The position numbers were made by a program, and so were the translations under genes. A stretch of 64,000 bases of DNA from the NCBI GenBank assembly GCA_016235665.1, contig JACRJI010000014.1, positions 1-64,000 of the forward strand. Direction: 5' to 3'. This document shows, piece after piece, positions 1-64,000 of the stretch; within the stretch, counting starts at the first letter, position 1, and every line of letters begins with the position of its first letter. This DNA is from a candidate division TA06 bacterium. Lineage in GTDB: Bacteria; Edwardsbacteria; AC1; EtOH8. A model generated the notes under the pieces. That model was not told the origin of the DNA. It was given only the letters and a program-made list of their open reading frames with translations, and did no database searches.

Positions 1-277
1 AGAAAAGAACCAAAAGAAAAAGCTCGTCGCTTAAAACTCTCCGGGCCACGCTTACGCTAAAGCTTCAGCGTGCCCGCGCTGTGCTTCTCGTTGCTGACGG
101 GCTTGTCTGAACTCGGGCTTTGGCCAAGCCCTCAAACATGCAGACAAGCTTTTAACCGCCATCAACTGCGATGCTCACTGATCGTTTTAACGCGACATAC
201 CGGGTCTTGCCCCGGGTGTTCAACCAGTTTACGGAACTAAACGGAGCTAATTGGATAAGATAAGTATTTAAAAAATA
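1..277. repeat. Structured non-coding stretch, likely dispersed repeat
   Basis: No supported gene lies here. The sequence holds two structures. The first is a hairpin with arms at 42-52 and 67-76 (CGGGCCACGCT against AGCGTGCCCG, one bulged base). The second is nested: outer arms GCTTGTCTG at 101-109 and CAGACAAGC at 141-149 enclose GGGCTT (115-120) and AAGCCC (126-131). A short direct repeat (ACGGAACTAA, ACGGAGCTAA) follows near 234-250. The style is that of dispersed palindromic elements; family membership is an inference. Confidence 0.45.
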
Positions 278-973
278 ATGGAACACATCTTCATTAAATT
301 ATCCCACGCAGTGGAGGGGGCGCCCGCCATCGCCCTTGCCGCTTCTTTCATCTGGGGCATCCTCAGCATCATCCTCAGCCCCTGCCATCTGGCCAGCATC
401 CCCCTAATCGTGGGCTTTGTGGACGAACAGGGCCGGATCTCCACCAAACGGGCCTTCAGCATCTCCCTGCTGTTCGGGCTGGGGATACTGCTTACCATCG
501 CGGTCATCGGCGGGGTCACCGCCGCTCTGGGGCGGATGCTGGGCGACATCGGACGGTGGGGCAATTATTTTGTGGCCATCATCTTCTTCCTGGTGGGACT
601 GCACCTGATCGGCCTGATCCCCATGCCCTGGGCCGGGGCCAATGCCTCGGGGTACAAAAGAAAAGGCTTGCTGGCCGCTTTGATCCTGGGCCTGATCTTT
701 GGGATAGCCTTGGGCCCCTGCACTTTTGCCTACATGGCCCCGATGCTGGCGGTGGCCTTCCGCACCGCCTCCACCAACCCGCTTTACGGGGCCGGGCTCC
801 TGATGGCATACGGCCTGGGGCACTGTTCGGTGCTGGTGCTGGCCGGGACCTTTACCGAGGTCATCCAGCATTACCTGAACTGGAGCGAGAGATCCAAGGG
901 TACGGCCATCGTCAAGATCGTCTGTGGAATACTGGTGATCCTGGGCGGGGTTTATATGATACTAACTGCTTAA
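278..973 (+). CDS. CcdA/DsbD-like thiol-disulfide transmembrane protein
   Basis: This is a 231-residue membrane protein of the cytochrome c biogenesis CcdA family, which moves reducing equivalents across the membrane by a cysteine pair. Both family cysteines are in typical settings: SPCHLASIPLI near residue 35 and LGPCTFAYMAP near residue 148, each inside a hydrophobic segment. About six membrane spans can be counted. The length fits the short CcdA type. No good Shine-Dalgarno is seen before ATG 278; the hydrophobic N-terminus supports this start. The permease follows 17 bases later, so the two are probably co-transcribed. In anaerobes, CcdA plus this permease type is often linked with a small thioredoxin and an ArsR regulator. 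Those would lie outside this window. Confidence 0.85.
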   Translation: MEHIFIKLSHAVEGAPAIALAASFIWGILSIILSPCHLASIPLIVGFVDEQGRISTKRAFSISLLFGLGILLTIAVIGGVTAALGRMLGDIGRWGNYFVAIIFFLVGLHLIGLIPMPWAGANASGYKRKGLLAALILGLIFGIALGPCTFAYMAPMLAVAFRTASTNPLYGAGLLMAYGLGHCSVLVLAGTFTEVIQHYLNWSERSKGTAIVKIVCGILVILGGVYMILTA

Positions 974-990
974 AAAAAGGCACAAGATAC

Positions 991-1938
991 ATGTGGCAGA
1001 ATTTTGTCAACCGGCTGGTCTTTAACTGGCTGGGGATGGCCCCGGAAGCCCACTTTACCAAGGCCCTGCACTTTTTCATCTACGACAGCGTCAAGGTGCT
1101 GTTCCTGCTGGCGGTGATAATATTTCTGATCACCATGGTCCGGACCTGGCTGCCGCCGGAGAAGACCAGGAAGATACTTAGTCACAAGCGGACCTTCATC
1201 GGGAACATACTGGCGGCCCTGTTCGGCATCATCACACCGTTCTGCTCCTGCTCGGCGGTGCCGCTGTTCATCGGCCTGGTGGAGGCCGGGGTGCCGCTGG
1301 GGGTCACCTTCTCCTTTCTGATCTCCTCGCCCATGATCAACGAGATAGCCCTGGTGATGCTGTGGGGCATGTTCGGGTACAAGATAGCCCTGCTCTACAT
1401 CGGCAGCGGACTGGTGATCGCCGTCACCGCCGGTTATATTATCGGCCGGCTTAAGCTGGAGAAGTGGGTGGAGGGATTCGTTTACCAGACCAAGGTGGGG
1501 GCGGCCCCGGAGGAGTCCTGGACCTTTAAATACCGGGTAATATATTCCAAAGACTACATGCTGGACATCCTGAAAAAAGTGTGGCCCTACGTGCTGATCG
1601 GAATAGCGGTGGGCGGGGTGATCCACGGCTTCGTGCCCCAGGACTTTCTGGCCAAGTACGCCGGCAAGGGCAACTTCTTTGCGGTGCCGCTGGCGGTGCT
1701 GATCGGCATCCCGCTTTATTCCAACGCCGCCGGGATGGTTCCGGTTGTTAAAGCCCTGCTGGACAAGGGTCTGGCCCTGGGGACGGCCCTGGCCTTCATG
1801 ATGGCGGTGATCGGGGCCTCGTTCCCGGAGATGGTCATCTTAAGAAAGGTGCTGAAAATTCCGCTGCTGGTGATATTCTTCGGGATACTGACCATCGGGA
1901 TCATCATCACCGGGTACATCTTCAACGCCCTAATCTGA
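991..1938 (+). CDS. Permease of the DUF318/ArsP type
   Basis: This is a 315-residue multi-pass permease of the PF03773 family. Members export organoarsenicals (ArsP) or unknown substrates. The diagnostic motif PFCSCSAVPLF occurs near residue 87, and a second family block, GIPLYSNAAGMVPV, near residue 243. About eight to ten membrane spans are predicted by eye. The open frame continues upstream over the end of the CcdA gene, but ATG 991, just after the CcdA stop, gives the expected N-terminus. The paired cysteines of FCSC suggest that the CcdA neighbour keeps them reduced or supplies electrons. Substrate unknown; arsenic is only one possibility. Confidence 0.85.
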   Translation: MWQNFVNRLVFNWLGMAPEAHFTKALHFFIYDSVKVLFLLAVIIFLITMVRTWLPPEKTRKILSHKRTFIGNILAALFGIITPFCSCSAVPLFIGLVEAGVPLGVTFSFLISSPMINEIALVMLWGMFGYKIALLYIGSGLVIAVTAGYIIGRLKLEKWVEGFVYQTKVGAAPEESWTFKYRVIYSKDYMLDILKKVWPYVLIGIAVGGVIHGFVPQDFLAKYAGKGNFFAVPLAVLIGIPLYSNAAGMVPVVKALLDKGLALGTALAFMMAVIGASFPEMVILRKVLKIPLLVIFFGILTIGIIITGYIFNALI

Positions 1939-1993
1939 ACTCAGCTGCCAGCCATAAGCTGTAAGTGTCAGAAAGGGGGGCAATTCACAAAAT

Positions 1994-2024
1994 AAAAAAC
2001 GGGCCGTCAACGGGCCCGTTTTTT
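1994..2024. terminator. Bidirectional intrinsic terminator
   Basis: A 12-bp perfect stem (arms 1994-2005 and 2013-2024, loop of 7) starts with six A and ends with six T. It can therefore stop both the permease transcript and the converging protease transcript. Confidence 0.9.
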
Positions 2025-2042
2025 ATTGCTATTTATCCTGTT

Positions 2043-5000
2043 CTATTTTACCAGCACCATTTTTCTGGCCTGGCTGAAATTACCGGATGACAACTTGTAG
2101 ATATACACTCCCTCGGAGACCTTTCTTCCGGCCTCGTCTTTGGCATCCCAGATCACCTGCTGCTGGCCGGATTTCTGGTAGCAGTTGACCAGGGTCCGCA
2201 CCAATTGCCCGTTGAAGTTGTAGATCTTTAGCGACACCTCCCCGGAATTCTCCAGCTGATAGGAGATCTGGGTCTTGCAGCGGACCGGGTTGGGGGAGTT
2301 CTGGGATAGGGCTGTAATCAGGGGAAGCACCGGCGCGGCAAAGCGCGCATCCTGTGCCACATCGTAGTCGCTGGTGCTCCAGGAGGCCGGCGGGGTGTAA
2401 AGAACGGCGGAATTCAAGGCGGCGGTGGTGCCCAGTCCCAGGGTGCCGGCCTGGTTCTCCACTCCGGCCACGTAGGTCTCGGCGGTGGTGATGCTGCCCC
2501 ACTGGAGCTTGATCTTGCCGTCTGGGGTCAGGATCATCTGGAAGGTCTGGGTGCTGGTGTTGGCGTAGTTCTTGACCGCATTGAAGGATACCACGAACTT
2601 GGTGGCCGAGGAATAGTAGGTGATGGTGCCGCCGCCGGAGACGTTGAGGTCCCTCCAAACCCCGGCGATCAGCGCGTTGGGGGCCGCGGTGTTGGGGATG
2701 GCGGCCGGGGTGTAGGCGGTGGAACTGGTGCCGAAGTTTAAAAACCCGTTGGAGCAGATGTTGACCGCAGTATAGCTGGTCCCGTAGAAATTGAAGGCAA
2801 AGCCGATGTTGACCGCCACCGCTTGGTCGTCACCGGTCAGGCCGCTGGCCGTGGTGGCCGAGGCGTCCCAGCCGTAAGTGGCCGAGGCCTTGGTGTAATT
2901 GGGGGCGGTGGTCCCGCCGCTGGTCCCGCCCTTAAGGTACTCCTCCCAGGTGGTGGCGGCGCAGATGGGCAGGTTGTCATAGGTGGCATCGTAGTTGGAG
3001 GTGGTCGAGTTGTGGAAGATGGCGATGCCCCGGGCGCTGGCATAGGTGGTGGAGTTCTTGTAAAGCTTTACCGCATTGGTTACCCCGCTGATGATGCCGT
3101 CGCAGGCGGCGGTCAGGGTGGGCCTGGTGGTGATGGCGGCCTTGACCTTGGCGGCGAAGTCCGAAAGATCTATATGGTAGCTGAAATAGCTGGTGGAGAA
3201 TTTCTGGGTGTTGGTCAGCGCGGTGGTGATAGAAGCGCTCAGGCCCGCGCCCCGGGCGGCCATCAGCTCGTTGGCAAAGGTGTTGACCGAGGTGTTGAGG
3301 GCCGCTATCTGGGTCAGGTCCACCACCGACAGGGTGGACTGTCCGGAGGTGCCGTTGATGATGGCCTTGCCCATGTCAATGGCGCTGGTGGTGGGTGTGG
3401 TGTTAAGGGTGTTGAGCCAGGTGGTGTAATACCAGCCGGCTGAGCCCTCGGTCTCCTCGGAGACGTTGGCCACGTTGGCGTAGTTGCGTGAGATGTCCAG
3501 CACTTCCCACATGCCCATCAGGCAGGCGTCCCAGCCGATGTGGTCCAGGTTCCGGCCCAGGGCGGTCTTGATCTGGGCCATGGCCCCGGCGAACTCGCCG
3601 TTGGCGATGCCGATCACCGAACCGTGGGAATCGTCATTGGAGAAGCCCTTGATAACCGCTGTCTCGCCGTCTTTCTTGTACCAGCCGTCGCCGTGGTCCC
3701 ACATCACCAGTGAGTAACGGTTGGCCGGGTAGTTCTGGATGGCCCAGGTGGCGAAGTTTACCAAAGTGGTTGGGCTGCCCATGTCCACCTCGCCCAGGTC
3801 CGAGATCTGGTTGGCCGCAGTGGGGGTCATGCCGTTGGTGATCTTAAAGCGCTTGCAGGTGGTCCAGTTTTCGTACTGGGTGTCATAGCTGGAGGAGCGG
3901 TCCATCTGGACGATGACGTTGATCTTGCCCGAACTGTACGAGGCGGCGGCCATCTCCAAAAAGTCGGCTATGCCGTCGGGTTCCAGGTTGTTGTCGGCGT
4001 TCAGGTAGACCATGATGGTCCATTCGGCGCCGCCGGTGGAGGCTGCCGCCTGGCTGACGGTGATGGTCTTGGGCGAGCCGGTGGTTCCGGCCGGGGCGGT
4101 GGCGGTGACGGTCACCGTGGCCGAACGGGCCGCGCCGGTGTTGGCCGCGGCGGTCATGGTGAACGATCCCGGGGTGCTGCCGCTGGCGGCCGAGGTGGTC
4201 AGCCAGGTGGCATCATCGGTCACTGTGTAGGATATGACATCGGTTGAGCCGCTGTTGGTGACGGTTACGGCTGAACTGGTTCCACCGGCGGCGGCCGGGG
4301 TCCAGGAGCTCATGCTGACGGCCAGGGCCGGAACCGGCGTGGTTCCTCCGGTGACCGAGATGGTCAAACCGTAATTTCCGGCCGTCCCGGAATAGTATTT
4401 GCCCTTGGCATACCAGTAACCGGTGGCGTCAGCAGTGAATACCACCGAATCGGCCAGGCCTGCCCCGGCGGTGCTGGAGCCCTTCTGGACCTGGGAGGGG
4501 TTGAAAAGGTAAAGGTCAAAATCCAGGCTGGCTCCCGGGGTGATCTTAACTTTGATTAACTGGCCGGCGGTAACGCTGAACTTGTAATAGTCGGTGGTGT
4601 CGGTGCTGCTTAGGTAGCAGCCGGTCCAAGAACCAGGGCTTACCGAAAGAGCAGCTGTAAAAGTATTCCCGGCATCGGCGCCGGACCCAGCATCGTTCTG
4701 GATTACCGTGCTGGCGGTGCCGGTCAGTACCACGTCGTCGATATAAACCCCGGTGTTCTGGACGCTGGCATCGCTCATGAACCAGAACCGGACTTGGGTG
4801 GCCGTGACCGGGATGGTCACAGTCTGCTGGGCCCAGGTCTGGTAGCTGCCGGACCGGGACCAGGCCGTGGTCCAGGCGGTGCCGCTGTAGTACTGCAAAT
4901 ATATATAATCGTAGCTCGTTTCGGTGTATTGCCAGATGTAGAATTTTAGGGTGGCGCTGGTGTATCCGGAAAGGTTTACTGTCCTGGTCATATAATTGTT

Positions 5001-5210
5001 CTGGCTGGCGGCATAGGGGTTGACTTCGTCGCAACGGGCGCTGTACGAAGCGCTATTGTAGCTGGTGGTCGATTTTACCCATCCGGTGGTTGGGGAAAGA
5101 GTCCAGCCGGTGGGGAAATTGGTCATGTCATCAGAGAAAATGGTGGTCTGGGCCAGGGCGCCCCCGGCCAGTAGGACCAAAGCCAGAACCAGTAAACTTA
5201 ACCGTTTCAT
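2043..5210 (-). CDS. Secreted clostripain-family (C11) cysteine protease
   Basis: This is a 1055-residue multidomain exoprotein. In order: signal peptide (1-20, ending GGALA); a jelly-roll/MAM-like carbohydrate-type domain (about 22-165); a PPC pre-peptidase C-terminal domain (170-290); a BACON-like Ig domain (295-390); a C11 peptidase domain (about 395-770); a nidogen-like beta domain (790-950); and a FlgD-like/type-A sorting domain ending in KMVLVK (965-1055). The catalytic pair is visible: His506 in WDHGDGW and Cys563 in DACLMGMWE. C11 enzymes cleave after Arg or Lys. A modest Shine-Dalgarno (AAAGG) precedes ATG 5210. The gene stands alone. Its upstream region carries a sigma-54 promoter at 5271-5286 and faces the kinase and activator genes, which probably control it. 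Secretion is predicted; no secretion apparatus is encoded here. Confidence 0.9.
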   Translation of the reverse strand: MKRLSLLVLALVLLAGGALAQTTIFSDDMTNFPTGWTLSPTTGWVKSTTSYNSASYSARCDEVNPYAASQNNYMTRTVNLSGYTSATLKFYIWQYTETSYDYIYLQYYSGTAWTTAWSRSGSYQTWAQQTVTIPVTATQVRFWFMSDASVQNTGVYIDDVVLTGTASTVIQNDAGSGADAGNTFTAALSVSPGSWTGCYLSSTDTTDYYKFSVTAGQLIKVKITPGASLDFDLYLFNPSQVQKGSSTAGAGLADSVVFTADATGYWYAKGKYYSGTAGNYGLTISVTGGTTPVPALAVSMSSWTPAAAGGTSSAVTVTNSGSTDVISYTVTDDATWLTTSAASGSTPGSFTMTAAANTGAARSATVTVTATAPAGTTGSPKTITVSQAAASTGGAEWTIMVYLNADNNLEPDGIADFLEMAAASYSSGKINVIVQMDRSSSYDTQYENWTTCKRFKITNGMTPTAANQISDLGEVDMGSPTTLVNFATWAIQNYPANRYSLVMWDHGDGWYKKDGETAVIKGFSNDDSHGSVIGIANGEFAGAMAQIKTALGRNLDHIGWDACLMGMWEVLDISRNYANVANVSEETEGSAGWYYTTWLNTLNTTPTTSAIDMGKAIINGTSGQSTLSVVDLTQIAALNTSVNTFANELMAARGAGLSASITTALTNTQKFSTSYFSYHIDLSDFAAKVKAAITTRPTLTAACDGIISGVTNAVKLYKNSTTYASARGIAIFHNSTTSNYDATYDNLPICAATTWEEYLKGGTSGGTTAPNYTKASATYGWDASATTASGLTGDDQAVAVNIGFAFNFYGTSYTAVNICSNGFLNFGTSSTAYTPAAIPNTAAPNALIAGVWRDLNVSGGGTITYYSSATKFVVSFNAVKNYANTSTQTFQMILTPDGKIKLQWGSITTAETYVAGVENQAGTLGLGTTAALNSAVLYTPPASWSTSDYDVAQDARFAAPVLPLITALSQNSPNPVRCKTQISYQLENSGEVSLKIYNFNGQLVRTLVNCYQKSGQQQVIWDAKDEAGRKVSEGVYIYKLSSGNFSQARKMVLVK

Positions 5211-5270
5211 TTTCCAAGCCTTTCTTTATGTTTGATTACAGGTCATTTTTGGAATTCAAATATATCATAA

Positions 5271-5286
5271 TGCAAGATATGTGCCA
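5271..5286 (-). promoter_or_regulatory. Sigma-54 (-24/-12) promoter of the C11 protease gene
   Basis: Read on the minus strand the sequence is TGGCACATATCTTGCA. It agrees with every defined position of the TGGCAC-R-N4-TTGC-W consensus, with GG and GC separated by the required distance. Transcription would start near 5260, giving a leader of about 50 bases before ATG 5210. A sigma-54 activator gene lies 4 kb away on the other side of the same intergenic region. Confidence 0.85.
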
Positions 5287-5315
5287 TTTGTATAATTAAC
5301 TATATAATAACTTGC

Positions 5316-5330
5316 GTTGCAACATGTTAC
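5316..5330. promoter_or_regulatory. Weak third copy of the dyad operator
   Basis: GTTGCAACATGTTAC agrees with the dyad at 5610-5624 at about 10 of 15 positions and has its own AACATGTT core. It is centred about 63 bases upstream of the predicted sigma-54 start. Tentative. Confidence 0.35.
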
Positions 5331-5375
5331 GTGTAAGGTCAAAATATCATAAAAGACTTTTACTGTTATTTGGAT

Positions 5376-5390
5376 GTATCAATATGATAC
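5376..5390. promoter_or_regulatory. Upstream activating dyad (GTATCA-N3-TGATAC)
   Basis: GTATCAATATGATAC is a perfect 6-3-6 palindrome centred at 5383, about 123 bases upstream of the predicted sigma-54 start. That is the usual distance for an enhancer bound by a sigma-54 activator. A near-identical copy sits at 5610-5624. Confidence 0.65.
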
Positions 5391-5568
5391 GATAATAAAT
5401 ATATATCTGGTTATTTTATTAATAACAGATTGCAAATAAAACAAATAAAATGAGTTATATAAAAATTATATATTGTAAATAAAAGATACAGTCGAATTAT
5501 AGCTGTGTGATTAAAAGCAAAATGATGGGAAAAGAAGCAATAATACTTTAATTTATTTAAAATATTTC

Positions 5569-5597
5569 TTGCAAATCAAAATTATTTATGTTAAACT
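5569..5597 (+). promoter_or_regulatory. Sigma-70-type promoter of the kinase/activator operon
   Basis: A -35 box TTGCAA (5569-5574), a 17-base spacer and a -10 box TAAACT (5592-5597) preceded by TG (extended -10). The start would be near 5604, leaving only about 22 bases before ATG 5626. Confidence 0.6.
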
Positions 5598-5609
5598 GAA
5601 ATAATGAAC

Positions 5610-5624
5610 GTATCATATTGTTAC
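5610..5624. promoter_or_regulatory. Dyad operator against the kinase start codon
   Basis: GTATCATATTGTTAC is the reverse complement of the 5376 dyad with one mismatch. It occupies nearly the whole short leader between the predicted start of transcription and ATG 5626. There is no room for a Shine-Dalgarno. Binding here would be expected to repress the kinase/activator operon. Confidence 0.55.
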
Positions 5625-5625
5625 A

Positions 5626-8600
5626 ATGAATAAATTACTTAAAGATCAAAAGGTCGGCACAAAATATCAGGTGTTGGAATTTCTGGGAGAAGGTTCCACC
5701 AGCCAGGTATATAAAGCCGTTGACCTGGCCGGGGGCCAAACTGTGGCCCTGAAGCTTTTCTTAAAAGATTTCATTAATATTGATCTGGTCTGCCAGGAGT
5801 TCCGCCTTTTGGCGGAACTCAGACATCCCAATCTGGCTGCGGTACATGGTTACGAAAATTTCCAGGGCGAATGTCTTTATGTGATGGAATATGTGTCGGG
5901 CCCGGACATCCTGTGCCGCAGCCGGGACCTGTCCCTGGAAGAAAAGGGACGCAAGCTGATCGACTTGTGCCACGCCCTGGAATACATCCATTCCCGGAAC
6001 ATCGTTCATCTTGATTTAAAACCGTCCAATCTTCTGCTGGACGGGAAGGACGCCGTAAAGCTGCTGGACTTCGGGCTGGCCCAGAGCGGCGCTTGTTTTC
6101 CCCTGAAGATATCAGGCACTCCTTTCTACATTTCTCCGGAGGTCATCTCCGGTCAGTCTCCGGATGGCCGGGCGGACCTGTATTCGCTGGGAGTGCTGAT
6201 GTATCAGATATTCACCGGGGTCCTGCCATTTGAGGCCTCCTCGCTGAGAGAACTGGTCAAAAAACATCTCTATCAGCCGCCTCAGCCGCCCCAGTTATAC
6301 AATGCCGTCCTATCCGAACGGCTTCAATCATTGATCCTAAAACTTCTGAGCAAAGATCCCAATGATCGGCCGGCCGGCGCCGGCGAGGTGGCGGCGGAGC
6401 TGGCCAGGATCATCAAGCAAAGCCCCGGCGTATCGCCCGATTTCCTCCCCCCGCCTTTTGTTTTCAACAGCCGTCTGGTGGGCAGGGATAAAGAAATGGC
6501 CGAACTGCGCCAGGCTGCCCAGAATGCCATTTCCGGCCAGGGCTCCACCGTTTTCATTTCCGGCGAGACCGGCATCGGGCGCACCAAACTGCTGACCGAA
6601 TTCTCCCTGGAGGTCCAGCTTTTGGAGTGCCAGGTGCTGTGGGCCCGCTGTTATCAGCCAGATACCGCTGCCTATGACCTGGCGGCCCAGCTGTTGACCC
6701 AAGTTCTGCCTTTGGCCCAGAACTTTTGTCCCCAGGCCCTCTCAGAGTTCGGCCCCAAATTGGCTGAGATCGCTCCGGGTTTCAGGTCACTGCCCGAGGT
6801 CAGCAGCCTCCCGGTTCCGGCCGCCTTGCCGGCTCCGGAGCAGAAGCTGCGGCTTCTGGATGCCGTGGCCGGATTCATCATCAAAACCCTGGAGGCTGGC
6901 CCCTCCCGGGCAACGGTCATCATGCTGGAAAGCATCCACTGGATAGACCGGGAAAGCCTGGAGGCCATCAGCCACCTGATGCGCAACATCTCCCGTTCCT
7001 CCATTCTGGTGGCGGGCAGCTTCAGGAACGACGACCTGGCTCCGGGGCACCATCTGCCGGCGGCTATTGAGTCCCTGATCGCCGAAAACCTGGCAGAGCA
7101 ATTATTCTTAAAACGATTGAGCTTGCCTGAGGTATCCGAACTCATCCGGAATATTTTCCCCGGGATCCAAAACCCCGGGCCGCTGATTTCCAGGATACAT
7201 TCCGAAACCGGGGGGAACCCCCTGCTGATAGAAGAAGCGGTGCGGTACCTATTGGACTCGGGGGTTATACAGCGGCGCCACGGGCATTGGCTGATATCCG
7301 GGCCGGCGGATGGCCGGCTGAGCCTGCCCGACGATTTGGACAAGACCTTTAAAGTTAAGCTGGGAAAACTTTCTTCAGACCAGTTGCTGCTGATCCAATC
7401 CCTGGCGGTGATGGGGCGCCCGGCCACCGCCCGCCAAATCTCCGTCATGACAGAACAGGATATTTGCCAGACCGGAAAAGATCTGCTCTACCTTAAGAGC
7501 CAAAGCCTGCTGGCAGTTTTACGGGAGGAAAAAGGCGAGCCACTTTACGGGTTGCATCACTCCAAAATAACAAGCGAAATCTGCCGTTCCGCCCCTCCGG
7601 AATTGCTGTCCCGGCTGCACCGGGCCGCCGCCCGGATACTGGAACAGCAGGAAAATCATTCTCTGCAGGAATTGTCCGCTTTGTCCCGCCATTGGGAAGA
7701 AGCCGGGGAGCCGGGTAAAGCCAGGAAATTCCATCTTTTGGCCGGAGACGGCCTGGCGGAATTTTCCAAGCAGCAGGCCATAGAACATTACCGCCAGGCC
7801 ATAGAGCTGTCTCCATCCCGGCAGGATGCTCCGGTGCTGGAAAAACTGCAGAAGCTTTACTATGTTTCGGGGGAATTCCAAAAAGCCTTTGAGGCCGCCC
7901 AAAGCCTGCACCAGGCCAAAGGGCCGACGCCGGAAAGCTATTATAACCTGGGGCGGTGCCAGGAACGGCTGGGAAATTATGAATCCTCCATAGAATACCT
8001 GCGGCTGGGATTGTCAATTTCTGGCAACGATCCCCAATTGTCCGCCCGCCTGATGGGGGCCATAGCCGTGACCTGCATCAGCCGTGGAGAATACCGGACC
8101 GCGGAAAAATACTGCCAGGAAGCCTTAAAATTACTTCCTCAAAACTGCAAGCCTTCGGTGGAGGCCGAGATTTTCAACACGCTGGGGCAGGCCTACTGGC
8201 ATTTGGCCGAATGGAGCCAGGCCCTTTCGGTGCACCGGAAGAGCTTGGAGATCAAGGAGCGGGAGGGCAGCCTGTACGGGATCGCCAACAGCCACAACAA
8301 CCTGGGGCTGGTTTATTACCGGATGTACGACTGGGACCGGGCGGCGGAGTCCCACCAGAAGAGTTTCGCCCTGCGGGAAAAGATCGGCGACATCAGCGGC
8401 CTGGCCAAATCCTACAATAATCTGGCCCTGATCTCCCGGCATCTATATGACTGGGACCAGGCCCTGGAGTACCACAACAAAGGTCTGCAGACAATGGAGC
8501 GGATCGGATCGGGCGTTGAGACGGCCGCCTCGCTGGTCAATATCGGATTGATCCACAAAGCCAAGGGGGAATGGGACCGGGCCTTGTGGAGTTATAACCG

Positions 8601-9336
8601 GGCCATCCAACTGGCCGTCACCATCGGAGCCAAGAACATCCTGCTGGACGCCTATATCCGCAAGGCGGAGTTTTACCTGGCTCTGGGGAGTCTGGAGGAC
8701 GGCAGTTTGTTCTGCCAAAAATCGCTGGGCATGGCCGAAGAACTGGGCGGCCGCCTGGAGATGGGGCGGGCCCTGAACATTTCGGGACGCATCAGCCAGA
8801 TGCGCCAGCAATGGGACAAGGCCAAGGACGACCTTTCCCGGGCCAGGGAGATCTTTGCCGGGCTGGACATCAAAGCCGGAGAGGCCTTTATCCTGAAGAA
8901 CCTGGCCGACCTGCACCGCGAGCTGGGAGAGCTGGACCAGGCCGAAGTTTTGGCCGACAAATCCCTGAGCCTGGCCCAAAGGGTGGAGGAACAGCAGTTG
9001 GTGGCCGATATCCTGCTGCTGAAAGGCGAACTGCTGGAGGAGAGAGGCAAAAGCGGCCTCAAGTACATGGAATGGTCGCTGGAGATAGCCAATAAGGTCA
9101 ACACCGCCGAAACGGCCTGGCCCATTTTCTCGGCCATGGCCAGACACTACGTCCGGCACAAGCGCCATGATCTGGCCCTGGAACATTATAAAAAAATTCT
9201 GTTCTGGTTCAAGCAGGCTCTGGCCAATATCAGCCAGCCGGAGCTAAAATCCTCGTACATCTTCGCCCCCCGCCGGCGACAGATGTTCAAGGACATCAAA
9301 CTTTTCCGTCAGGAGGCAGCCAGCCATGCCGGTTAA
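5626..9336 (+). CDS. Ser/Thr protein kinase with AAA-type ATPase and TPR array
   Basis: This is a 1236-residue cytoplasmic signalling protein. The PknB-type kinase domain spans about 12-265, with the ATP-binding lysine in VALKLF (about 43), the catalytic loop HLDLKPSN (about 128-135) and DFGLA (about 148). The loop reads HLD in place of HRD, so this is a non-RD kinase. A STAND/AAA-like ATPase follows (about 280-620) with Walker A GETGIGRT near 312. The C-terminal half is at least ten tetratricopeptide repeats (about 720-1180). This layout is known from kinases fused to ATPase and TPR sensors. ATG 5626 has no Shine-Dalgarno; the dyad operator occupies that space. The stop overlaps the sigma-54 activator start by 11 bases, which implies coupled translation and joint function. 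The input signal is unknown. Confidence 0.88.
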   Translation: MNKLLKDQKVGTKYQVLEFLGEGSTSQVYKAVDLAGGQTVALKLFLKDFINIDLVCQEFRLLAELRHPNLAAVHGYENFQGECLYVMEYVSGPDILCRSRDLSLEEKGRKLIDLCHALEYIHSRNIVHLDLKPSNLLLDGKDAVKLLDFGLAQSGACFPLKISGTPFYISPEVISGQSPDGRADLYSLGVLMYQIFTGVLPFEASSLRELVKKHLYQPPQPPQLYNAVLSERLQSLILKLLSKDPNDRPAGAGEVAAELARIIKQSPGVSPDFLPPPFVFNSRLVGRDKEMAELRQAAQNAISGQGSTVFISGETGIGRTKLLTEFSLEVQLLECQVLWARCYQPDTAAYDLAAQLLTQVLPLAQNFCPQALSEFGPKLAEIAPGFRSLPEVSSLPVPAALPAPEQKLRLLDAVAGFIIKTLEAGPSRATVIMLESIHWIDRESLEAISHLMRNISRSSILVAGSFRNDDLAPGHHLPAAIESLIAENLAEQLFLKRLSLPEVSELIRNIFPGIQNPGPLISRIHSETGGNPLLIEEAVRYLLDSGVIQRRHGHWLISGPADGRLSLPDDLDKTFKVKLGKLSSDQLLLIQSLAVMGRPATARQISVMTEQDICQTGKDLLYLKSQSLLAVLREEKGEPLYGLHHSKITSEICRSAPPELLSRLHRAAARILEQQENHSLQELSALSRHWEEAGEPGKARKFHLLAGDGLAEFSKQQAIEHYRQAIELSPSRQDAPVLEKLQKLYYVSGEFQKAFEAAQSLHQAKGPTPESYYNLGRCQERLGNYESSIEYLRLGLSISGNDPQLSARLMGAIAVTCISRGEYRTAEKYCQEALKLLPQNCKPSVEAEIFNTLGQAYWHLAEWSQALSVHRKSLEIKEREGSLYGIANSHNNLGLVYYRMYDWDRAAESHQKSFALREKIGDISGLAKSYNNLALISRHLYDWDQALEYHNKGLQTMERIGSGVETAASLVNIGLIHKAKGEWDRALWSYNRAIQLAVTIGAKNILLDAYIRKAEFYLALGSLEDGSLFCQKSLGMAEELGGRLEMGRALNISGRISQMRQQWDKAKDDLSRAREIFAGLDIKAGEAFILKNLADLHRELGELDQAEVLADKSLSLAQRVEEQQLVADILLLKGELLEERGKSGLKYMEWSLEIANKVNTAETAWPIFSAMARHYVRHKRHDLALEHYKKILFWFKQALANISQPELKSSYIFAPRRRQMFKDIKLFRQEAASHAG

Positions 9337-11014
9337 TCAGAGAGTGCAAAGCGCCGAGAACCTGGTGGTGGAGGCGGAACTTGATCTGGCCGCCATCGCC
9401 CAGGTTCTGGAAGGGCAAAAGAATATATCCTCGCTGCTCGATCCGGACCAGGGCAAGGAAAGGCTCAGCCTGTTATTGGAGGCCTCCCGCCGCCTGAGCC
9501 GGGTCTTAAATCTCGACCAGCTGCTAAATGTGACCATGGATTCGGTGCTTGCCCTGACCCGGGCCGAACGGGGATTCCTGATGCTGTACGAAGGGGAGAT
9601 CCTGAAATTCAGAGTGATCAGGAACCAGAAAAGCCAAAACTGGGAGGGGGAGGATTTCCAGATCAGCCATACCATCACCCAGCAGGTAATAGACAGCGGC
9701 CAGCCTCTCTGGGTCAAGGATGCCTCCCAGGACGCCAATTACAGCCAGTCGGCCTCCATCGCCGATCTCAAACTGCGGTCATGCATGTGTGTGCCGCTTT
9801 TTTCCGGCCAGGCCGACAAAAGAAAAATGCTGGGAGTGATCTATGTCGACAGCCAGCAGATCCACGAGAGCTTTTCCCCCCAGGATCTGGACCTTTTTGC
9901 CGCCCTGGCGGCCCAGGCCGCCATCGCCATTGAGAACGCCGAACTGGTGGAGAACATCAGCCGGCTGGAGCGGGAAAAACGGGAGCAGCTGGAAAGAGAG
10001 AACGTTTCGCTTCAGAAACAATTGGAGGACCGGGGAGAGCTGCTGGGGCAGTGTCCGGCTATGGAGAAGGTTTTTTCCCTGGTGCGGCGGGTGTCCGGAT
10101 CCGAGGTGAATCTGTTGTTGCTGGGGGAATCGGGCACTGGAAAAACCCTGGTGGCCCGGGCCGTCCATCATCTGAGCCTGCGGAAGAACAAACCGTTCAT
10201 AGTCATAGACTGCGGCTCCATCCCGGAAAACCTGCTGGAGTCGGAGCTGTTCGGCTACGAGAAGGGGGCCTTTACCGGGGCCTTTGCCCGCAGGCAGGGA
10301 AAATTTGAGATGGCAGACGGAGGAACGGTTTTTCTGGACGAGATCGGGGAGATGCCCACCGCCCTCCAGACCAAGCTGCTGCGGGTGATCCAGGAAGGGG
10401 TGGTGGAGCACATCGGAGGAAAGGATACCATCAAAGTGGACCTGCGGATCATCGCCGCCACCAGCCGGGACCTGGAGCAGGACATTCGAAACGGCCGGTT
10501 CCGGAAGGATCTCTTTTACCGGCTCAACGTAATCACCATCCACCTGCCGCCGATGCGGGAGCGGGATAGCGATGCCCTGCTGCTGGCCGGATTTTTTCTG
10601 GAAAAATATTCGGCCAAGCACCGGAAACACATTGCCGGTTTAAATTCCGCCGCCAAAGCGGCATTGATGAGCTACGGCTGGCCGGGAAACGTAAGAGAGC
10701 TGGAGCATAAGATTGAACGGGCGGTGATCATGTGCGACGGCCGGGAAATAGCGCCATCACACCTGGAACTGGAGCCGGCATATTATGAACCCAATCTGCC
10801 GTCCGGGCTTAACGGCGCCAAAGCGGAGATAGAGAATAGGATGGTAATCCAGGCCCTGTCCCTGAACAACGGTGACATCACAGCTGTAGCCCTGCAGCTG
10901 GGGGTGACTCGGCAGCAGATCTACCGGATAATGAAGAGGCACGGGCTGAAGAAGGACAGGCAGGTTATTCCGGCAAAAAAGCAAAAAAGTATTGACAATC
11001 TTAATATAAAGTGA
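9326..11014 (+). CDS. Sigma-54-dependent transcriptional activator with GAF domain
   Basis: This 562-residue enhancer-binding protein has a GAF sensory domain (about 48-210), a short coiled linker (212-240), a sigma-54 AAA+ domain (about 243-475) and a Fis-type helix-turn-helix (about 502-546). Walker A GESGTGKT lies near 267, the sigma-54 contact loop GAFTGA near 315, and Walker B FLDEIGE near 338, so the ATPase should be competent. There is no receiver domain; control probably comes through GAF and the co-translated kinase. AGGAGG at 9311-9316 fixes ATG 9326, inside the end of the kinase gene. The nearest consensus -24/-12 promoter belongs to the C11 protease gene. The dyads in that intergenic region are the obvious binding sites. 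Confidence 0.92.
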
Positions 11015-11020
11015 TATCGT
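10992..11020 (+). promoter_or_regulatory. Sigma-70-type promoter
   Basis: TTGACA (10992-10997), 17 bases, TATCGT (11015-11020). It overlaps the last codons of the activator gene and points into the 11021-11255 gap. It may drive a short RNA or the 11256 gene. Confidence 0.55.
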
Positions 11021-11026
11021 CAATAC

Positions 11027-11151
11027 ACTAGACAACTACTGCGTGAAGTCCCGACCCTAACAAAATTATAAATATTGGGGTGGTGAGAACGTTGAAAATA
11101 ATATAAAGCCTTAATGTCTCCGGTAAAAAGGGATAGACATTGGGGCTTTTT
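11027..11151 (+). ncRNA. Candidate small RNA or attenuated leader
   Basis: A transcript from the 10992 promoter would start near 11027 and reach the strong terminator at 11106-11151, about 125 bases. No good reading frame lies inside and no known RNA family was recognised. It could equally be the attenuated leader of the 11256 gene. Confidence 0.35.
11106..11151 (+). terminator. Intrinsic terminator
   Basis: Arms 11106-11119 and 11135-11148 pair over 14 positions, with two G-T pairs, and T residues follow. It lies after the activator operon and before the 11256 gene. Confidence 0.8.
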
Positions 11152-11255
11152 GCGTTTAAATCCCGGAACCGGGTTGCCTGTAAAGGACTCTTATTGATAT
11201 AACCCCTAAAACAAGGGGTAAACAAAACCATAAACATCAATAGGAGGAGAAAGCC

Positions 11256-11609
11256 ATGCGCAAGCGACCCCAATCCACTGCGGACTTTCAGGGGACCGCC
11301 GAAGGCCTGGTAAAAGGCGGCGAGATCAACAAGACCGAGATAGCCAAGTGGGACCTAAGGGCTGCCGAACTGCAAAAACTTTCGGACAAATTCGTGGCCG
11401 CCAACGCCCTGCAGGAAAAGCTCAAAGGCGACCTGCACCAATCCACCGATGACTTGAGCGCAGTTAAAAAAGAACTGCAAAAAGAGATAGCCCGGTGGAT
11501 CTCCGTTTTGGAAGGCCAATACGGCAAGACATCCGAAAAGTTGCAGGACTTTGGAATAACCCCCAGGATGCTAAGGCCGCATAAGGGGCCCAGGGCTAAG
11601 AAGGCGTAA
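11256..11609 (+). CDS. Small basic helical protein of unknown function
   Basis: This 117-residue protein is not recognised. It is highly charged and mostly helical, rich in Lys, Glu, Leu and Ala, with a basic C-terminus (HKGPRAKKA). It has no signal peptide or membrane segment, so it is probably cytoplasmic. AGGAGGA at 11242-11248 is a strong Shine-Dalgarno for ATG 11256 and supports real translation. It stands alone between the terminator at 11151 and the repeat-rich gap. Base composition resembles the housekeeping genes, unlike the AT-rich island that follows. Confidence 0.7.
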   Translation: MRKRPQSTADFQGTAEGLVKGGEINKTEIAKWDLRAAELQKLSDKFVAANALQEKLKGDLHQSTDDLSAVKKELQKEIARWISVLEGQYGKTSEKLQDFGITPRMLRPHKGPRAKKA

Positions 11610-11620
11610 CTCAACCCCGG

Positions 11621-11648
11621 CCCTTCTCTCGAGGGAGGGGAGAAAGGG
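11621..11648. repeat. REP-like palindrome (CCCTTCTC family)
   Basis: An imperfect hairpin with CCCTTCTC at one end and GAGAAAGGG at the other, around a CTCGAGGGAG centre, just after the 11256 gene. Related palindromes occur at 35908-35963, 41709-41730 and 56045-56067. Confidence 0.55.
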
Positions 11649-11669
11649 TTAGGTTAGATAGGAGGAATG

Positions 11670-11750
11670 GCAGGCAGGCTTGACGATCAATGTTTAGGTA
11701 CAGCTTATATGTAACAACGGGAAGTTCAGATGAAAATCAAGCCTGCCTGC
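11670..11750. repeat. Perfect 14-bp inverted repeat
   Basis: GCAGGCAGGCTTGA at 11670-11683 is repeated in inverse at 11737-11750, with 53 bases between. The enclosed segment has no gene that can be supported. Confidence 0.6.
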
Positions 11751-11799
11751 TTATAAACCACTGTAGTGAAAATTTAAAAAAGCAATAGAACGGGTCTTA

Positions 11800-12072
11800 A
11801 ACGGGTGCGTTCATAAAGTGAACGCAGGCGGGGCAACATAGAACAACAGTGTGTTTGTAGAGAACGATAAGGTGCAGGTTCTTAACGAGTGCGTTTTACG
11901 GCAAGACATATAAGAATGAATATCAAACGCAAGTGTTCTTGAAATGAACGCAAGCGTTCAAATAGGGAACGATAAGGAATACATAAATAACGATAGCGTT
12001 TGAACGATGAACGATATCGTTGCGGTAGGTAACGGGTGTGTTTAGCCGGACAACGACAGCATTTAGATTTCA
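11800..12072. repeat. Array of 13 units in exact 21-bp phase, with AACG-N4-CGTT dyad
   Basis: Units start at 11800, 11821, 11842 and so on to 12052, every 21 bases without a slip. Twelve of 13 begin AAC and eleven begin AACG. Several complete the dyad, for example AACGGGTGCGTT (11800), AACGAGTGCGTT (11884), AACGCAAGCGTT (11947), AACGATAGCGTT (11989) and the perfect palindrome AACGATATCGTT (12010). The unit at 11905 is badly decayed. Positions 13-21 of the units are not conserved. The plus frame has stops, so it is not coding. The array ends 54 bases before the start of the 12127 gene. Protein-binding array, iteron-like element and decayed minisatellite all remain possible. Confidence 0.85.
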
Positions 12073-12126
12073 CAACAATAAATATACCAAATAGTTAACC
12101 AATGTATATGGTAAGGAAGACAATTC

Positions 12127-13083
12127 ATGAATCATAAAACTAAATGCATACTAATAGCCCTGATACTAGGACTGGTAAGTGTTGCCCACTCGTCAGAGTT
12201 CAAAAACCCCTATAAGCTGCGGGATGTAAAATTCAGCAAAAAGCCTAAATTGGACGAATGGTGCGATGTATCGTTCAAATTGGTGTGCGATGGCGATTAT
12301 ATGATTGATTCGTTGCCGCTTAAGTTTATAATATGGGGCATACAGACCGACCAGCCTAACGAACAAATGCCAAAATGGTATGACATCAGGAAAGACTCCG
12401 AAAAGATTGTGAAGATCAGGATACGGCCGTATTTTTACGGTTGGTGCAAATTGGGGATGGAAAGCTTTGATGGGGATATTAACATAGGTATAAATGATAA
12501 AGGCAAATGCACTTTTGCGGGTGGCAGCGCCGAGTTGGGGGCCAAGCTTGGTAAGCCGGAGATTGAAAGAGAAGTTATAACCATGGATGGGCCGCTGACT
12601 ATAAGGGAATATTCACCCAGCCAGACAGCCAGACAAAGGAAGCTGTTATCGGTGGATACTATGGACGGGAATCTATATGGGTCTGATTACTATAAAAATG
12701 TTAAATTTATTAAAAGCAAGAAGGGGATATTGAAGTCAATCAGGGGCGGCGGAAACATATTGAGATATGATTTTTATCTGTCGCCATTACCGGAGTGGGG
12801 CAAGAAATCTAAGCTCAAGATAAAATTGGTGACAAGAAGGAATGAACCGCCGAAAGTTGAAGTATATAAACGGTTTGATTGGAAATTATTTTTGATAAAT
12901 GATACGATACCTCCGCTAAAATATTCGGATAATGCTGTATTTATATTGGAGTTTAAAATTAAACCAATTAAAGCAAGCGGGCAACATGCTTGGTTCAAGT
13001 TTGTATATAATCAATCTGACTCAACCGTAAGGGGCTTTGATATATATTTTGATGAAAAAGGAATTTTAAAACCTTTAGAATAA
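12127..13083 (+). CDS. Secreted protein of unknown family (paralogue A1)
   Basis: This 318-residue protein has an N-terminal signal peptide (about 1-22, ending VAHSS). No known domain is recognised. It pairs with the gene at 13643: the N-terminal 130 residues are clearly related (shared KFSKKPKLD, DSLPLK, RIRPYFYG, GINDKGK). A block from about residue 198 (SKKGILKSIRGGGNILRYDF and beyond) is identical over some 41 residues. The gene heads a four-gene A-B-A-B run with short gaps and good ribosome sites (AAGGA at 12113-12117 here). It is AT-rich compared with the flanking housekeeping genes. An envelope or exported role together with the large B protein is inferred from the signal peptides and order only. 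Confidence 0.75.
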   Translation: MNHKTKCILIALILGLVSVAHSSEFKNPYKLRDVKFSKKPKLDEWCDVSFKLVCDGDYMIDSLPLKFIIWGIQTDQPNEQMPKWYDIRKDSEKIVKIRIRPYFYGWCKLGMESFDGDINIGINDKGKCTFAGGSAELGAKLGKPEIEREVITMDGPLTIREYSPSQTARQRKLLSVDTMDGNLYGSDYYKNVKFIKSKKGILKSIRGGGNILRYDFYLSPLPEWGKKSKLKIKLVTRRNEPPKVEVYKRFDWKLFLINDTIPPLKYSDNAVFILEFKIKPIKASGQHAWFKFVYNQSDSTVRGFDIYFDEKGILKPLE

Positions 13084-13094
13084 GGGAACCTGAA

Positions 13095-13646
13095 ATGAAG
13101 CAGCAATTATCATGTATAACAGCATTCATTCTAGTGATAGCTGTAAATGTTATGGCTTCGGGAATAAACGACAGCCATTTAAAGCCCTTGAGTGCTCAGA
13201 ATGAATTAGTGCCCAAACGTGGTCGCATTGTGAAATATTACGACCGTGGACAGGGTTTAAAAACGGTGGTTTTATCAGGTTCATCGAGCCATTACCAAGA
13301 CGAATCTGGCAAGTGGCTGGAAATAAATACCAAAATAGTTGGCAATACCAAAGGCACCTGGAATTACCGGTCAATTAATAATACCATAAAAGCCTATTGG
13401 AACACAGATCAGATGGCAGTTGCCGATGGTGATGAAAGAATACTGTTGGAATTAAAAGGATATGGCGCCAATAACGGGAAGGATATCGTTAAGACAGCAA
13501 GGGATAAAACTGCAAGGTCTTTGGCAAAGCAAAACCGCCTGGTTTTTAAGGATTTATTCAGCAATGCTTCCGAATTTTATCAGGTAGCACCCGAGCAAGC
13601 CTATTGGGAAAGCGAAGGGCGCATGTACAAAAGGGGTAACACATGA
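13095..13646 (+). CDS. Truncated paralogue of the giant secreted protein (B1)
   Basis: This 183-residue protein has a signal peptide (1-21). It aligns with the N-terminus of the 2768-residue protein at 14582, sharing KYYDRG, SSSHYQDE, NNTIKAYWN, MAVADGDE and FSNASE. The match ends near residue 168; a short unrelated tail and a stop follow. All the DNRLRE, peptidase-like and sorting domains of the long copy are missing. It looks like the stub left when a second A-B unit recombined into this place. AAGGGA before the ATG and a 4-base overlap with the next gene suggest it is still translated. The retained domain resembles the N-terminal part of WapA/RHS-type surface proteins. Confidence 0.7.
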   Translation: MKQQLSCITAFILVIAVNVMASGINDSHLKPLSAQNELVPKRGRIVKYYDRGQGLKTVVLSGSSSHYQDESGKWLEINTKIVGNTKGTWNYRSINNTIKAYWNTDQMAVADGDERILLELKGYGANNGKDIVKTARDKTARSLAKQNRLVFKDLFSNASEFYQVAPEQAYWESEGRMYKRGNT

Positions 13647-14569
13647 AGCTTAAAACCCAATGCATAATAATAGCCCTGGCGTTGGCGTTGCTAAACAATG
13701 CAGCCCACGGCACCTTTAGATCGCCTTACGAGCTAAGGGAAGCCAAGTTCAGCAAGAAACCAAAACTTGACCAATGGTGCACATTGAAGATAAAGGTGGT
13801 GTGCGAAGGCCGGCCCACCGCCGACTCGTTGCCATTGAAAATTAACAGCCCGGGAATACAGACCGACTTGCCCGGTGATTCTCTACCCGTATGGCGCGAT
13901 ATAAAAGAAGGCGGAGTATACCGGGCCGAGTTCAGGATCCGGCCCTATTTTTACGGCAGCTCATTGCTTACGGTTTCCATCGCCAATGGGGGGGTGTTTA
14001 TTGGAATAAACGACAAGGGTAAAAGCAGCTTTGCCGGGACCAGCGCCGAGCTTAATAAGCTATTGGGCCCCTGGCAGGTGTCGGGCTATAATATTTACGG
14101 CCAGCCGGTGCATGACCTTTCGGAAGAGCAGGAAAGGAAGAAGGAAGAAATATTGAGCGGGTATTTGAAGGACGGTATAAAGTATATACAAAGCAAGAAG
14201 GGGATACTGAAGTCTATCCGGGGCGGCGGGAATATATTGAGATATGATTTTTACCTGTCGCCATTACCTGAGTGGGGGAAGAAATCCAAGCTTAAGATAA
14301 AGTTAGTGACAAGAAAGAAGGAACAGCCGAAAGTAGAAGTATATAAAACATCAGATATGAAATGTTTTATTAATATTGATACATTGGCGCAATTGCCTTT
14401 TGTAAAGGGGAAAGAGGGTATATTTACTTCGGAGCTGGTTGTAATGCCCAACAAAGAGAATGGCCTGCATACATGGTTTAATTTTATTTATGGTGAAAAA
14501 GATACAATCGAACGGGGGTTGGATATTAATTTCGATGAACAGGGCAAGATAAAACTTAATATATGGTAA
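13643..14569 (+). CDS. Secreted protein of unknown family (paralogue A2)
   Basis: This 308-residue paralogue of the 12127 product has a signal peptide (1-23, ending NAAHG). Its start overlaps the B1 stop by four bases and has AAGGGG at 13631-13636. The middle section differs from A1 (SGYNIYGQPVHDLSEEQ against the MDGPLTIREYSPS region). From about residue 181 a segment is nearly invariant between the two copies. In that segment the DNA of the two genes differs at about a dozen synonymous positions and no residue changes, so the protein sequence is under constraint. It is followed after 12 bases by the giant B2 gene, presumably its partner. Function unknown. Confidence 0.75.
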   Translation: MKLKTQCIIIALALALLNNAAHGTFRSPYELREAKFSKKPKLDQWCTLKIKVVCEGRPTADSLPLKINSPGIQTDLPGDSLPVWRDIKEGGVYRAEFRIRPYFYGSSLLTVSIANGGVFIGINDKGKSSFAGTSAELNKLLGPWQVSGYNIYGQPVHDLSEEQERKKEEILSGYLKDGIKYIQSKKGILKSIRGGGNILRYDFYLSPLPEWGKKSKLKIKLVTRKKEQPKVEVYKTSDMKCFINIDTLAQLPFVKGKEGIFTSELVVMPNKENGLHTWFNFIYGEKDTIERGLDINFDEQGKIKLNIW

Positions 14570-14581
14570 AAAGGAGATAGA

Positions 14582-17500
14582 ATGAAAAGACTTATTTCTA
14601 TATGCTTTGTCGCTATATTGACACTGTCTTTATGCAATGCGTTTGCTTTAAATATAAATGAAAGACAACTTAAGCCGAAAGTCGCTAAAAACGAAATAAA
14701 AGAACAGCGCGGACGCAATGTGAAATACTACGACCGTGGGCATGGCATAAAAACAGCAGTTATTTCAGCATCATCCAGCCATTATCAAGATGAAACAGGG
14801 AACTGGCAGGATGTAAGTACCGCTATACAGACCAACACCAAAGGTGCCTGGAATTACCAATCTATTAAAAACACTATCAAAGCCTATTGGAACGCAGACC
14901 AGATGGCAGTTGCCGATGGTGATGAAAGTATACGGTTGGAATTAAAAGGATATAGCACCACCAGCGGGAAGGATATAGTTAAAACGGAAAGGAATAAAAC
15001 TGCAACGACATCAGCAATACAAAATCAACTGGTTTATAAGGATGTTTTTAGCAATGCTTCCGAAATTTATTGTGTAGCCCCCGACAAGGTCTGTTTTGGT
15101 TTGCAAGTTAACGATAAATTTATGTCCCAAATCGCAAAAGGCGGGCAATTGGAATACGAACTTTATTTATCCAAAGGGATGGGGTTGTTTAAACCCAACG
15201 GCGAGCCAGTTAAGGATTCGTATGAAACCAATGGGAATGTCATTATAAGGGATAATGAAAAGGGAACCCAAAAATATATTCGTCCATTCGGCATGTTTTT
15301 AAAAGACAGCGCTAAAGCAATTGCACAGTGCATCAGCAAATATATTGTGGAAAATGACGGATCGGTAAAAATATTGGTTATAATCCCGGAAAACCTTAAA
15401 ACTAAAAGTTCGATTATTGATACATTCTCCATAAAGAGCGCCATTGAGAAATATTATCCGGTTGCGGACGCTGCCATTTATGAGGGTTCGCCGGATATTG
15501 TACAACCTGCCTATAGTTATTATTTGTACGTAGGGGTAGATTCGTCGTGGTTTACCGGAGGCAATACCTATCTTGCCCGTTCCGTAATAAAATATGATAT
15601 TAGTGCAATACCCGCAGATGTAGTAATAAGGAAGGCCACTCTGCGGTTGAACTTTATTAGCCGGTACGGACTAAATATATACTCAAATACACCGCATAAG
15701 ATAACCGTATATCCTCTCTCCGTTGATTGGTGCGATACGAACATTTCTTGGAATAGAATAGGTGCTAATTATTACAAGACCGATACAGCTTCAATTTATA
15801 TCATACCCGATACAGTTGTTGGCAAAGAATATTCGTGGTCCGTTACTGCAATAGTCAATAAATGGTATAAAGGTACCATACATAATTATGGTTTTATGTT
15901 GGATGGCTATGGTGATGGAAAAATTATTATTGATGAATTCTATTCAAAAGAAAGCTATTATTTCGGTCCCGACACCAATTTTTATGATCCCCAATTAGAA
16001 ATAGATTATAGCTGCGGAGCCGATCTGGTTAGCGATAGTACACCGGATGGCTGGTCAGCGCCTATCATCGTTTCCCACACGCCCAATGCCGTGTCCAGCG
16101 ATAACATATTCAGCCCTGAGGATTCGGTTTACATAAGCGCCAATGTTTACAACCGGCTTGATACGAATATTGTTGATTCATTTTCAAACGCGATATATGC
16201 CGATACCCAGATAATACACGCCTGGAGTTGTCCCGGCGGCTTGCCGGCCCAAACCAGCAGTCCCTGTCTTGACGTCCGTTATTGCCTTAAGCCGGGCATA
16301 AACGTCATAAAGACGGTGGCGGACGTCAACGGCGATATTCAGGAAACGGATGAGGACAACAACGAGTGCATTGTTAACATAAAAGCCAACCGGCCGCCAT
16401 ATGCCTGTTTTACAGACTCACCGGCTGTGAATAATATAGATGTTCAACTGCAACCTATATTCTACTGGCATTACCCCAACCCGGCCGATCCGGATGGCGA
16501 TACCGTTGTAAATTTCAGAATACAGATTGCTACGGATTCATTGTTTGCCGGTGTGGTTTGCGACAAATGGACGGGTTCGGGCAATTGCTTTTGGACCTAT
16601 GACGGCTATCTGAGCTTAAAGACAGCATACTACTGGCGCATAAGGGCCACCGACGGCCAGACCGAGCAGACAACTTGGAGCAATGTCAACAGTTTTACGA
16701 CAACTGACAAGATACTGGTATCCGGGACTGTAAAATATGAGAACAATAATTATGGCATAGACTCAACAAGGCCATTGTCAAAAGTTAAAATAGAATTTTA
16801 TGACCTTAGTATTAATTTGACGACTCCGTTAGATACGGCAACAACCGATGAATACGGGAATTTTAATTTTGGGTTGGTTAATGGCTTTAATGTGAATAAT
16901 AGTACAAATAATTTGCGGCTTAAACTTATTTTAAAAAATAATGCTGTATGTGACATACTTGATGGGCAGACAACAGGGAATCCGGCAATGGAGATATGGT
17001 TACCACCTTTAAATAGGGCAGACTTAATCTATTCATCAGATGGCAGTATTTATTATAATAAATCCATAAATAGTGAATACACCGGTGATCAAATATACCC
17101 CGAAAACAATAAGGACCTTGCCGCTTGCTACATTTACGATGCCATATACAAAGAACGTGATTATTTTAAAACACAGGCGGCTGTCTGTAATCCAAATCTT
17201 TTACCCATTAATGTTTATTTTAAATACAGCAGCATAGACAGTATAAGCAGTTTTGAGGTTGATAATACTGACCAGCGCATAAAAATAACAGCAGTGCGCT
17301 GTGTAATGCTAAGCGATGGCACACCCAAGCCCGGATTTTACGGTTCAAGCCCGTTCCATGAATACGCCCATGCCGTAATGTACAATAATTACAAAAACCC
17401 AACTACCGGGGCATACGGCGTTTTCCCAGGCGGTCAGGCGCCTAAAAAACACTGTCCATACGACACGACTACGCCAGCAGAGGCCCTTATTGAAGGCTGG

Positions 17501-20500
17501 GCCGAGTTCGCCCCCTGTGCGGTTAATAACAGCACCTCTTATCTATATTATTGGAATGACTCGACTCAAAGCAAGGTAGAAAACATTGAAACTAACACCT
17601 GGCATGCCCAGATAAAATATAACCCGGACAGCACCAAAAGCGACAGGATAGAAGGCACGGTGGCTTCGGTATTGTGGGACATTTATGATTCCAACAACGG
17701 CGACGAAGCCGGATGCGAGATGACAAAAAATATCAACACTATCTTTAGTACATTGCAAAGAAACGTACCCGGTAAGACGTGGGGGCTTTCTTTGCAGCCG
17801 GAGGGCTTGGAGCAAATATATTTGACGTGGGATAGCTTAGAAAGACCGAAATTGAAAAATATATTCCGCAATCATTGGTATGACCGGGATAAGTTATATT
17901 CTTCCATAGATGCGGGCGAAAGAATTATTCATAAGAACAACGTGTTCAGCGGCAACATCACCACCCTTACCGCCACTGTGGTTGATACCGAAAACAATAT
18001 CCCGCCCCATACTGGCGACAAGATGTACAAAATCGAAGGCCAGGACAACAACACCGGCGACAGCTACGCCTGGTGGGAATACATGAATAACTTGGATATT
18101 CCCCTTTCTCCCGACGCCGGTTATGCCGCCAAATATCTCTCATTTTGGATATATGTAGCCGAAGCGCCAGGCAGCGGCGGATATATCGGGCTTGATTTGG
18201 TGACCAAGAAAAAAGGAAGCATCAAGGATTATTCCTATAACGGGTTTTGCATAACCGACCAATATGGTCAAAGGCTTAACCCTGCTTTTCGCGCCGTACC
18301 CAAGGGCCAGTGGCTGCATTACGTGTACGATCTATCCGTCCTTAATCCCTCGATTTATCCGAACGATACTTTGAGCCAAATCCTTATTGGTTACGATGAC
18401 GGCGACCCGGCCGAGACTGGTTACTTTTTGGCCTACGTGGATGACATAGAGATAAATCATTTTCCTTATCCGATCTTGGCAAATGGTTCAGTTGTGGACT
18501 CAACCACCGTTCGTCTAACTTGGACTGACAATAATTCTGATGAGAATGGGTTCCTGGTCTGGTGGAAACTCAAGGCCGACAGTACCTTTACTGTCCCGCC
18601 CATAACGGCAGACTCCGTGCCGGGGAGCGGCGGCACCGGCTCTTGTTTGGTAACCGGCCTTACTACCGGTCAAACTTATAATTTTATGGTACGCTCCAAA
18701 CGTAGCGATCAGATTTCCGCTTATGAATGGAGATACCCGATAGTAACGCTGGCACTGCCTGAAAAGCCCGCTATCTCAACAGTGGTATTAGATTATAATT
18801 CGGAAGAGGATAAGCCGATTATAAAATCCATGGTAAGCGGGGGATTATTTGGAACGGGCACTACAACATATTATGATATCGAGAGGAAAATTGGAGTTGG
18901 TGGCGACTGGCAATGCATAGCCACAAAACAAGAACCTTACAACTGGGAATATTTAGATAAGATTGATTTCAATAACGATTATTATTACAGGTCCATTGCC
19001 GTAAATGGAATGGGAAAATCAGATTATTCTACAATTTACATGACTCAGGTATATTTCATGGCCCCGCAACTGTTGTCTGTTACCCCCGGCCCCGGCCACT
19101 TTTATATTGAGTGGAAAGACACGATGAAAACATTGGAAAGCGGCGTAATAGAAGAAGGGGAGGAAGATAGCTCAGGAATAATACCACAGTCAATAGCGGC
19201 AATAGGCAATCCCTATTACGACGGGGTGGCATTCTATTATAAAAAGGCGACCGACAGCACATGGCAGATGGCATATTATCCCGATGCAGGCATGATGTCG
19301 GACTTTGATCTAAATACTACGCTATCTCCAATGACCACGTATAATGTAAAAATAGCCCGTGTTTGGATTAATAACGGTAGGTTGGTTTATACGCCGTTTA
19401 CACCGACGGTTGATGTATTCGTGCCAAAGAGTGGCTATACAAATTACAGTAACGCCCGTAGGTTGTTCCGCGGGGGCGACAACAAACTGAATGCAACGTT
19501 CTATGACGGAGCGCAGATATACTGGGCCTCGTCAATCAACAATGGTTTGTCGTGGTCTGTTGCGAATCCCAAAAACGGCAACAATTCAACCATAGCCGAA
19601 AAGCGTTCAAACAATTCGGTTTACTCGGTACGCATTAAAAACGACAGTTTGTTGCTGGACAGCTTGGGCACAACCTCTGGATTTGGCAAGGTAATTAAAA
19701 CGGGCAAAAAGATGTTCAATCCGGCCATAGCCACGGATACTTTGGGAAATATTCATTGCGTCTGGGCTGAGACAACTTTGACGGTACAAAACAATGGTGT
19801 ATCTGGGGTGCCTAATTATACGGTGAGCTTTACTGTGAAAATATATTATGCAAAAAGAACAAGTGGTGTATGGCAGCCAATAGAGATAATTAATCCCATA
19901 GTTTCCGGGTCGGGCACGGACTTAAGTTATCCTAAGTTACCCCTGCTGTATATACCCCATCCATCTATAACAACAATTTATTCCGGCACCCAAGTAATTC
20001 CCAAAATAACATGGGAACACCAGCATGTAGAATTGGAAGGTTTGTTCATTAATAAAGATTGGATTAGAGATACTTTGGCAGTATATTATTCAACGGGATT
20101 AAATACTGGTACAAGAATAAGCGCCGCCGGGCTTGTAGCGGAATACCCCTGCTTGGGCGTTAATCCTGGTGGTCAGCTTGCCCTTACCTACCAACAAAGT
20201 GGTGATATTTACCGTATCACCAATAACGGCACTACCTGGAGCACCCCATATAACGTAAGTAACAATACCGGCAGTTCCCAAATGCCAACCGTGGCTTACG
20301 ACAAGGGCGGTGCCATGCACATTCTTTGGTATGATGACAGTGAAAGCGGTTTTGTACAAAAAACATCAACCTTGCCTGCCGGAACTGACGCCAAATTGGC
20401 CATAGCAAAACTTACTGAACTGCCACAAGGTGAGGAGTCAATAGTCTGGGAAGACAGCGGCAAAGATACAACAAACACAGTGAGCGTAACTCTGTCTAAA

Positions 20501-22888
20501 ACTGTCACAACTGAAGAATTAACTGCAACAGAAAGCGTTCCTCAGATATTCTACCGCCGCTATAAAGACAATGCATGGTCGCCGACCTATCGTCTTACCG
20601 CCAGCGAGGATATATCAGTATACCCGGCATTGCCTCTGACCGATGATGCTGCCCAAATGGGCTTTTTATGGACCGAGGGTAATTATGTAAAATACAAACG
20701 CCTGCCCGATTTAGACGGACCAACAGTGACGGTCACATACCCCAACGGCGGAGAAGTGCTTTATTCAGGACGGAGATATAATATAACCTGGTCCAGCACG
20801 GATAACCGAGGCATAAAAGAATATGCCTTATATTACACCACCAATTATATGGCACAAGACGACCCCACCGCCATTGATGCAGTTACACTTTGGCGTCCTG
20901 TGGCGACCGTGCCAGGCAACCTTAATTCCTATTCCTGGCGGGTGCCCTATAATGTGGCTTCAAACGCTTGTAGGTTCAAGATCGTGGCCTACGATTCCAG
21001 CGGGAATATAGCCACCGATATCAGCGACAAGAGCTTTACTATAAAGAGCCGCGATATAGCAGTGGTGGTCACCGACAAAGCCATAGCATATAACAACGCC
21101 GGTAAAATTGCCCGTTCCAGCGATGGCCTGCTGCATGTCTGCTATAACGGTATAGACAGCGTGTACTATATGGCGTCGTCGGACGACGGGCAAACCTGGG
21201 CAACGTCTCTTGCCCTGGATAAAGGATCTTTACCGACGATTGCAACTGACAGTAAGAACATGCCAGCCATGGCCTGGATAAAGCAATGGGATAATATAGC
21301 CGGGGGAGGTGTATTCTTTAGCCGTCAGACTGCCGCTGGCTGGACCGCGCCCGAAACCCTGGCTTATATGCAAGGTGTTCTTTGGGATTACATAGGAGGG
21401 TACTCACCACCGGCTATGACCATCAAAAACGATACGGTCTCGATAGTTTATGAATACTCTTACGGCGGTGGCATACCCCCGCATATTGCCAAAGGTTGGG
21501 CTTTGCACCATACCCGGTTTGCCGTGAACAATGTCGCCGGTAAAAAAGATACGACGATAGACTCATATACTGAGATAATCAATCCCCCTATCTGGCAAAC
21601 TCCGGCATCGGCTTCCATTGCCACCGACTATAAAGGATATGACCATATCAGCTGGCACCGAACTGATAAGGTCTATTACCGGATAAGAAAACCGGATGGC
21701 AACTACGGCAATATTGTAAAACTTTCCGGATCTGGTATCGCTCAAAATCCCTGCATCAGCATTTCCGGGGTGGCTTCAGCCGTTTGGGTGGAAGAAGGCG
21801 ACATTTACCAGCGTACGGGCTTTGATCAGAAGTGGGAAACCGCCATCAATGTCAGCGCATCCGGGGCCAGTTCCATGATGCCATATATTTGCGGCAGCGA
21901 CGTGCTTTGGACCGAGGATGTATTAAGCGATTACGAGGTTTATTTGTCCTCCTATTCTACTGCCAAGATGACCTACGATGTGTCCGAAAACCTCTCTTGT
22001 ACTGATTACGCTTCGATCTTCCCACACGAAACAAAACTGCAAACCAATGAGGGAACGAAAACCTACCGTATCTGGGCAGAAGAGATAGAGCCTGAAGTGT
22101 TATGGGGGCTTACCTTCATGGCCGACACCACGGAATTGGAGCCCACTTATGCTTTGGATGTCGGGCAGGCGGAGCCGTCAATATTCACTGTGCAAAGAGA
22201 TGGGTATATAACTTACGGCACGGCAGCCAAGGCCAAAAACACCGTTACCGAACCCTTTAAAACCGTGGATTATGATACTACCGCCCTGATTTATAGTTTT
22301 GACAACTTTGATCCTGACAAGAAGTATAAAATCACTTTGAGCTTTTATCAGGAAACAGGGCAGGAGATCAAACTTAAGCCAATCGTCAATAAACTGCCGT
22401 TGGGTGAGATAAAGGTAACTTCCGGCGAAGAAGCGATTTTGGGCAAGCCCTTGCCCGAGGCAAGTTATAAAGACGGGCAGATCACATTAACCATAGAAAA
22501 AATAAAAGGCCCAATTGCGGTTTGCGGCAAGATACTCATTTACGAAAATCCCCAGGGCAACGGAAACGGCGGGGCCCAGTCTGCAGAAATAACCAGTATC
22601 ACCCCCAACTACATCAATAAACTCTACCAGAACTGCCCCAATCCCTTCAGCCACAAAACAAGCTTCAATTACCAGATCAAAAATCAGGGCTTGGTAACAT
22701 TTAAAGTCTATAATGCCCTGGGCCAGTTGGTAAAGACCTTGGTCAAGGAAACCAAACCGGCCGGGGCTTATCAGGTGGAATGGGATGGCAAGGACGGTTG
22801 CGGGCTTAAAGTATCTTCCGGGGTTTATATCTACAGGCTGCAGACCGGAGACTTTATGGAGACCAAGAAGATGGTGATTATTAAGTAA
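14582..22888 (+). CDS. Giant secreted multidomain protein (B2) with HEYAH motif and sorting domain
   Basis: This 2768-residue exoprotein has a signal peptide (1-24) followed by a WapA-like N-terminal region (30-280), a DNRLRE domain (about 300-475), a CARDB-type Ig domain (480-603), a fibronectin-III-like domain (605-710) and a carboxypeptidase-regulatory-like domain (711-790). A zinc-peptidase-like region (836-1106) has H926-E-Y-A-H930 with EGWAE at 971-975. Then come a lectin-like segment (1110-1295), two fibronectin-III domains (1295-1480), BNR/propeller-like repeats (about 1615-2000), an NGGEVL-type Ig domain (2045-2155), more propeller-like repeats (2160-2480) and a FlgD-like sorting domain ending KMVIIK (2672-2768). 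AAGGAG at 14571-14576 fixes the start. It is the last gene of the A-B-A-B run, before a strong terminator. Likely a cell-surface adhesin or degradative enzyme. Confidence 0.85.
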   Translation: MKRLISICFVAILTLSLCNAFALNINERQLKPKVAKNEIKEQRGRNVKYYDRGHGIKTAVISASSSHYQDETGNWQDVSTAIQTNTKGAWNYQSIKNTIKAYWNADQMAVADGDESIRLELKGYSTTSGKDIVKTERNKTATTSAIQNQLVYKDVFSNASEIYCVAPDKVCFGLQVNDKFMSQIAKGGQLEYELYLSKGMGLFKPNGEPVKDSYETNGNVIIRDNEKGTQKYIRPFGMFLKDSAKAIAQCISKYIVENDGSVKILVIIPENLKTKSSIIDTFSIKSAIEKYYPVADAAIYEGSPDIVQPAYSYYLYVGVDSSWFTGGNTYLARSVIKYDISAIPADVVIRKATLRLNFISRYGLNIYSNTPHKITVYPLSVDWCDTNISWNRIGANYYKTDTASIYIIPDTVVGKEYSWSVTAIVNKWYKGTIHNYGFMLDGYGDGKIIIDEFYSKESYYFGPDTNFYDPQLEIDYSCGADLVSDSTPDGWSAPIIVSHTPNAVSSDNIFSPEDSVYISANVYNRLDTNIVDSFSNAIYADTQIIHAWSCPGGLPAQTSSPCLDVRYCLKPGINVIKTVADVNGDIQETDEDNNECIVNIKANRPPYACFTDSPAVNNIDVQLQPIFYWHYPNPADPDGDTVVNFRIQIATDSLFAGVVCDKWTGSGNCFWTYDGYLSLKTAYYWRIRATDGQTEQTTWSNVNSFTTTDKILVSGTVKYENNNYGIDSTRPLSKVKIEFYDLSINLTTPLDTATTDEYGNFNFGLVNGFNVNNSTNNLRLKLILKNNAVCDILDGQTTGNPAMEIWLPPLNRADLIYSSDGSIYYNKSINSEYTGDQIYPENNKDLAACYIYDAIYKERDYFKTQAAVCNPNLLPINVYFKYSSIDSISSFEVDNTDQRIKITAVRCVMLSDGTPKPGFYGSSPFHEYAHAVMYNNYKNPTTGAYGVFPGGQAPKKHCPYDTTTPAEALIEGWAEFAPCAVNNSTSYLYYWNDSTQSKVENIETNTWHAQIKYNPDSTKSDRIEGTVASVLWDIYDSNNGDEAGCEMTKNINTIFSTLQRNVPGKTWGLSLQPEGLEQIYLTWDSLERPKLKNIFRNHWYDRDKLYSSIDAGERIIHKNNVFSGNITTLTATVVDTENNIPPHTGDKMYKIEGQDNNTGDSYAWWEYMNNLDIPLSPDAGYAAKYLSFWIYVAEAPGSGGYIGLDLVTKKKGSIKDYSYNGFCITDQYGQRLNPAFRAVPKGQWLHYVYDLSVLNPSIYPNDTLSQILIGYDDGDPAETGYFLAYVDDIEINHFPYPILANGSVVDSTTVRLTWTDNNSDENGFLVWWKLKADSTFTVPPITADSVPGSGGTGSCLVTGLTTGQTYNFMVRSKRSDQISAYEWRYPIVTLALPEKPAISTVVLDYNSEEDKPIIKSMVSGGLFGTGTTTYYDIERKIGVGGDWQCIATKQEPYNWEYLDKIDFNNDYYYRSIAVNGMGKSDYSTIYMTQVYFMAPQLLSVTPGPGHFYIEWKDTMKTLESGVIEEGEEDSSGIIPQSIAAIGNPYYDGVAFYYKKATDSTWQMAYYPDAGMMSDFDLNTTLSPMTTYNVKIARVWINNGRLVYTPFTPTVDVFVPKSGYTNYSNARRLFRGGDNKLNATFYDGAQIYWASSINNGLSWSVANPKNGNNSTIAEKRSNNSVYSVRIKNDSLLLDSLGTTSGFGKVIKTGKKMFNPAIATDTLGNIHCVWAETTLTVQNNGVSGVPNYTVSFTVKIYYAKRTSGVWQPIEIINPIVSGSGTDLSYPKLPLLYIPHPSITTIYSGTQVIPKITWEHQHVELEGLFINKDWIRDTLAVYYSTGLNTGTRISAAGLVAEYPCLGVNPGGQLALTYQQSGDIYRITNNGTTWSTPYNVSNNTGSSQMPTVAYDKGGAMHILWYDDSESGFVQKTSTLPAGTDAKLAIAKLTELPQGEESIVWEDSGKDTTNTVSVTLSKTVTTEELTATESVPQIFYRRYKDNAWSPTYRLTASEDISVYPALPLTDDAAQMGFLWTEGNYVKYKRLPDLDGPTVTVTYPNGGEVLYSGRRYNITWSSTDNRGIKEYALYYTTNYMAQDDPTAIDAVTLWRPVATVPGNLNSYSWRVPYNVASNACRFKIVAYDSSGNIATDISDKSFTIKSRDIAVVVTDKAIAYNNAGKIARSSDGLLHVCYNGIDSVYYMASSDDGQTWATSLALDKGSLPTIATDSKNMPAMAWIKQWDNIAGGGVFFSRQTAAGWTAPETLAYMQGVLWDYIGGYSPPAMTIKNDTVSIVYEYSYGGGIPPHIAKGWALHHTRFAVNNVAGKKDTTIDSYTEIINPPIWQTPASASIATDYKGYDHISWHRTDKVYYRIRKPDGNYGNIVKLSGSGIAQNPCISISGVASAVWVEEGDIYQRTGFDQKWETAINVSASGASSMMPYICGSDVLWTEDVLSDYEVYLSSYSTAKMTYDVSENLSCTDYASIFPHETKLQTNEGTKTYRIWAEEIEPEVLWGLTFMADTTELEPTYALDVGQAEPSIFTVQRDGYITYGTAAKAKNTVTEPFKTVDYDTTALIYSFDNFDPDKKYKITLSFYQETGQEIKLKPIVNKLPLGEIKVTSGEEAILGKPLPEASYKDGQITLTIEKIKGPIAVCGKILIYENPQGNGNGGAQSAEITSITPNYINKLYQNCPNPFSHKTSFNYQIKNQGLVTFKVYNALGQLVKTLVKETKPAGAYQVEWDGKDGCGLKVSSGVYIYRLQTGDFMETKKMVIIK

Positions 22889-22911
22889 ATCCTAAGTATA
22901 TAAGAAGCCTG

Positions 22912-22941
22912 AAAGCCCCGATGACTTGTCATCGGGGCTTT
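22912..22941 (+). terminator. Intrinsic terminator after the giant gene
   Basis: A 14-bp perfect stem (22912-22925 with 22928-22941), followed by further T residues. Confidence 0.92.
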
Positions 22942-22965
22942 TTATTGTCCGGTTAAAAATTTCTC

Positions 22966-22994
22966 TTGCATTTTCCACCATTTTGCAATATAAT
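22966..22994 (+). promoter_or_regulatory. Strong sigma-70-type promoter upstream of rimP
   Basis: TTGCAT (22966-22971), 17 bases, TATAAT (22989-22994). The same CTTGCATTT context precedes infC and 6S RNA. The start would be near 23001. Confidence 0.8.
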
Positions 22995-23017
22995 ATTGAG
23001 GACTTGATGATTAAGAG

Positions 23018-23046
23018 GAGAGCGGGTACAAAACCCGCTCTCTTTT
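23018..23046 (+). terminator. Leader hairpin with T-run (possible attenuator)
   Basis: GAGAGCGGGT (23018-23027) pairs perfectly with 23033-23042 and is followed by TTTT. It starts about 17 bases after the predicted transcription start, so most transcripts would end early unless antiterminated. From here to 23202 no gene is seen. A palindromic repeat fragment lies at 23119-23163 (ATCCTTCGG and CTCAGGATGAC). Confidence 0.65.
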
Positions 23047-23202
23047 GTCTTTAAACTGAACAGGCATTGTCCCTCATTGTTTGTGCTGCTTTACCTAACG
23101 CCACTTGTTTCATTAAGCGAAGATCCTTCGGCTTGTCAGGCAAGCAGCCAGGCTCAGGATGACTAACGGTTTGTCAGGCATGTTGCCGTTCAACAACAGC
23201 GC

Positions 23203-23697
23203 ATGGAATTAAAAACCCCTATGCCGAGCGAAGCAGAAATAATAAATAAAGTAAGCGACCTGGCCGGATCTTTTTTAAATGAGATGGGGCTGGAACTTTA
23301 CGACGTGGAGTATTCGTCCGTCTCCGGAAGCTTGCGGGTCTTCATCCAGCGGCCGCAGTCCGGGGTCAGCATGGGCGACTGCGCCAAGGTCTCCCGGAAA
23401 CTTTCCGAGGAGCTGGACAAGGAAGATCTGATCGACTCGGCCTATATGCTGGAGGTCTCATCCCCCGGCCTGGACCGGCCGCTGAAGAAGGAAACCGATT
23501 ACCAGAGATCCCTGGGGCGCCTGGCCAAGATGAAACTGGTCAAGCCGGTGGACGGCAGCTATGAACTGCTGGGCCGGCTGCTGGAATACCGCGAGGGCAC
23601 GGTCAAAGTGGGAATGGAGGGCCAAGAGCCGATCTGGATCCCGCTTTCCCAGATCAAGAAGGCCCGGCTGGAACTGGAGAAAAGTCCAAAACCCTAA
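23203..23697 (+). CDS. rimP: Ribosome maturation factor RimP
   Basis: This 164-residue cytoplasmic factor is needed for 30S subunit maturation. Family blocks are clear: LYDVEY near 33, VFIQRP, and the signature EVSSPGLDRPL near 85-95, then a C-terminal SH3-like barrel (LLGRLLEYREGTVKV). Length is normal. ATG 23203 has no Shine-Dalgarno; ATG 23221 (MPSEAE) is an alternative. It heads the classical rimP-nusA-infB order. The promoter and attenuator-like hairpin at 22966-23046 lie upstream. Confidence 0.95.
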   Translation: MELKTPMPSEAEIINKVSDLAGSFLNEMGLELYDVEYSSVSGSLRVFIQRPQSGVSMGDCAKVSRKLSEELDKEDLIDSAYMLEVSSPGLDRPLKKETDYQRSLGRLAKMKLVKPVDGSYELLGRLLEYREGTVKVGMEGQEPIWIPLSQIKKARLELEKSPKP

Positions 23698-23712
23698 ATG
23701 CCTGCAGACCTT

Positions 23713-23783
23713 TTCACACAAAGCCGCCAAGGATACAAAGTAAATGCAGAACTACTCTTAGTGCTCTTTGTGTCTCTGTGTGA
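23713..23783. repeat. Class A dispersed inverted repeat (CACAAAG/CTTTGTG)
   Basis: CACACAAAG-type phrases at the left end and CTCTTTGTGTCTCTGTGTG at the right end form a loose long hairpin between rimP and nusA. Similar elements occur at 36575, 39685, 42935, 44509, 51766 and 56083. Confidence 0.7.
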
Positions 23784-23833
23784 TGAACCTTGTAAAATTA
23801 TTTGAAAAACAAAAAAAATTTTGGAGAAAGACC

Positions 23834-25264
23834 GTGGCCAACATAGATATCATTGAAGCTTTGAACGAAATAGCCCGCCAGAAGAACCTGGACAAGGAAT
23901 TCGTGATAGAGAAGCTTAAGGAAGGCCTGCTGCAGGCCTGCAAAAAGAGGTTCGGCACCTCCGACAACATCGTGGTGGAGATCGAGGAGGAGGCCGGGGA
24001 CATCGGGATCTTCGCCACCCGGACGGTGGTGGAGGAGATCACCCAGCCGGGACTGGAGATCAGCATTGCCGACGCCAAGGAATACCTGGACGATCCCCAG
24101 GTTGGCGACACGGTGGAGGTGATCCTGCCCTTCGAGGATTTCGGGCGGCTGGCCATCCAGTCCACAAAGCAGGTGCTGTTCCAGCGGATCCGGGAAGCTG
24201 AGCGGGAGCAGGTCTACAGCGATTTCGCAAGCCGGATCGGGGAGATAGTCTCGGGCACGGTCCAGCAGATCAACCGGGGCGACCTGCTGATCAGCCTGGG
24301 GCATTCCGAAGCGGTGCTGCCGTTCAAGGAACAGATCCACGCCGAGCGCTACCAGCAGGGGCGCTCCATCCGGGCCTGCCTGAAGGAGGTCAACAAAACC
24401 ATCAAGGGGCCCCAGATCGTTCTGTCGCGGACCACTCCCGAGTTCGTCAAAAAACTTTTCCAGCAGGAAGTGCCAGAGGTCCGGGACGGCCTGGTGGAGA
24501 TCAAGGCGGTGGCCCGTGATCCGGGCGACCGGGCCAAGGTGGCGGTCTATTCCAGGGAGAACAAGGTGGACGCGGTGGGGGCCTGCGTGGGCCTAAAGGG
24601 GGTGCGGGTCCAGGCGGTGGTGCGGGAGCTGGCCGGGGAAAAGATAGACATAGTGCCCTGGTCCTCCGACCCGGCCATGTTCGCCTCCCGGGCCCTGGCC
24701 CCGGCCAAAAGCCTGGACGCCTTCTCCGACGAAGAGCACAAGCGGATCACGGTGATCTCCCCCGACGACCAGTATTCGCTGGCCATCGGCAAGAAGGGGC
24801 AGAACGTGAGGCTGGCGGTACGGCTGACCGGATGGAACATCAACGTGGTGACCGAGAGCGAATACCAGGAGCGGATGGATGCGGTCAGCAAGGCGGCCAT
24901 TCCCGTCAATGAGCTGGACCTGGCCGATAAGATAAAAGCCAAGCTGCTGGAAGCCGGATTGGATGACGCCGAAAAGATAATCGCCGCCGGCCAGGAAGGC
25001 CTGACCGACCTGCCGGGCATCGGAGAGAAGACGGCGGAAAAGATATTGGCCACGGCCAAGGAAGCCAAGGACCAGAAGCTGATGTCATTGATGGAACAGG
25101 CCGGAACCAAGGCCGGGGCCAAAAAGGAGGCCCTGACCGGGCCGGATGGGGAGCAGGAGGAAGATGATGAAGCCGCTTCCGTCCCGGATGACCAGTCCGC
25201 AGAAGTACCGGCCTCCCATCCGGAACCAAAAGAGCCGGAGCAGGAAGAAGAGAAGGCCCAATAA
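23834..25264 (+). CDS. nusA: Transcription termination/antitermination factor NusA
   Basis: This 476-residue RNA polymerase-binding factor has an N-terminal domain (1-125), an S1 domain (about 130-200), two KH domains (about 205-345, with PDDQYSLAIGKKGQNVRLA in KH2), a helix-hairpin-helix segment (LTDLPGIGEKTAEKIL near 395) and an acidic tail rich in Glu and Asp. The frame is open upstream to 23768, but that part lies in a dispersed repeat. GTG 23834 with GGAGA ten bases earlier gives VANIDIIEAL, the expected N-terminus. It sits between rimP and infB as in most bacteria. Confidence 0.93.
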   Translation: MANIDIIEALNEIARQKNLDKEFVIEKLKEGLLQACKKRFGTSDNIVVEIEEEAGDIGIFATRTVVEEITQPGLEISIADAKEYLDDPQVGDTVEVILPFEDFGRLAIQSTKQVLFQRIREAEREQVYSDFASRIGEIVSGTVQQINRGDLLISLGHSEAVLPFKEQIHAERYQQGRSIRACLKEVNKTIKGPQIVLSRTTPEFVKKLFQQEVPEVRDGLVEIKAVARDPGDRAKVAVYSRENKVDAVGACVGLKGVRVQAVVRELAGEKIDIVPWSSDPAMFASRALAPAKSLDAFSDEEHKRITVISPDDQYSLAIGKKGQNVRLAVRLTGWNINVVTESEYQERMDAVSKAAIPVNELDLADKIKAKLLEAGLDDAEKIIAAGQEGLTDLPGIGEKTAEKILATAKEAKDQKLMSLMEQAGTKAGAKKEALTGPDGEQEEDDEAASVPDDQSAEVPASHPEPKEPEQEEEKAQ

Positions 25265-25338
25265 TCCCCCGCTCCGTCCATAAAAACACAGGACCTGAAA
25301 TATTTTGACCCCAGAGGGACAAGCAAATAGGAGAAATC

Positions 25339-28092
25339 ATGGCTGAAGACAAAAAACCTGCCGCAAAAAAGACCACTGCCAAGCCCGCCCCCGCCAAAGC
25401 AACGGAGCACAAGCCTACTGCGGCCAAAACTACTGCCATCGCCAAGGCTTCGGCAGTCAGGCCGGAGCCCAAACCCGAAGCAGCCAAGCCGATGGCCGCC
25501 AAAACCGCTGCCCCCAAGGCCCCGGCCAAGCCGGTCGCCAAATCTGCCGCCGCCAAAAAAAGCGCGCCCGAGCCCACACCTCGACACGGAGCTCGACAGG
25601 TTCATCCCAGCAGCTCGGTGCAGGCACCGGCCAGGGTGCTCAAGGTATTTGAGGCCGCCAAGGACCTGAAGATGTCGGGAGACGCCCTGCTGGGCATCCT
25701 CAAGGAGCTTAACTTCAACGTTAAGACCAGGATGAGCGTCATCACCGATGATATGATAGCCTCGGCCAAACTGCGGCTGGAGCAGGGCAAGCAGGACGTC
25801 AAGAAGGAACAGGAACAGCAGAAGAAGATCCAGGAAAAGAAGGAAGCCTCGGTCAAGGCCGAAGCCGACGCCCAGGTGTATGTCCCGCCCACTCCGGTGA
25901 TCGTTTCCCGGGTGGACTATCCCAAGGAATTTTCCGAGCCATATCCCGAGGCGCCCAAGGGAATAAAACCCGGGGTTGCCCGCCCCGGCGGCCCGATGCG
26001 CCCCGGAACTTCCCGTCCGGCCCTGCGGCCCGGAACTCCTTACACCGGAACCCCGCGCCCCGGAGGCCCGTTCACCGGAGCTCCGCGGCTGGGGACGGTG
26101 CGTCCCACTGCGCCGCACGCCGCCGGTTCCAGGCCGCCCATGACCGATGAGGATTCGGAGCAGCGCAGAAGGCGGAGACGCAGACGCAAGAAGAAGGAAA
26201 AGCGCCCGGTGCTGGACCAGGCGGTGGTGGCGGCCACGGTCAAGCAGACCATGGCGGCCATCCAGCGCGGCAAGGCTAGGCGCTCATATAAATCCAAGGA
26301 CAAGGAAGAAACCCAGGGCCAGGAGACGCAGGAACAGGTGGTTCGCCTGCCGGAGTATTCCTCCATCAGCGACCTGTCCCATGCAATGGGGGTCAAGCCT
26401 TCCGAGGTGGTGGCCAAGGCGCTGGGGCTGGGGATCATGGCTACCATCAACCAGCGGCTGGACCTGGACACCCTGGCCACCATCGCCGATGATTTCGGTT
26501 ACGTGGTGGAGGAGATGGAGGAATTCACTCCCGAAACTCCGCAGGCCCAGGAGAATACCGCCCCCATGAAGCTTGCACCCAGGCCCCCGGTGGTAACTGT
26601 GATGGGGCACGTGGACCACGGCAAGACCTCGCTTTTGGACCGGATCCGCAAGAGCAGCGTGGCCGAAGTCGAATTCGGAGGCATCACCCAGCACATCGGG
26701 GCCTACGAGGTCAAGGCCGGCAAGGGCAGCATAACCTTTCTGGACACCCCGGGCCACGCGGCCTTCACCGCCATGCGGGCCAGGGGCGCGCAAGTGACCG
26801 ACATAGTCATACTGGTGGTGGCGGCCTCGGAAGGGGTGATGCCCCAGACCCAGGAGGCCATAGACCACGCCCAGGCCGCCAAGGTCCCGGTGATCGTGGC
26901 CATCAACAAGATGGACCTGCCGAATGCGGATCCCATGCGGATAAAACAGGAACTTTCCAAGCAGAACCTGGCTCCCGAGGATTGGGGCGGCAAGACCATA
27001 TATGTGGAGGTCTCGGCCAAGACCGGAGCCAACATCGACAAACTGCTGGAGATGGTGCTGCTGCAGGCCGAGATGATGGACCTGAAGGCCGATCCCGACT
27101 ACCAGCCCCGGGGGGTGGTGATCGAGTCCCGGCTGGACAAGGGCAAGGGTCTGCTGGCCACGGTGCTGGTGCAGCAGGGGACCCTGCAGAAGGGCCAGCC
27201 CTTTGTGGCCGGCAACTTCAACGGAAAGATCCGGGCCATGTACGGCGAACGGGGGAATCTGGTGGCCAAGGCCGGGCCGTCCTCGGCCGCGGTGATCCAG
27301 GGTTTCAACGGCGCGCCCATGGTGGGCGATATCTTCCAGGTGATGGACGATGAGTCGTCCGCCAAGGAGCTGGCCCTGAAGCGCCAGCAACTGAAGCGGG
27401 AACAGGAGTTCCGGCCCGGCAAGAAGGTTACTTTGGACGGATTGTACGACCAGATGCTGGCCGGCGAGATCAAGGAACTTAAGCTGATCGTCAAGGGCGA
27501 CGCCGGCGGATCGGTGGAGGCCATCGCCGACTCGGTGTTCAAGATGTCCACCGACCAGCTGAAGATAGCGGTGATCCACAAGGGGGTGGGCGCCATCACC
27601 GAATCCGACGTGCTGCTGGCCGAGGCTTCGGGGGCCATCATCATCGGCTTCCACGTCCGGCCCGAGGAGCGGGCCCGGGAGCTGGCCGAGCGCGAAGGGG
27701 TGGACATCAGGATCTACAACATCATCTACGACGCTCTGGAGGACATCAAGAAGGCCCAGACCGGGATGCTGGCGCCGGTGTTCAAAGAATCGGTGCAGGG
27801 CCGGGTGGAGGTGCGCGAGACCTACAAGATCTCCGGGGTGGGGACCATCGCCGGCTGCTTCGTGCTTTCCGGCAGCATCGCCCGGAACAACAAGGTGCGC
27901 CTGCTGCGGGACAACGTGGAGGTCTTCAACGGGAAACTGGCCTCGCTCAAGCGCTTTAAGGACGACGTGCGCGAGGTGCAGAACGGTTTCGAGTGCGGCC
28001 TGGGCCTGGACGGCTTCAACGACATCAAGAAGGACGACATCGTGGAGAGCTACATCATAGAGGAAGTGGAGCGCAAGGAGGAGAAGGCCTAG
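25339..28092 (+). CDS. infB: Translation initiation factor IF-2
   Basis: This 917-residue GTPase brings initiator tRNA to the 30S subunit. The N-terminus (1-85) is a Lys/Ala/Pro-rich linker, followed by an IF2N domain (about 96-150), a long basic linker with an [12 protein letters not shown] stretch (273-284), a second IF2N-like domain (about 335-390) and the G domain from about 414. G-box motifs are clear: [17 protein letters not shown] and NKMD. Domains II-IV follow to the end. Within the first linker the DNA at 25580-25600 has the look of a dispersed palindrome (CTCGACAC...CTCGACAGG) read in frame as PRHGARQ. ATG 25339 follows AGGAGA. Confidence 0.96.
25580..25600. repeat. Palindromic repeat fragment inside infB
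   Basis: CTCGACAC and GCTCGACAGG phrases of the widespread TCGA-containing dispersed palindromes occur in frame within the low-complexity linker of IF-2. Confidence 0.4.
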
Positions 28093-28228
28093 GGCCCGAA
28101 TACGGAATTCAGAAGATTGAATATTGGAGTTATGCGATAAACATGCAGGTTGGTTCAACGGCTATTGAATCAACCTGTTTTGTCAAAGAGTATGATGAAA
28201 ACAAATAATATTGTTAACAATTTATAAG

Positions 28229-28843
28229 ATGAAGCACTTTTTTCTTATAGCTGTATTTTATTTGCCTTTATCTGCCTTCGCCCAGCAGGACCATTTCTAC
28301 GTTCCCAAGAACCTTAAAGCCAAAGCTCCGGCCCTGATCATCACTTCCTGCATCGGCGCCACCAAGGCCGACCTGGACAGCAACAGGGCAATCGCCGATA
28401 AACTGGGCTGGGTTCTTTGTACTTCGGCCAAGACCAGGAACCATCGCGATTCCCGGCAGAACGATGCGGACGTTATGGGTACTTACAAAGTCCTGATAGA
28501 CAAGTATCCGGTGGATGCTTCCAGGATATATATCTACGGCTTCTCCGGTCAGGCGGTGCAGGCCCTGATGGCTGTTTTTCTGCATCCCACAAAATTCAAG
28601 GGTGCGGTGGCCATCTGCGCCCATGCCGGGGCCATGCAACATGCCAACTGGGAAATGCTGAGGGACAAACGCTTCTATCTGGTCTCCCGGGAGCGGGACT
28701 GGAACCTCAACGACAATAAACAAATTTACCAGGCTTTTCTGGAGAACGGTATTTCCGACACTTTGGTCATTACCCCCGGCCAGCATGCACCCAAGACCAG
28801 GCGGGAATTGTTCGAGGCTTGTAAATGGCTGGGAATACAATGA
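28229..28843 (+). CDS. Secreted alpha/beta-hydrolase (esterase-like)
   Basis: This 204-residue exported hydrolase has a signal peptide MKHFFLIAVFYLPLSAFA. The mature part has an alpha/beta-hydrolase layout: a nucleophile elbow GFSGQA (about 107-112) and a likely catalytic His in GQHAPKT near 186. It resembles small predicted esterases of the PHB-depolymerase/phospholipase group. A TTG at 28211 is in frame, but ATG 28229 starts the signal peptide exactly. No clear Shine-Dalgarno. It follows infB after a 136-base gap and ends before a bidirectional terminator. Substrate unknown. Confidence 0.75.
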   Translation: MKHFFLIAVFYLPLSAFAQQDHFYVPKNLKAKAPALIITSCIGATKADLDSNRAIADKLGWVLCTSAKTRNHRDSRQNDADVMGTYKVLIDKYPVDASRIYIYGFSGQAVQALMAVFLHPTKFKGAVAICAHAGAMQHANWEMLRDKRFYLVSRERDWNLNDNKQIYQAFLENGISDTLVITPGQHAPKTRRELFEACKWLGIQ

Positions 28844-28950
28844 AACAATTGACTTGAAGCTATATCCATGGAAATAGGAATAAATATTAAACGGGTCCCT
28901 GCTTTTGCCGGAATGGATTGTGCCTGAGAGTATTATTGGTGCTTTCAAAA

Positions 28951-28977
28951 AAAATACCCGCAGAATGCGGGTATTTT
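28951..28977. terminator. Bidirectional intrinsic terminator
   Basis: An 11-bp perfect stem (28951-28961 with 28967-28977), A-rich on the left and T-rich on the right, between converging genes. Confidence 0.9.
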
Positions 28978-29010
28978 TATTTTGATGAACAACAATTTTG
29001 GCTCTACATA

Positions 29011-29877
29011 TCAGAAGCGGGTGCGGTGCCTTTGGGCTTCTCTTTCGATCTCCCGTTGCGACAAGCCCATAGAAAATATTTTTACCTCGTCAATGGCGCC
29101 GTTGAAAGTATACTCTATGGAACTAAACTGGTTTGGTCTGTAAGGATGATGCCCTATGCCGACGCCCGGCAAGTAGCTTGAATTAAGATAGGACATTGGC
29201 GTTACAGTGGTCGTTACGCGTGAAACCATCTGTCCGTTGATGTGAAGAGCAAGGAACTTGTCGCAGCCCGTGGTATTATATACTGCCGTTACATGAAACC
29301 ATACGCCGCTGTCTGCGGGAGCTGAAACAGTTGCATGATTGCCGCCAGCGGGCACGGACGCGCTATCATGAATGTGAAAAAGAATCGTTTTGTTGATATC
29401 TATGGCAAGCACATACGGATCATAATTGGCTCTGCTGTCGCCCCTAAAAAGTATCACGCTTTGGGTGGGGTAGGTTGGCCACTTGTCGATGCGCAGCCAA
29501 GCCATGATCGTGAAGTGCCCGGTTAGGACAAATCCGCTATCATCGGGCACATTAACGCCGCCGTTATTTCCGAGATTCAGCAACGCATTGCCAATAACGC
29601 CCGTCGTGCGCTGAGCAAGCCCAACCATTATGCCGTCATGGCCGTTTCCGGAAGCGTCGATTACGGTGGTTCCGCTTTCTTCATCAAAAGGCCAGTACGC
29701 TACCAAATTGCGTTGTGATTTTGGCAGCGGCGATTGCTTTTGAGTTTCAACGTACTGATAGGAATCATTGTTGTTTGTGTTTGAAATGGATACGGGAGTT
29801 TTTTCAAGCGAGCAGGATACCAGAAGCAATACGATGAAAAAACAGGAAACCCTCATTAATATTTTGCCCACGCTCAT
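29011..29877 (-). CDS. Lipoprotein with LamG/concanavalin-like domain
   Basis: This 288-residue predicted lipoprotein has a signal sequence ending in the lipobox LLVSC (Cys near 22), a short Asn/Ser-rich linker, and a LamG/pentraxin-type jelly roll from about 57 (LVAYWPFDEESGTTVIDASGNG) to about 275 (FNGAIDEVKIF). Such domains bind carbohydrates or other ligands at the surface. The open frame reaches 29937, but AAGGAGGG before ATG 29877 and the signal peptide choose the shorter form. It is a single gene between the terminator at 28951 and an AT-rich gap. The gap 29938-30107 shows nothing further. Confidence 0.82.
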   Translation of the reverse strand: MSVGKILMRVSCFFIVLLLVSCSLEKTPVSISNTNNNDSYQYVETQKQSPLPKSQRNLVAYWPFDEESGTTVIDASGNGHDGIMVGLAQRTTGVIGNALLNLGNNGGVNVPDDSGFVLTGHFTIMAWLRIDKWPTYPTQSVILFRGDSRANYDPYVLAIDINKTILFHIHDSASVPAGGNHATVSAPADSGVWFHVTAVYNTTGCDKFLALHINGQMVSRVTTTVTPMSYLNSSYLPGVGIGHHPYRPNQFSSIEYTFNGAIDEVKIFSMGLSQREIEREAQRHRTRF

Positions 29878-30107
29878 ATTAATTCCCTCCTTATAATAAA
29901 TGAAAATGATGAGATGAATAGTAGAGTTTGGATGCATAATTCATGCCATCGTTGCTTTTTATTAAGTCACTATATATCAACAAGTAATATTATTCAAAAC
30001 AATATTGCAAAGTGCATAATTTACGCCCCATGTATATTTTTGCATAAATCCAGCTAAGCCGGTTGATATTTTAGAAGTACTTTGACTGAATCTCTATATG
30101 GAAAACA

Positions 30108-30137
30108 TTGAATATTGTACTCTAACTGTTGTATAAT
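30108..30137 (+). promoter_or_regulatory. Sigma-70-type promoter
   Basis: TTGAAT (30108-30113), 18 bases, TATAAT (30132-30137), 29 bases before ATG 30167. Confidence 0.65.
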
Positions 30138-30166
30138 ATCTTAAACAGATAATAATTAATAAAACC

Positions 30167-30511
30167 ATGCCAATCATTCAGATATTCGGAACCAACAAAT
30201 GCCAGAACACCAAGGCTGCACAGCGTTTTTTCAAGGAACGGCGAGTGCCTATACAATTCATTGATCTTACTGAAAAGGGCTTGAGCGAAGGCGAGTTCCA
30301 GAGCATCAAGAAAGCGGTGGGTTTGGAGAATATGATGGACAGGGAGGGCAAGGAATATCAAAAGCAAAATCTCAAATACATTACTTTCGATGTCGAGGCC
30401 AAGCTAAAGAGCAATCCGCTGCTCTTAAAAACTCCCGTTGTCAGACAATCGCCTAAAGCCACGGTGGGCTATGCGCCGGAGACCTGGAAACAGTGGCTGG
30501 TGCAGGAGTGA
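30167..30511 (+). CDS. ArsC/Spx-family thioredoxin-fold protein
   Basis: This 114-residue cytoplasmic protein belongs to the ArsC-like superfamily. The N-terminal motif GTNKCQNTKAA holds a single cysteine (Cys12) where arsenate reductases have the catalytic Cys. The C-terminal LLKTPVVRQSPKATVGY matches the family's conserved cis-Pro/Arg region. Length fits ArsC/YffB/Spx members. Whether it reduces arsenate or has another thiol role cannot be told. A good promoter precedes it. The tryptophanase gene follows after 124 bases that include a class A half repeat (30515-30555). Confidence 0.8.
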   Translation: MPIIQIFGTNKCQNTKAAQRFFKERRVPIQFIDLTEKGLSEGEFQSIKKAVGLENMMDREGKEYQKQNLKYITFDVEAKLKSNPLLLKTPVVRQSPKATVGYAPETWKQWLVQE

Positions 30512-30514
30512 CCT

Positions 30515-30555
30515 TTACCACGGAAGCACAGAATGCCCGAAACACGGAAAATATT
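30515..30555. repeat. Class A half element (ACCACGGAAGCACAG)
   Basis: One arm of the class A repeat family, downstream of the ArsC-like gene. The matching arm is not found nearby. Confidence 0.5.
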
Positions 30556-30635
30556 TCAGTTATCTTGCAGGGGCGGTTGGTCAATCGCCCAAAGCACGAG
30601 CGATAATAATAATTAATATAATTCAAGGAGACATC

Positions 30636-32024
30636 TTGCAGCAGCAGCCGTTTGCCGAGCCTTTCAAGACCAAGATGGTGGAGCCCATCCGCCGCACCAC
30701 CCGCCAGGAGCGGGAGAAACTGATAGCCACAGCCGGGTACAACCTGTTCAACCTGAAAAGCGAGGACGTGTTCGTGGACCTGCTGACCGACTCCGGCACC
30801 GGAGCCATGAGCAGCGCCCAGTGGGCCGAGATAATGCTGGGCGACGAGTCCTACGCCGGGGCCAGCTCGTACTACAAGCTCAAGCACACCATCGAAGAGC
30901 TGTTGGGCATGCCCTACTTCCTGCCCACCCACCAGGGCCGGGCGGCCGAGAACGTGCTTTTCTCCGCTTTGATGGGCATGGAAGCCCCGGGCTTTGTGGT
31001 GCCGGGCAACAGCCACTTCGACACCACCAAGGGGCACATCGAATTCCGCAAGGCCGAGGCCCTGGACTGCACCATCGATCAGGCCTTTGACACCACCTCC
31101 CCGCATCCCTTCAAGGGCAACCTGGACCTGAACAAGCTGGAGGCGGTCTTTAAGAAATATCCCAGGGAAAACATCCCGCTGTGCCTGATCACCGTCACCT
31201 GCAATTCCTCTGGCGGCCAGCCTGTGTCGCTGGAGAACATCAAGGCCGTGTCGGTTATGTGCAAAAAATACGGAATCAGATTATTCTATGATGCCGCCCG
31301 TTTTGCCGAGAACGCCTATTTCATCAAGATGCGCGAGCCAGGCTATGCGGACAAGACCGTCAAGCAGATAGTTCGGGAGATGTTTGACCTGGTGGACGGC
31401 TGCACCATGAGCGCCAAGAAGGACGGGATCGTCAACATCGGCGGTTTCATCGCCTTCAGGGACAAGGGGCTGTTCGAGCAGGCCTGCACCTTTAACATCG
31501 TGTTCGAAGGCTACATCACCTACGGCGGCATGGCCGGGCGGGACCTGGGCGCGCTGTCGGTAGGTCTGCGCGAGGTCACCGAATTCGACTACCTGGAGGC
31601 CCGGGTGCGCCAGGTGACCCTTTTGGGTGAAAAGCTGATGTCCTGTGGCATTCCCATCCAGCAGCCGGTGGGCGGCCACGCCGTGTTCGTGGACGCCAAG
31701 AAATTCCTGTCCAATGTTCCAAAGGAGCAGTTCATAGCCCAGACACTGGGAGTGGAGCTTTACAAGGAAGGCGGGGTGCGGGGCGTGGAGATCGGAACGC
31801 TTTTGGCCGACCGCGATCCCCAGACCAGGGAGAACCGCTATCCGGCCCTGGAATTGCTGCGCCTGGCCATCCCGCGCCGGGTCTACAGCGACAACCACAT
31901 GCTGTACGTGGCCGAGTGCTTGAAGAATGTCTATGACAGGAGGAACGAGATAAAGAATGGTTATGCCATCGTGCATGAGGCGCCGATCATGCGGCACTTC
32001 ACGGTGGAATTGAAGCCGGCCTGA
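30636..32024 (+). CDS. tnaA: Tryptophanase
   Basis: This 462-residue PLP-dependent beta-eliminating lyase splits tryptophan to indole, pyruvate and ammonia. Family landmarks: LLTDSGTGAMS, THQGRAAEN, FYDAARFAENAYFIK, the PLP lysine in SAKKDG (about 258) and EGYITYGGMAGRDL. It belongs with tyrosine phenol-lyase; the segment GGVRGVEIG has Ile where phenol-lyases have the Arg of MERG, which favours tryptophanase. The frame runs on upstream, but AAGGAG at 30625-30630 places the start at TTG 30636, and length then equals the family's. No TnaC leader peptide was seen. The gene is followed by a very strong terminator. Confidence 0.88.
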   Translation: MQQQPFAEPFKTKMVEPIRRTTRQEREKLIATAGYNLFNLKSEDVFVDLLTDSGTGAMSSAQWAEIMLGDESYAGASSYYKLKHTIEELLGMPYFLPTHQGRAAENVLFSALMGMEAPGFVVPGNSHFDTTKGHIEFRKAEALDCTIDQAFDTTSPHPFKGNLDLNKLEAVFKKYPRENIPLCLITVTCNSSGGQPVSLENIKAVSVMCKKYGIRLFYDAARFAENAYFIKMREPGYADKTVKQIVREMFDLVDGCTMSAKKDGIVNIGGFIAFRDKGLFEQACTFNIVFEGYITYGGMAGRDLGALSVGLREVTEFDYLEARVRQVTLLGEKLMSCGIPIQQPVGGHAVFVDAKKFLSNVPKEQFIAQTLGVELYKEGGVRGVEIGTLLADRDPQTRENRYPALELLRLAIPRRVYSDNHMLYVAECLKNVYDRRNEIKNGYAIVHEAPIMRHFTVELKPA

Positions 32025-32049
32025 CCAATGGCTGATCCCAATAGACAGG

Positions 32050-32130
32050 AGCGCCTCCGCTGAAGCTATGGCGCTTGAAGAAGCCCGACAATAAAGCGTA
32101 AGCGGATTTACATGATTAACAGGATTTAAT
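32050..32130. repeat. Dispersed repeat fragments after tnaA
   Basis: A hairpin with AGCGCC and GGCGCT arms near 32050-32075, then a class B phrase (GCGGATTTACATGATTAACA) at about 32102-32121. Confidence 0.4.
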
Positions 32131-32143
32131 TTCAAAAGATAAT

Positions 32144-32180
32144 AACAGAAAAACCCCGCCATTGGCGGGGTTTTTCTGTT
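32144..32180. terminator. Bidirectional intrinsic terminator
   Basis: A 17-bp perfect stem (32144-32160 with 32164-32180) and a 3-base loop between the converging tnaA and 32217 genes. Confidence 0.93.
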
Positions 32181-32216
32181 ATGGGCCAAAATAATATTCA
32201 TGCAGTTGTCACAAGA

Positions 32217-33089
32217 CTACTTGGCCGGAATAACCGTATAATTCTTCTGAATGTAAATGAATCCTGAGAATACGATCAGGGCAAGGACGAGGAAAACGAC
32301 CATATCCCGCATCAGGAAGGTGGGGTCATGGTTGAAATACATCACCAAACCCATGGCATTGACCGCGATGATCATGGTAAGAAAGAAGCCGTAGAACAGG
32401 AATTGCACCGGATAGGCGGTATTGGGCCTGGTCCACAACAAGTAAACGCTGACCAAACCCAGCGGGATGGAAAACCCCAGGTCGAAGATGCGTACCACCC
32501 AAAATGCGGTGGGCGCAATGTCATAGGCCCGGGTGGTGCCGGTGGCCATGACCTCCATCACCTCCCTGACCCACATGGAGGCGAAGACCAGCAGGAAGAA
32601 GGAGAACAAGACGGAATAGGCTATCAGTGGTTTTTTCTTAAAACGGTTCTCCACGTTCTTGGGGAATATGGAAAGCGAATACAGCAGTATCAGAAGGGAG
32701 GAGATCAGTACAAAAAGGAAATAAAATGTGTGCCCCTCACTGTTGCCGGAGTATTTCGGGGAACTCCATTCCCAGCCGATAGTGTAGCTCAGCACAAAAT
32801 ATATCAAATAGAGCGGGGTAACGATCAGAAGGTATTTTGATATTTGTTTCTTGAAGAAAAGCGCCAACCCGCCGGCGATCAGGATGGGGCTTAACAGGAA
32901 CAGGTTTACCAGGTCCTGACCGATCAGCTGATTGTTCAATATCTCCGCCGTTTTGTATTTTATCTGATTCAGAAACAAGGGGCCTTTGACTGCCAAAAAG
33001 ACCAGAATGATGCCGGTCACAATGGACAAAAGCCCCATAAATATCCGCTCAAATGGGGAGCCGAAAGATGTTTCAGTATTGTTGTTCAT
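32217..33089 (-). CDS. Multi-pass membrane protein of unknown function
   Basis: This 290-residue protein has about eight hydrophobic segments (for example 17-37, 60-80, 85-105, 122-142, 155-172, 190-216, 225-248 and 258-277). No family is recognised. The N-terminal 12 residues are polar and Asn/Thr-rich. GAGGAA lies about 13 bases before ATG 33089. It lies downstream of the minus-strand genes 33137-35858 and may share their transcript, with a 47-base gap. Confidence 0.7.
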   Translation of the reverse strand: MNNNTETSFGSPFERIFMGLLSIVTGIILVFLAVKGPLFLNQIKYKTAEILNNQLIGQDLVNLFLLSPILIAGGLALFFKKQISKYLLIVTPLYLIYFVLSYTIGWEWSSPKYSGNSEGHTFYFLFVLISSLLILLYSLSIFPKNVENRFKKKPLIAYSVLFSFFLLVFASMWVREVMEVMATGTTRAYDIAPTAFWVVRIFDLGFSIPLGLVSVYLLWTRPNTAYPVQFLFYGFFLTMIIAVNAMGLVMYFNHDPTFLMRDMVVFLVLALIVFSGFIYIQKNYTVIPAK

Positions 33090-33136
33090 GTTGTGGCAGC
33101 TTCCTCTAATGGAGGTTTTTACTTGCCAGATTCATA

Positions 33137-34066
33137 TTACGCTTTCAGATGCTTTTTAACAAACCAGCAGATCTCTTCCATCGCTTCTTTTGCCTCGGGG
33201 AACATCGGGGCGCAGGCCGGGTAGCAGTGGAACAAGCCTTGGCCCACGATCAATGTAACGTCCACCCCGGCGGCTTTGGCCTTCTCGGCCAGGCGGGTGG
33301 AGTCGCTAAGCAGGGTCTCGTCGCCTCCGGCGAAGATCAGCATCGGCGGCAGGCCGCGCAGGTCCCCAAACAGCGGCGAGATCAGGGGATTCCTGGGGTC
33401 GTTATCTCCGGCATAGTACCGGCAGAAGGTGTTCTGGGCCTCCTTCCAGCAAAGGGTGTCCTTCTGGGCGTTGAAGGTCCAGGATTCCCCGGAGTTTGTC
33501 AGGTCGGTCCAGGGCGAGAGGGCTATGGTCGCGCCGGGCAGGGGAAGCCCCTGTTCCTTAAGGGCCAGCTGGGTGGCAAAGACCAGGTTGCCGCCGCCGG
33601 AATCACCCATGAACACTATGTTATTGGGCTTGATGCCGTGCTCCAGCAGATACTTGTAGGCGGCCACCGAATCATTCAGCCCGGCAGGGTAGGGATGTTC
33701 CGGAGCCAGGCCGTAATCAAACAACAGGGATTGTATCCCGCACTTTTTTACGAACTTGGCCACGATGCCCCGGTGGGCCCGGATGGAACCCACCACCAGC
33801 CCGCCTCCGTGGAAATAAAGGATAGCCTTGTTACGGGGCGCATCCTTGGGTCTCATCCATTCGGCCGCCAGGCTTCCGATCATGACCGGGGCCAGGCTGA
33901 ATCCGTCCGGCAGTTTGCCGAAGAAGTCAGCGCCCCGCTCGACCTCGGCCCGCAGGGCCTGAAGCGAGGTGTCCCCGTCCACCGTGGTGGTCCTTTTCTT
34001 CTGGAATTTCAGCAGGTGCCGGTATTTCAAAAGAAATACGAACAGGCGGCTTTGAAAACTTGGCAT
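33137..34066 (-). CDS. Alpha/beta-hydrolase of the hormone-sensitive lipase family
   Basis: This 309-residue GDXG-type esterase has the oxyanion motif HGGG (in YFHGGGLVVGS, about 85-92), nucleophile GDSGGG (about 153-158), the acid in GGDETLLSD and the catalytic His in GLFHCYP near 280. The open frame extends to 34255 over the next gene, but ATG 34066 (MPSFQSR), 11 bases after the preceding stop, gives a normal HSL-family N-terminus. No strong Shine-Dalgarno; translational coupling is likely. Cytoplasmic or membrane-associated; acts on short acyl esters in known members. Substrate unknown here. Confidence 0.85.
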   Translation of the reverse strand: MPSFQSRLFVFLLKYRHLLKFQKKRTTTVDGDTSLQALRAEVERGADFFGKLPDGFSLAPVMIGSLAAEWMRPKDAPRNKAILYFHGGGLVVGSIRAHRGIVAKFVKKCGIQSLLFDYGLAPEHPYPAGLNDSVAAYKYLLEHGIKPNNIVFMGDSGGGNLVFATQLALKEQGLPLPGATIALSPWTDLTNSGESWTFNAQKDTLCWKEAQNTFCRYYAGDNDPRNPLISPLFGDLRGLPPMLIFAGGDETLLSDSTRLAEKAKAAGVDVTLIVGQGLFHCYPACAPMFPEAKEAMEEICWFVKKHLKA

Positions 34067-34077
34067 GGGATGGTCTT

Positions 34078-34818
34078 TCAGAATTTTACGGTTATTCCGG
34101 CAGTCAGGTAATGGAACATGGAAAAAGTGTAAACCTTGCCCCCGCCATCGGCGCCGCCCTCCAACAACCGGTAGCCTATCCGGAGAGAATGGCTTTCCCT
34201 GGGGCTGTATTGGAAGGCCAGCAGAACGTCCTCGGCCCGGCCATAGGGCGACCACAGGGCGTCGCTTTCCAGCAGCAGGCCGGCCTTCTCCGTCATATTA
34301 TAGCGGACCATCAGGTTGATCAGCGGGACCACCCCCAGGTCGGTGCGGCGGGCAAAGGCGGAATCGCTCATAAGGGCGATATCGGCGCTGCGGATCTTGG
34401 CGGTCAGCCCGGCCCCCAGTCCGAAAGCGGGCTTGTCAACAATTGAGTAGCGGTAGGTAAGCCGGTAGGAATCGAAACGATAGGAGGAATTGACAGTTGT
34501 TCCCTGGTGAAACAGCTTGCCCTGGTAGTCGATGTCACGGTCCAGAGTTCCCTCTCCTTTGACCGTCAACGGCGCGGCCAGGGCAAATACCGTATGTCTA
34601 TCGGCCAGGATCACTCCTCCCCGGAACCGCAGGGCAATGGCCGGCGAGGAGACGATCTCATCGGCCAGGGAGAACCTGGTCCCGCTGTCGCTGGGGATCT
34701 GAACGTCATTGTATCCGGTGAAGACCGCACCGCCCTCGAAGTCTAAAAACCATTCGTAACCAGATCCGGTCCCGGAAAGAAGAGACAGCAAGAGAGCCAG
34801 AAAAATACAGTGTTTCAT
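34078..34818 (-). CDS. Predicted outer-membrane beta-barrel protein
   Basis: This 246-residue protein has a signal peptide (1-19) and then alternating hydrophobic/polar strands rich in aromatic and Gly residues. It ends in a phenylalanine (GITVKF), as outer-membrane barrels do. About ten strands can be drawn. No specific family is recognised. AAGGAGG gives a very strong ribosome site before ATG 34818. It is followed closely by the hydrolase gene. The barrel supports a didermic host. Confidence 0.72.
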   Translation of the reverse strand: MKHCIFLALLLSLLSGTGSGYEWFLDFEGGAVFTGYNDVQIPSDSGTRFSLADEIVSSPAIALRFRGGVILADRHTVFALAAPLTVKGEGTLDRDIDYQGKLFHQGTTVNSSYRFDSYRLTYRYSIVDKPAFGLGAGLTAKIRSADIALMSDSAFARRTDLGVVPLINLMVRYNMTEKAGLLLESDALWSPYGRAEDVLLAFQYSPRESHSLRIGYRLLEGGADGGGKVYTFSMFHYLTAGITVKF

Positions 34819-34907
34819 GCTACCTCCTTAAAATGTGACCGCCATGCCGGTCTTGTACCGTTGCCAGTTCGACCAATCCGGAAATTAAGGAAAAGGAGAG
34901 CCTTTGA

Positions 34908-35858
34908 TCAATATTTTTCTTCTGTTATCCGTTTCTTCAGCCCCTGCCAGGAAGCCGATTCCTCCCATGCATGGCGGGACAGTTCCACCTGGGTCATCAT
35001 GGCGTTCATTACAGACATCTGACCGTCGGACAGGATCTTATTGGTGGAAAAGTTCCTGGCTTTTTCAGCGTAGCCGCAGGCCGCCAGCTTCTTAAGGAAG
35101 TCGGCGTTGCGGGTCTTTATCCTCGCCACCTCGGCCTGCCAGCGGGCCCCGATCTGGGCCAGCCGCTTGTCGGCCACGGCGATGTGCTTGTCGGCGTATT
35201 TCATTTTCACGGCTTTCAACAGGACGGGGTCGGCATAGCTCATCTCTCCGGTGGACAACTGCGGCAGTTTGCTGATCTCAATGGCCTGGAGGGAATCCAA
35301 TTCATTATGGGCTTGTTCGTATTCCCGTTGCAACTTCCCTTCCTCCTGCTGCATCTCCACTCCGCGCTGATGCTCCTCCATGGTCTGGGCATAAAGTACT
35401 TGCCAGGCTTCCTGGGCGGCCTTTATGGCCGGCGGTTCCATCTGGACCGGCTGACTCATCTTGCCGGCCATGGCCATGGCCATGGCGATCTGCTGTTCCT
35501 TGGTCATGGACTGGATGCGCTTGGCATCGGCTTCGGTCATTCCCGCGCCGGGCATTCCGGCCGGGATGCCGTTGGGATTGGCCCCTATGGCCGCCTCGGC
35601 TTGTGCGGTGTAGGTATCCTCAAAATCCTTTAACTGTTTGTCTGTGTTCTCAAACAATTTGGCGGCGCTGTAAGTGATGTTGCCCTCGGCGTCGGTCACC
35701 GCTGTTTTGGCGAAGGCATCCTTGGAGCTGGCCGGCGGGGCCGGCACGGCCTCCAGCATCTTGATCAGGTCCTGCTTGACCGGGGTCTGGGCAGTCAATA
35801 TTGAAGCTGTTGTCCCGAAGAGAACAGCCAGAACAAGCAATTTTACTAAGGTTTTCAT
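34908..35858 (-). CDS. Secreted helical protein of unknown function
   Basis: This 316-residue protein has a signal peptide (1-23, ending LTAQ). The mature part is mostly helical, with a Met/Ala-rich stretch (IAMAMAMAGKM near 125) and a coiled-coil-like section with Gln/Glu repeats (about 155-190). No domain is recognised. AAAGGAG lies nine bases before ATG 35858. It is the first gene of the minus-strand run 35858 to 32217. Probably periplasmic. Confidence 0.7.
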   Translation of the reverse strand: MKTLVKLLVLAVLFGTTASILTAQTPVKQDLIKMLEAVPAPPASSKDAFAKTAVTDAEGNITYSAAKLFENTDKQLKDFEDTYTAQAEAAIGANPNGIPAGMPGAGMTEADAKRIQSMTKEQQIAMAMAMAGKMSQPVQMEPPAIKAAQEAWQVLYAQTMEEHQRGVEMQQEEGKLQREYEQAHNELDSLQAIEISKLPQLSTGEMSYADPVLLKAVKMKYADKHIAVADKRLAQIGARWQAEVARIKTRNADFLKKLAACGYAEKARNFSTNKILSDGQMSVMNAMMTQVELSRHAWEESASWQGLKKRITEEKY

Positions 35859-35907
35859 ATGTGTTTCTCCTTTATTGTGAAACGGTTCTAGTTCTGCTTT
35901 GAACTCA

Positions 35908-35963
35908 TCCCCTCCGTCCTCTTCTCTTGGGGAATATTTGGGCTAACAACGGGGTAAGAGAAG
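35908..35963. repeat. REP-like palindrome between minus-strand genes
   Basis: The left arm CATCCCCT plus TCTTCTCTT (split by a short insertion) pairs with AAGAGAAGGGGATG on the right. Same style as 11621-11648. Confidence 0.5.
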
Positions 35964-35995
35964 GGGATGCATAGGGGTTGAGTTTGGGATTTCCT

Positions 35996-36535
35996 TTAAA
36001 ACTTTGAGATCTCAATGTCCTCAATGGTCATGGGCTCCTGAGGCTTGTCATTGGCCCCGGTGGCGGTGTTGGCGATAGCATCCAGCGCTTCAAATCCCTC
36101 AAACAACTGGCCGAACACGCTGTAACCCTCGGCCGGTCCGCCGCTCTGGGGGTGGTCCAAAAAGTGGGCGCCCTTCTGGGGATGGACGATGAAGAACTGG
36201 GAGCCGATGGAGTTGGGCTGGGCGGTCTTGGCGTAGGAGAGCGCCCCCCGGATGTGGGACAGCTCCGGGTGATACTGGTCGCCGATGTTGGTGCCGGGGC
36301 CCTTGTAGGAATGCCCTCCGGTGCCGTTCTTGGCGGTGAAGTCGCCGCCCTGGATCATGAAGTTCTTGATCACCCGGTGGAATGGCACGTCCTTGTACTT
36401 GCCGGCCTTGGCCAGCTCGGTGAAGTTCTTGACGCCCTCGGGGATCAGGTCGTCGAACAGCCGGGCCTTCATCGTTCCCTGGTTGGTCTTGATCACGGCT
36501 ATCAGGTCGCCGGGTTTGGGTGCATCCTTCTGCAT
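35996..36535 (-). CDS. Cyclophilin-type peptidyl-prolyl isomerase
   Basis: This 179-residue cytoplasmic isomerase speeds cis-trans change at proline bonds. Cyclophilin landmarks are complete: VPFHRVIKNFMIQGGDF (active-site Arg in FHRV), GSQFFIVHP and YSVFGQLFEGFEALD. There is no signal peptide. The frame continues to 36589, but AAAGGA before ATG 36535 and the repeat further upstream select the shorter form. A class A half repeat lies at 36575-36600, just upstream. Confidence 0.93.
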   Translation of the reverse strand: MQKDAPKPGDLIAVIKTNQGTMKARLFDDLIPEGVKNFTELAKAGKYKDVPFHRVIKNFMIQGGDFTAKNGTGGHSYKGPGTNIGDQYHPELSHIRGALSYAKTAQPNSIGSQFFIVHPQKGAHFLDHPQSGGPAEGYSVFGQLFEGFEALDAIANTATGANDKPQEPMTIEDIEISKF

Positions 36536-36574
36536 TATGGTCCTTTCTGTTATATTTCGTTTATTCGTTATCTT

Positions 36575-36600
36575 TAACCACAAAGACACTAAGACAAAAA
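36575..36600. repeat. Class A half element upstream of cyclophilin gene
   Basis: TTAACCACAAAGACACTAAG; on the minus strand its GTGGTTAAA end points toward the cyclophilin start 40 bases away. Confidence 0.6.
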
Positions 36601-36628
36601 ATGATTTTCTATTTCCAGTTCCCTGTTT

Positions 36629-37009
36629 TCACTGATTCTGAAGATCTTCCAGCGTTTCTTCCGACAGTCCGAAGTAATGGCCAACTTCGTGGATGATGGT
36701 CTCCTTGATCTGTTCCCGGATCTGGTCATCGTTGGCGCAGATGCTCTCGATGTTCTTCTGGTACAGTTCTATCCTTTCCGGCATGGCCCCGGAAATTGGA
36801 TAGGGCGGCCGCCGGTTGTAGGGAATGCCGATGTAGATGCCCAGCAACTGGTCTTTACGCGGTTTGGGGTCCAAAGAGGAAAGAATATCGCCGGACGGGT
36901 AATCCTCGATGGTCACTGCGATGTTCTCCAGCTTCTGGCGGAATTCCTCCGGCAGTTCCGAGATGGCCTGTCCGGCTATGTCCTCAAACTTTTTGCGGGT
37001 CATCTTCAA
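36629..37009 (-). CDS. Small zincin-type metallopeptidase (PF06262-like)
   Basis: This 126-residue protein ends in HEVGHYFGLSEETLEDL, the HExxH zinc motif with the downstream Ser-Glu typical of minimal zincins. It has no signal peptide and is probably cytoplasmic. Length is normal for the family, whose substrate is unknown. The start overlaps the previous gene (36984-37448) by 26 bases; ATG at 37003 is an alternative start. Co-transcription with the Gate-domain genes is likely. Confidence 0.82.
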   Translation of the reverse strand: MKMTRKKFEDIAGQAISELPEEFRQKLENIAVTIEDYPSGDILSSLDPKPRKDQLLGIYIGIPYNRRPPYPISGAMPERIELYQKNIESICANDDQIREQIKETIIHEVGHYFGLSEETLEDLQNQ

Positions 37010-37448
37010 GGACGCTCTTGTCGGGGTAGAAGACGGCTATCAGCCAGGTCAGAAGTATGGCCAGGACCAGACGGGGAATGGTGATCCACCAGAAGTTGGC
37101 CCCGATCACCACGAACAGCCCGGTGTCCTCCACGATCCCGTGGCAGGTGGCCAAAAACAGGCTGATCAGGAACACCTGGCGCTTGTCCAGCTGCTGCTCG
37201 CGGGAGGAGGAGATGATTAGGCTGGCCCCGAACACGATGCCAAAGATGAACCCGGCCAGCAGGGGCATCCCTGACTGTTTCTTCAAGCCCAGGTGTCTGG
37301 TAAAGCGGTTGAGCCGCACCAGGCTGTCCTCCAGCATCCCCGAAGCCTTGATGAACTCCAGCAGCACGAACAGGATCATCACTATCAGGAAGATCTTGAG
37401 CGACAGGTCTCCCAGTCCCCAGAGATAATTTTTAAGGAAGGGTATCAT
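36984..37448 (-). CDS. Gate-domain (nucleoside recognition, SpmB-like) membrane protein
   Basis: This 154-residue protein has four or five membrane spans and the Gate-domain pattern (FIFGIVFGASLIISSS near 68-83, then FLATCHGIVEDTGLF). It matches one half of the split SpmA/SpmB-like pair whose other half precedes it by four bases. Such pairs are found in non-sporulating bacteria too, possibly as transporters. Its 3' end overlaps the zincin gene. Confidence 0.78.
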   Translation of the reverse strand: MIPFLKNYLWGLGDLSLKIFLIVMILFVLLEFIKASGMLEDSLVRLNRFTRHLGLKKQSGMPLLAGFIFGIVFGASLIISSSREQQLDKRQVFLISLFLATCHGIVEDTGLFVVIGANFWWITIPRLVLAILLTWLIAVFYPDKSVLEDDPQKV

Positions 37449-37452
37449 GGTC

Positions 37453-37887
37453 TTACCTGATGATGAAAAAATGCAGTGACCAGCCCAGGAAAAGCGACAG
37501 CGACAGGCGGAAAAGGGATATCAGCACAAAACGGGTCTTGATCTGGGCAAAGACCGCGCTCTCCAGGATCTGGCTGTGGGAGATCAAAAGCATCAGCGAG
37601 AGCAGGGTCAGCTGCTGGGGCTGGAGCTTGAGCCCGGCTATCACCCCGATGGAGGCATAGAGGTTTACCAGATTGCCTACGATCAGTGCCAAAGCGCTCT
37701 CTCCCGGCAGGCCGAAATACTTCATGGCCGGGGCGCAAATCCCGGCGAACCAGTCCAGGGCCGGGGTTGCCTTAAGGATGCAGATGCCGGTGTAGACCGG
37801 AGCCACCATCTTCATCAGCTCCCGGAAGGAGGCCAGTCCCTTTTTGAGGCCTGAGGCCAATGTGGTCTTAAAGTCTATTTTGTTCAT
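37453..37887 (-). CDS. Gate-domain (nucleoside recognition, SpmA-like) membrane protein
   Basis: This 144-residue protein has about four membrane spans. VGNLVNLYASIGVIAGL and SHSQILESAVFAQI mark the Gate domain. It is the first gene of the run leading to the SpmB-like gene and the zincin. No Shine-Dalgarno is evident. Upstream is a class B repeat fragment (37895-37928). No transport substrate can be given. Confidence 0.75.
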   Translation of the reverse strand: MNKIDFKTTLASGLKKGLASFRELMKMVAPVYTGICILKATPALDWFAGICAPAMKYFGLPGESALALIVGNLVNLYASIGVIAGLKLQPQQLTLLSLMLLISHSQILESAVFAQIKTRFVLISLFRLSLSLFLGWSLHFFIIR

Positions 37888-37894
37888 GCTTTTG

Positions 37895-37928
37895 CTATCC
37901 GCAGATTATGCAGATTGACGCAGATATT
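37895..37928. repeat. Class B repeat fragment (CCGCAGATT)
   Basis: CCGCAGATTATGCAGATTG and CGCAGATATT resemble the class B element at 48444-48543, upstream of a minus-strand start. Confidence 0.5.
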
Positions 37929-38030
37929 ATATTCACAAATAAAGCTTGCCAAATAGAATGTAATAATAGCATTTTTGGGGCGGGTTTTCAAATGATATCG
38001 GACCGGATATAACAATTATTTTTTCTTAAG

Positions 38031-38053
38031 CTATTGACAAACGCGGTCAATAG
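38031..38053. promoter_or_regulatory. TetR operator (CTATTGAC-N7-GTCAATAG)
   Basis: A perfect 8-7-8 palindrome covers the -35 box and part of the spacer of the promoter of the TetR gene. It is the obvious autoregulatory site. Confidence 0.82.
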
Positions 38054-38062
38054 TATTAGAAT
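38034..38062 (+). promoter_or_regulatory. Promoter of the TetR/exporter operon
   Basis: TTGACA (38034-38039), 17 bases, TAGAAT (38057-38062). The start would be about three bases before ATG 38072, so the message may be nearly leaderless, or translation may start at ATG 38114. Confidence 0.78.
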
Positions 38063-38071
38063 TAGGAAACT

Positions 38072-38731
38072 ATGAAAACTAAAACAGTTTCCAATGTGCA
38101 AGAAAGCGCAACCATGACCAAAACCAAGGATCCGGTGCGGGAGCGGATAATAGCCAACGCCGAGGCCCTGTTCTTTGCCCGGGGCTTCTCCGGCGTGACC
38201 ATGGACCGGATGGCGGCCGAGCTGGGGATCAGCAAGAAGACCCTTTACCAGCATTTCGCCAGCAAGCACCAGCTGCTGTACGCCGTCGTATCCCGGATGA
38301 TGGCCGAAAGCGAGAGCGTCATCAAGGCCCTGACCGAAGATCCCATGCTGGACTACTTTCAGCGGATGGCTTTGCTGGTGGAGCATATCTCCCGGCGGAC
38401 CTCCAAGATCAGCCGTGACTTCATGCAGGATTTGCAGAAAAGCGCCCCCGATATGTGGGAGGAGATAAACGAGTTCCGCCGCCGGAAGATCTACCACAAC
38501 TTCGGGCTGCTGGTCCGAAAGGGCATCCGGGCCGGGCTGATCCGGCCGGAGGTCGATCCCGACCTGGTGACTCAGATGTATGCGGTGCTGGTCCAGCAGA
38601 TGATCAATCCCCAGGCCTTGATCCATTCTTCTTACAGCCCGGGCCAGCTGATGAAGGCCATAGTGGAGCTGGTCTTTGCCGGGGCCATGACCGAAAAGGG
38701 AAGGATCAAATTCAAAAAGGATTTCAAGTAA
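38072..38731 (+). CDS. TetR-family repressor of the exporter operon
   Basis: This 219-residue repressor has the TetR helix-turn-helix at about 22-66 (FSGVTMDRMAAELGISKKTLYQHFASKHQLL) and a helical ligand-binding half. The first 14 residues are variable; ATG 38114 (MTKTKDPV) is an alternative start. It sits first in a gene order matching E. coli cecR-ybhG-ybhF-ybhS-ybhR. The palindrome at 38031-38053 should be its operator. Inducer unknown; CecR homologues respond to drugs. Confidence 0.9.
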   Translation: MKTKTVSNVQESATMTKTKDPVRERIIANAEALFFARGFSGVTMDRMAAELGISKKTLYQHFASKHQLLYAVVSRMMAESESVIKALTEDPMLDYFQRMALLVEHISRRTSKISRDFMQDLQKSAPDMWEEINEFRRRKIYHNFGLLVRKGIRAGLIRPEVDPDLVTQMYAVLVQQMINPQALIHSSYSPGQLMKAIVELVFAGAMTEKGRIKFKKDFK

Positions 38732-38808
38732 GGCTGGCTGGGGGCTAAAATATAACAATTAAAAATGTAAATTGCAAACTGCAAAACAAACAATACTACG
38801 AGGCGGAG

Positions 38809-39675
38809 ATGATGCACCAAAGAATTCATAAAACACTTCCGGCTTTGCTGGCGCTGACAATGCTGCTGGCGGTCTCCTGCTCCCGGAAGGACCAGAACAA
38901 GCTGGCCGGTTCGGGGATCATCGAGGTCACCGAGGTCATGGTGCGTTCCAAGGTCACCGGCCGGGTGGTGGAGATGCCGTTCGACGAAGGCCAGCAGGTG
39001 GAGGCCGGCCAGATGCTGGCCCGGCTAGCCCACGAAGAGCTTTCGGCCCAGGAAAGCCAGGCCCTGGCGGCGGTTTCCTCGGCCCAGAGCCAGGCAGCTG
39101 CGGCCGAGGCCAATTTCAGCACAGCCGAGGACAATTACCGGCGCAACCAGCCGCTTTTCCAGTCGGGCACCATCTCCATCCAGTCCTTCTCCCAGATAGA
39201 GAACCAGATGAAGGCCGCCCAGTCACAATTGGCGGCCAGCAAGGGGATGCTGGCCCAGGCCCAGGCCGCGCTTTCCCTGGCCAGGACCCAGGTGGGCAAC
39301 GCCTACATCCAGGCCCCGGTCAACGGCGTGATGCTGGAGAGGAACATCGAGGTGGGCGAGCTGGCCCTGCCCGGGACTCCGGTCTGCAAGCTGGGGGACA
39401 TCACCAAGGTCTACATCAAGATCTACCTGCCTGAGAAAGAATACGGCAAGATCAAGCTGGGGCAGAAGGCGCAGGTCTCGGTGGACTCCTATCCCGGCAA
39501 AATATTCGAGGGAACCGTGTCCACCATTGCCGGTCAGGCCGAGTTCACCCCAAAAGACATCCAGACCAAGGAGGAACGGACCAAACTGGTGTTCGCAGTC
39601 AAGATCAATTTGCAGAACCCGCAGGGCGAGCTTAAGCCGGGCATGCCGGCCGATGCGTTGATAGACATACAGTGA
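38809..39675 (+). CDS. HlyD-type membrane fusion lipoprotein (YbhG-like)
   Basis: This 288-residue periplasmic adaptor of an ABC exporter has a signal sequence with lipobox LAVSC (Cys about 24). Then come a biotinyl-lipoyl half motif (GRVVEMPFDEGQQVEAGQ), a coiled-coil hairpin rich in Ala and Gln (about 75-155), the second lipoyl half (APVNGVMLERNIEVGE) and a beta-barrel domain (IKIYLPEKEYGKIKLGQ). Two ATGs (38809, 38812) follow GAGGCGGAG. A class A repeat separates it from the ATPase genes. Confidence 0.9.
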   Translation: MMHQRIHKTLPALLALTMLLAVSCSRKDQNKLAGSGIIEVTEVMVRSKVTGRVVEMPFDEGQQVEAGQMLARLAHEELSAQESQALAAVSSAQSQAAAAEANFSTAEDNYRRNQPLFQSGTISIQSFSQIENQMKAAQSQLAASKGMLAQAQAALSLARTQVGNAYIQAPVNGVMLERNIEVGELALPGTPVCKLGDITKVYIKIYLPEKEYGKIKLGQKAQVSVDSYPGKIFEGTVSTIAGQAEFTPKDIQTKEERTKLVFAVKINLQNPQGELKPGMPADALIDIQ

Positions 39676-39684
39676 TTCTTTAAA

Positions 39685-39834
39685 CTTACCACAAAGGCAC
39701 AAAGACACTAATTCAATTTTCAATATATGTTTATTCTGAGGCAATCTAAATGTACTGTCAAGGCGCAAAGAAACCAAATTAATAAATGGTTATTTATTGT
39801 TTGTGTTTGTGCCTTGGTGCCTTTGTGGTAAAAA
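39685..39834. repeat. Class A dispersed inverted repeat, full
   Basis: Left phrases ACCACAAAGGCACAAAGACAC; right phrases TTTGTGCCTTGGTGCCTTTG then TGGTA. An internal degenerate copy lies near 39758. It ends eight bases before ATG 39843. Confidence 0.8.
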
Positions 39835-39842
39835 GATATTAA

Positions 39843-40754
39843 ATGATGTTTGCAGTAGAAACAAATAGGCTCGGCAAAAAGTACAAAAGCCTGGAAGCCC
39901 TTAAGCCACTGGATCTGGCCATAGAGCCGGGCGAGATATTTGGGCTGGTGGGGCCGGACGGGGCGGGCAAGACCACCGTCATCAAGCTGCTGGCGGCGCT
40001 GATCCGGCCGACCTCAGGCTTGGCTAAAATATTCGGACAGGACACGGTCAGGGACCCCGAAGGGTCCCGGCGCCACATCGGCTACATGTCGCAGAGCTTT
40101 GTGCTGTACCCGGAACTGACGGTGGCCGAGAACCTGGACTTCTTCTCCGACCTGTACCAGGTGACCGGCGAGGAGAAGAAGAAACGGATGGGGGAGCTGA
40201 TGGCCTTTTCCCGGCTGGGGCCCTTCAAGGACAGGCTGGCGGGAAAACTGTCGGGCGGGATGAAGCAGAAGCTGGCCCTGTCCTGCGCGCTGATCCACAC
40301 CCCCAAGCTGCTACTGCTGGACGAGCCCACCACCGGGGTGGATCCCATCTCCCGGCGCGAGCTGTGGAAGCTGCTCTACGAAATCTGGAAGCAGGGGGTC
40401 ACCATCATCCTGGCCACACCCTACATGGACGAGGCCGAGCGCTGCAGCCGGATAGCCTTTTTGAACAAGGGGCAGGTGCTGTTATGCGACAAGCCGGAGA
40501 ACATCAAGGCCGGGGTTAATTTCAAGGTTTACCAGTTGGAGGTTTCGGAACTTCAGAAAGCGTATGAACTCCTGGCGAAATCACAGACTGCCAGGAACGC
40601 CGGGCTTTTCGGGGGACACCTCCACGTCCATTTGGACAAGCCGGAGCAGCAGTTGGCGGATATCTCCGCACTGTTCAAGCAGAACGGAATAAAGGTCATC
40701 TCCCAAAAACAGATAGAGCCCAGCATCGAGGATGTGTTCCTGTCGCTGATGTAG
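39843..40754 (+). CDS. ABC exporter ATP-binding protein (YbhF N-half-like)
   Basis: This 303-residue ATPase has Walker A GPDGAGKTT (about 37-45), the ABC signature LSGGMKQKL and Walker B LLLLDEPTTGVDP. The D-loop and a switch His position (LATPYMDEAE, with Pro in place of the usual His) follow. The missing switch His suggests this is the weaker site of a paired ATPase. E. coli YbhF is one protein with two such halves; here each half is a gene. No Shine-Dalgarno; a class A repeat ends just before the start. The C-terminal 60 residues form a small accessory domain. Confidence 0.92.
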   Translation: MMFAVETNRLGKKYKSLEALKPLDLAIEPGEIFGLVGPDGAGKTTVIKLLAALIRPTSGLAKIFGQDTVRDPEGSRRHIGYMSQSFVLYPELTVAENLDFFSDLYQVTGEEKKKRMGELMAFSRLGPFKDRLAGKLSGGMKQKLALSCALIHTPKLLLLDEPTTGVDPISRRELWKLLYEIWKQGVTIILATPYMDEAERCSRIAFLNKGQVLLCDKPENIKAGVNFKVYQLEVSELQKAYELLAKSQTARNAGLFGGHLHVHLDKPEQQLADISALFKQNGIKVISQKQIEPSIEDVFLSLM

Positions 40755-40792
40755 TAAAGTAGTAACGACAAGAGTAGTAAAGACAAGTTATA

Positions 40793-41746
40793 ATGTATTC
40801 CATAGACGCAAATAACCTCACCAAGCGCTTCGGCGATTTCACCGCGGTGGACCGGGTCTCGTTCTCGGTAGAACCGGGGGAGATCTTCGGGTTCCTGGGA
40901 CCCAACGGCTCCGGCAAGTCCACCACCATCCGGATGCTGTGCGGCATCATCAGCCCCACCGAGGGCCGGGCCACGGTGGCCGGGCACGACATCACCGCCA
41001 GCCCGGAGCTGGTGAAGCAGAACATCGGCTACATGTCGCAGAAGTTCTCGCTGTATTCCGAGCTTTCGGCGGAAGAGAATTTCACCTTCTTTTCCGGCAT
41101 CTACGGGAAAACTTCCGAGGAGATCGGCGAGCTCAGGCAGAAGGTCTTCGGCTCATTGGGCCTGTTGGGCTTGGAGGGCAGGATCGCCGGAGACCTGCCG
41201 GGCGGCTACCGGCAGCGTTTGGCCCTGGCCTGCGCCATCTCGCACGGACCAAAAGTGCTGTTCCTGGACGAGCCCACCGCCGGGGTGGACCCGGCCGCCC
41301 GCCGCAGTTTTTGGAGCATCATCCAGAACCTGGCAGCGGAAGGAATGACCATCTTCGTCACCACCCATTACATGGACGAGGCCGAGTACGCCGGGCGGCT
41401 GGCCTTCATCTACAACGGAAAAATCGTGGCCCTGGACACGCCGGAAAAATTAAAACAAGATTACAAGCAGAAGCTCTACCAACTATACGGCCCGCCGCCG
41501 CTGGAGATGATGGAAAGGATCTCCCTGGTCAAGGAAGCCTGCCAGGTGGCGCCGTTCGGCAACGCCCTGCACATCTCCTGCCGGCCGGAAACGGACGTGG
41601 CCCCCAGGATCAAGGCCCTGCTGGGCGGGCAGAAATACACGTTGGAACAGATAACGCCCTCGCTGGAGGATGTGTTCGTGGCGCTGATAGACCGTCCGCT
41701 GGCCACATCCCTCTCCGATGCGGGGAGGGGCGAAGGCCTGCACTGA
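40793..41746 (+). CDS. ABC exporter ATP-binding protein (YbhF C-half-like)
   Basis: This 317-residue ATPase has Walker A GPNGSGKST, signature LPGGYRQRL (Pro in place of Ser) and Walker B VLFLDEPTAGVDP, with a proper switch His in VTTHYMDEAE. Together with the gene before it, it would form the full two-site ATPase. The two halves have complementary defects. The last 15 or so residues (SLSDAGRGEGLH) are encoded by a REP-like palindrome at 41709-41730, so the original end was probably earlier. The permease genes follow. Confidence 0.92.
   Translation: MYSIDANNLTKRFGDFTAVDRVSFSVEPGEIFGFLGPNGSGKSTTIRMLCGIISPTEGRATVAGHDITASPELVKQNIGYMSQKFSLYSELSAEENFTFFSGIYGKTSEEIGELRQKVFGSLGLLGLEGRIAGDLPGGYRQRLALACAISHGPKVLFLDEPTAGVDPAARRSFWSIIQNLAAEGMTIFVTTHYMDEAEYAGRLAFIYNGKIVALDTPEKLKQDYKQKLYQLYGPPPLEMMERISLVKEACQVAPFGNALHISCRPETDVAPRIKALLGGQKYTLEQITPSLEDVFVALIDRPLATSLSDAGRGEGLH
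41709..41730. repeat. REP-like palindrome within the ATPase C-terminus
   Basis: CCCTCTCC, loop GATG, then CGGGGAGGGG. The same core with a GATGCGG loop recurs at 56045-56067 outside any gene. Confidence 0.65.
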
Positions 41747-41789
41747 GAATGGTTAATTATCTTGCTTTCGAAGTGGAGGGGTCAAAACC

Positions 41790-42929
41790 ATGATACTCCT
41801 CAACCGCAGACTATACGGGGTATTCCGCAAGGAACTGCTCCACATCCAGCGCGATCCGCGCACCCTGTTCCTGACCCTGGCCTTTCCGGTGATGATGATG
41901 CTGTTGTACGGCTTCGGCATCCGGTTCGACGTCAAGAACCTGCCGCTGGTGGTGCTGGACTACGACCGCTCGGCCTTCACCCGGGAATACACCCAGAGCC
42001 TGATCAAGAACGAGGCCTTTGCCTATAAGGGCCACGTGATGAGCTACGCCGAGCTGGAGCAGAAACTGGAAAAGGGCCAGGCCCGGGTGGGATTGGTGTT
42101 CTGGCCCGGAGCCTCCCGCCGCCTGACCCGGGGCCAGAGCGTGCCGGTGCAGGTGGTGATAGACGGCTCGGATGCCAACACCGCCAACATCGCCATGGGG
42201 TACTTAAGCGCCTTCGGCCAGAGCTATTCCCAGAAACTCCTGCAAAGCGGACAGACCCGGCTGCCGGCCAACATCAACCTGGTGCCCCTGAACATCCGGC
42301 CCCGGGTGTGGTATAACCCCGAGCTTCGCTCGGCCAATTTTGTGGTGCCGGGGATCATCGGGGTGATCATGATCATGCTGGGCGCCCTGCTGACAGCCTT
42401 CACCATAGTGGAGGAGAAGGAGCGGGGCACCATCGAGATGCTGATCTCCTCGCCCCTGACCCGGTTCGAGCTGATGCTGGGCAAGATCCTGCCCTACCTG
42501 ATCCTCTCGCTTTTAGCCATCGCCAGCATAGTGGTGATGGGCTACCTGATGTTCAACGTGCCCATCAAGGGCAGCCTGGCGGCGCTGACCGTTTCCTGCG
42601 TGGTCTACATGTTCAGCGTGCTGGGGATCGGGGTGCTGATCTCCAATCTCACCAAAAAGCTGCAGGAGGCCATGTTCGCCGCGGTGATGATCTCCCTGCT
42701 GCCGGGGATCCTGCTTTCGGGCTTCGCCTTTCCCATCGAAAGCATGCCGGCCTGGATCAAGCCCCTGACCTACCTGGTGCCCACCCGCTATTTTCTGGTG
42801 ATCATCCGGGGCATCTACCTTAAGGGCATCGGGCCGCTGGTGCTGTGGCGGCAGGCCCTGCCGCTGATAGTTTTCGGGGCTGGGATACTGGTGTTCAGCG
42901 CGCTGAAGTTCAAAAAGAGTTTGGATTGA
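41790..42929 (+). CDS. ABC-2 type exporter permease (YbhS-like)
   Basis: This 379-residue permease has one N-terminal membrane span (about 27-45), a large external domain (about 50-175) and five further spans. ABC-2 motifs include VVPGIIGVIMIMLGALLTAFTIVEEKERGT and LISSPLTRFELMLGK. It pairs with the similar 43043 product to form the membrane pore. It follows the ATPase genes with a 43-base gap and precedes a class A repeat. Confidence 0.92.
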   Translation: MILLNRRLYGVFRKELLHIQRDPRTLFLTLAFPVMMMLLYGFGIRFDVKNLPLVVLDYDRSAFTREYTQSLIKNEAFAYKGHVMSYAELEQKLEKGQARVGLVFWPGASRRLTRGQSVPVQVVIDGSDANTANIAMGYLSAFGQSYSQKLLQSGQTRLPANINLVPLNIRPRVWYNPELRSANFVVPGIIGVIMIMLGALLTAFTIVEEKERGTIEMLISSPLTRFELMLGKILPYLILSLLAIASIVVMGYLMFNVPIKGSLAALTVSCVVYMFSVLGIGVLISNLTKKLQEAMFAAVMISLLPGILLSGFAFPIESMPAWIKPLTYLVPTRYFLVIIRGIYLKGIGPLVLWRQALPLIVFGAGILVFSALKFKKSLD

Positions 42930-42934
42930 ACGGT

Positions 42935-43026
42935 TTAACCACAAAGGCACAAAGGCACCAAAGTAATTTCAATTAAGTAAAAATGGAAATTGGTGATCGA
43001 TTTAGTGTCTTAGTGCCTTGGTGGTA
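42935..43026. repeat. Class A dispersed inverted repeat, full
   Basis: TTAACCACAAAGGCACAAAG at the left; TTAGTGTCTTAGTGCCTTGG then TGGTA at the right. It ends 16 bases before ATG 43043. Confidence 0.8.
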
Positions 43027-43042
43027 GAAAAAAATTAAGAGT

Positions 43043-44176
43043 ATGAACAAACACCGCCTAAAATTTCTGATCCGCAAGGAGTTCATCCAGATCTTCCGCA
43101 ATCCCATGACTCTGCGGATGATCCTGGTGATCCCCATCGTCCAGACCCTGCTGTTCGGCTACGTCACCACCACCGACGTCAAGAACATCAAACTGCTGGT
43201 CTGCGACCTGGACCAGAGCGCCTATTCCCGGGAGCTGGCGGCCAAGCTGACCAATACCGGCTATTTCACCAAGGCGGCCGAGGTCTCCGACCTCAGGTCC
43301 ATCGACCAATACCTGGACCAGGGCCTGGTCAAGGCGGCGGTGGTCTTTCCTTCGGGCCTGGCCTCCGACGTCACCGCCGGGCGGACCGGGAACATCCAGA
43401 TAATGATCGACGGCAGCAACTCCAGCGAGGCCAGCATCGCCCAGAGCTATCTGCAGAAGGTCCTGGCCAACGAGTCCATCCGCCTGATCCGGCAGCAGCT
43501 CTCCAGGGCCGGCACCACCGGCAGCCTGGAGATGCCCATAGACACCCGGCCCCGGGTCTGGTTCAACCCCGAGCTGAAGAGCGTCTACTACATGATCCCG
43601 GGGCTGATCTGCATGGTGCTGTTCCAGATGACCTCGATGCTGACCGCTTTGGGGATCGTCCGCGAAAAGGAGCAGGGCACCATGGAGCAGATCATCGTCA
43701 GCCCCATCACCACCTGGGAGCTGATCGCCGGAAAGACCCTGCCCTTTGCCTTGATGGCGCTGATAGACGTGGTGCTGGTGATGCTTTTGGGCACCCTGTG
43801 GTTTGGGGTGATCCTCAAGGGCAGCCTGTTCCACCTGTTCGGGGCCTCCATAGTATTCATCTTCACCGTGCTGGGGATCGGGATGCTGGTCTCCACCATC
43901 TCCCACACCCAGTCCCAGGCCATGATGATCAACCAGTTCTTCATGGCCACCAACATGCTGCTTTCCGGGTTCATGTTCCCCATCAGCTCCATGCCACAGG
44001 CCATGCAGTATTTCACCTACCTGGTGCCCTTGAGATACTTCTTGGAGATCGTGCGCAGCATCTTCCTTAAAGGGACCGGTCCGGCGGCCTGGTGGCCCCA
44101 GCTGTTGTTTTTGGCGGTGTTCGGGGTGCTGACCTTCGGGTTTTCGGCGTTGATGTTCAAGAAAAGGCTAGACTGA
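43043..44176 (+). CDS. ABC-2 type exporter permease (YbhR-like)
   Basis: This 377-residue permease parallels the previous gene: N-terminal span, external domain (about 45-175), then five spans with MIPGLICMVLFQMTSMLTALGIVREKEQGTMEQ and ISHTQSQAMMINQFF. Last gene of the exporter operon. The substrate is unknown; related YbhFSR systems export drugs and sodium or lithium ions. Confidence 0.92.
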   Translation: MNKHRLKFLIRKEFIQIFRNPMTLRMILVIPIVQTLLFGYVTTTDVKNIKLLVCDLDQSAYSRELAAKLTNTGYFTKAAEVSDLRSIDQYLDQGLVKAAVVFPSGLASDVTAGRTGNIQIMIDGSNSSEASIAQSYLQKVLANESIRLIRQQLSRAGTTGSLEMPIDTRPRVWFNPELKSVYYMIPGLICMVLFQMTSMLTALGIVREKEQGTMEQIIVSPITTWELIAGKTLPFALMALIDVVLVMLLGTLWFGVILKGSLFHLFGASIVFIFTVLGIGMLVSTISHTQSQAMMINQFFMATNMLLSGFMFPISSMPQAMQYFTYLVPLRYFLEIVRSIFLKGTGPAAWWPQLLFLAVFGVLTFGFSALMFKKRLD

Positions 44177-44235
44177 GCATAAATGGGTTATTTTTTATGG
44201 AGTTTGTTGCTCCCGATAAATGTTTTAGGGACCCC

Positions 44236-44264
44236 TTGCATTTCTTTTGTTATTTTGCTATAAT
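44236..44264 (+). promoter_or_regulatory. Promoter of the infC-rpmI-rplT operon
   Basis: TTGCAT (44236-44241), 17 bases, TATAAT (44259-44264). The same CTTGCATTT context as rimP and 6S RNA. Start near 44271. Confidence 0.82.
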
Positions 44265-44270
44265 GTTGTT

Positions 44271-44493
44271 GCTTGATAACAGGTTATCAAAGCACCAAAA
44301 GCATCTTGCTATTTTTTAGCAAAATAATCAGAATAAAAAGCAGAAGCCACACGCACCAAAGTTCATTCTTTGGCTCGCTTCTCACCGGGCGGCGCACCAC
44401 AATGCTGTCAGCTCTGGTACAAATGCAGAGGGTTTCCATTTACCGGCCCTCAAAGTAAAGCGGGTGGCATAGTTTTTTGCCATCGGCTTTTTT
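44271..44493 (+). promoter_or_regulatory. Structured infC leader with attenuator
   Basis: After the predicted start come several hairpins: TTGATAAC/GTTATCAA (44273-44290), TTGCTA/TAGCAA (about 44309-44326), CCAAAG/CTTTGG (about 44358-44375) and GAGGG/CCCTC (about 44428-44452). An intrinsic terminator at 44459-44493 follows (arms 44459-44469 and 44478-44488, then T6). The layout resembles the L20-controlled leaders of infC operons. No protein-coding gene is seen. Confidence 0.6.
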
Positions 44494-44508
44494 CTTTTTA
44501 CCGGATAC

Positions 44509-44610
44509 AGCCACAGAGACGCAGAGGCACAGAGGGTTTTTATTTATATTGGGTATAAGCTTCGGAATCGGATCAAAAGGTATTCTCTGTGTTTCTGTGT
44601 CTCTGTGGCA
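44509..44610. repeat. Class A dispersed inverted repeat, full
   Basis: CAGCCACAGAGACGCAGAGG at the left; TGTGTTTCTGTGTCTCTGTG then GCA at the right. It lies between the infC attenuator and the infC start. Confidence 0.75.
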
Positions 44611-44647
44611 AATGTATAAACATAAACTCATAACGGAGGGATCACCT

Positions 44648-45163
44648 ATCAGCAAGGATTATCGGGTAAATAACAAGATTCGGGTCCCGGAGGTCAGGGT
44701 GGTGGGGCCCGATGGTCAGCAGATAGGCGTGCTGCCTATCGCCGAGGCCCTGCGCCAGGCAGAGGACAAGGGGCTGGACCTGGTGGAGATAGTGCCCGAG
44801 GCCAAACCCCCGGTCTGCAAGATCATAGATTTCGGGAAATTCCTTTACCACGAGGAGAAGAACAAGAAGGAGGCCCGGAAGAAGCAGCACGAGGTCAAGG
44901 TCAAGGAAGTCAGGCTGGGGCCCAAGATCGGTGAACACGATTACCTGGTAAAATTCAACCACGCCAAGGAGTTCTTGGCTCATAAGGACAAGGTCAGGGT
45001 CTCGATGCGCTTTAGGGGCCGGGAGATGGCCCACATCGACATCGGCCGGCGGGTGATCGACCGCTTTATGCTGGAGATCGCCGATGTGGCCGTGATAGAG
45101 CAGCAGCCCAAGCTGGAGGGAAACACTATGGTGGCCCTGCTTTCGCCCAAAAGCACCGCATAG
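44648..45163 (+). CDS. infC: Translation initiation factor IF-3
   Basis: This 171-residue factor keeps ribosomal subunits apart and proofreads the start codon. The N-domain (SKDYRVNNKIRVPEVRVVG and on), linker helix (KNKKEARKKQ) and C-domain (EVRLGPKIGEHDYLVK, RFRGREMAH) are all present. The most likely start is ATC 44648: GGAGG at 44635-44639 is well spaced and the product then begins ISKDYRVNN, as in other IF-3 proteins. An in-frame ATG at 44611 has no ribosome site and lies at the end of a repeat. Non-AUG starts in infC let IF-3 control itself. Confidence 0.93.
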   Translation: MSKDYRVNNKIRVPEVRVVGPDGQQIGVLPIAEALRQAEDKGLDLVEIVPEAKPPVCKIIDFGKFLYHEEKNKKEARKKQHEVKVKEVRLGPKIGEHDYLVKFNHAKEFLAHKDKVRVSMRFRGREMAHIDIGRRVIDRFMLEIADVAVIEQQPKLEGNTMVALLSPKSTA

Positions 45164-45222
45164 CCTGACCTGACATTGTCCGGGTCACCGGTAGTTGAGT
45201 GCCCCGCTGTTGGCTGAGTGGC

Positions 45223-45347
45223 CGGCATTTCGATACGTTCACACTACTTGGGCTGAGTTCATCGAAGCCCTCAATGTCCGGCCGTACTTGTGCTGAGTGT
45301 ATCGAAGCATCGAAGCCAAGCGGGGCGTATCGAAACCACCGGATGCA
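45223..45347. repeat. Cluster of TCGAAG-type dispersed palindromes
   Basis: Several GGGCTGAGTTCATCGAAGCC-like phrases, alternating with inverse forms (TTTCGATACG), lie between infC and rpmI. This is the family often seen as CTGAGC...TCGAAG in environmental genomes. Confidence 0.55.
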
Positions 45348-45422
45348 ACTGATGTCCGGCCGGGATATTCTTGTTCCGGGAATATATAAATCAAAATAAT
45401 ATAAACCACCAAAGGAGAAGCC

Positions 45423-45620
45423 ATGCCAAAGGTAAAGACCAGCCGGGCGGCGGCCAAAAGATTAAGGATCACCAGCAAGGGCAAGATCAAGCGCAACAAG
45501 GCCTGCAAGAGCCACAAGCTGACCACCAAGACCCGCAAACGCAAGCGCAACCTGCGCCAGGGAGGCCTGGTGGACAGCGCGAATTCCAAGAGGATCAACC
45601 GGCTGCTGCCCAACGGGTAG
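45423..45620 (+). CDS. rpmI: 50S ribosomal protein L35
   Basis: This 65-residue basic protein starts [20 protein letters not shown], with a short Lys/Arg-rich body, as usual for L35. AAAGGAG precedes the ATG. It lies between infC and rplT. Confidence 0.95.
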
Positions 45621-45817
45621 AACAGGGACTTTCCCGCAAAACACACTAAAATACGCGAAAAATAATTACCATACCGGGAATCAACTGCGAAGTTGCGCTA
45701 AGTTTCACAGGAGCCAGGTCAAAAGGATGTTAGCGGATATTTCGCGATTTTTCGCGGGCAGAAAAAGCAACAAAGAAACAGATCATAGAGATCATCAGAA
45801 AGGATAGGTAAGAGACC
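45621..45817. repeat. rpmI-rplT spacer with CGCG-containing inverted phrases
   Basis: TTTCCCGCAAAACACAC with ATACGCGAAAAA on the left and TTTCGCGATTTTTCGCGGG on the right form a loose inverted repeat in an unusually long rpmI-rplT gap (197 bases). An L20 autoregulatory site could also lie here. Confidence 0.45.
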
Positions 45818-46165
45818 ATGTCCAGAGTTACCACCGCAGCCGCCACCCGGCAGAAAAAGAACAAGATATTCAAGAAAGCCAAAGGCTTTTGGGGAGGCAG
45901 ACACCGCCTATACCGCATAGCCAAGGAAGCCGTGATGCGGGCCGGGCAGTTCGCCTACCGCGACCGCCACAACAAGAAGCGCGATTTCCGCAGCCTGTGG
46001 ATCATCCGGGTCAACGCGGCCTGCCGCCTGAACGGGATCAGCTACAACGCTTTCATCAGCGGTCTTAAGAAGAACAACATCGCCCTGAACCGCAAGGTGC
46101 TGGCCGAGATCGCCATCAACGATCCGCTGGCCTTTGCCAAGGTGGTGGAAGCGGCCAAGAAATAA
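45818..46165 (+). CDS. rplT: 50S ribosomal protein L20
   Basis: This 115-residue protein binds 23S rRNA early in assembly. It shows the signature KAKGFWGGRHRLYRIAKEAVMRAGQFAYRDRHNKKRDFRSLWI and has normal length. In many bacteria free L20 represses its own operon through the infC leader, which fits the structured leader at 44271-44493. Confidence 0.96.
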   Translation: MSRVTTAAATRQKKNKIFKKAKGFWGGRHRLYRIAKEAVMRAGQFAYRDRHNKKRDFRSLWIIRVNAACRLNGISYNAFISGLKKNNIALNRKVLAEIAINDPLAFAKVVEAAKK

Positions 46166-46228
46166 ACTGCCTAACAAGGCGGTTTGTTTGAAATGTTCGA
46201 AAAGTTGGAAATGTTTGAAACCGTTTAG

Positions 46229-47251
46229 ATGATCGACAAGCTGAACAAAATAGGCGAAGAAGCCAAGCTGCAGATATCCGGATGCTCCACCCTGGAAAAA
46301 CTGGAGGAGCTGAGGGTCCTCTATCTGGGCCGCAAGGGACAGGTGACCGAGCTGCTGAAATCGGTATTCTCGGTGGAACCGGCCCAGCGCCCGGCTTTCG
46401 GGGCTTCGGTCAACCGGCTTAAGGCGGAGCTGTCGGACCTGCTGGACCGGAAAAAGCAAAGCCTGGAGTCCGCATCCCAGGGCGCCGCCCGGCAGAAGGA
46501 AATACTGGACGTAAGCTTGCCCGGGAGGAAACCGCTGCTGGGCCACCGGCATCCCCTGCACCAGATCATTGCTGAAATGATCGGGATCTTCCACGGCCTG
46601 GGGTTCACCGTGGCCGAGGGCCCGGATGTGGAGACCGAGTTCAACAACTTCGACGCCCTGAACACGCCCCCCGACCATCCGGCCCGCAATTACCAGGACA
46701 CCTTCTATCTTAAAGAAGGCGGTCTGTTGCTGCGGACCCAAACTTCCCCGGTGCAGATCAGGACCATGCTGTCGCAAAAGCCCCCGGTGCGGATCATCGC
46801 CCCGGGCCGCTGCTACCGCCGCGACGCCATCGACGCCTCGCACATGCCGGTGTTCCATCAGATCGAAGGCCTGTACGTGGACAAGAACGTCTCCCTGGCC
46901 GACCTCAAGGCCACCATCACCTATTTCGCCCGGGCCCTGCTGGGGCCAAAGATGAAGATCCGCTTTCGGCCGCACTTCTTCCCCTTCACCGAACCCAGCG
47001 TGGAATACGATTTTTCCTGCGTGTTCTGCCAGGGCGGGGGCTGCAGGGTCTGCAAGCAGTCGGGCTGGCTGGAGATCTCCGGGGCCGGGATGGTGGACCC
47101 CAATGTCTTCAACAACGTGGGCTATGACCCGGAAATATATTCAGGATTTGCCTGGGGCCTGGGAGTGGAGAGGGTGGCCATGCTGAAGTACGGCATCAAC
47201 GACATCCGCCATTTTTATTCGGGCGATATCAGGTTCCTGGAACAATTCTAA
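46229..47251 (+). CDS. pheS: Phenylalanyl-tRNA synthetase alpha subunit
   Basis: This 340-residue class II synthetase subunit has an N-terminal coiled coil (1-85), motif 1 around HPLHQIIAEMIGIFHGLGF, motif 2 (RIIAPGRCYRRDAIDASHMPVFHQIEGL) and motif 3 (GFAWGLGVERVAMLKYGI). CVFCQGGGCRVCKQSGW near 263-279 offers a CxxC-CxxC possible zinc site, seen in some other PheS proteins. It follows rplT as in many bacteria, but pheT is separated from it by an oxidoreductase gene. Confidence 0.96.
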   Translation: MIDKLNKIGEEAKLQISGCSTLEKLEELRVLYLGRKGQVTELLKSVFSVEPAQRPAFGASVNRLKAELSDLLDRKKQSLESASQGAARQKEILDVSLPGRKPLLGHRHPLHQIIAEMIGIFHGLGFTVAEGPDVETEFNNFDALNTPPDHPARNYQDTFYLKEGGLLLRTQTSPVQIRTMLSQKPPVRIIAPGRCYRRDAIDASHMPVFHQIEGLYVDKNVSLADLKATITYFARALLGPKMKIRFRPHFFPFTEPSVEYDFSCVFCQGGGCRVCKQSGWLEISGAGMVDPNVFNNVGYDPEIYSGFAWGLGVERVAMLKYGINDIRHFYSGDIRFLEQF

Positions 47252-47291
47252 TTATAATCCCGGCTGATGGCGCCGGAGCAAAGAGGTTAAA

Positions 47292-48398
47292 ATGAAGCCA
47301 ATAAATATAGGGGACCTGAAGATCAAGCTGCCCCTGATCCAGGGTGGAATGGGGGTGGGGATCTCACTGGCCGGGCTGGCCTCGGCGGTGGCCAACGAAG
47401 GCGGGGTGGGAACCATCGCCACCGCCGGCATCGGGATGAACGAGCCCGATTTTGCCACCAATTATCTGGAGGCCAACCTAAGGGCCTTAAGAAAAGAGAT
47501 CCGCAAGGCCAGGGCCATGACCAAGGGCGTGCTGGGGGTCAACATCATGGTGGCCCTTTCCAATTACGCCGACCTGGCCAAGACCTCGGTGGAGGAAGAG
47601 ATAGACATCATCTTCTCCGGGGCCGGCCTGCCCTTTGACCTGCCCAAGTTCCTGACCCCGGATTCCAAGACCAAGCTGGTGCCCATCGTTTCCTCGGGGA
47701 GGGCGGCGGCCATCATCGCCAAAAAATGGTTCGACAAATACAACTACCTGCCGGATGCGGTGGTGGTGGAGGGCCCGCTGGCCGGGGGCCACCTGGGCTT
47801 TAAGCTGGACCAATTGGAAGACCCCAAATATTCCCTGAAGAACCTGATCCCCGAAGTGGTCGAGGCCCTTAAACCCTTCGTGGAAAAATATAAAAAAGCC
47901 ATCCCGGTGATCGCCGGGGGCGGCATCTACACCGGGCAGGACATCCGGGAGGCCTTTGACCTGGGAGCCGACGCCGTGCAGATGGGCACCCGGTTCGTGA
48001 CCACCAACGAATGCGACGCCTCCGAAGTGTTCAAGCAGGCTTACCTGGATTCCAAAAAAGAGGACGTGGTGATCATCAAGAGCCCGGTGGGGATGCCGGG
48101 CCGGGCCATCCGCAACCAGTTCCTGGACGATGTGGTCAAAGGCGAGAAGAAGCCGTTCAAGTGCCCCCACCAGTGCATCATCACCTGCGACTTCAAGAAC
48201 ACGCCCTACTGCATTGCCCTGGCTCTGATCAACGCACAGCAGGGGCTGATGAAGGACGGCTTTGCCTTTGCCGGGGCCAATGCCTTCAGGAACAACTGCA
48301 TCATCTCGGTAAAAGAGACCATCCAGGCCATCATCCGGGAATTCAACGAGAGCGTCAGTTTGGCCGGGGCCCAGCCGGCGGGAATTCCCATATCATAG
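47292..48398 (+). CDS. Nitronate monooxygenase family FMN protein
   Basis: This 368-residue TIM-barrel flavoprotein of the 2-nitropropane dioxygenase/NMO family starts with IQGGMGVGISLAGLASAVANEGGVGTIA. Middle motifs are SGAGLPFDLP and VEGPLAGGHLGF, and the FMN phosphate site is IAGGGIYTGQDIREAFDLGADAVQMGTRF. FabK (enoyl-ACP reductase) is a related alternative. AGAGG precedes ATG 47292. It lies between pheS and pheT in the same direction, so it is probably co-transcribed with them, an unusual place. Confidence 0.88.
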   Translation: MKPINIGDLKIKLPLIQGGMGVGISLAGLASAVANEGGVGTIATAGIGMNEPDFATNYLEANLRALRKEIRKARAMTKGVLGVNIMVALSNYADLAKTSVEEEIDIIFSGAGLPFDLPKFLTPDSKTKLVPIVSSGRAAAIIAKKWFDKYNYLPDAVVVEGPLAGGHLGFKLDQLEDPKYSLKNLIPEVVEALKPFVEKYKKAIPVIAGGGIYTGQDIREAFDLGADAVQMGTRFVTTNECDASEVFKQAYLDSKKEDVVIIKSPVGMPGRAIRNQFLDDVVKGEKKPFKCPHQCIITCDFKNTPYCIALALINAQQGLMKDGFAFAGANAFRNNCIISVKETIQAIIREFNESVSLAGAQPAGIPIS

Positions 48399-48443
48399 TA
48401 AATGTCTATCTAATTGGCTCAGGCACAACACCCCAAAAGTTTT

Positions 48444-48543
48444 CTATCCGCAGATTTCACAGATTTTCGCAGATTTTTCTAAGCCGGTTAATATTTATAG
48501 GTATAAATAGAATCGTTACCATCTGCGTTAATCTGTGGATAAA
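48444..48543. repeat. Class B dispersed inverted repeat, full
   Basis: CTATCCGCAGATTTCACAGA and TTCGCAGATTTTT on the left face ATCTGCGTTAATCTGTGGAT on the right, upstream of pheT. Fragments of the family recur at 37895, 50680 and about 32102. Confidence 0.75.
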
Positions 48544-48591
48544 GGTTCCTAAGTAAGTTAGATAATCATTTCATAGCATTTACAGAGCACC

Positions 48592-50655
48592 ATGAAGATC
48601 TCCTATAACTGGCTTAAAGAATTCATAGACTTCAACTGGTCCGTCAAGGAACTGGCCGGAAAGCTGACCTTTGCCGGGGTCGAGATCGAAGGCATCGAGG
48701 AGCTTCCCTCCGGGGACTTCCAGCTGGACCTGGAGATCACCCCCAACCGGCCCGACTGCCTTTCGTTCCTGGGCCTGGCCCGAGAGATCAGGGCCCTTAA
48801 TGGCGGACAGATAAATGTCCCCGTATGTCAGGTAACCGAAGGAACACAGGATGTAAATGCTTTGGCCAGGGTCGAGGTGGAGGACAAACAGGGCTGTCCC
48901 CGCTATCTGGCCCGGGTGATAACCGGGGTCAAGGTGGCGGAATCGCCGGAATGGCTGAAGAAAAAACTGGAGAGCATAGGCCTGCGGCCCATCAACAACG
49001 TGGCCGACATCACCAACCTGGCGCTCTATGAATTCGGCCATCCCCTGCACGCCTTTGACCTGGACAAGCTGTCCGGCCATAAGATCATTGTGCGCCGGGC
49101 CAAAGCTGGCGAATCCATGGTAACCCTGGACGGAACGGAACGCAAGCTAACCCCGGAATACCTGGTCATCGCCGACGCCCAAAGGCCCGCGGCCATCGCC
49201 GGCATCATGGGCGGGCTGGAATCCGAGATCTCATCGGCCACCAAAAATGTCCTGTTGGAGAGCGCCTACTTTGACCCGCCGCTGATCCGCCGGGGCAGCA
49301 AGGCTCTTGGTTTAAAGAGCGATGCCTCCTACCGCTTTGAGCGGGGGGCCGATCCCAATATCCTGGAACAGGCGATCAACCGGGCGGCCCGGCTGATCTC
49401 GGAAATTGCCGGCGGACAAGTGGCCAAAGGGATCATAGATGTTTCGGCCCAAAAGTTCCCGGCGGACTGGGTGCTGAAACTCCGGCCGGAGAAGGTCTGC
49501 AGCCTTTTGGGGGCGGACATCAAACCTGAAAGAATGACAGAGATCCTCAACGCCCTGGAGCTTAAGGCCGGGGTCTCCGGAAACGTAATAAATGTGCAGG
49601 TCCCCAGCTTTAGGGCCGACCTAAGCCGGGAAGCCGACCTGATAGAGGAGATCGGCCGGATATACGGCTACGACAACCTGCCGTCCGAGGGGATAACCCC
49701 CTGGCCGGTGCCGGGAGTGCAAAGGCCCAGGGAAAAAGCCGTGGATAATATTGTGACCGCCCTGGTCTCCCAGGGTTTTTGCCAGCACTACGGCCTGCCC
49801 CTGATGGACCCGTCGCATTATGCCAAGCTGGGATTGGCCCAGGACGCCAACATGGTGGAACTGGACAACCCGCTTTCCTCGGACCTCTCGGTATTGCGGC
49901 CGATGCTGCTGCCGGGGCTTTTGGAGGCGGGGCAGAGGAATTTGAATAACGGGATGAACCGGATAAGGCTGTTCGAGTGCGGACTGGTCTTTGCCCCGGG
50001 CAAACCGGCACCTTCGGAATCACTTAAGCTGGGGATCCTGGCCTGCGGGGAAAGAGAGAACCAGAGCTGGGACCGGAAGCCGGGAAGTTTTGATCTCTTC
50101 GACCTGAAGGGGGCCCTGGAGGTCTTGTTTGAGTCCCTCAAGATCAAGGGGATCTCCTATTCTGCTGAATTCAAAACACCAAAACCATTCCTGCATCCCG
50201 GCCGTTCGCTGGAACTGCTGCTAAACGGGGTGGTCATCGGCTGGGCCGGCGAGCTGGACGCTTCCGTTCTCAAGGCCTGGGACATCAAGGAAAAACTATA
50301 CTGTTCGGAGCTGGAGCTGGGAACAATTCTCAATCTGATGGCCGGGGCCGTCTCCCAGTTCTCCGAGATCCCCAAATTCCCGGGGGTCAAGCGCGACCTG
50401 GCCATCATGGTGCCGCAGCCGGTCACCAGCCGGGAGATACTGGATGCCATCACAAAAACCGGCGGGGCCACATTGGAGCGGGCCGAGTTGTTCGATCTTT
50501 ACGCCGGGGACCAGGTGGAAAAGGGCCAAAAGAGCCTGGCCTTCTCGCTCTCCTACCGACATGCAGAGCGGACCCTGACCGACGCCGAGGTCAACCAGGT
50601 GCACCAGGAGATAGTCAAAGCGCTTAAGGACAAGTTCGGGGCCGGGATCCGTTGA
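48592..50655 (+). CDS. pheT: Phenylalanyl-tRNA synthetase beta subunit, short form
   Basis: This 687-residue subunit carries the editing B3/B4 domains (PRYLARVITGVKV, ADITNLALYEFGHPLHAFD), B5, a catalytic-like core and the C-terminal ferredoxin-like anticodon-binding domain (FSEIPKFPGVKRDLAIMV). The usual length is near 800. The missing part is the N-terminal EMAPII-like tRNA-binding OB domain: GVEIEGIEEL passes straight into LDLEITPNRPDCLS, where other PheT proteins have about 110 extra residues. No frameshift is seen. No strong ribosome site precedes ATG 48592; a class B repeat lies upstream. Confidence 0.95.
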   Translation: MKISYNWLKEFIDFNWSVKELAGKLTFAGVEIEGIEELPSGDFQLDLEITPNRPDCLSFLGLAREIRALNGGQINVPVCQVTEGTQDVNALARVEVEDKQGCPRYLARVITGVKVAESPEWLKKKLESIGLRPINNVADITNLALYEFGHPLHAFDLDKLSGHKIIVRRAKAGESMVTLDGTERKLTPEYLVIADAQRPAAIAGIMGGLESEISSATKNVLLESAYFDPPLIRRGSKALGLKSDASYRFERGADPNILEQAINRAARLISEIAGGQVAKGIIDVSAQKFPADWVLKLRPEKVCSLLGADIKPERMTEILNALELKAGVSGNVINVQVPSFRADLSREADLIEEIGRIYGYDNLPSEGITPWPVPGVQRPREKAVDNIVTALVSQGFCQHYGLPLMDPSHYAKLGLAQDANMVELDNPLSSDLSVLRPMLLPGLLEAGQRNLNNGMNRIRLFECGLVFAPGKPAPSESLKLGILACGERENQSWDRKPGSFDLFDLKGALEVLFESLKIKGISYSAEFKTPKPFLHPGRSLELLLNGVVIGWAGELDASVLKAWDIKEKLYCSELELGTILNLMAGAVSQFSEIPKFPGVKRDLAIMVPQPVTSREILDAITKTGGATLERAELFDLYAGDQVEKGQKSLAFSLSYRHAERTLTDAEVNQVHQEIVKALKDKFGAGIR

Positions 50656-50679
50656 GAGGACCCTGTCTTTCGGACGCTG

Positions 50680-50763
50680 ATTAACGCAGATATTATCGAT
50701 ATCCTTCACAGAATCAGTAAATAGCTCGATATATATAGGTATTTTCAGTGTTTCCGTGGTAAA
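50680..50763. repeat. Class B and class A fragments after pheT
   Basis: A class B phrase (CTGATTAACGCAGATATT, about 50679-50696) and a class A half (GTGTTTCCGTGGTAAAAG, about 50748-50765). Confidence 0.5.
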
Positions 50764-50833
50764 AGTTACTTTACATAATTCTGAAACACCCCAACAGGTT
50801 TTTAATATATAATTCAAAAGCGAGGACATCAAT

Positions 50834-51109
50834 ATGAGCGGAGATCCCCTGGCGATATTGGAAGAACGAATAAACCGGGCGGTTGACAAGATCACCGAAT
50901 TGAAGAACCAGAAGGAAAAATTGGAAAAGGACAACCAGGACCTCAAGGACAAGATAGACCACCTGACCAAGAGGCTCAAGACCATCGAGGACGAAAAAAA
51001 GCAGCAGACCAACCTGGAGGACGAGAACCAGAAACTTCAGCAATCCCAGGATGAGGCCAAGAAAAGGCTGACAGAGATCATAGACAAGCTGGAAAAACTC
51101 AAGGACTAG
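50834..51109 (+). CDS. ZapB-like coiled-coil cell division protein
   Basis: This 91-residue protein is almost entirely coiled coil from residue 8 on, with heptads of Leu/Ile and many Lys, Glu and Gln. ZapB proteins of similar size join ZapA and FtsZ rings. The assignment rests on size, coiled coil and position next to zapA; sequence identity is not diagnostic. GAGGA precedes ATG 50834. Confidence 0.65.
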   Translation: MSGDPLAILEERINRAVDKITELKNQKEKLEKDNQDLKDKIDHLTKRLKTIEDEKKQQTNLEDENQKLQQSQDEAKKRLTEIIDKLEKLKD

Positions 51110-51172
51110 TTTCCGGGGCCTGGGGCCCAAGAAACCGCAGGGACAAAAAGAAAAACCAAAATATAGGGTAAC

Positions 51173-51454
51173 ATGACCGTATCCAAAAACGGGATCAAAG
51201 TGGAGATCTTCGGCACCGAATACCGCATCAAGGGTGACGCCAACGGCGACTACATCAAGCAGGTGGCCGGGCTGGTGGACGAGCGGATGCGCCAGATAGC
51301 CGAGGCTTCGATGACCGGCTCGGTGGCCAAGATCGCCATTTTGGCGGCAGTCAACATAGCCGACGAGCTTTTAAAGGAGCGCCTGGCCCGGGAATCGGCT
51401 ATGGACAAGCTGTCGGAACGCCTGAAGCAGGCAGAGGAAAACGGACAGGAATAA
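51173..51454 (+). CDS. zapA: Cell division protein ZapA
   Basis: This 93-residue FtsZ-ring stabiliser shows the family pattern VEIFGTEYRIKGDANGDYIKQVAGLVDERM, AKIAILAAVNIADELL, and a C-terminal coiled coil. It follows the ZapB-like gene by 63 bases. The 6S RNA gene lies downstream, the same arrangement as in many proteobacteria. Confidence 0.9.
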   Translation: MTVSKNGIKVEIFGTEYRIKGDANGDYIKQVAGLVDERMRQIAEASMTGSVAKIAILAAVNIADELLKERLARESAMDKLSERLKQAEENGQE

Positions 51455-51469
51455 TTTTTCACTTCCCTC

Positions 51470-51498
51470 TTGCATTTTTAGCTTCACGGTGTTATATT
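51470..51498 (+). promoter_or_regulatory. Promoter upstream of 6S RNA
   Basis: TTGCAT (51470-51475), 17 bases, TATATT (51493-51498). Same CTTGCATTT context as rimP and infC promoters. Start near 51505, about 45 bases before the 6S body. Confidence 0.75.
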
Positions 51499-51503
51499 AG
51501 CCG

Positions 51504-51535
51504 AAGCGGAGGATGAAACGCCTCCCGGTTTTTGG
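51504..51535 (+). terminator. Hairpin with T-run before 6S RNA
   Basis: CGGAGG (51507-51512) pairs with CCTCCCG (51521-51527) with one bulge, followed by T5. It could end zapA transcripts or be a leader hairpin of the 6S precursor. Confidence 0.5.
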
Positions 51536-51550
51536 TATATTATTAGTTCT

Positions 51551-51745
51551 TTATTTCCCTGCGGTGTCCGTATCGATCGGATTATTTTTGAGCCAACACC
51601 TGTTCATTTAGGGCCTAAACCTTCGGGCGCGGTGTGCATGCCTCTCTTAATTGGGGGGAAGCCTTAACCGTCTGAGGCGGCACCATTTTTTGAATAGGTT
51701 CAAAATGTCCTTTCGACCGGCACAGGCGGGGAATTTTTATTTCCG
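51551..51745 (+). ncRNA. ssrS: 6S RNA
   Basis: This RNA mimics an open promoter and holds sigma-70 RNA polymerase in stationary phase. The closing stem is formed by TTCCCTGC (51555-51562) and GCGGGGAA (51726-51733). The conserved AAGCCTTAA lies at 51659-51667, preceded by a GTGTGCATGCCTCTC block like the E. coli GGTGAGCATGCTCGG segment. Length (about 190 bases) and position after zapA match the classic locus. The exact ends are estimated. Confidence 0.85.
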
Positions 51746-51765
51746 GGGACCACTAAGCGGGACCC

Positions 51766-51866
51766 TACCACGGAAACACCGAAATCATGCAGAACACGGA
51801 ACTAGATTAAATCAAAGGTTCAGGTGTTAAGATTAATAGATTCCGTCATTCCGTGTTTCAGTGGTA
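51766..51866. repeat. Class A dispersed inverted repeat, full
   Basis: TACCACGGAAACACCGAAAT at the left and ATTCCGTGTTTCAGTGGTA at the right, between 6S RNA and rny. Confidence 0.75.
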
Positions 51867-51970
51867 AGGTTTTGCGCAGAACTCTCAAACCACAACAAGA
51901 AATCATCACCTAGTTATCGACCGACCCGGATCCGTTACAAGGCCGGGAAACGTGAAAAGGAAAGGGAAAA

Positions 51971-53533
51971 ATGCTGATAGCACTATGGATAGCGATATCG
52001 CTGGTATGTCTGGGTCTGGGGTTCTTCTTCGGATACCTGCTGCACAAGAAAATGGGGGAAGCCAGGATCGGTGATGCCCAGAAGCTGGCAGAGAAGATGA
52101 TCAACGAGGCCCAGCGCGAAGCGGCCACCTACAAGAAGGAAGCCCAGGTTCAGACCAAGGAAGAATGGTACAAGCTCAAGAATAATTTTGAAAAAGAGAC
52201 CCAGAGCAAACGGAACGAGCTGAAGGACATCGAGAACCGGATACTGGAAAAGGAAAAGCAGAACGACCGTAAGGTGGACATCATCAGCCGCAAGGAGAAA
52301 GAGGTGGAGATCCGGGAGCGGGACCTGGTGGCCAAGGAGCGGGTGATACGGGCCAAGGACGAGCGGCTGACCATCATGATCGACGAGCAGAACGCCAAGC
52401 TGGAGCAGATCGCCGGACTGACCCAGGAGGAGGCCAAGAAACAGCTGATGCAGAATCTGGAGACCCAGGCCCGGCACGAGGCGGCCCAGCTGATCAAGAC
52501 CATCCGGGACGAGGCCCGTGATAACGCCGAAAAGGAGGCCAAGCAGATAATAGGGCTGGCCATCCAACGCTACTCCGGCGAGCACACCGCCGAGACCACG
52601 GTGTCTGTGGTGCCCCTGGCCTCGGACGAGATGAAGGGCCGGATCATCGGCCGGGAAGGCCGCAACATCAGGGCCTTTGAGGCCGCCACCGGGGTGGAAG
52701 TGCTGATAGACGACACTCCGGAAGCCATCGTGATCTCGGGCTTTGACCCGGTGCGCCGGGAAATAGCCCGGATCGGTATGGAAAAACTGATCTCTGACGG
52801 CCGGATCCAGCCGGCCCGGATAGAGGAAGTGATCGAGAAGGCCAAGATAGAGGTGGACCGCAGCATCCGGGAGGCCGGCGAGGGCCTGGCTTTGGAGGTC
52901 GGCGTGGCCGGCCTGCACCCCGAGCTGATGGTGCTTTTGGGCCGCCTGAAATACCGCACCAGCTACGGGCAGAACGTGCTTCAGCATTCCAAGGAAGTGG
53001 CCTTTTTGGCCAGCGTGATGGCCGGGGAGCTGGAACTGGACCAGTCCATAGCCAAGCGCTGCGGGCTGCTGCATGACATCGGAAAATCCGTTGACCACAA
53101 CATAGAGGGCACCCACACCCAGATCGGGATGGACCTGGCCAAGCGCTACGGCGAATCGGCAATGATCATCAATGCCATCGGGGCCCATCACGAGGACATC
53201 GAGGCCACCTCGCTGTACTCGGTGCTGATCGCGGCCGCCGACGCCATATCCGGCGCCCGGCCCGGGGCCAGAAGGGAATCGCTGGAGGCCTACGTCAAGC
53301 GGCTGGAGAAACTGGAGGAAGTGGCCTATTCCTTCAAGGGCATCAGCAAGGCTTACGCCATCCAGGCCGGCCGCGAGGTGAGGATAATGGTGATCCCCGA
53401 GGACGTCAACGACAACCGGGTCACCGAGATGGCCGGGGAGATCGCCCACAAGATAGAGCAGTCGTTGCAGTACCCGGGGCAGATCAAGGTCACCGTCATC
53501 CGCGAGACCCGCGGGGTGGGGTACGCTAAGTAA
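51971..53533 (+). CDS. rny: Ribonuclease Y
   Basis: This 520-residue membrane-anchored endoribonuclease starts RNA decay. It has one N-terminal membrane span (about 3-22), a long coiled coil (30-195), a KH domain (about 205-270, [22 protein letters not shown]) and an HD domain ([29 protein letters not shown]). Length and layout are standard. A purine-rich ribosome site precedes ATG 51971. rny followed by ymdB is a widely conserved pair. Confidence 0.95.
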
Positions 53534-53548
53534 CTAAGAGCAAATATG

Positions 53549-53610
53549 AGTAGTCAGTAGCCTGTATCCACTATACGGAATACAGTATACTGACTACTGA
53601 ATAGTGGATA
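53549..53610. repeat. Interleaved inverted repeats between rny and ymdB
   Basis: AGTAGTCAGT (53549-53558) pairs with ACTGACTACT (53589-53598), and TATCCACTAT (53565-53574) with ATAGTGGATA (53601-53610). The order a-b-a'-b' is that of a pseudoknot. Confidence 0.65.
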
Positions 53611-53625
53611 CCCATAAGTGCCTTC

Positions 53626-54402
53626 ATGAAAATACTATTCATCGGCGACATCATCGGGAGCCCGGGGCGGAGCGCGGTCAGGCACATCATGCCGGAGATC
53701 GTCAAGGAGCACGGGGTGGACTTCGTGATCGCCAACGGCGAGAACTCTGCGGCCGGCTTCGGGCTGACCGTGACCGTGGCCAAGGAGCTTTTTGCCCTGG
53801 GGATAGACGTGCTGACCACAGGCAATCACCTTTGGGACAAGAAGGAGATCATTCCCTTTCTCTCCAGCGAAAAGCGGATCCTGCGGCCGGCCAACTATCC
53901 CGACGGATCGGTGGGTTTCCCTTACGGAGTTTACAAGGCGGAGAACGGCACAAAAGTGGGCGTACTCAATCTCCTGGGCCGGGTGTTCCTGTCCACCACC
54001 GACTGTCCCTTTAAGGCGGCGGACAAGGCGCTGAAGGAGATCAAGAAGGAAACGGACATCGTGATCGTGGACATCCACGCCGAGGCCACCTCGGAGAAGA
54101 TCGCCATGGGCTGGTACCTTGACGGCCGGGTGTCCGCGGTCATCGGCACCCACACCCACGTGATGACGGCCGACGAGCGGATCCTGCCGCTGGGCACGGC
54201 CTACATCACCGATGCCGGGATGTGCGGGGGATTCGACGGCGTGATCGGGATGGAGAAGGAAGGGATCATCAAGCGCTTTTTGGACCAGATGCCTGCCAAG
54301 TTCGCCCCGGCCGAGGGGGACGTGAGGTTCAATGGAGTAGTGGTGGACGTGGACGAGAAGAACGGGAAGGCAAATAATATTATACGCACTAATAAAACCT
54401 AG
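53626..54402 (+). CDS. ymdB: YmdB-family metallophosphoesterase
   Basis: This 258-residue calcineurin-like phosphoesterase of the TIGR00282/YmdB type has metal-binding motifs GDIIGSPGR, NGENSAAGFG, GNHLWDKKE and THTHVMTAD. Known YmdB hydrolyses 2',3'-cyclic nucleotides and affects motility and biofilm choices. It directly follows rny as in Bacillus. No strong ribosome site before ATG 53626. The next gene (54419) is foreign in composition. Confidence 0.92.
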   Translation: MKILFIGDIIGSPGRSAVRHIMPEIVKEHGVDFVIANGENSAAGFGLTVTVAKELFALGIDVLTTGNHLWDKKEIIPFLSSEKRILRPANYPDGSVGFPYGVYKAENGTKVGVLNLLGRVFLSTTDCPFKAADKALKEIKKETDIVIVDIHAEATSEKIAMGWYLDGRVSAVIGTHTHVMTADERILPLGTAYITDAGMCGGFDGVIGMEKEGIIKRFLDQMPAKFAPAEGDVRFNGVVVDVDEKNGKANNIIRTNKT

Positions 54403-54418
54403 GCAAGGTAAGTATATA

Positions 54419-55102
54419 ATGGCTGAAGAAACAATAAAAGCACATTGCAATAAATGTGTTGGAATACGTAATCACAATATCCTTTTTTCCGAAAAGGAGC
54501 ACACTCAACAAAATGTTGATGATGACAGGGATGGAATTATAATTTGGTGGGAAGATAAATATGCATTAGTAAAATGTCTTGGTTGTGGCAATATAAGCCT
54601 TATGCACACGTCTTGGTTTTCCGAGGATTGTGACTATAACGGCAAGCCATATGAGAAAATTAATTATTATCCACCAGCGATATCAAAGCCCATTCCTAAA
54701 TGGATTAACGACCTCGATACCTTTTTAAATTCTGAAGAAACTCAAATTGCAGAACTACTTAAGGAAATATATGCAGCACTTTACAATGATTCAAAGCGTT
54801 TAGCAATCTTGGGAATTAGATCATTACTTGAACATGTAATGATAGCCAAAACAAGTGATCAAGGTTCGTTCAATAAAAACATTGATAGCTTTTATGAATT
54901 AGGGTATATAGCTTCAAAACAAAAAGATTTGATTATAAAAGCACTTGATGTTGGGCATGCAACAACTCATCGCTCTTTTGTGCCATGTGTTGATGACATA
55001 ATGACAACTCTAGGAATATGTGAAACGATAATTGAAATGATATATATTCATCCAAAGAAGATGGAAATCGTTTCAAAACGCATACCAAAGCGTAGTAAAT
55101 AA
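54419..55102 (+). CDS. DUF4145-type protein with zinc-ribbon-like N-terminus
   Basis: This 227-residue protein has two N-terminal Cys pairs (HCNKC near 10-14 and CLGCG near 53-57) that could form a zinc ribbon, then a helical DUF4145 domain (about 105-215, RLAILGIRSLLEHVMI, ALDVGHATTHRSF). DUF4145 often occurs next to or fused to restriction and other defence proteins, but can also occur alone. The gene is strikingly AT-rich and rich in Ile, Lys and Asn codons, unlike ymdB and folD on either side. It fits between them with 16- and 1-base gaps. Recent transfer into the operon is likely. Confidence 0.72.
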   Translation: MAEETIKAHCNKCVGIRNHNILFSEKEHTQQNVDDDRDGIIIWWEDKYALVKCLGCGNISLMHTSWFSEDCDYNGKPYEKINYYPPAISKPIPKWINDLDTFLNSEETQIAELLKEIYAALYNDSKRLAILGIRSLLEHVMIAKTSDQGSFNKNIDSFYELGYIASKQKDLIIKALDVGHATTHRSFVPCVDDIMTTLGICETIIEMIYIHPKKMEIVSKRIPKRSK

Positions 55103-55103
55103 T

Positions 55104-55970
55104 ATGGCTCAAATCATTGACGGTAAAATAATAGCGGCGGATATCCGCCAGGAAGTGAAAACCGAGGTCTCCGAGCTCAAGGCCCGCGGGACAGAGCCCC
55201 ATTTGGCCGTGATCATCGTGGGCAGCGACCCCGCCTCCCAGGTCTATGTCCGCAACAAGCACCAGGATTGCGAAGAAGTCGGTATTCGTTCCTCGGTCAT
55301 CGAACTGCCGGCGGACACCACACAGTCACAGCTGCTGGACAAGATCAAAGAACTCAACCAGGACAAGACCGTTCACGGCATCCTGGTGCAGTCGCCGCTG
55401 CCCAAGGGCTTGTCCGAGGAACAGGCCTTCCAGTCCATATCCCCGTCAAAGGATGTGGACTGTTTCCATCCCGAGAACGTGGGCCTGATGACCCTGGGGC
55501 GGCCACGCTTTTTGCCCTGCACCCCGGCCGGGGTGATAGAACTGCTGGTCCGCACCGGGATCGAGATATCGGGAAAATACATCGTGATCGTGGGCCGCTC
55601 CAACATCGTGGGCAAGCCGCTGGCCAACATGCTGCTGCAGAAGGCCAAAAACGGCAACGCCACGGTCACCGTCTGCCACACCGGCACCAAGGGACTGCCC
55701 TACTACACCAAGCAGGCCGACATAGTGATCGCGGCGGCCGGCAGCCCGGGGATGATCACCAGCAGCATGCTCAACAACAACTGCGTGGTGATAGACGTGG
55801 GGGTCAACCAGGTAAGCGACCCCAGCAGGAAGAGCGGGGTAAGACTGACCGGGGACGTGGATTTTGAGTCGGCCTCCAAGGTCGCCTCATACATCACGCC
55901 GGTGCCGGGCGGGGTGGGCCCGATGACCCGGGCCATGCTGCTGAAGAACACGGTGAAGGCGGCGACCTAA
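55104..55970 (+). CDS. folD: Methylenetetrahydrofolate dehydrogenase/cyclohydrolase
   Basis: This 288-residue bifunctional enzyme interconverts methylene-, methenyl- and formyl-tetrahydrofolate. Landmarks are YVRNKHQDCEEVGI (catalytic Lys region), GILVQSPLPKGLSEE, DVDCFHPENVG, PCTPAGVIELL and GRSNIVGKPLANMLL (NADP site), ending YITPVPGGVGPMTRAMLL. Normal length. Its ATG is one base after the stop of the DUF4145 gene. Confidence 0.96.
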   Translation: MAQIIDGKIIAADIRQEVKTEVSELKARGTEPHLAVIIVGSDPASQVYVRNKHQDCEEVGIRSSVIELPADTTQSQLLDKIKELNQDKTVHGILVQSPLPKGLSEEQAFQSISPSKDVDCFHPENVGLMTLGRPRFLPCTPAGVIELLVRTGIEISGKYIVIVGRSNIVGKPLANMLLQKAKNGNATVTVCHTGTKGLPYYTKQADIVIAAAGSPGMITSSMLNNNCVVIDVGVNQVSDPSRKSGVRLTGDVDFESASKVASYITPVPGGVGPMTRAMLLKNTVKAAT

Positions 55971-56044
55971 CCCATTCGACCGCGCTCAGGGCAGGCCCCA
56001 ACCCACTTTCGTATGCAACAATGAGCTGCTTCACTCATTGCAGG

Positions 56045-56067
56045 CTCTCCCCGATGCGGAGAGGGAG
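56045..56067. repeat. REP-like palindrome (CTCTCCCC-GATGCGG core)
   Basis: CTCTCCCCGATGCGGAGAGG forms a short hairpin; the same core as 41709-41730. A TCGACC/GCTCAGGG fragment of another family lies at about 55976-55995. Confidence 0.6.
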
Positions 56068-56082
56068 TGTTTAAAGAAATTC

Positions 56083-56107
56083 TACGTGTCTCTGCGTCTC
56101 TGTGGCA
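56083..56107. repeat. Class A half element
   Basis: CTACGTGTCTCTGCGTCTCT then GTGGCA, ending about five bases before ATG 56113. Confidence 0.6.
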
Positions 56108-56112
56108 AAAAT

Positions 56113-57870
56113 ATGAATGATGACAAACAAATAACCTCACCGGTTCCGGTTTTTAAGAAAAGCCATTTGATCCTCGTCCTAACTGCGCTGGCCCTGCTGG
56201 TGCTGGCGGTGTTCTCGCCCTGTATAAGCAATGGGTTCATAAATCTCGATGACAACAGCTACATTGTTGAAAACAGCCTGATCCGAAACATTTCACCGGC
56301 CAATATAAAAAGCTGGTTCAGCTCAGGGTATGAAGGCAATTATTACCCGTTGGTTCTCCTGGCTTACGCACTGGAATATAAGGTCAACGGGCCCGACCCC
56401 AAGGTCTACCACATAACCGGCATCATCCTGCACCTGCTGAATGTTTTTTTAGTCTTCGCGCTCTTTTTCTTGCTGCTGAAGAACGGTTGGACAGCCGGGA
56501 TCATCACGGCCTTATGGGCCGTCCATCCCTTGCGGGTGGAATCGGTGGCCTGGGCCGCCTCCCAGAAGGACCTTGTTTACACTTGCTTTGCCTTGCTGTC
56601 GCTGGTCACGTATCTCCGCTACAAGAATCAAGGATCGTTAAGAGACTATGCCGCTTCACTGTCCTTATTCCTGCTGGCTTGTTTTTCCAAGGGAATGGCG
56701 GTGGCACTGGTCCCGGTCCTATTCCTGGCGGACCACTTTCTTAGCAAGCCGTTCAGCCGAAGATCATGGCTGGAGAAAGCTCCGTATGCGGCCCTGGCAA
56801 TAGTCTTTGGAGTGATCTCATATCACGTCCAGGGCCAAAGCCAGTTCATTCAGACCAGCAGGCCTTTGACCGCCAATTTGCTGACGGCCGGTTACGGTTT
56901 CGTTTTCTATATCATAAAATTGACCGCTCCTTTCCGGCTTTCAGCCTTTCATCCCTACCCCGGAACGCCCCTGCCCTGGACCTTTTACCTGGCTTCGATC
57001 GCCAGCGTTTTGACGGTCATTGCTCTTTTAATATGGGGGCGCAGGAACAAGACGGTCTTCTTCGGGGGAATGTTCTATCTTGTAACAATATTGCCGGTGC
57101 TGCAGATCGTTCCGGTGGGCGGGTTTGCCGCAGCCGAGCGCTATTCGTATTTTGCCTCTTTGGGCCTGGTCTTCATCGCCGGGTCGTATCTGTATAAGAT
57201 GTTTCGGGGCGTATCCCGGCAGGTCATGGCCGCTGCCGTGATCCTCCTGGTCCTGATTACTACGGCGGAAGGCCTCGCCGCATACCAGCGCTGTTTTGTC
57301 TGGCGGAACAGCCTCACCCTTTGGAGCGATGCCATAAATAAATACCCCGGAGCCAACTCCTTTGCCCATAACCATCGGGGCAACGCTTACGATCTGCAAG
57401 GACGGAATGATCAGGCGGTGGACGATTTTACCAAGGCGGTGAACATTGATCCCCGGAACTTTGCAGCCTGGTACAACCGCAGTTGTGTATACCTGAAACT
57501 TAACCGGCCCGATGAGGCCATAGAAGATTGCTCCCGGGCCATCGTTCTTGATCCGGCATATGCCAAGGCTTACAGTAGCAGGGGCCTGGCCTACGGAATG
57601 AAGAAACAATACGATTCATCCCTGTCCGATCTGTCCCGGGCCATAACCCTTTCCCCGAAAGACCCGTTGTTCTACTATGACCGGGCCACTACCTACGGGC
57701 AAATGAAGAATTACCTTTTGGCCATCGCCGATTTCAGCCGGGCGATAGAACTTGACCCAGGCTATGGGCAGGCTTATTATTACCGGGGATATACATATTA
57801 TATGACGGGCGACCGCAGGCAGGCCGAGCAGGATGTGCAAAGGGCCAAGAGCCTAGGATTCATAAAGTGA
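56113..57870 (+). CDS. GT-C-like membrane protein with C-terminal TPRs
   Basis: This 585-residue protein has about ten membrane spans in the first 385 residues and four TPR units (about 410-575, for example NRGNAYDLQGRNDQAVDDF). The first external loop has NGFINLDDNSYIVEN, with an acidic pair typical of GT-C glycosyltransferases. The whole resembles bacterial relatives of TMTC O-mannosyltransferases. It may glycosylate secreted proteins such as those in this window; that is inference. The open frame begins at 56038, but that part is dispersed repeat; ATG 56113 (MNDDKQ) is preferred. Confidence 0.8.
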   Translation: MNDDKQITSPVPVFKKSHLILVLTALALLVLAVFSPCISNGFINLDDNSYIVENSLIRNISPANIKSWFSSGYEGNYYPLVLLAYALEYKVNGPDPKVYHITGIILHLLNVFLVFALFFLLLKNGWTAGIITALWAVHPLRVESVAWAASQKDLVYTCFALLSLVTYLRYKNQGSLRDYAASLSLFLLACFSKGMAVALVPVLFLADHFLSKPFSRRSWLEKAPYAALAIVFGVISYHVQGQSQFIQTSRPLTANLLTAGYGFVFYIIKLTAPFRLSAFHPYPGTPLPWTFYLASIASVLTVIALLIWGRRNKTVFFGGMFYLVTILPVLQIVPVGGFAAAERYSYFASLGLVFIAGSYLYKMFRGVSRQVMAAAVILLVLITTAEGLAAYQRCFVWRNSLTLWSDAINKYPGANSFAHNHRGNAYDLQGRNDQAVDDFTKAVNIDPRNFAAWYNRSCVYLKLNRPDEAIEDCSRAIVLDPAYAKAYSSRGLAYGMKKQYDSSLSDLSRAITLSPKDPLFYYDRATTYGQMKNYLLAIADFSRAIELDPGYGQAYYYRGYTYYMTGDRRQAEQDVQRAKSLGFIK

Positions 57871-57886
57871 GCTTTTATCAGAACAA

Positions 57887-59092
57887 ATGCCCGACGACAA
57901 ACAAATAATCCTTTCGGTCAGCCAGCTCAACGCCCAGGTGCGGCGGGTGCTGGAGTCCTCCATCCCCAGGCTGTGGGTCAAGGGCGAGGTCTCCAACATG
58001 ACGGCCCATTCCTCCGGCCATCTGTACTTCAGCTTAAAGGACAGCGGGGGGCAGGTGCGCTGCGTGATGTTCAAAACGGCCGCCCAGTCTTTGCTGCTTT
58101 TGCCCCAGGACGGGATGCAGTGCCTGGCCCTGGCTGATGTCACACTGTACGAGCGGGCCGGACAGTACCAGCTCAATGTCCAGCAGCTCCAAATAGCGGG
58201 GCAGGGCGAACTGGCGCTGGCCTTTGAGCGCTTAAAGAACAAGCTGTTCCAGGAAGGCCTGTTCGACCCGGAACACAAGCGGCCCATTCCCAAATATCCC
58301 ACGGCCATCGGACTGGTGACCTCGCCCACCGGGGCGGTTCTGCGGGACATCATCAAGGTGGTCAAACGCCGCTGGCCACTGTGCCAGCTGATCCTGAACC
58401 CGGTGCCGGTGCAGGGAGTGGGGGCCGGGGACAAGATCGCCCAGGCCATAGAACAATTCAACCGTTTCGGCCAGGTGCAGTTCCTGATAGTGGGCCGGGG
58501 CGGGGGCTCGGCCGAGGATCTGTGGGCCTTCAACGATGAGGCGGTGGCCCGGGCCATTTACAACTCAAAGATCCCGGTGATCTCAGCAGTAGGTCACGAG
58601 GTGGACTTCACCATCGCCGATTTCACGGCCGACCTCAGGGCGCCCACCCCTTCGGCCGCAGCCGAACTGGCGGTGCCCGATTTGGCCGAGGTACGCTCCG
58701 GCCTTTCCGACTCCGGTTCCCGGATGAAGAACGCCCTGCTGTGGCTGGCCTCCCAATATGAACAAAGGCTGAAAGCAGTTGGCCGCAGTTATGGTATGAT
58801 GAGGCTGGCCGACCTGATGGAGCAGAAATCGCAACAGCTGGACCGGACCCAGAAACAACTGGGCGCGGTCCTGGCCTGGCAGGTGGGATTATTGAAAACA
58901 AGACTGGACGGATTAAGCCAGTCGCTGGCGGCCCTCGGTCCCGGTTCGGTGCTGGCCCGGGGCTACAGCATCTGCCGCGACCAAAAGGGAATGGTGATCA
59001 AGGACTCAAAAACACTGAAACCGGAAGACAGCCTGACCGCAGAGTTTGCCAGGGGATGGGCTAAAACGAAAGTTAAGGAGACGGGCAGATGA
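57887..59092 (+). CDS. xseA: Exodeoxyribonuclease VII large subunit
   Basis: This 401-residue large subunit has an N-terminal OB fold (RLWVKGEVSNMTAHSSGHLYFSLKD), the catalytic core with IGLVTSPTGAVLRDI and GRGGGSAEDLWAFNDE, VGHEVDFTIADFTADLRAPTPSAAAE, and a C-terminal coiled coil. It digests single-stranded DNA from both ends. It overlaps xseB by four bases. Confidence 0.96.
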   Translation: MPDDKQIILSVSQLNAQVRRVLESSIPRLWVKGEVSNMTAHSSGHLYFSLKDSGGQVRCVMFKTAAQSLLLLPQDGMQCLALADVTLYERAGQYQLNVQQLQIAGQGELALAFERLKNKLFQEGLFDPEHKRPIPKYPTAIGLVTSPTGAVLRDIIKVVKRRWPLCQLILNPVPVQGVGAGDKIAQAIEQFNRFGQVQFLIVGRGGGSAEDLWAFNDEAVARAIYNSKIPVISAVGHEVDFTIADFTADLRAPTPSAAAELAVPDLAEVRSGLSDSGSRMKNALLWLASQYEQRLKAVGRSYGMMRLADLMEQKSQQLDRTQKQLGAVLAWQVGLLKTRLDGLSQSLAALGPGSVLARGYSICRDQKGMVIKDSKTLKPEDSLTAEFARGWAKTKVKETGR

Positions 59093-59358
59093 AAACCGCC
59101 AAAAAAAACCAGCCGAAAGACTTCAAGCTGGAAACAGCATTGAAGCGGCTGGAACAGATCGTGGAGAAACTGGAATCGGGTCAGGTGGAGATCGACCAGG
59201 CCCTGGGCCTGTACCAGGAGGGAATGGAACTGACGGGCCAGGCCAAGGCGGCATTGAACGAGGTGAATTTCAAGATCAAAAAACTTACCCTAAGCGGCCA
59301 GGGGGAATTTAAAACCGAAGCAATGAAATTGGAGGAGGGTCCCAATGACCAAGATTAA
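59089..59358 (+). CDS. xseB: Exodeoxyribonuclease VII small subunit
   Basis: This 89-residue helical partner of XseA has the family pattern FKLETALKRLEQIVEKLESGQVEIDQALGLYQEGMEL. ATG overlaps the xseA stop; the prenyl synthase start overlaps its own end by 14 bases, the usual xseA-xseB-ispA order. Confidence 0.95.
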   Translation: MKTAKKNQPKDFKLETALKRLEQIVEKLESGQVEIDQALGLYQEGMELTGQAKAALNEVNFKIKKLTLSGQGEFKTEAMKLEEGPNDQD

Positions 59359-60634
59359 AACCCACAAGACCAAGGCGGTAAAAGCCAAGATTCCCCCGAA
59401 GAAAGCGGCCAAGCAACCGGTCAAGCCGGTAAGCAAGAAAACAGCCAAACCCGCCGCCAAGAAGCTTGCCCTGAGCGGTGCCGAAGGGGCTAAACCATCG
59501 GCCATGCCTCGACCCGGCTCGGCGGCCAAGCCCCAGCCGGCCCCGCTCAGCCCCCTGGCCAGGCTTTTGGAAGAGGTCAAAAAGCGCAAGGAATTCGTCC
59601 ACCAGTACCTTAAATTAAAAGACAGACCCGACAGGTTCCTGCCCGAGGACATCTACCGCGGGATGCACAGCTACCTGGGCATCGGCGGCAAATCCTTGCG
59701 GCCGGCGGTCTGCCTGTTCTGCTGCGGGGCGGTGGGCGGCGACGAGGACAAGGCCCTGCCGGCGGCGGCGGCCATAGAGGTCTACCACACCTGGACCCTG
59801 GTTCACGACGATATCATAGACCGGGACAAGCTGCGCCGGGGCGCGGCCACGGTGCACGAGGAGCTGACCCAGCGGGCCGCCAAACGCCTGGGGCTTAAGG
59901 GCGAGGAAGCCCGCCACTACGGCACTTCCATGGCCATTTTGGCCGGGGACCTGCAGCAGGGCTGGACCATCGCTCTTTTAACCGAGCTGGTGCGGGAGCG
60001 GGGGGTGAACCCCATCCTGGTGCTGCAGCTGATACTGGACCTGGAGATCGACGTCCAATCGGCCCTGATCGAGGGCGAAGCCCTGGATGTTCAGTATTCC
60101 AAGATGCCGCTGGAATCATTGAACGAAGAAAAGATCCTGTCCATGCTTTGGAAAAAGACCGGGGCCCTTTACCAGTTCGCCGGCAAGGCCGGGGCCATGA
60201 TCGGGATCGATCAGCCCAATAACAAACATCCCTACGTAGAGGCCCTATCCCAGTTCACCTCCCACTGCGGAATGGCCTTCCAGCTTCAGGACGACATCCT
60301 GGGGATATTGGGAAACGAGAAGACCCTGGGCAAGCCAGTGGGCTCGGATATTCGCGAGGGCAAGCGGACGGTGATAGTTTACCATGCGCTTAACGCGGCC
60401 TCCCGGACCGAACGGAATCTGATCCTGAAGACCTTGGGCAATCCCAAGGCCACCCCGGCCCAGGTCAAAAGCGTCACCCAACTGTTCGTGAAACTGGGCG
60501 GCATAGAACATACCGCCGAGCTGGCCCAGAAATACGTGCGCAAAGCCATCACAGCGCTGGAGCCTCTGCCGGAGACGGAGTACAAGCAGCTGCTGATGCA
60601 GTGGGCCGATTACATGGTCAACCGGACGTTCTAA
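59345..60634 (+). CDS. Polyprenyl diphosphate synthase with basic N-terminal extension
   Basis: This 429-residue enzyme of the trans-isoprenyl diphosphate synthase family has its first Asp-rich motif in HDDIIDRD (about 156-163), the second in QDDILG (about 315-320), and chain-building GGKSLRPA and EGKRTVIVYHAL. It condenses IPP with allylic diphosphates; farnesyl or geranylgeranyl product cannot be told. Residues 1-68 are an unusual Lys/Ala/Pro-rich linker like that of IF-2. Part of it (LALSGAEGAK) is encoded by a dispersed palindrome at 59467-59491. Operon with xseB and, further on, dxs. Confidence 0.93.
   Translation: MTKIKTHKTKAVKAKIPPKKAAKQPVKPVSKKTAKPAAKKLALSGAEGAKPSAMPRPGSAAKPQPAPLSPLARLLEEVKKRKEFVHQYLKLKDRPDRFLPEDIYRGMHSYLGIGGKSLRPAVCLFCCGAVGGDEDKALPAAAAIEVYHTWTLVHDDIIDRDKLRRGAATVHEELTQRAAKRLGLKGEEARHYGTSMAILAGDLQQGWTIALLTELVRERGVNPILVLQLILDLEIDVQSALIEGEALDVQYSKMPLESLNEEKILSMLWKKTGALYQFAGKAGAMIGIDQPNNKHPYVEALSQFTSHCGMAFQLQDDILGILGNEKTLGKPVGSDIREGKRTVIVYHALNAASRTERNLILKTLGNPKATPAQVKSVTQLFVKLGGIEHTAELAQKYVRKAITALEPLPETEYKQLLMQWADYMVNRTF
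59467..59491. repeat. Dispersed palindrome inside the prenyl synthase linker
   Basis: GCCCTGAGCGGTGCCGAAGG then GGC resembles the CTGAGC...CGAAGG family found between genes at 45223-45347 and 23119-23163. Confidence 0.55.
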
Positions 60635-60759
60635 CGAAACCAGTTTGGCGTTTACCGTTTTGTGTTCATCGTTCATTGTTAATTGTTTATTGTTTATAGT
60701 TTATAGTCTCTTGTCCCCCAGGCCCCAATATCAAATCCCAACTTCCAGTTCACTAATAT

Positions 60760-61212
60760 ATGCCATTCTGGGAGATCATAAATAACAAATTGTTATGGGC
60801 CGTGGCCGCCAGCGGACTGTCCACCCAGATCCTGAAGGCCTTCGCCTCGGTCATCTGGGAGGGACGCCTTAATTGGCGCCGGACCATGGAGCCCGGCGGC
60901 ATGCCCAGCTCCCACGCCGCTTCCTCGGCCACCCTGGCCACCATGATAGGGTTAAGCGCCGGGTTTGACAGCTGGCTGTTCGCAATATCAGCCTACGTGG
61001 CCTTCGTGGTGATGTACGATGCGGCCGGAGTGCGGCGGGCGGTAGGCCGTCAGGCCATGGCCTTAAACCGGATACTGGAAACCAGGACCCTCAAGAAAAA
61101 AGCTCAGGGCCTGCAGATCAAAGAACTGCTGGGCCACACCCCGATCGAAGTCCTGGCCGGATGCGTTCTGGGCATATTCTGGGGGCTGACATTTCATTAC
61201 TTTATAGGATGA
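60760..61212 (+). CDS. Divergent PAP2-family membrane protein (YuiD-like)
   Basis: This 150-residue protein has about four hydrophobic segments. The motif GGMPSSHAASSATLATMIG (about 46-64) and VMYDAAGVRRAVGRQA match the DUF212/divergent PAP2 family. Its acid-phosphatase activity is unproven in the family. It lies three bases before dxs. Between 60635 and 60759 is an AT-rich phrase-like repeat (TTCATCGTTCATTGTTAATT), no gene. Confidence 0.88.
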   Translation: MPFWEIINNKLLWAVAASGLSTQILKAFASVIWEGRLNWRRTMEPGGMPSSHAASSATLATMIGLSAGFDSWLFAISAYVAFVVMYDAAGVRRAVGRQAMALNRILETRTLKKKAQGLQIKELLGHTPIEVLAGCVLGIFWGLTFHYFIG

Positions 61213-61215
61213 CGC

Positions 61216-63087
61216 ATGATCCTGGACAGCATAAATAATCCGGACGACCTGAAAAAACTAAAACTGCCGCAGCTGCAGCAGCTGGCGGTCGAGGTGCGCC
61301 AGCACATTATAAGCGTGGTCTCCAAGAACGGCGGGCACCTGGCGCCCAGCCTGGGAACGGTGGAGCTGACCATAGCCCTGCATTATGTCTTTGACGCTCC
61401 GGAGGACAAGCTGATCTGGGACGTGGGCCACCAGACCTATGCCCACAAGATATTGACCGGAAGAAAAAAGGAATTCTGCACGGTCCGTACCTATCAGGGC
61501 CTAAGCGGCTTTCCCAAGCGGGCTGAAAGCTGCTATGACTGCTTCGACACCGGGCATGCCTCCACCTCCATCTCGGCGGCCCTGGGGATGGCCTGCGCCC
61601 GGGACCTGGCCGGGGAAAAATTCAGAGTGGCGGCCATTATCGGCGACGGTTCGCTGACCGGAGGCCTGGCCTTCGAGGGCCTGAACCACGCCGGCCAGCT
61701 GAAGAAGAACATGCTGGTGGTCTTGAACGACAACCGGATGGCCATCTCCAAACGGGTTGGCGCCCTGGGCCAGTACCTGACCCGGATCACCACCGCTCCG
61801 GCCTATACCAATTTCGAAAAAAATGTTTGGGACCTTTTGGGCAAACTGCCCAATAACTTCGGCCAGCCGACCAGGGTGATGTTCCGCCGTTTGCGCCAGG
61901 GATTCAAGAACCTGATCGTGCCGGGCCTGACCTTCGAGGAGCTGGGCTACCATTACGAAGGGCCGGTGGACGGCCATGATCTGGAGGCCCTGATCAAGAT
62001 ACTGTCCCGGATCAAAGACCTGCCCGGCCCCACCATGCTCCATGTGCTGACCACCAAGGGCAAGGGGTATGCCCCGGCCGAAAGCAATGCCGAAAAATTC
62101 CACGGGGTGGGGGCCTTCGATCCCGAGACCGGCAACTCCCGCACCCAGTCGGACATTCCCTCCTACACCGAGGTCTTCGGTCAGACCCTAAGTGAACTGG
62201 GTTTAAAGAATCCCCGGATCGTGGCCATCACCGCGGCCATGCCCGAGGGCACCGGCCTGGACATCTTCCGGGATGCCATTCCGGAAAGGTTCTATGATGT
62301 GGGCATTGCCGAACAGCACGCCCTGACCTTTGCCGCCGGACTGGCCGCCCGGGGCTTACGGCCGGTGGTGGCCATCTACTCCACCTTTTTGCAGCGGGGC
62401 TATGACCAGATCATCCACGACATCGCGCTCCAGAAACTGCAGGTAGTGCTGGCCATAGACCGGGCCGGGCTGGTGGGCGAGGACGGCCCCACCCATCACG
62501 GGCCTTTCGACATCTCCTATCTGCGCTGCATCCCCAACCTGCTATTGATGGCCCCCAAGGATGAGCAGGAGCTGAAGGACATGCTGATGACCGCCATCAA
62601 ACATCAGGGCCCTTCGGCCATCCGCTATCCCCGGGGCAGCGGTTTCGGGGTTGTTTTAAGACCCCCGCAGGAACTGCCTTTGGGGCGGGCCGAAAACTTA
62701 AGGGAGGGAAAGGACGGGGCCATATTGGGGCTGGGCATCGGGGCCACCCTGGGGCTTCAGGCTGCAGAATTGCTGTCTGCCAAAGGACTGGAGCTGGAGG
62801 TCTGGAACGCCAGATTCGCCAGTCCCCTGGACGAGGAAGCCATCCGCAGCGTACTGGCCAGACATAATAAGGTGATGACCATCGAAGAAAATGTTCTGGC
62901 CGGCGGCTTTGGCTCGTCGGTGCTGGAACTGGCCAACCGGCATCAACTGAAAACCGGTATTCAACGGCTGGGCCTGCCCGACAGCTTTGTGGAGGCGGGT
63001 CCGCGGCCCCTGCTGTTGGAGAAGAACGGCCTGAGTGCTTCGGGCATCGCGGCTTCGGCAGAAAAATATTTTAAGGACCGGCCATGA
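61216..63087 (+). CDS. dxs: 1-deoxy-D-xylulose-5-phosphate synthase
   Basis: This 623-residue thiamine-diphosphate enzyme makes DXP, first step of the MEP isoprenoid pathway. The N-terminal domain has DTGHASTSISAALGMA and GDGSLTGGLAFEGLN (TPP site); the second has DVGIAEQHALTFAAGLA and DRAGLVGEDGPTHHGPFD; the C-terminal domain ends near VEAGPRPLLL. Normal length. The linked prenyl synthase would use its end products. It overlaps truB by four bases. Confidence 0.96.
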   Translation: MILDSINNPDDLKKLKLPQLQQLAVEVRQHIISVVSKNGGHLAPSLGTVELTIALHYVFDAPEDKLIWDVGHQTYAHKILTGRKKEFCTVRTYQGLSGFPKRAESCYDCFDTGHASTSISAALGMACARDLAGEKFRVAAIIGDGSLTGGLAFEGLNHAGQLKKNMLVVLNDNRMAISKRVGALGQYLTRITTAPAYTNFEKNVWDLLGKLPNNFGQPTRVMFRRLRQGFKNLIVPGLTFEELGYHYEGPVDGHDLEALIKILSRIKDLPGPTMLHVLTTKGKGYAPAESNAEKFHGVGAFDPETGNSRTQSDIPSYTEVFGQTLSELGLKNPRIVAITAAMPEGTGLDIFRDAIPERFYDVGIAEQHALTFAAGLAARGLRPVVAIYSTFLQRGYDQIIHDIALQKLQVVLAIDRAGLVGEDGPTHHGPFDISYLRCIPNLLLMAPKDEQELKDMLMTAIKHQGPSAIRYPRGSGFGVVLRPPQELPLGRAENLREGKDGAILGLGIGATLGLQAAELLSAKGLELEVWNARFASPLDEEAIRSVLARHNKVMTIEENVLAGGFGSSVLELANRHQLKTGIQRLGLPDSFVEAGPRPLLLEKNGLSASGIAASAEKYFKDRP

Positions 63088-63962
63088 GCAGCGCGCTGCA
63101 GGAAGATGCAGTTTACATCGTCAACAAGCCGCCGGGACCTACCTCCTTTGCCCAGGTAGCCAGCCTCAGGCGGCTTTTGGGCATCAAGAAGGCCGGGCAC
63201 GCCGGAACCCTTGATCCCGATGCCTCCGGCATTCTGATAGTACTGACCGGCCAGGCCACCAGGGCCGCCAAGTTCTTTGAAGGGTTGGACAAGGAATACC
63301 TGGCCGTCATCAAACTGGGGATAACCACAGACACCTACGATCTGAGCGGACAGGTACTTTCCACTTCAGACGTTCCCGTCCTCAGCCGGGCTGAGATAGA
63401 GAAAGCGCTTAGTAATTTTCAGGGTCATATCATGCAGGTCCCGCCGGCCTTCTCGGCCATCAAAAAGGACGGCCAGCCGTTGTACAAGGCGGCCCGACAG
63501 GGAATAGCCGTGGAGCTGGTTCCCCGCCGGGTGGAGATCCAGCGGATCAAACTGGAAGGGATCAACCTGCCGGAGATCACCATTTCGGTAAAATGTTCCA
63601 AGGGAACCTACATCCGCTCGCTGGCCTATGATCTGGGCTGTCTCCTGGGCTGCGGGGCGGCCCTATCCAAACTGGTCAGAACGGCAGTGGGAGAATTCAC
63701 CATCGACCGGGCCGTGCCCGGAAACGCCAGCAGAGCGGAATTTGCGTCCGCGGCTATCTCCATAGACCAGGCCCTGTACTTTCTGGATGCCTTGGAACTT
63801 TCCCAAGACCAGGTACAAAAGATACGCCATGGCAACCCGGTGGAATGTTCCCACCCCAATGCCGGACAGATCAAGGCCCGCTATCAGGACCAAATACTGG
63901 CCCTGGGCCAGATCCAGGACAATATCTTCAAACCGCAGACGGTATTGGCGCCGCAATGCTGA
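63084..63962 (+). CDS. truB: tRNA pseudouridine-55 synthase
   Basis: This 292-residue enzyme converts U55 of tRNA. The catalytic Asp lies in GHAGTLDPDASGIL (about 39-52). KEYLAVIKLG, QVPPAFSAIKKDGQPLYKAAR and CSKGTYIRSLAYDLG follow, then a PUA-like C-terminus. AAGGA precedes the ATG, inside the end of dxs. It is usually near infB-rbfA; here it is 35 kb away. Confidence 0.95.
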   Translation: MSSALQEDAVYIVNKPPGPTSFAQVASLRRLLGIKKAGHAGTLDPDASGILIVLTGQATRAAKFFEGLDKEYLAVIKLGITTDTYDLSGQVLSTSDVPVLSRAEIEKALSNFQGHIMQVPPAFSAIKKDGQPLYKAARQGIAVELVPRRVEIQRIKLEGINLPEITISVKCSKGTYIRSLAYDLGCLLGCGAALSKLVRTAVGEFTIDRAVPGNASRAEFASAAISIDQALYFLDALELSQDQVQKIRHGNPVECSHPNAGQIKARYQDQILALGQIQDNIFKPQTVLAPQC

Positions 63963-64000
63963 CCATCACCCGCCTTAATAATTTCGGCCGGGAGCATCCC
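63956..64000 (+). CDS. Start of a further gene, cut by the window edge
   Basis: ATG 63956 overlaps the truB stop by seven bases and the frame stays open to the edge (15 codons, MLTITRLNNFGREHP). By position this could be ribF (riboflavin kinase/FAD synthetase), which commonly follows truB. The sequence seen is too short to prove it. Confidence 0.4.
   Translation, partial: MLTITRLNNFGREHP

Follow-up and report, generated by a model that had tools for sequence, protein, structure and literature searches.

A predicted sigma-54 switch for secreted clan CD proteases, with a Hanks-type kinase as its probable sensor, in an uncultured bacterial lineage

Described enhancer-dependent systems and the present locus

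Bacterial enhancer-binding proteins, the activators of sigma-54 transcription, have mostly been described either as ligand sensors or together with a partner histidine kinase. Among the described systems, one that comes close to the locus presented here is PspF with the psp operon of Escherichia coli, which has a divergent layout. PspF is an enhancer-binding protein that keeps its own level low by negative autoregulation (PMC7229158). The two systems have in common a sigma-54 target promoter, an AAA+ activator at an enhancer and autorepression (both predicted here), and the divergent layout; they differ because PspF lacks a sensory domain and is restrained by PspA, whereas the present activator carries a GAF domain and is paired with a kinase-STAND-TPR protein, and because the output is a set of secreted proteases instead of a membrane-stress response.

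Also close is NorR of E. coli, for which we know of no kinase partner. It is a GAF-AAA+-HTH protein with sites in the norR-norVW intergenic region, and its GAF domain represses the AAA+ domain (PMC2941729). The activator considered here has the same architecture and candidate sites between its own gene and its target, yet its output is proteolytic instead of NO detoxification, and it does have a kinase partner. Finally, the FHA-domain enhancer-binding proteins of Myxococcus xanthus were reportedly described by Jelsbak et al. in 2005, and a link between Ser/Thr kinases and sigma-54 activators has been proposed for them. The present locus differs from those proteins: the Pfam scan detected no FHA domain, which places the activator outside the FHA type, and kinase and activator share one operon with a dedicated protease target. 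Literature searches on sigma-54 with clostripain, on sigma-54 with orthocaspase, and on kinase-sigma-54 pairs found no such system, with subscription papers covered in part. Thus, the type of circuit, namely enhancer-dependent, autoregulated and divergent, is a known one, while its sensor partner and its protease regulon are unusual. In this uncultured lineage, a conserved operon that couples such an activator to a Ser/Thr kinase-STAND-TPR protein, with a tiny regulon delimited by genome comparison, makes the possible control of sigma-54 transcription by Ser/Thr kinases open to concrete tests, and the placing of caspase-like and clostripain-like proteases under one switch gives a lead on the roles of bacterial clan CD proteases.

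The features of the locus are collected in Table 1, with positions given in the window, i.e., the whole 64 kb stretch of DNA analyzed. As judged from the sequence, the regulator gene pair very probably switches on the neighboring protease gene through an enhancer-driven promoter. The fuller model, in which we have good though not complete confidence, is that of a dedicated enhancer-dependent switch for secreted clan CD cysteine proteases. Here, the activator would bind GTWWCA-N3-TGWWAC dyads and, from the site about 123 bp upstream, remodel the sigma-54 RNA polymerase poised on the -24/-12 box, turning on the C11 protease and, in relatives, also a C14 caspase-like lipoprotein. On the leader dyad, it would block the sigma-70 promoter of its own operon, so that its level stays low and steady, while the kinase/STAND/TPR protein, translated just before it, would serve as the cytoplasmic sensor and toggle it by phosphorylation or direct contact.

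Table 1. Genes and candidate regulatory elements of the locus, in order of position
Feature	Position	Strand	Remarks
Secreted C11 (clostripain-family) protease, 1055 aa; putative target gene	2043..5210	-	Pfam PF03415, E 2.5e-35
-24/-12 box TGGCACATATCTTGCA	5271..5286	-	60 bases 5' of protease ATG (5210)
Weak dyad GTAACATGTTGCAAC, centre -63	5316..5330	-	dyad form not conserved
YTGCAA element, 36 bp 5' of the box	5317..5322	-	present at 36-54 bp in 6/8 promoters
Predicted enhancer (UAS) dyad GTATCAATATGATAC, 6-3-6, perfect; centre -123 of protease start	5376..5390	.	each of the 8 promoters has a dyad, -120 to -135
Predicted sigma-70-type promoter of kinase/activator operon, TTGCAA-17-TAAACT	5569..5597	+	TTGNNA-17-TANNNT in 6/8 orthologues
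Leader dyad GTATCATATTGTTAC, ~+6 to +20 from the start predicted for the operon; probably an operator for autorepression	5610..5624	.	dyad -16 to -18 from ATG in 6/8 orthologues
Cytoplasmic protein of 1236 aa, Hanks-type kinase - AAA_16/STAND - TPR; probably the sensor or gate	5626..9336	+	Pfam; orthologues in 8/10 genomes
GAF - sigma-54 AAA+ (GAFTGA) - Fis HTH activator, 562 aa	9326..11014	+	Pfam; 8-orthologue alignment

The protease promoters and their conservation

The protease has a signal peptide, PPC and BACON domains, and a C-terminal sorting domain of the FlgD_ig/Por_Secre_tail type; its catalytic motifs WDHGDG and WDACLMG, with the catalytic His and Cys of Peptidase C11, are intact in six orthologues. 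Its transcription is predicted to start at about 5260. The first-pass annotation had proposed the -24/-12 box before this gene, the perfect dyad centred about 123 bases upstream of the predicted start, and a one-mismatch copy in the leader of the divergent operon, and all three proved to be in place; Pfam likewise bore out the identities it had given to the three genes, with domains of a C11 peptidase, a kinase/AAA_16/TPR protein, and a GAF/sigma54/HTH_8 activator. The box keeps the GG-N10-GC core, and the required sigma factor, RpoN, is encoded in the same genome, away from the locus (PF04552, E 6.7e-54). Over the 2.71 Mb genome, the pattern TGGCACN5TTGCW occurs at six sites, against two for a reversed control, and the looser consensus of the lineage, TGGYAYAN5TGCA, at 14 against one, so that sigma-54 sites are truly enriched. 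The upstream dyad is the genome's sole exact copy of GTATCAN3TGATAC and the leader dyad one of only four sites with a single mismatch to it, while three of the five sites in the window that match GTWWCAN3TGWWAC at 11/12 or better fall in this one intergenic region.

The comparison covered ten genomes of the family, the window's own included, for a total of about 25 Mb. Kinase, activator and C11 genes occur together in eight of them and are jointly missing in the other two (G002 and G005). Identities among orthologues are 47-83% for the kinase, about 61-87% for the activator, and about 69-85% for the C11 domain of the protease; the divergent layout is kept in five genomes (the window's own, G001, G009, G007 and G008). 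Two of the eight hold partial C11 genes, a terminal fragment of the orthologous protease in G004 and a gene whose contig ends before the promoter in G006; they were left out of the promoter comparison because this region was not assembled. The remaining six genomes provide eight readable C11 or C14 promoters, each of which carries a box, 44-123 bp ahead of the start codon, and a dyad at the enhancer distance listed in Table 1. The weakest of these dyads, those of G009 C11 and G001 C14, match at 10/12. When the promoters are aligned by the box, pairs of them agree on average at 71% of positions within it and at 31% in the flanks; the first value is somewhat inflated, as the box was located with a consensus, and the like placement in every promoter is the main point. 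Box and dyad have thus been kept while the surrounding DNA was randomized. Shuffling gave p-values of 0 to 0.03 per promoter, with related rows treated as independent.

The combination of the two elements is also specific. A search of all ten genomes for the box plus a dyad at a spacing of 82-110 bp returned seven matches, against one for the reversed control, and all seven lie upstream of C11 or C14 genes. No box plus dyad was found at the other sigma-54 promoters of the window's genome, and dyads located elsewhere, such as that at C13:208166 in L052, have no -24/-12 box nearby. The regulon recognized by the dyad therefore appears to consist of these proteases and the regulator operon. That the elements are consensus look-alikes, as an AT-rich intergenic region and a short dyad might produce, is barely credible, given that their conservation, spacing and specificity across genomes already contradict it. 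The data support the reading that the C11 protease has a predicted sigma-54 promoter whose dyad enhancers travel with it. Neither of the outcomes by which the first-pass annotation would have been refuted, box or dyads lost in close relatives or a genome lacking rpoN, turned up.

The strongest single result comes from G003, where the proteases are on contig C28 and the kinase and activator on C86, and where both the C11 gene and the adjacent lipoprotein gene have nevertheless kept box plus dyad. This lipoprotein is a caspase-like Peptidase_C14 (PF00656, E 2e-15 for the G008 orthologue) with SGHG and DACQ motifs. Its gene was found in three relatives: beside C11 in G003, with a box and dyad of its own in G001, and as the first gene before C11 in G008. 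The description of the circuit as self-contained was thus too strong, since rpoN lies elsewhere and the protease is unlinked in one relative.

The control does not extend to C11 genes in general, because a second, distant C11 protease of the same genome (28% identical; G000 C16:304987-305646, L107) is without box plus dyad. No C11 protease was seen near the 46 loci of distant relatives in other genomes, whose activators are only about 35-50% identical, in the flanking DNA available, some of it short. In G001, the C14 gene adjoins the N-terminal remnant of a second kinase gene of the G007/G008 type with its own leader dyad (L038, 6921-7325, minus strand), as though two copies of the system had once merged.

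The weaker dyad that had been read about 63 bases upstream of the protease start does exist, but what is conserved at its position is a YTGCAA motif. It is found in six of the eight protease promoters, compared with a mean of 0.17 of eight after shuffling, at matching places in L038, L039, L043, L044 and L101, and could be a site for a second regulator or for a bending protein.

The regulator operon and its leader dyad

Dyads are present at the kinase/activator operon in all eight genomes that have it, and this bears on the identity of the protein that binds them. They might belong to another repressor, to a paralogous activator, or to a nucleoid protein, in which case the present activator would use other sites or none. 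The dyads are AT-rich, the same promoters hold the further YTGCAA motif to which no binder is assigned, and the genome encodes several activator paralogues (nine activator matches at E<=1e-60), one of which, with a similar helix, could bind the dyads instead. Yet the dyads stand at enhancer distance, none of them accompanies a box except at these proteases, and the genomes without the protease are precisely those without the activator; dyads at the activator's own operon are, moreover, what one usually sees with an enhancer-binding protein that regulates itself. We consider another binder quite improbable, and infer that the activator itself binds the dyads.

In six of the eight genomes, the kinase gene is preceded by the sigma-70-type hexamers given in Table 1 and by a dyad starting 16-18 bases ahead of the ATG. 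This places it shortly downstream of the predicted transcription start, except in G007 and G008, where it overlaps the -10 element. Such a position fits steric repression by the activator of its own operon, as far as placement can tell. With sites between the genes, one of them placed to repress the promoter of the activator, the layout is that of the divergent, autoregulated systems of the PspF and NorR type. G003 and G006 have theirs upstream of the -35 element presumed for the kinase promoter, so autorepression may not be universal.

The leader dyad could have another function, as a remote enhancer of the protease promoter or as an element of the leader RNA. Being about 350 bp from the protease start, it is within enhancer reach in the linked genomes, but a dyad near the kinase promoter has been kept in the unlinked G003 (there upstream of the presumed -35), and the folds predicted for the leaders are weak and not common to the orthologues, which speaks against an RNA hairpin. 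Either role is therefore unlikely, and autorepression is the preferred reading. The leader of the kinase mRNA (5597-5626 and orthologues) is predicted to be only about 7-25 nt long, and a clear Shine-Dalgarno sequence is lacking there but present at the protease gene.

The proposal that the activator turns on the protease and limits its own operon is borne out in part: the promoter and dyads are backed by phylogenetic footprinting, by co-occurrence and by the unlinked locus, and the leader dyad is placed for repression, with the binding step deduced. This regulatory reading is well supported as far as genome data reach, and the step that involves the kinase is the more conjectural one.

The kinase as candidate gate

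The activator combines a Sigma54_activat domain (PF00158, E 6.1e-70) with a Fis-type HTH_8 domain (PF02954, E 3.7e-07), as enhancer-binding proteins do, and both its GAFTGA motif and its RQQxYR helix are invariant across the alignment of eight orthologues. A two-component system of the NtrC type was ruled out, as the Pfam scan detected neither a receiver domain in the activator nor a histidine kinase domain in its partner. No transmembrane segment was predicted in either regulator, so the signal is probably cytoplasmic.

In the partner, the kinase motifs (Gly loop, VALK lysine, HxDxKPxN and DFG) are kept in all eight orthologues, with a divergent Gly loop in G004, and the HLD or HMD at the catalytic motif marks it as a non-RD kinase. 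The STAND domain, at about residues 283-462, is similar to AAA_16 (E 2.7e-19), but its Walker A motif reads GxxGxGR(T/S), with arginine in place of the lysine in eight of eight orthologues, and its Walker B motif is degenerate. Because of this arginine, the ATPase part may be a non-hydrolyzing sensor or scaffold.

The genes of the two regulators overlap by 11 nt. In addition, kinase, GAF and sigma-54 modules like those of this operon are joined in one chain elsewhere, i.e., in L047 (1579 aa, same genome) and, in other phyla, in L137 (a Terriglobia MAG) and L125, with TPRs found in L047 and L137; our search found no study of such fused proteins. Fusion in some proteins, overlap of the two genes here and their strict joint inheritance make it very likely that kinase and activator are functionally linked. 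On the gene overlap within the operon and the fused proteins elsewhere rests our suggestion that the kinase gates the activator.

The circuit could also be real with the kinase protein not its gate, if, as in NorR, a small molecule were sensed by the GAF domain itself, while the kinase had other targets or acted only as a scaffold. The GAF domain of the activator is in keeping with this, as NorR-like activators are under the control of their own GAF domain (PMC2941729), and so is the Walker A arginine, by which part of the kinase protein may be non-catalytic; the conserved catalytic motifs of the kinase, the overlapping and strictly co-occurring genes, and the fused proteins count against it. 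We regard this arrangement as somewhat unlikely, though the most serious of the alternatives weighed here, and hold it likely, from the same gene data, that the kinase works the switch. More tentatively, and with somewhat less than even confidence, the locus may represent a class of fused or split kinase-STAND-TPR/GAF-sigma-54 switches whose enhancer-binding protein has a Hanks-type kinase for a partner in place of a histidine kinase; this member would serve a clan CD pair, the C11 exoprotease and the caspase-like C14 lipoprotein, as one combined proteolytic output.

Two further observations concern neighboring or related genes. At G000 C14:88785-90744 (L105, 3801-6153), a paralogous GAF/sigma-54 activator is followed by a perfect -24/-12 box, which precedes a 126-aa gene and the gene of a secreted protein of 1215 aa, perhaps another pair of activator and target; places with a box near an activator were also seen in G007 C49 and G009 C5. 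Within the window, the region 12127-22888 holds two similar secreted proteins of about 310 aa, each followed by a short (13095-13646) or a giant (14582-22888, 2768 aa) related secreted protein, an apparent tandem duplication.
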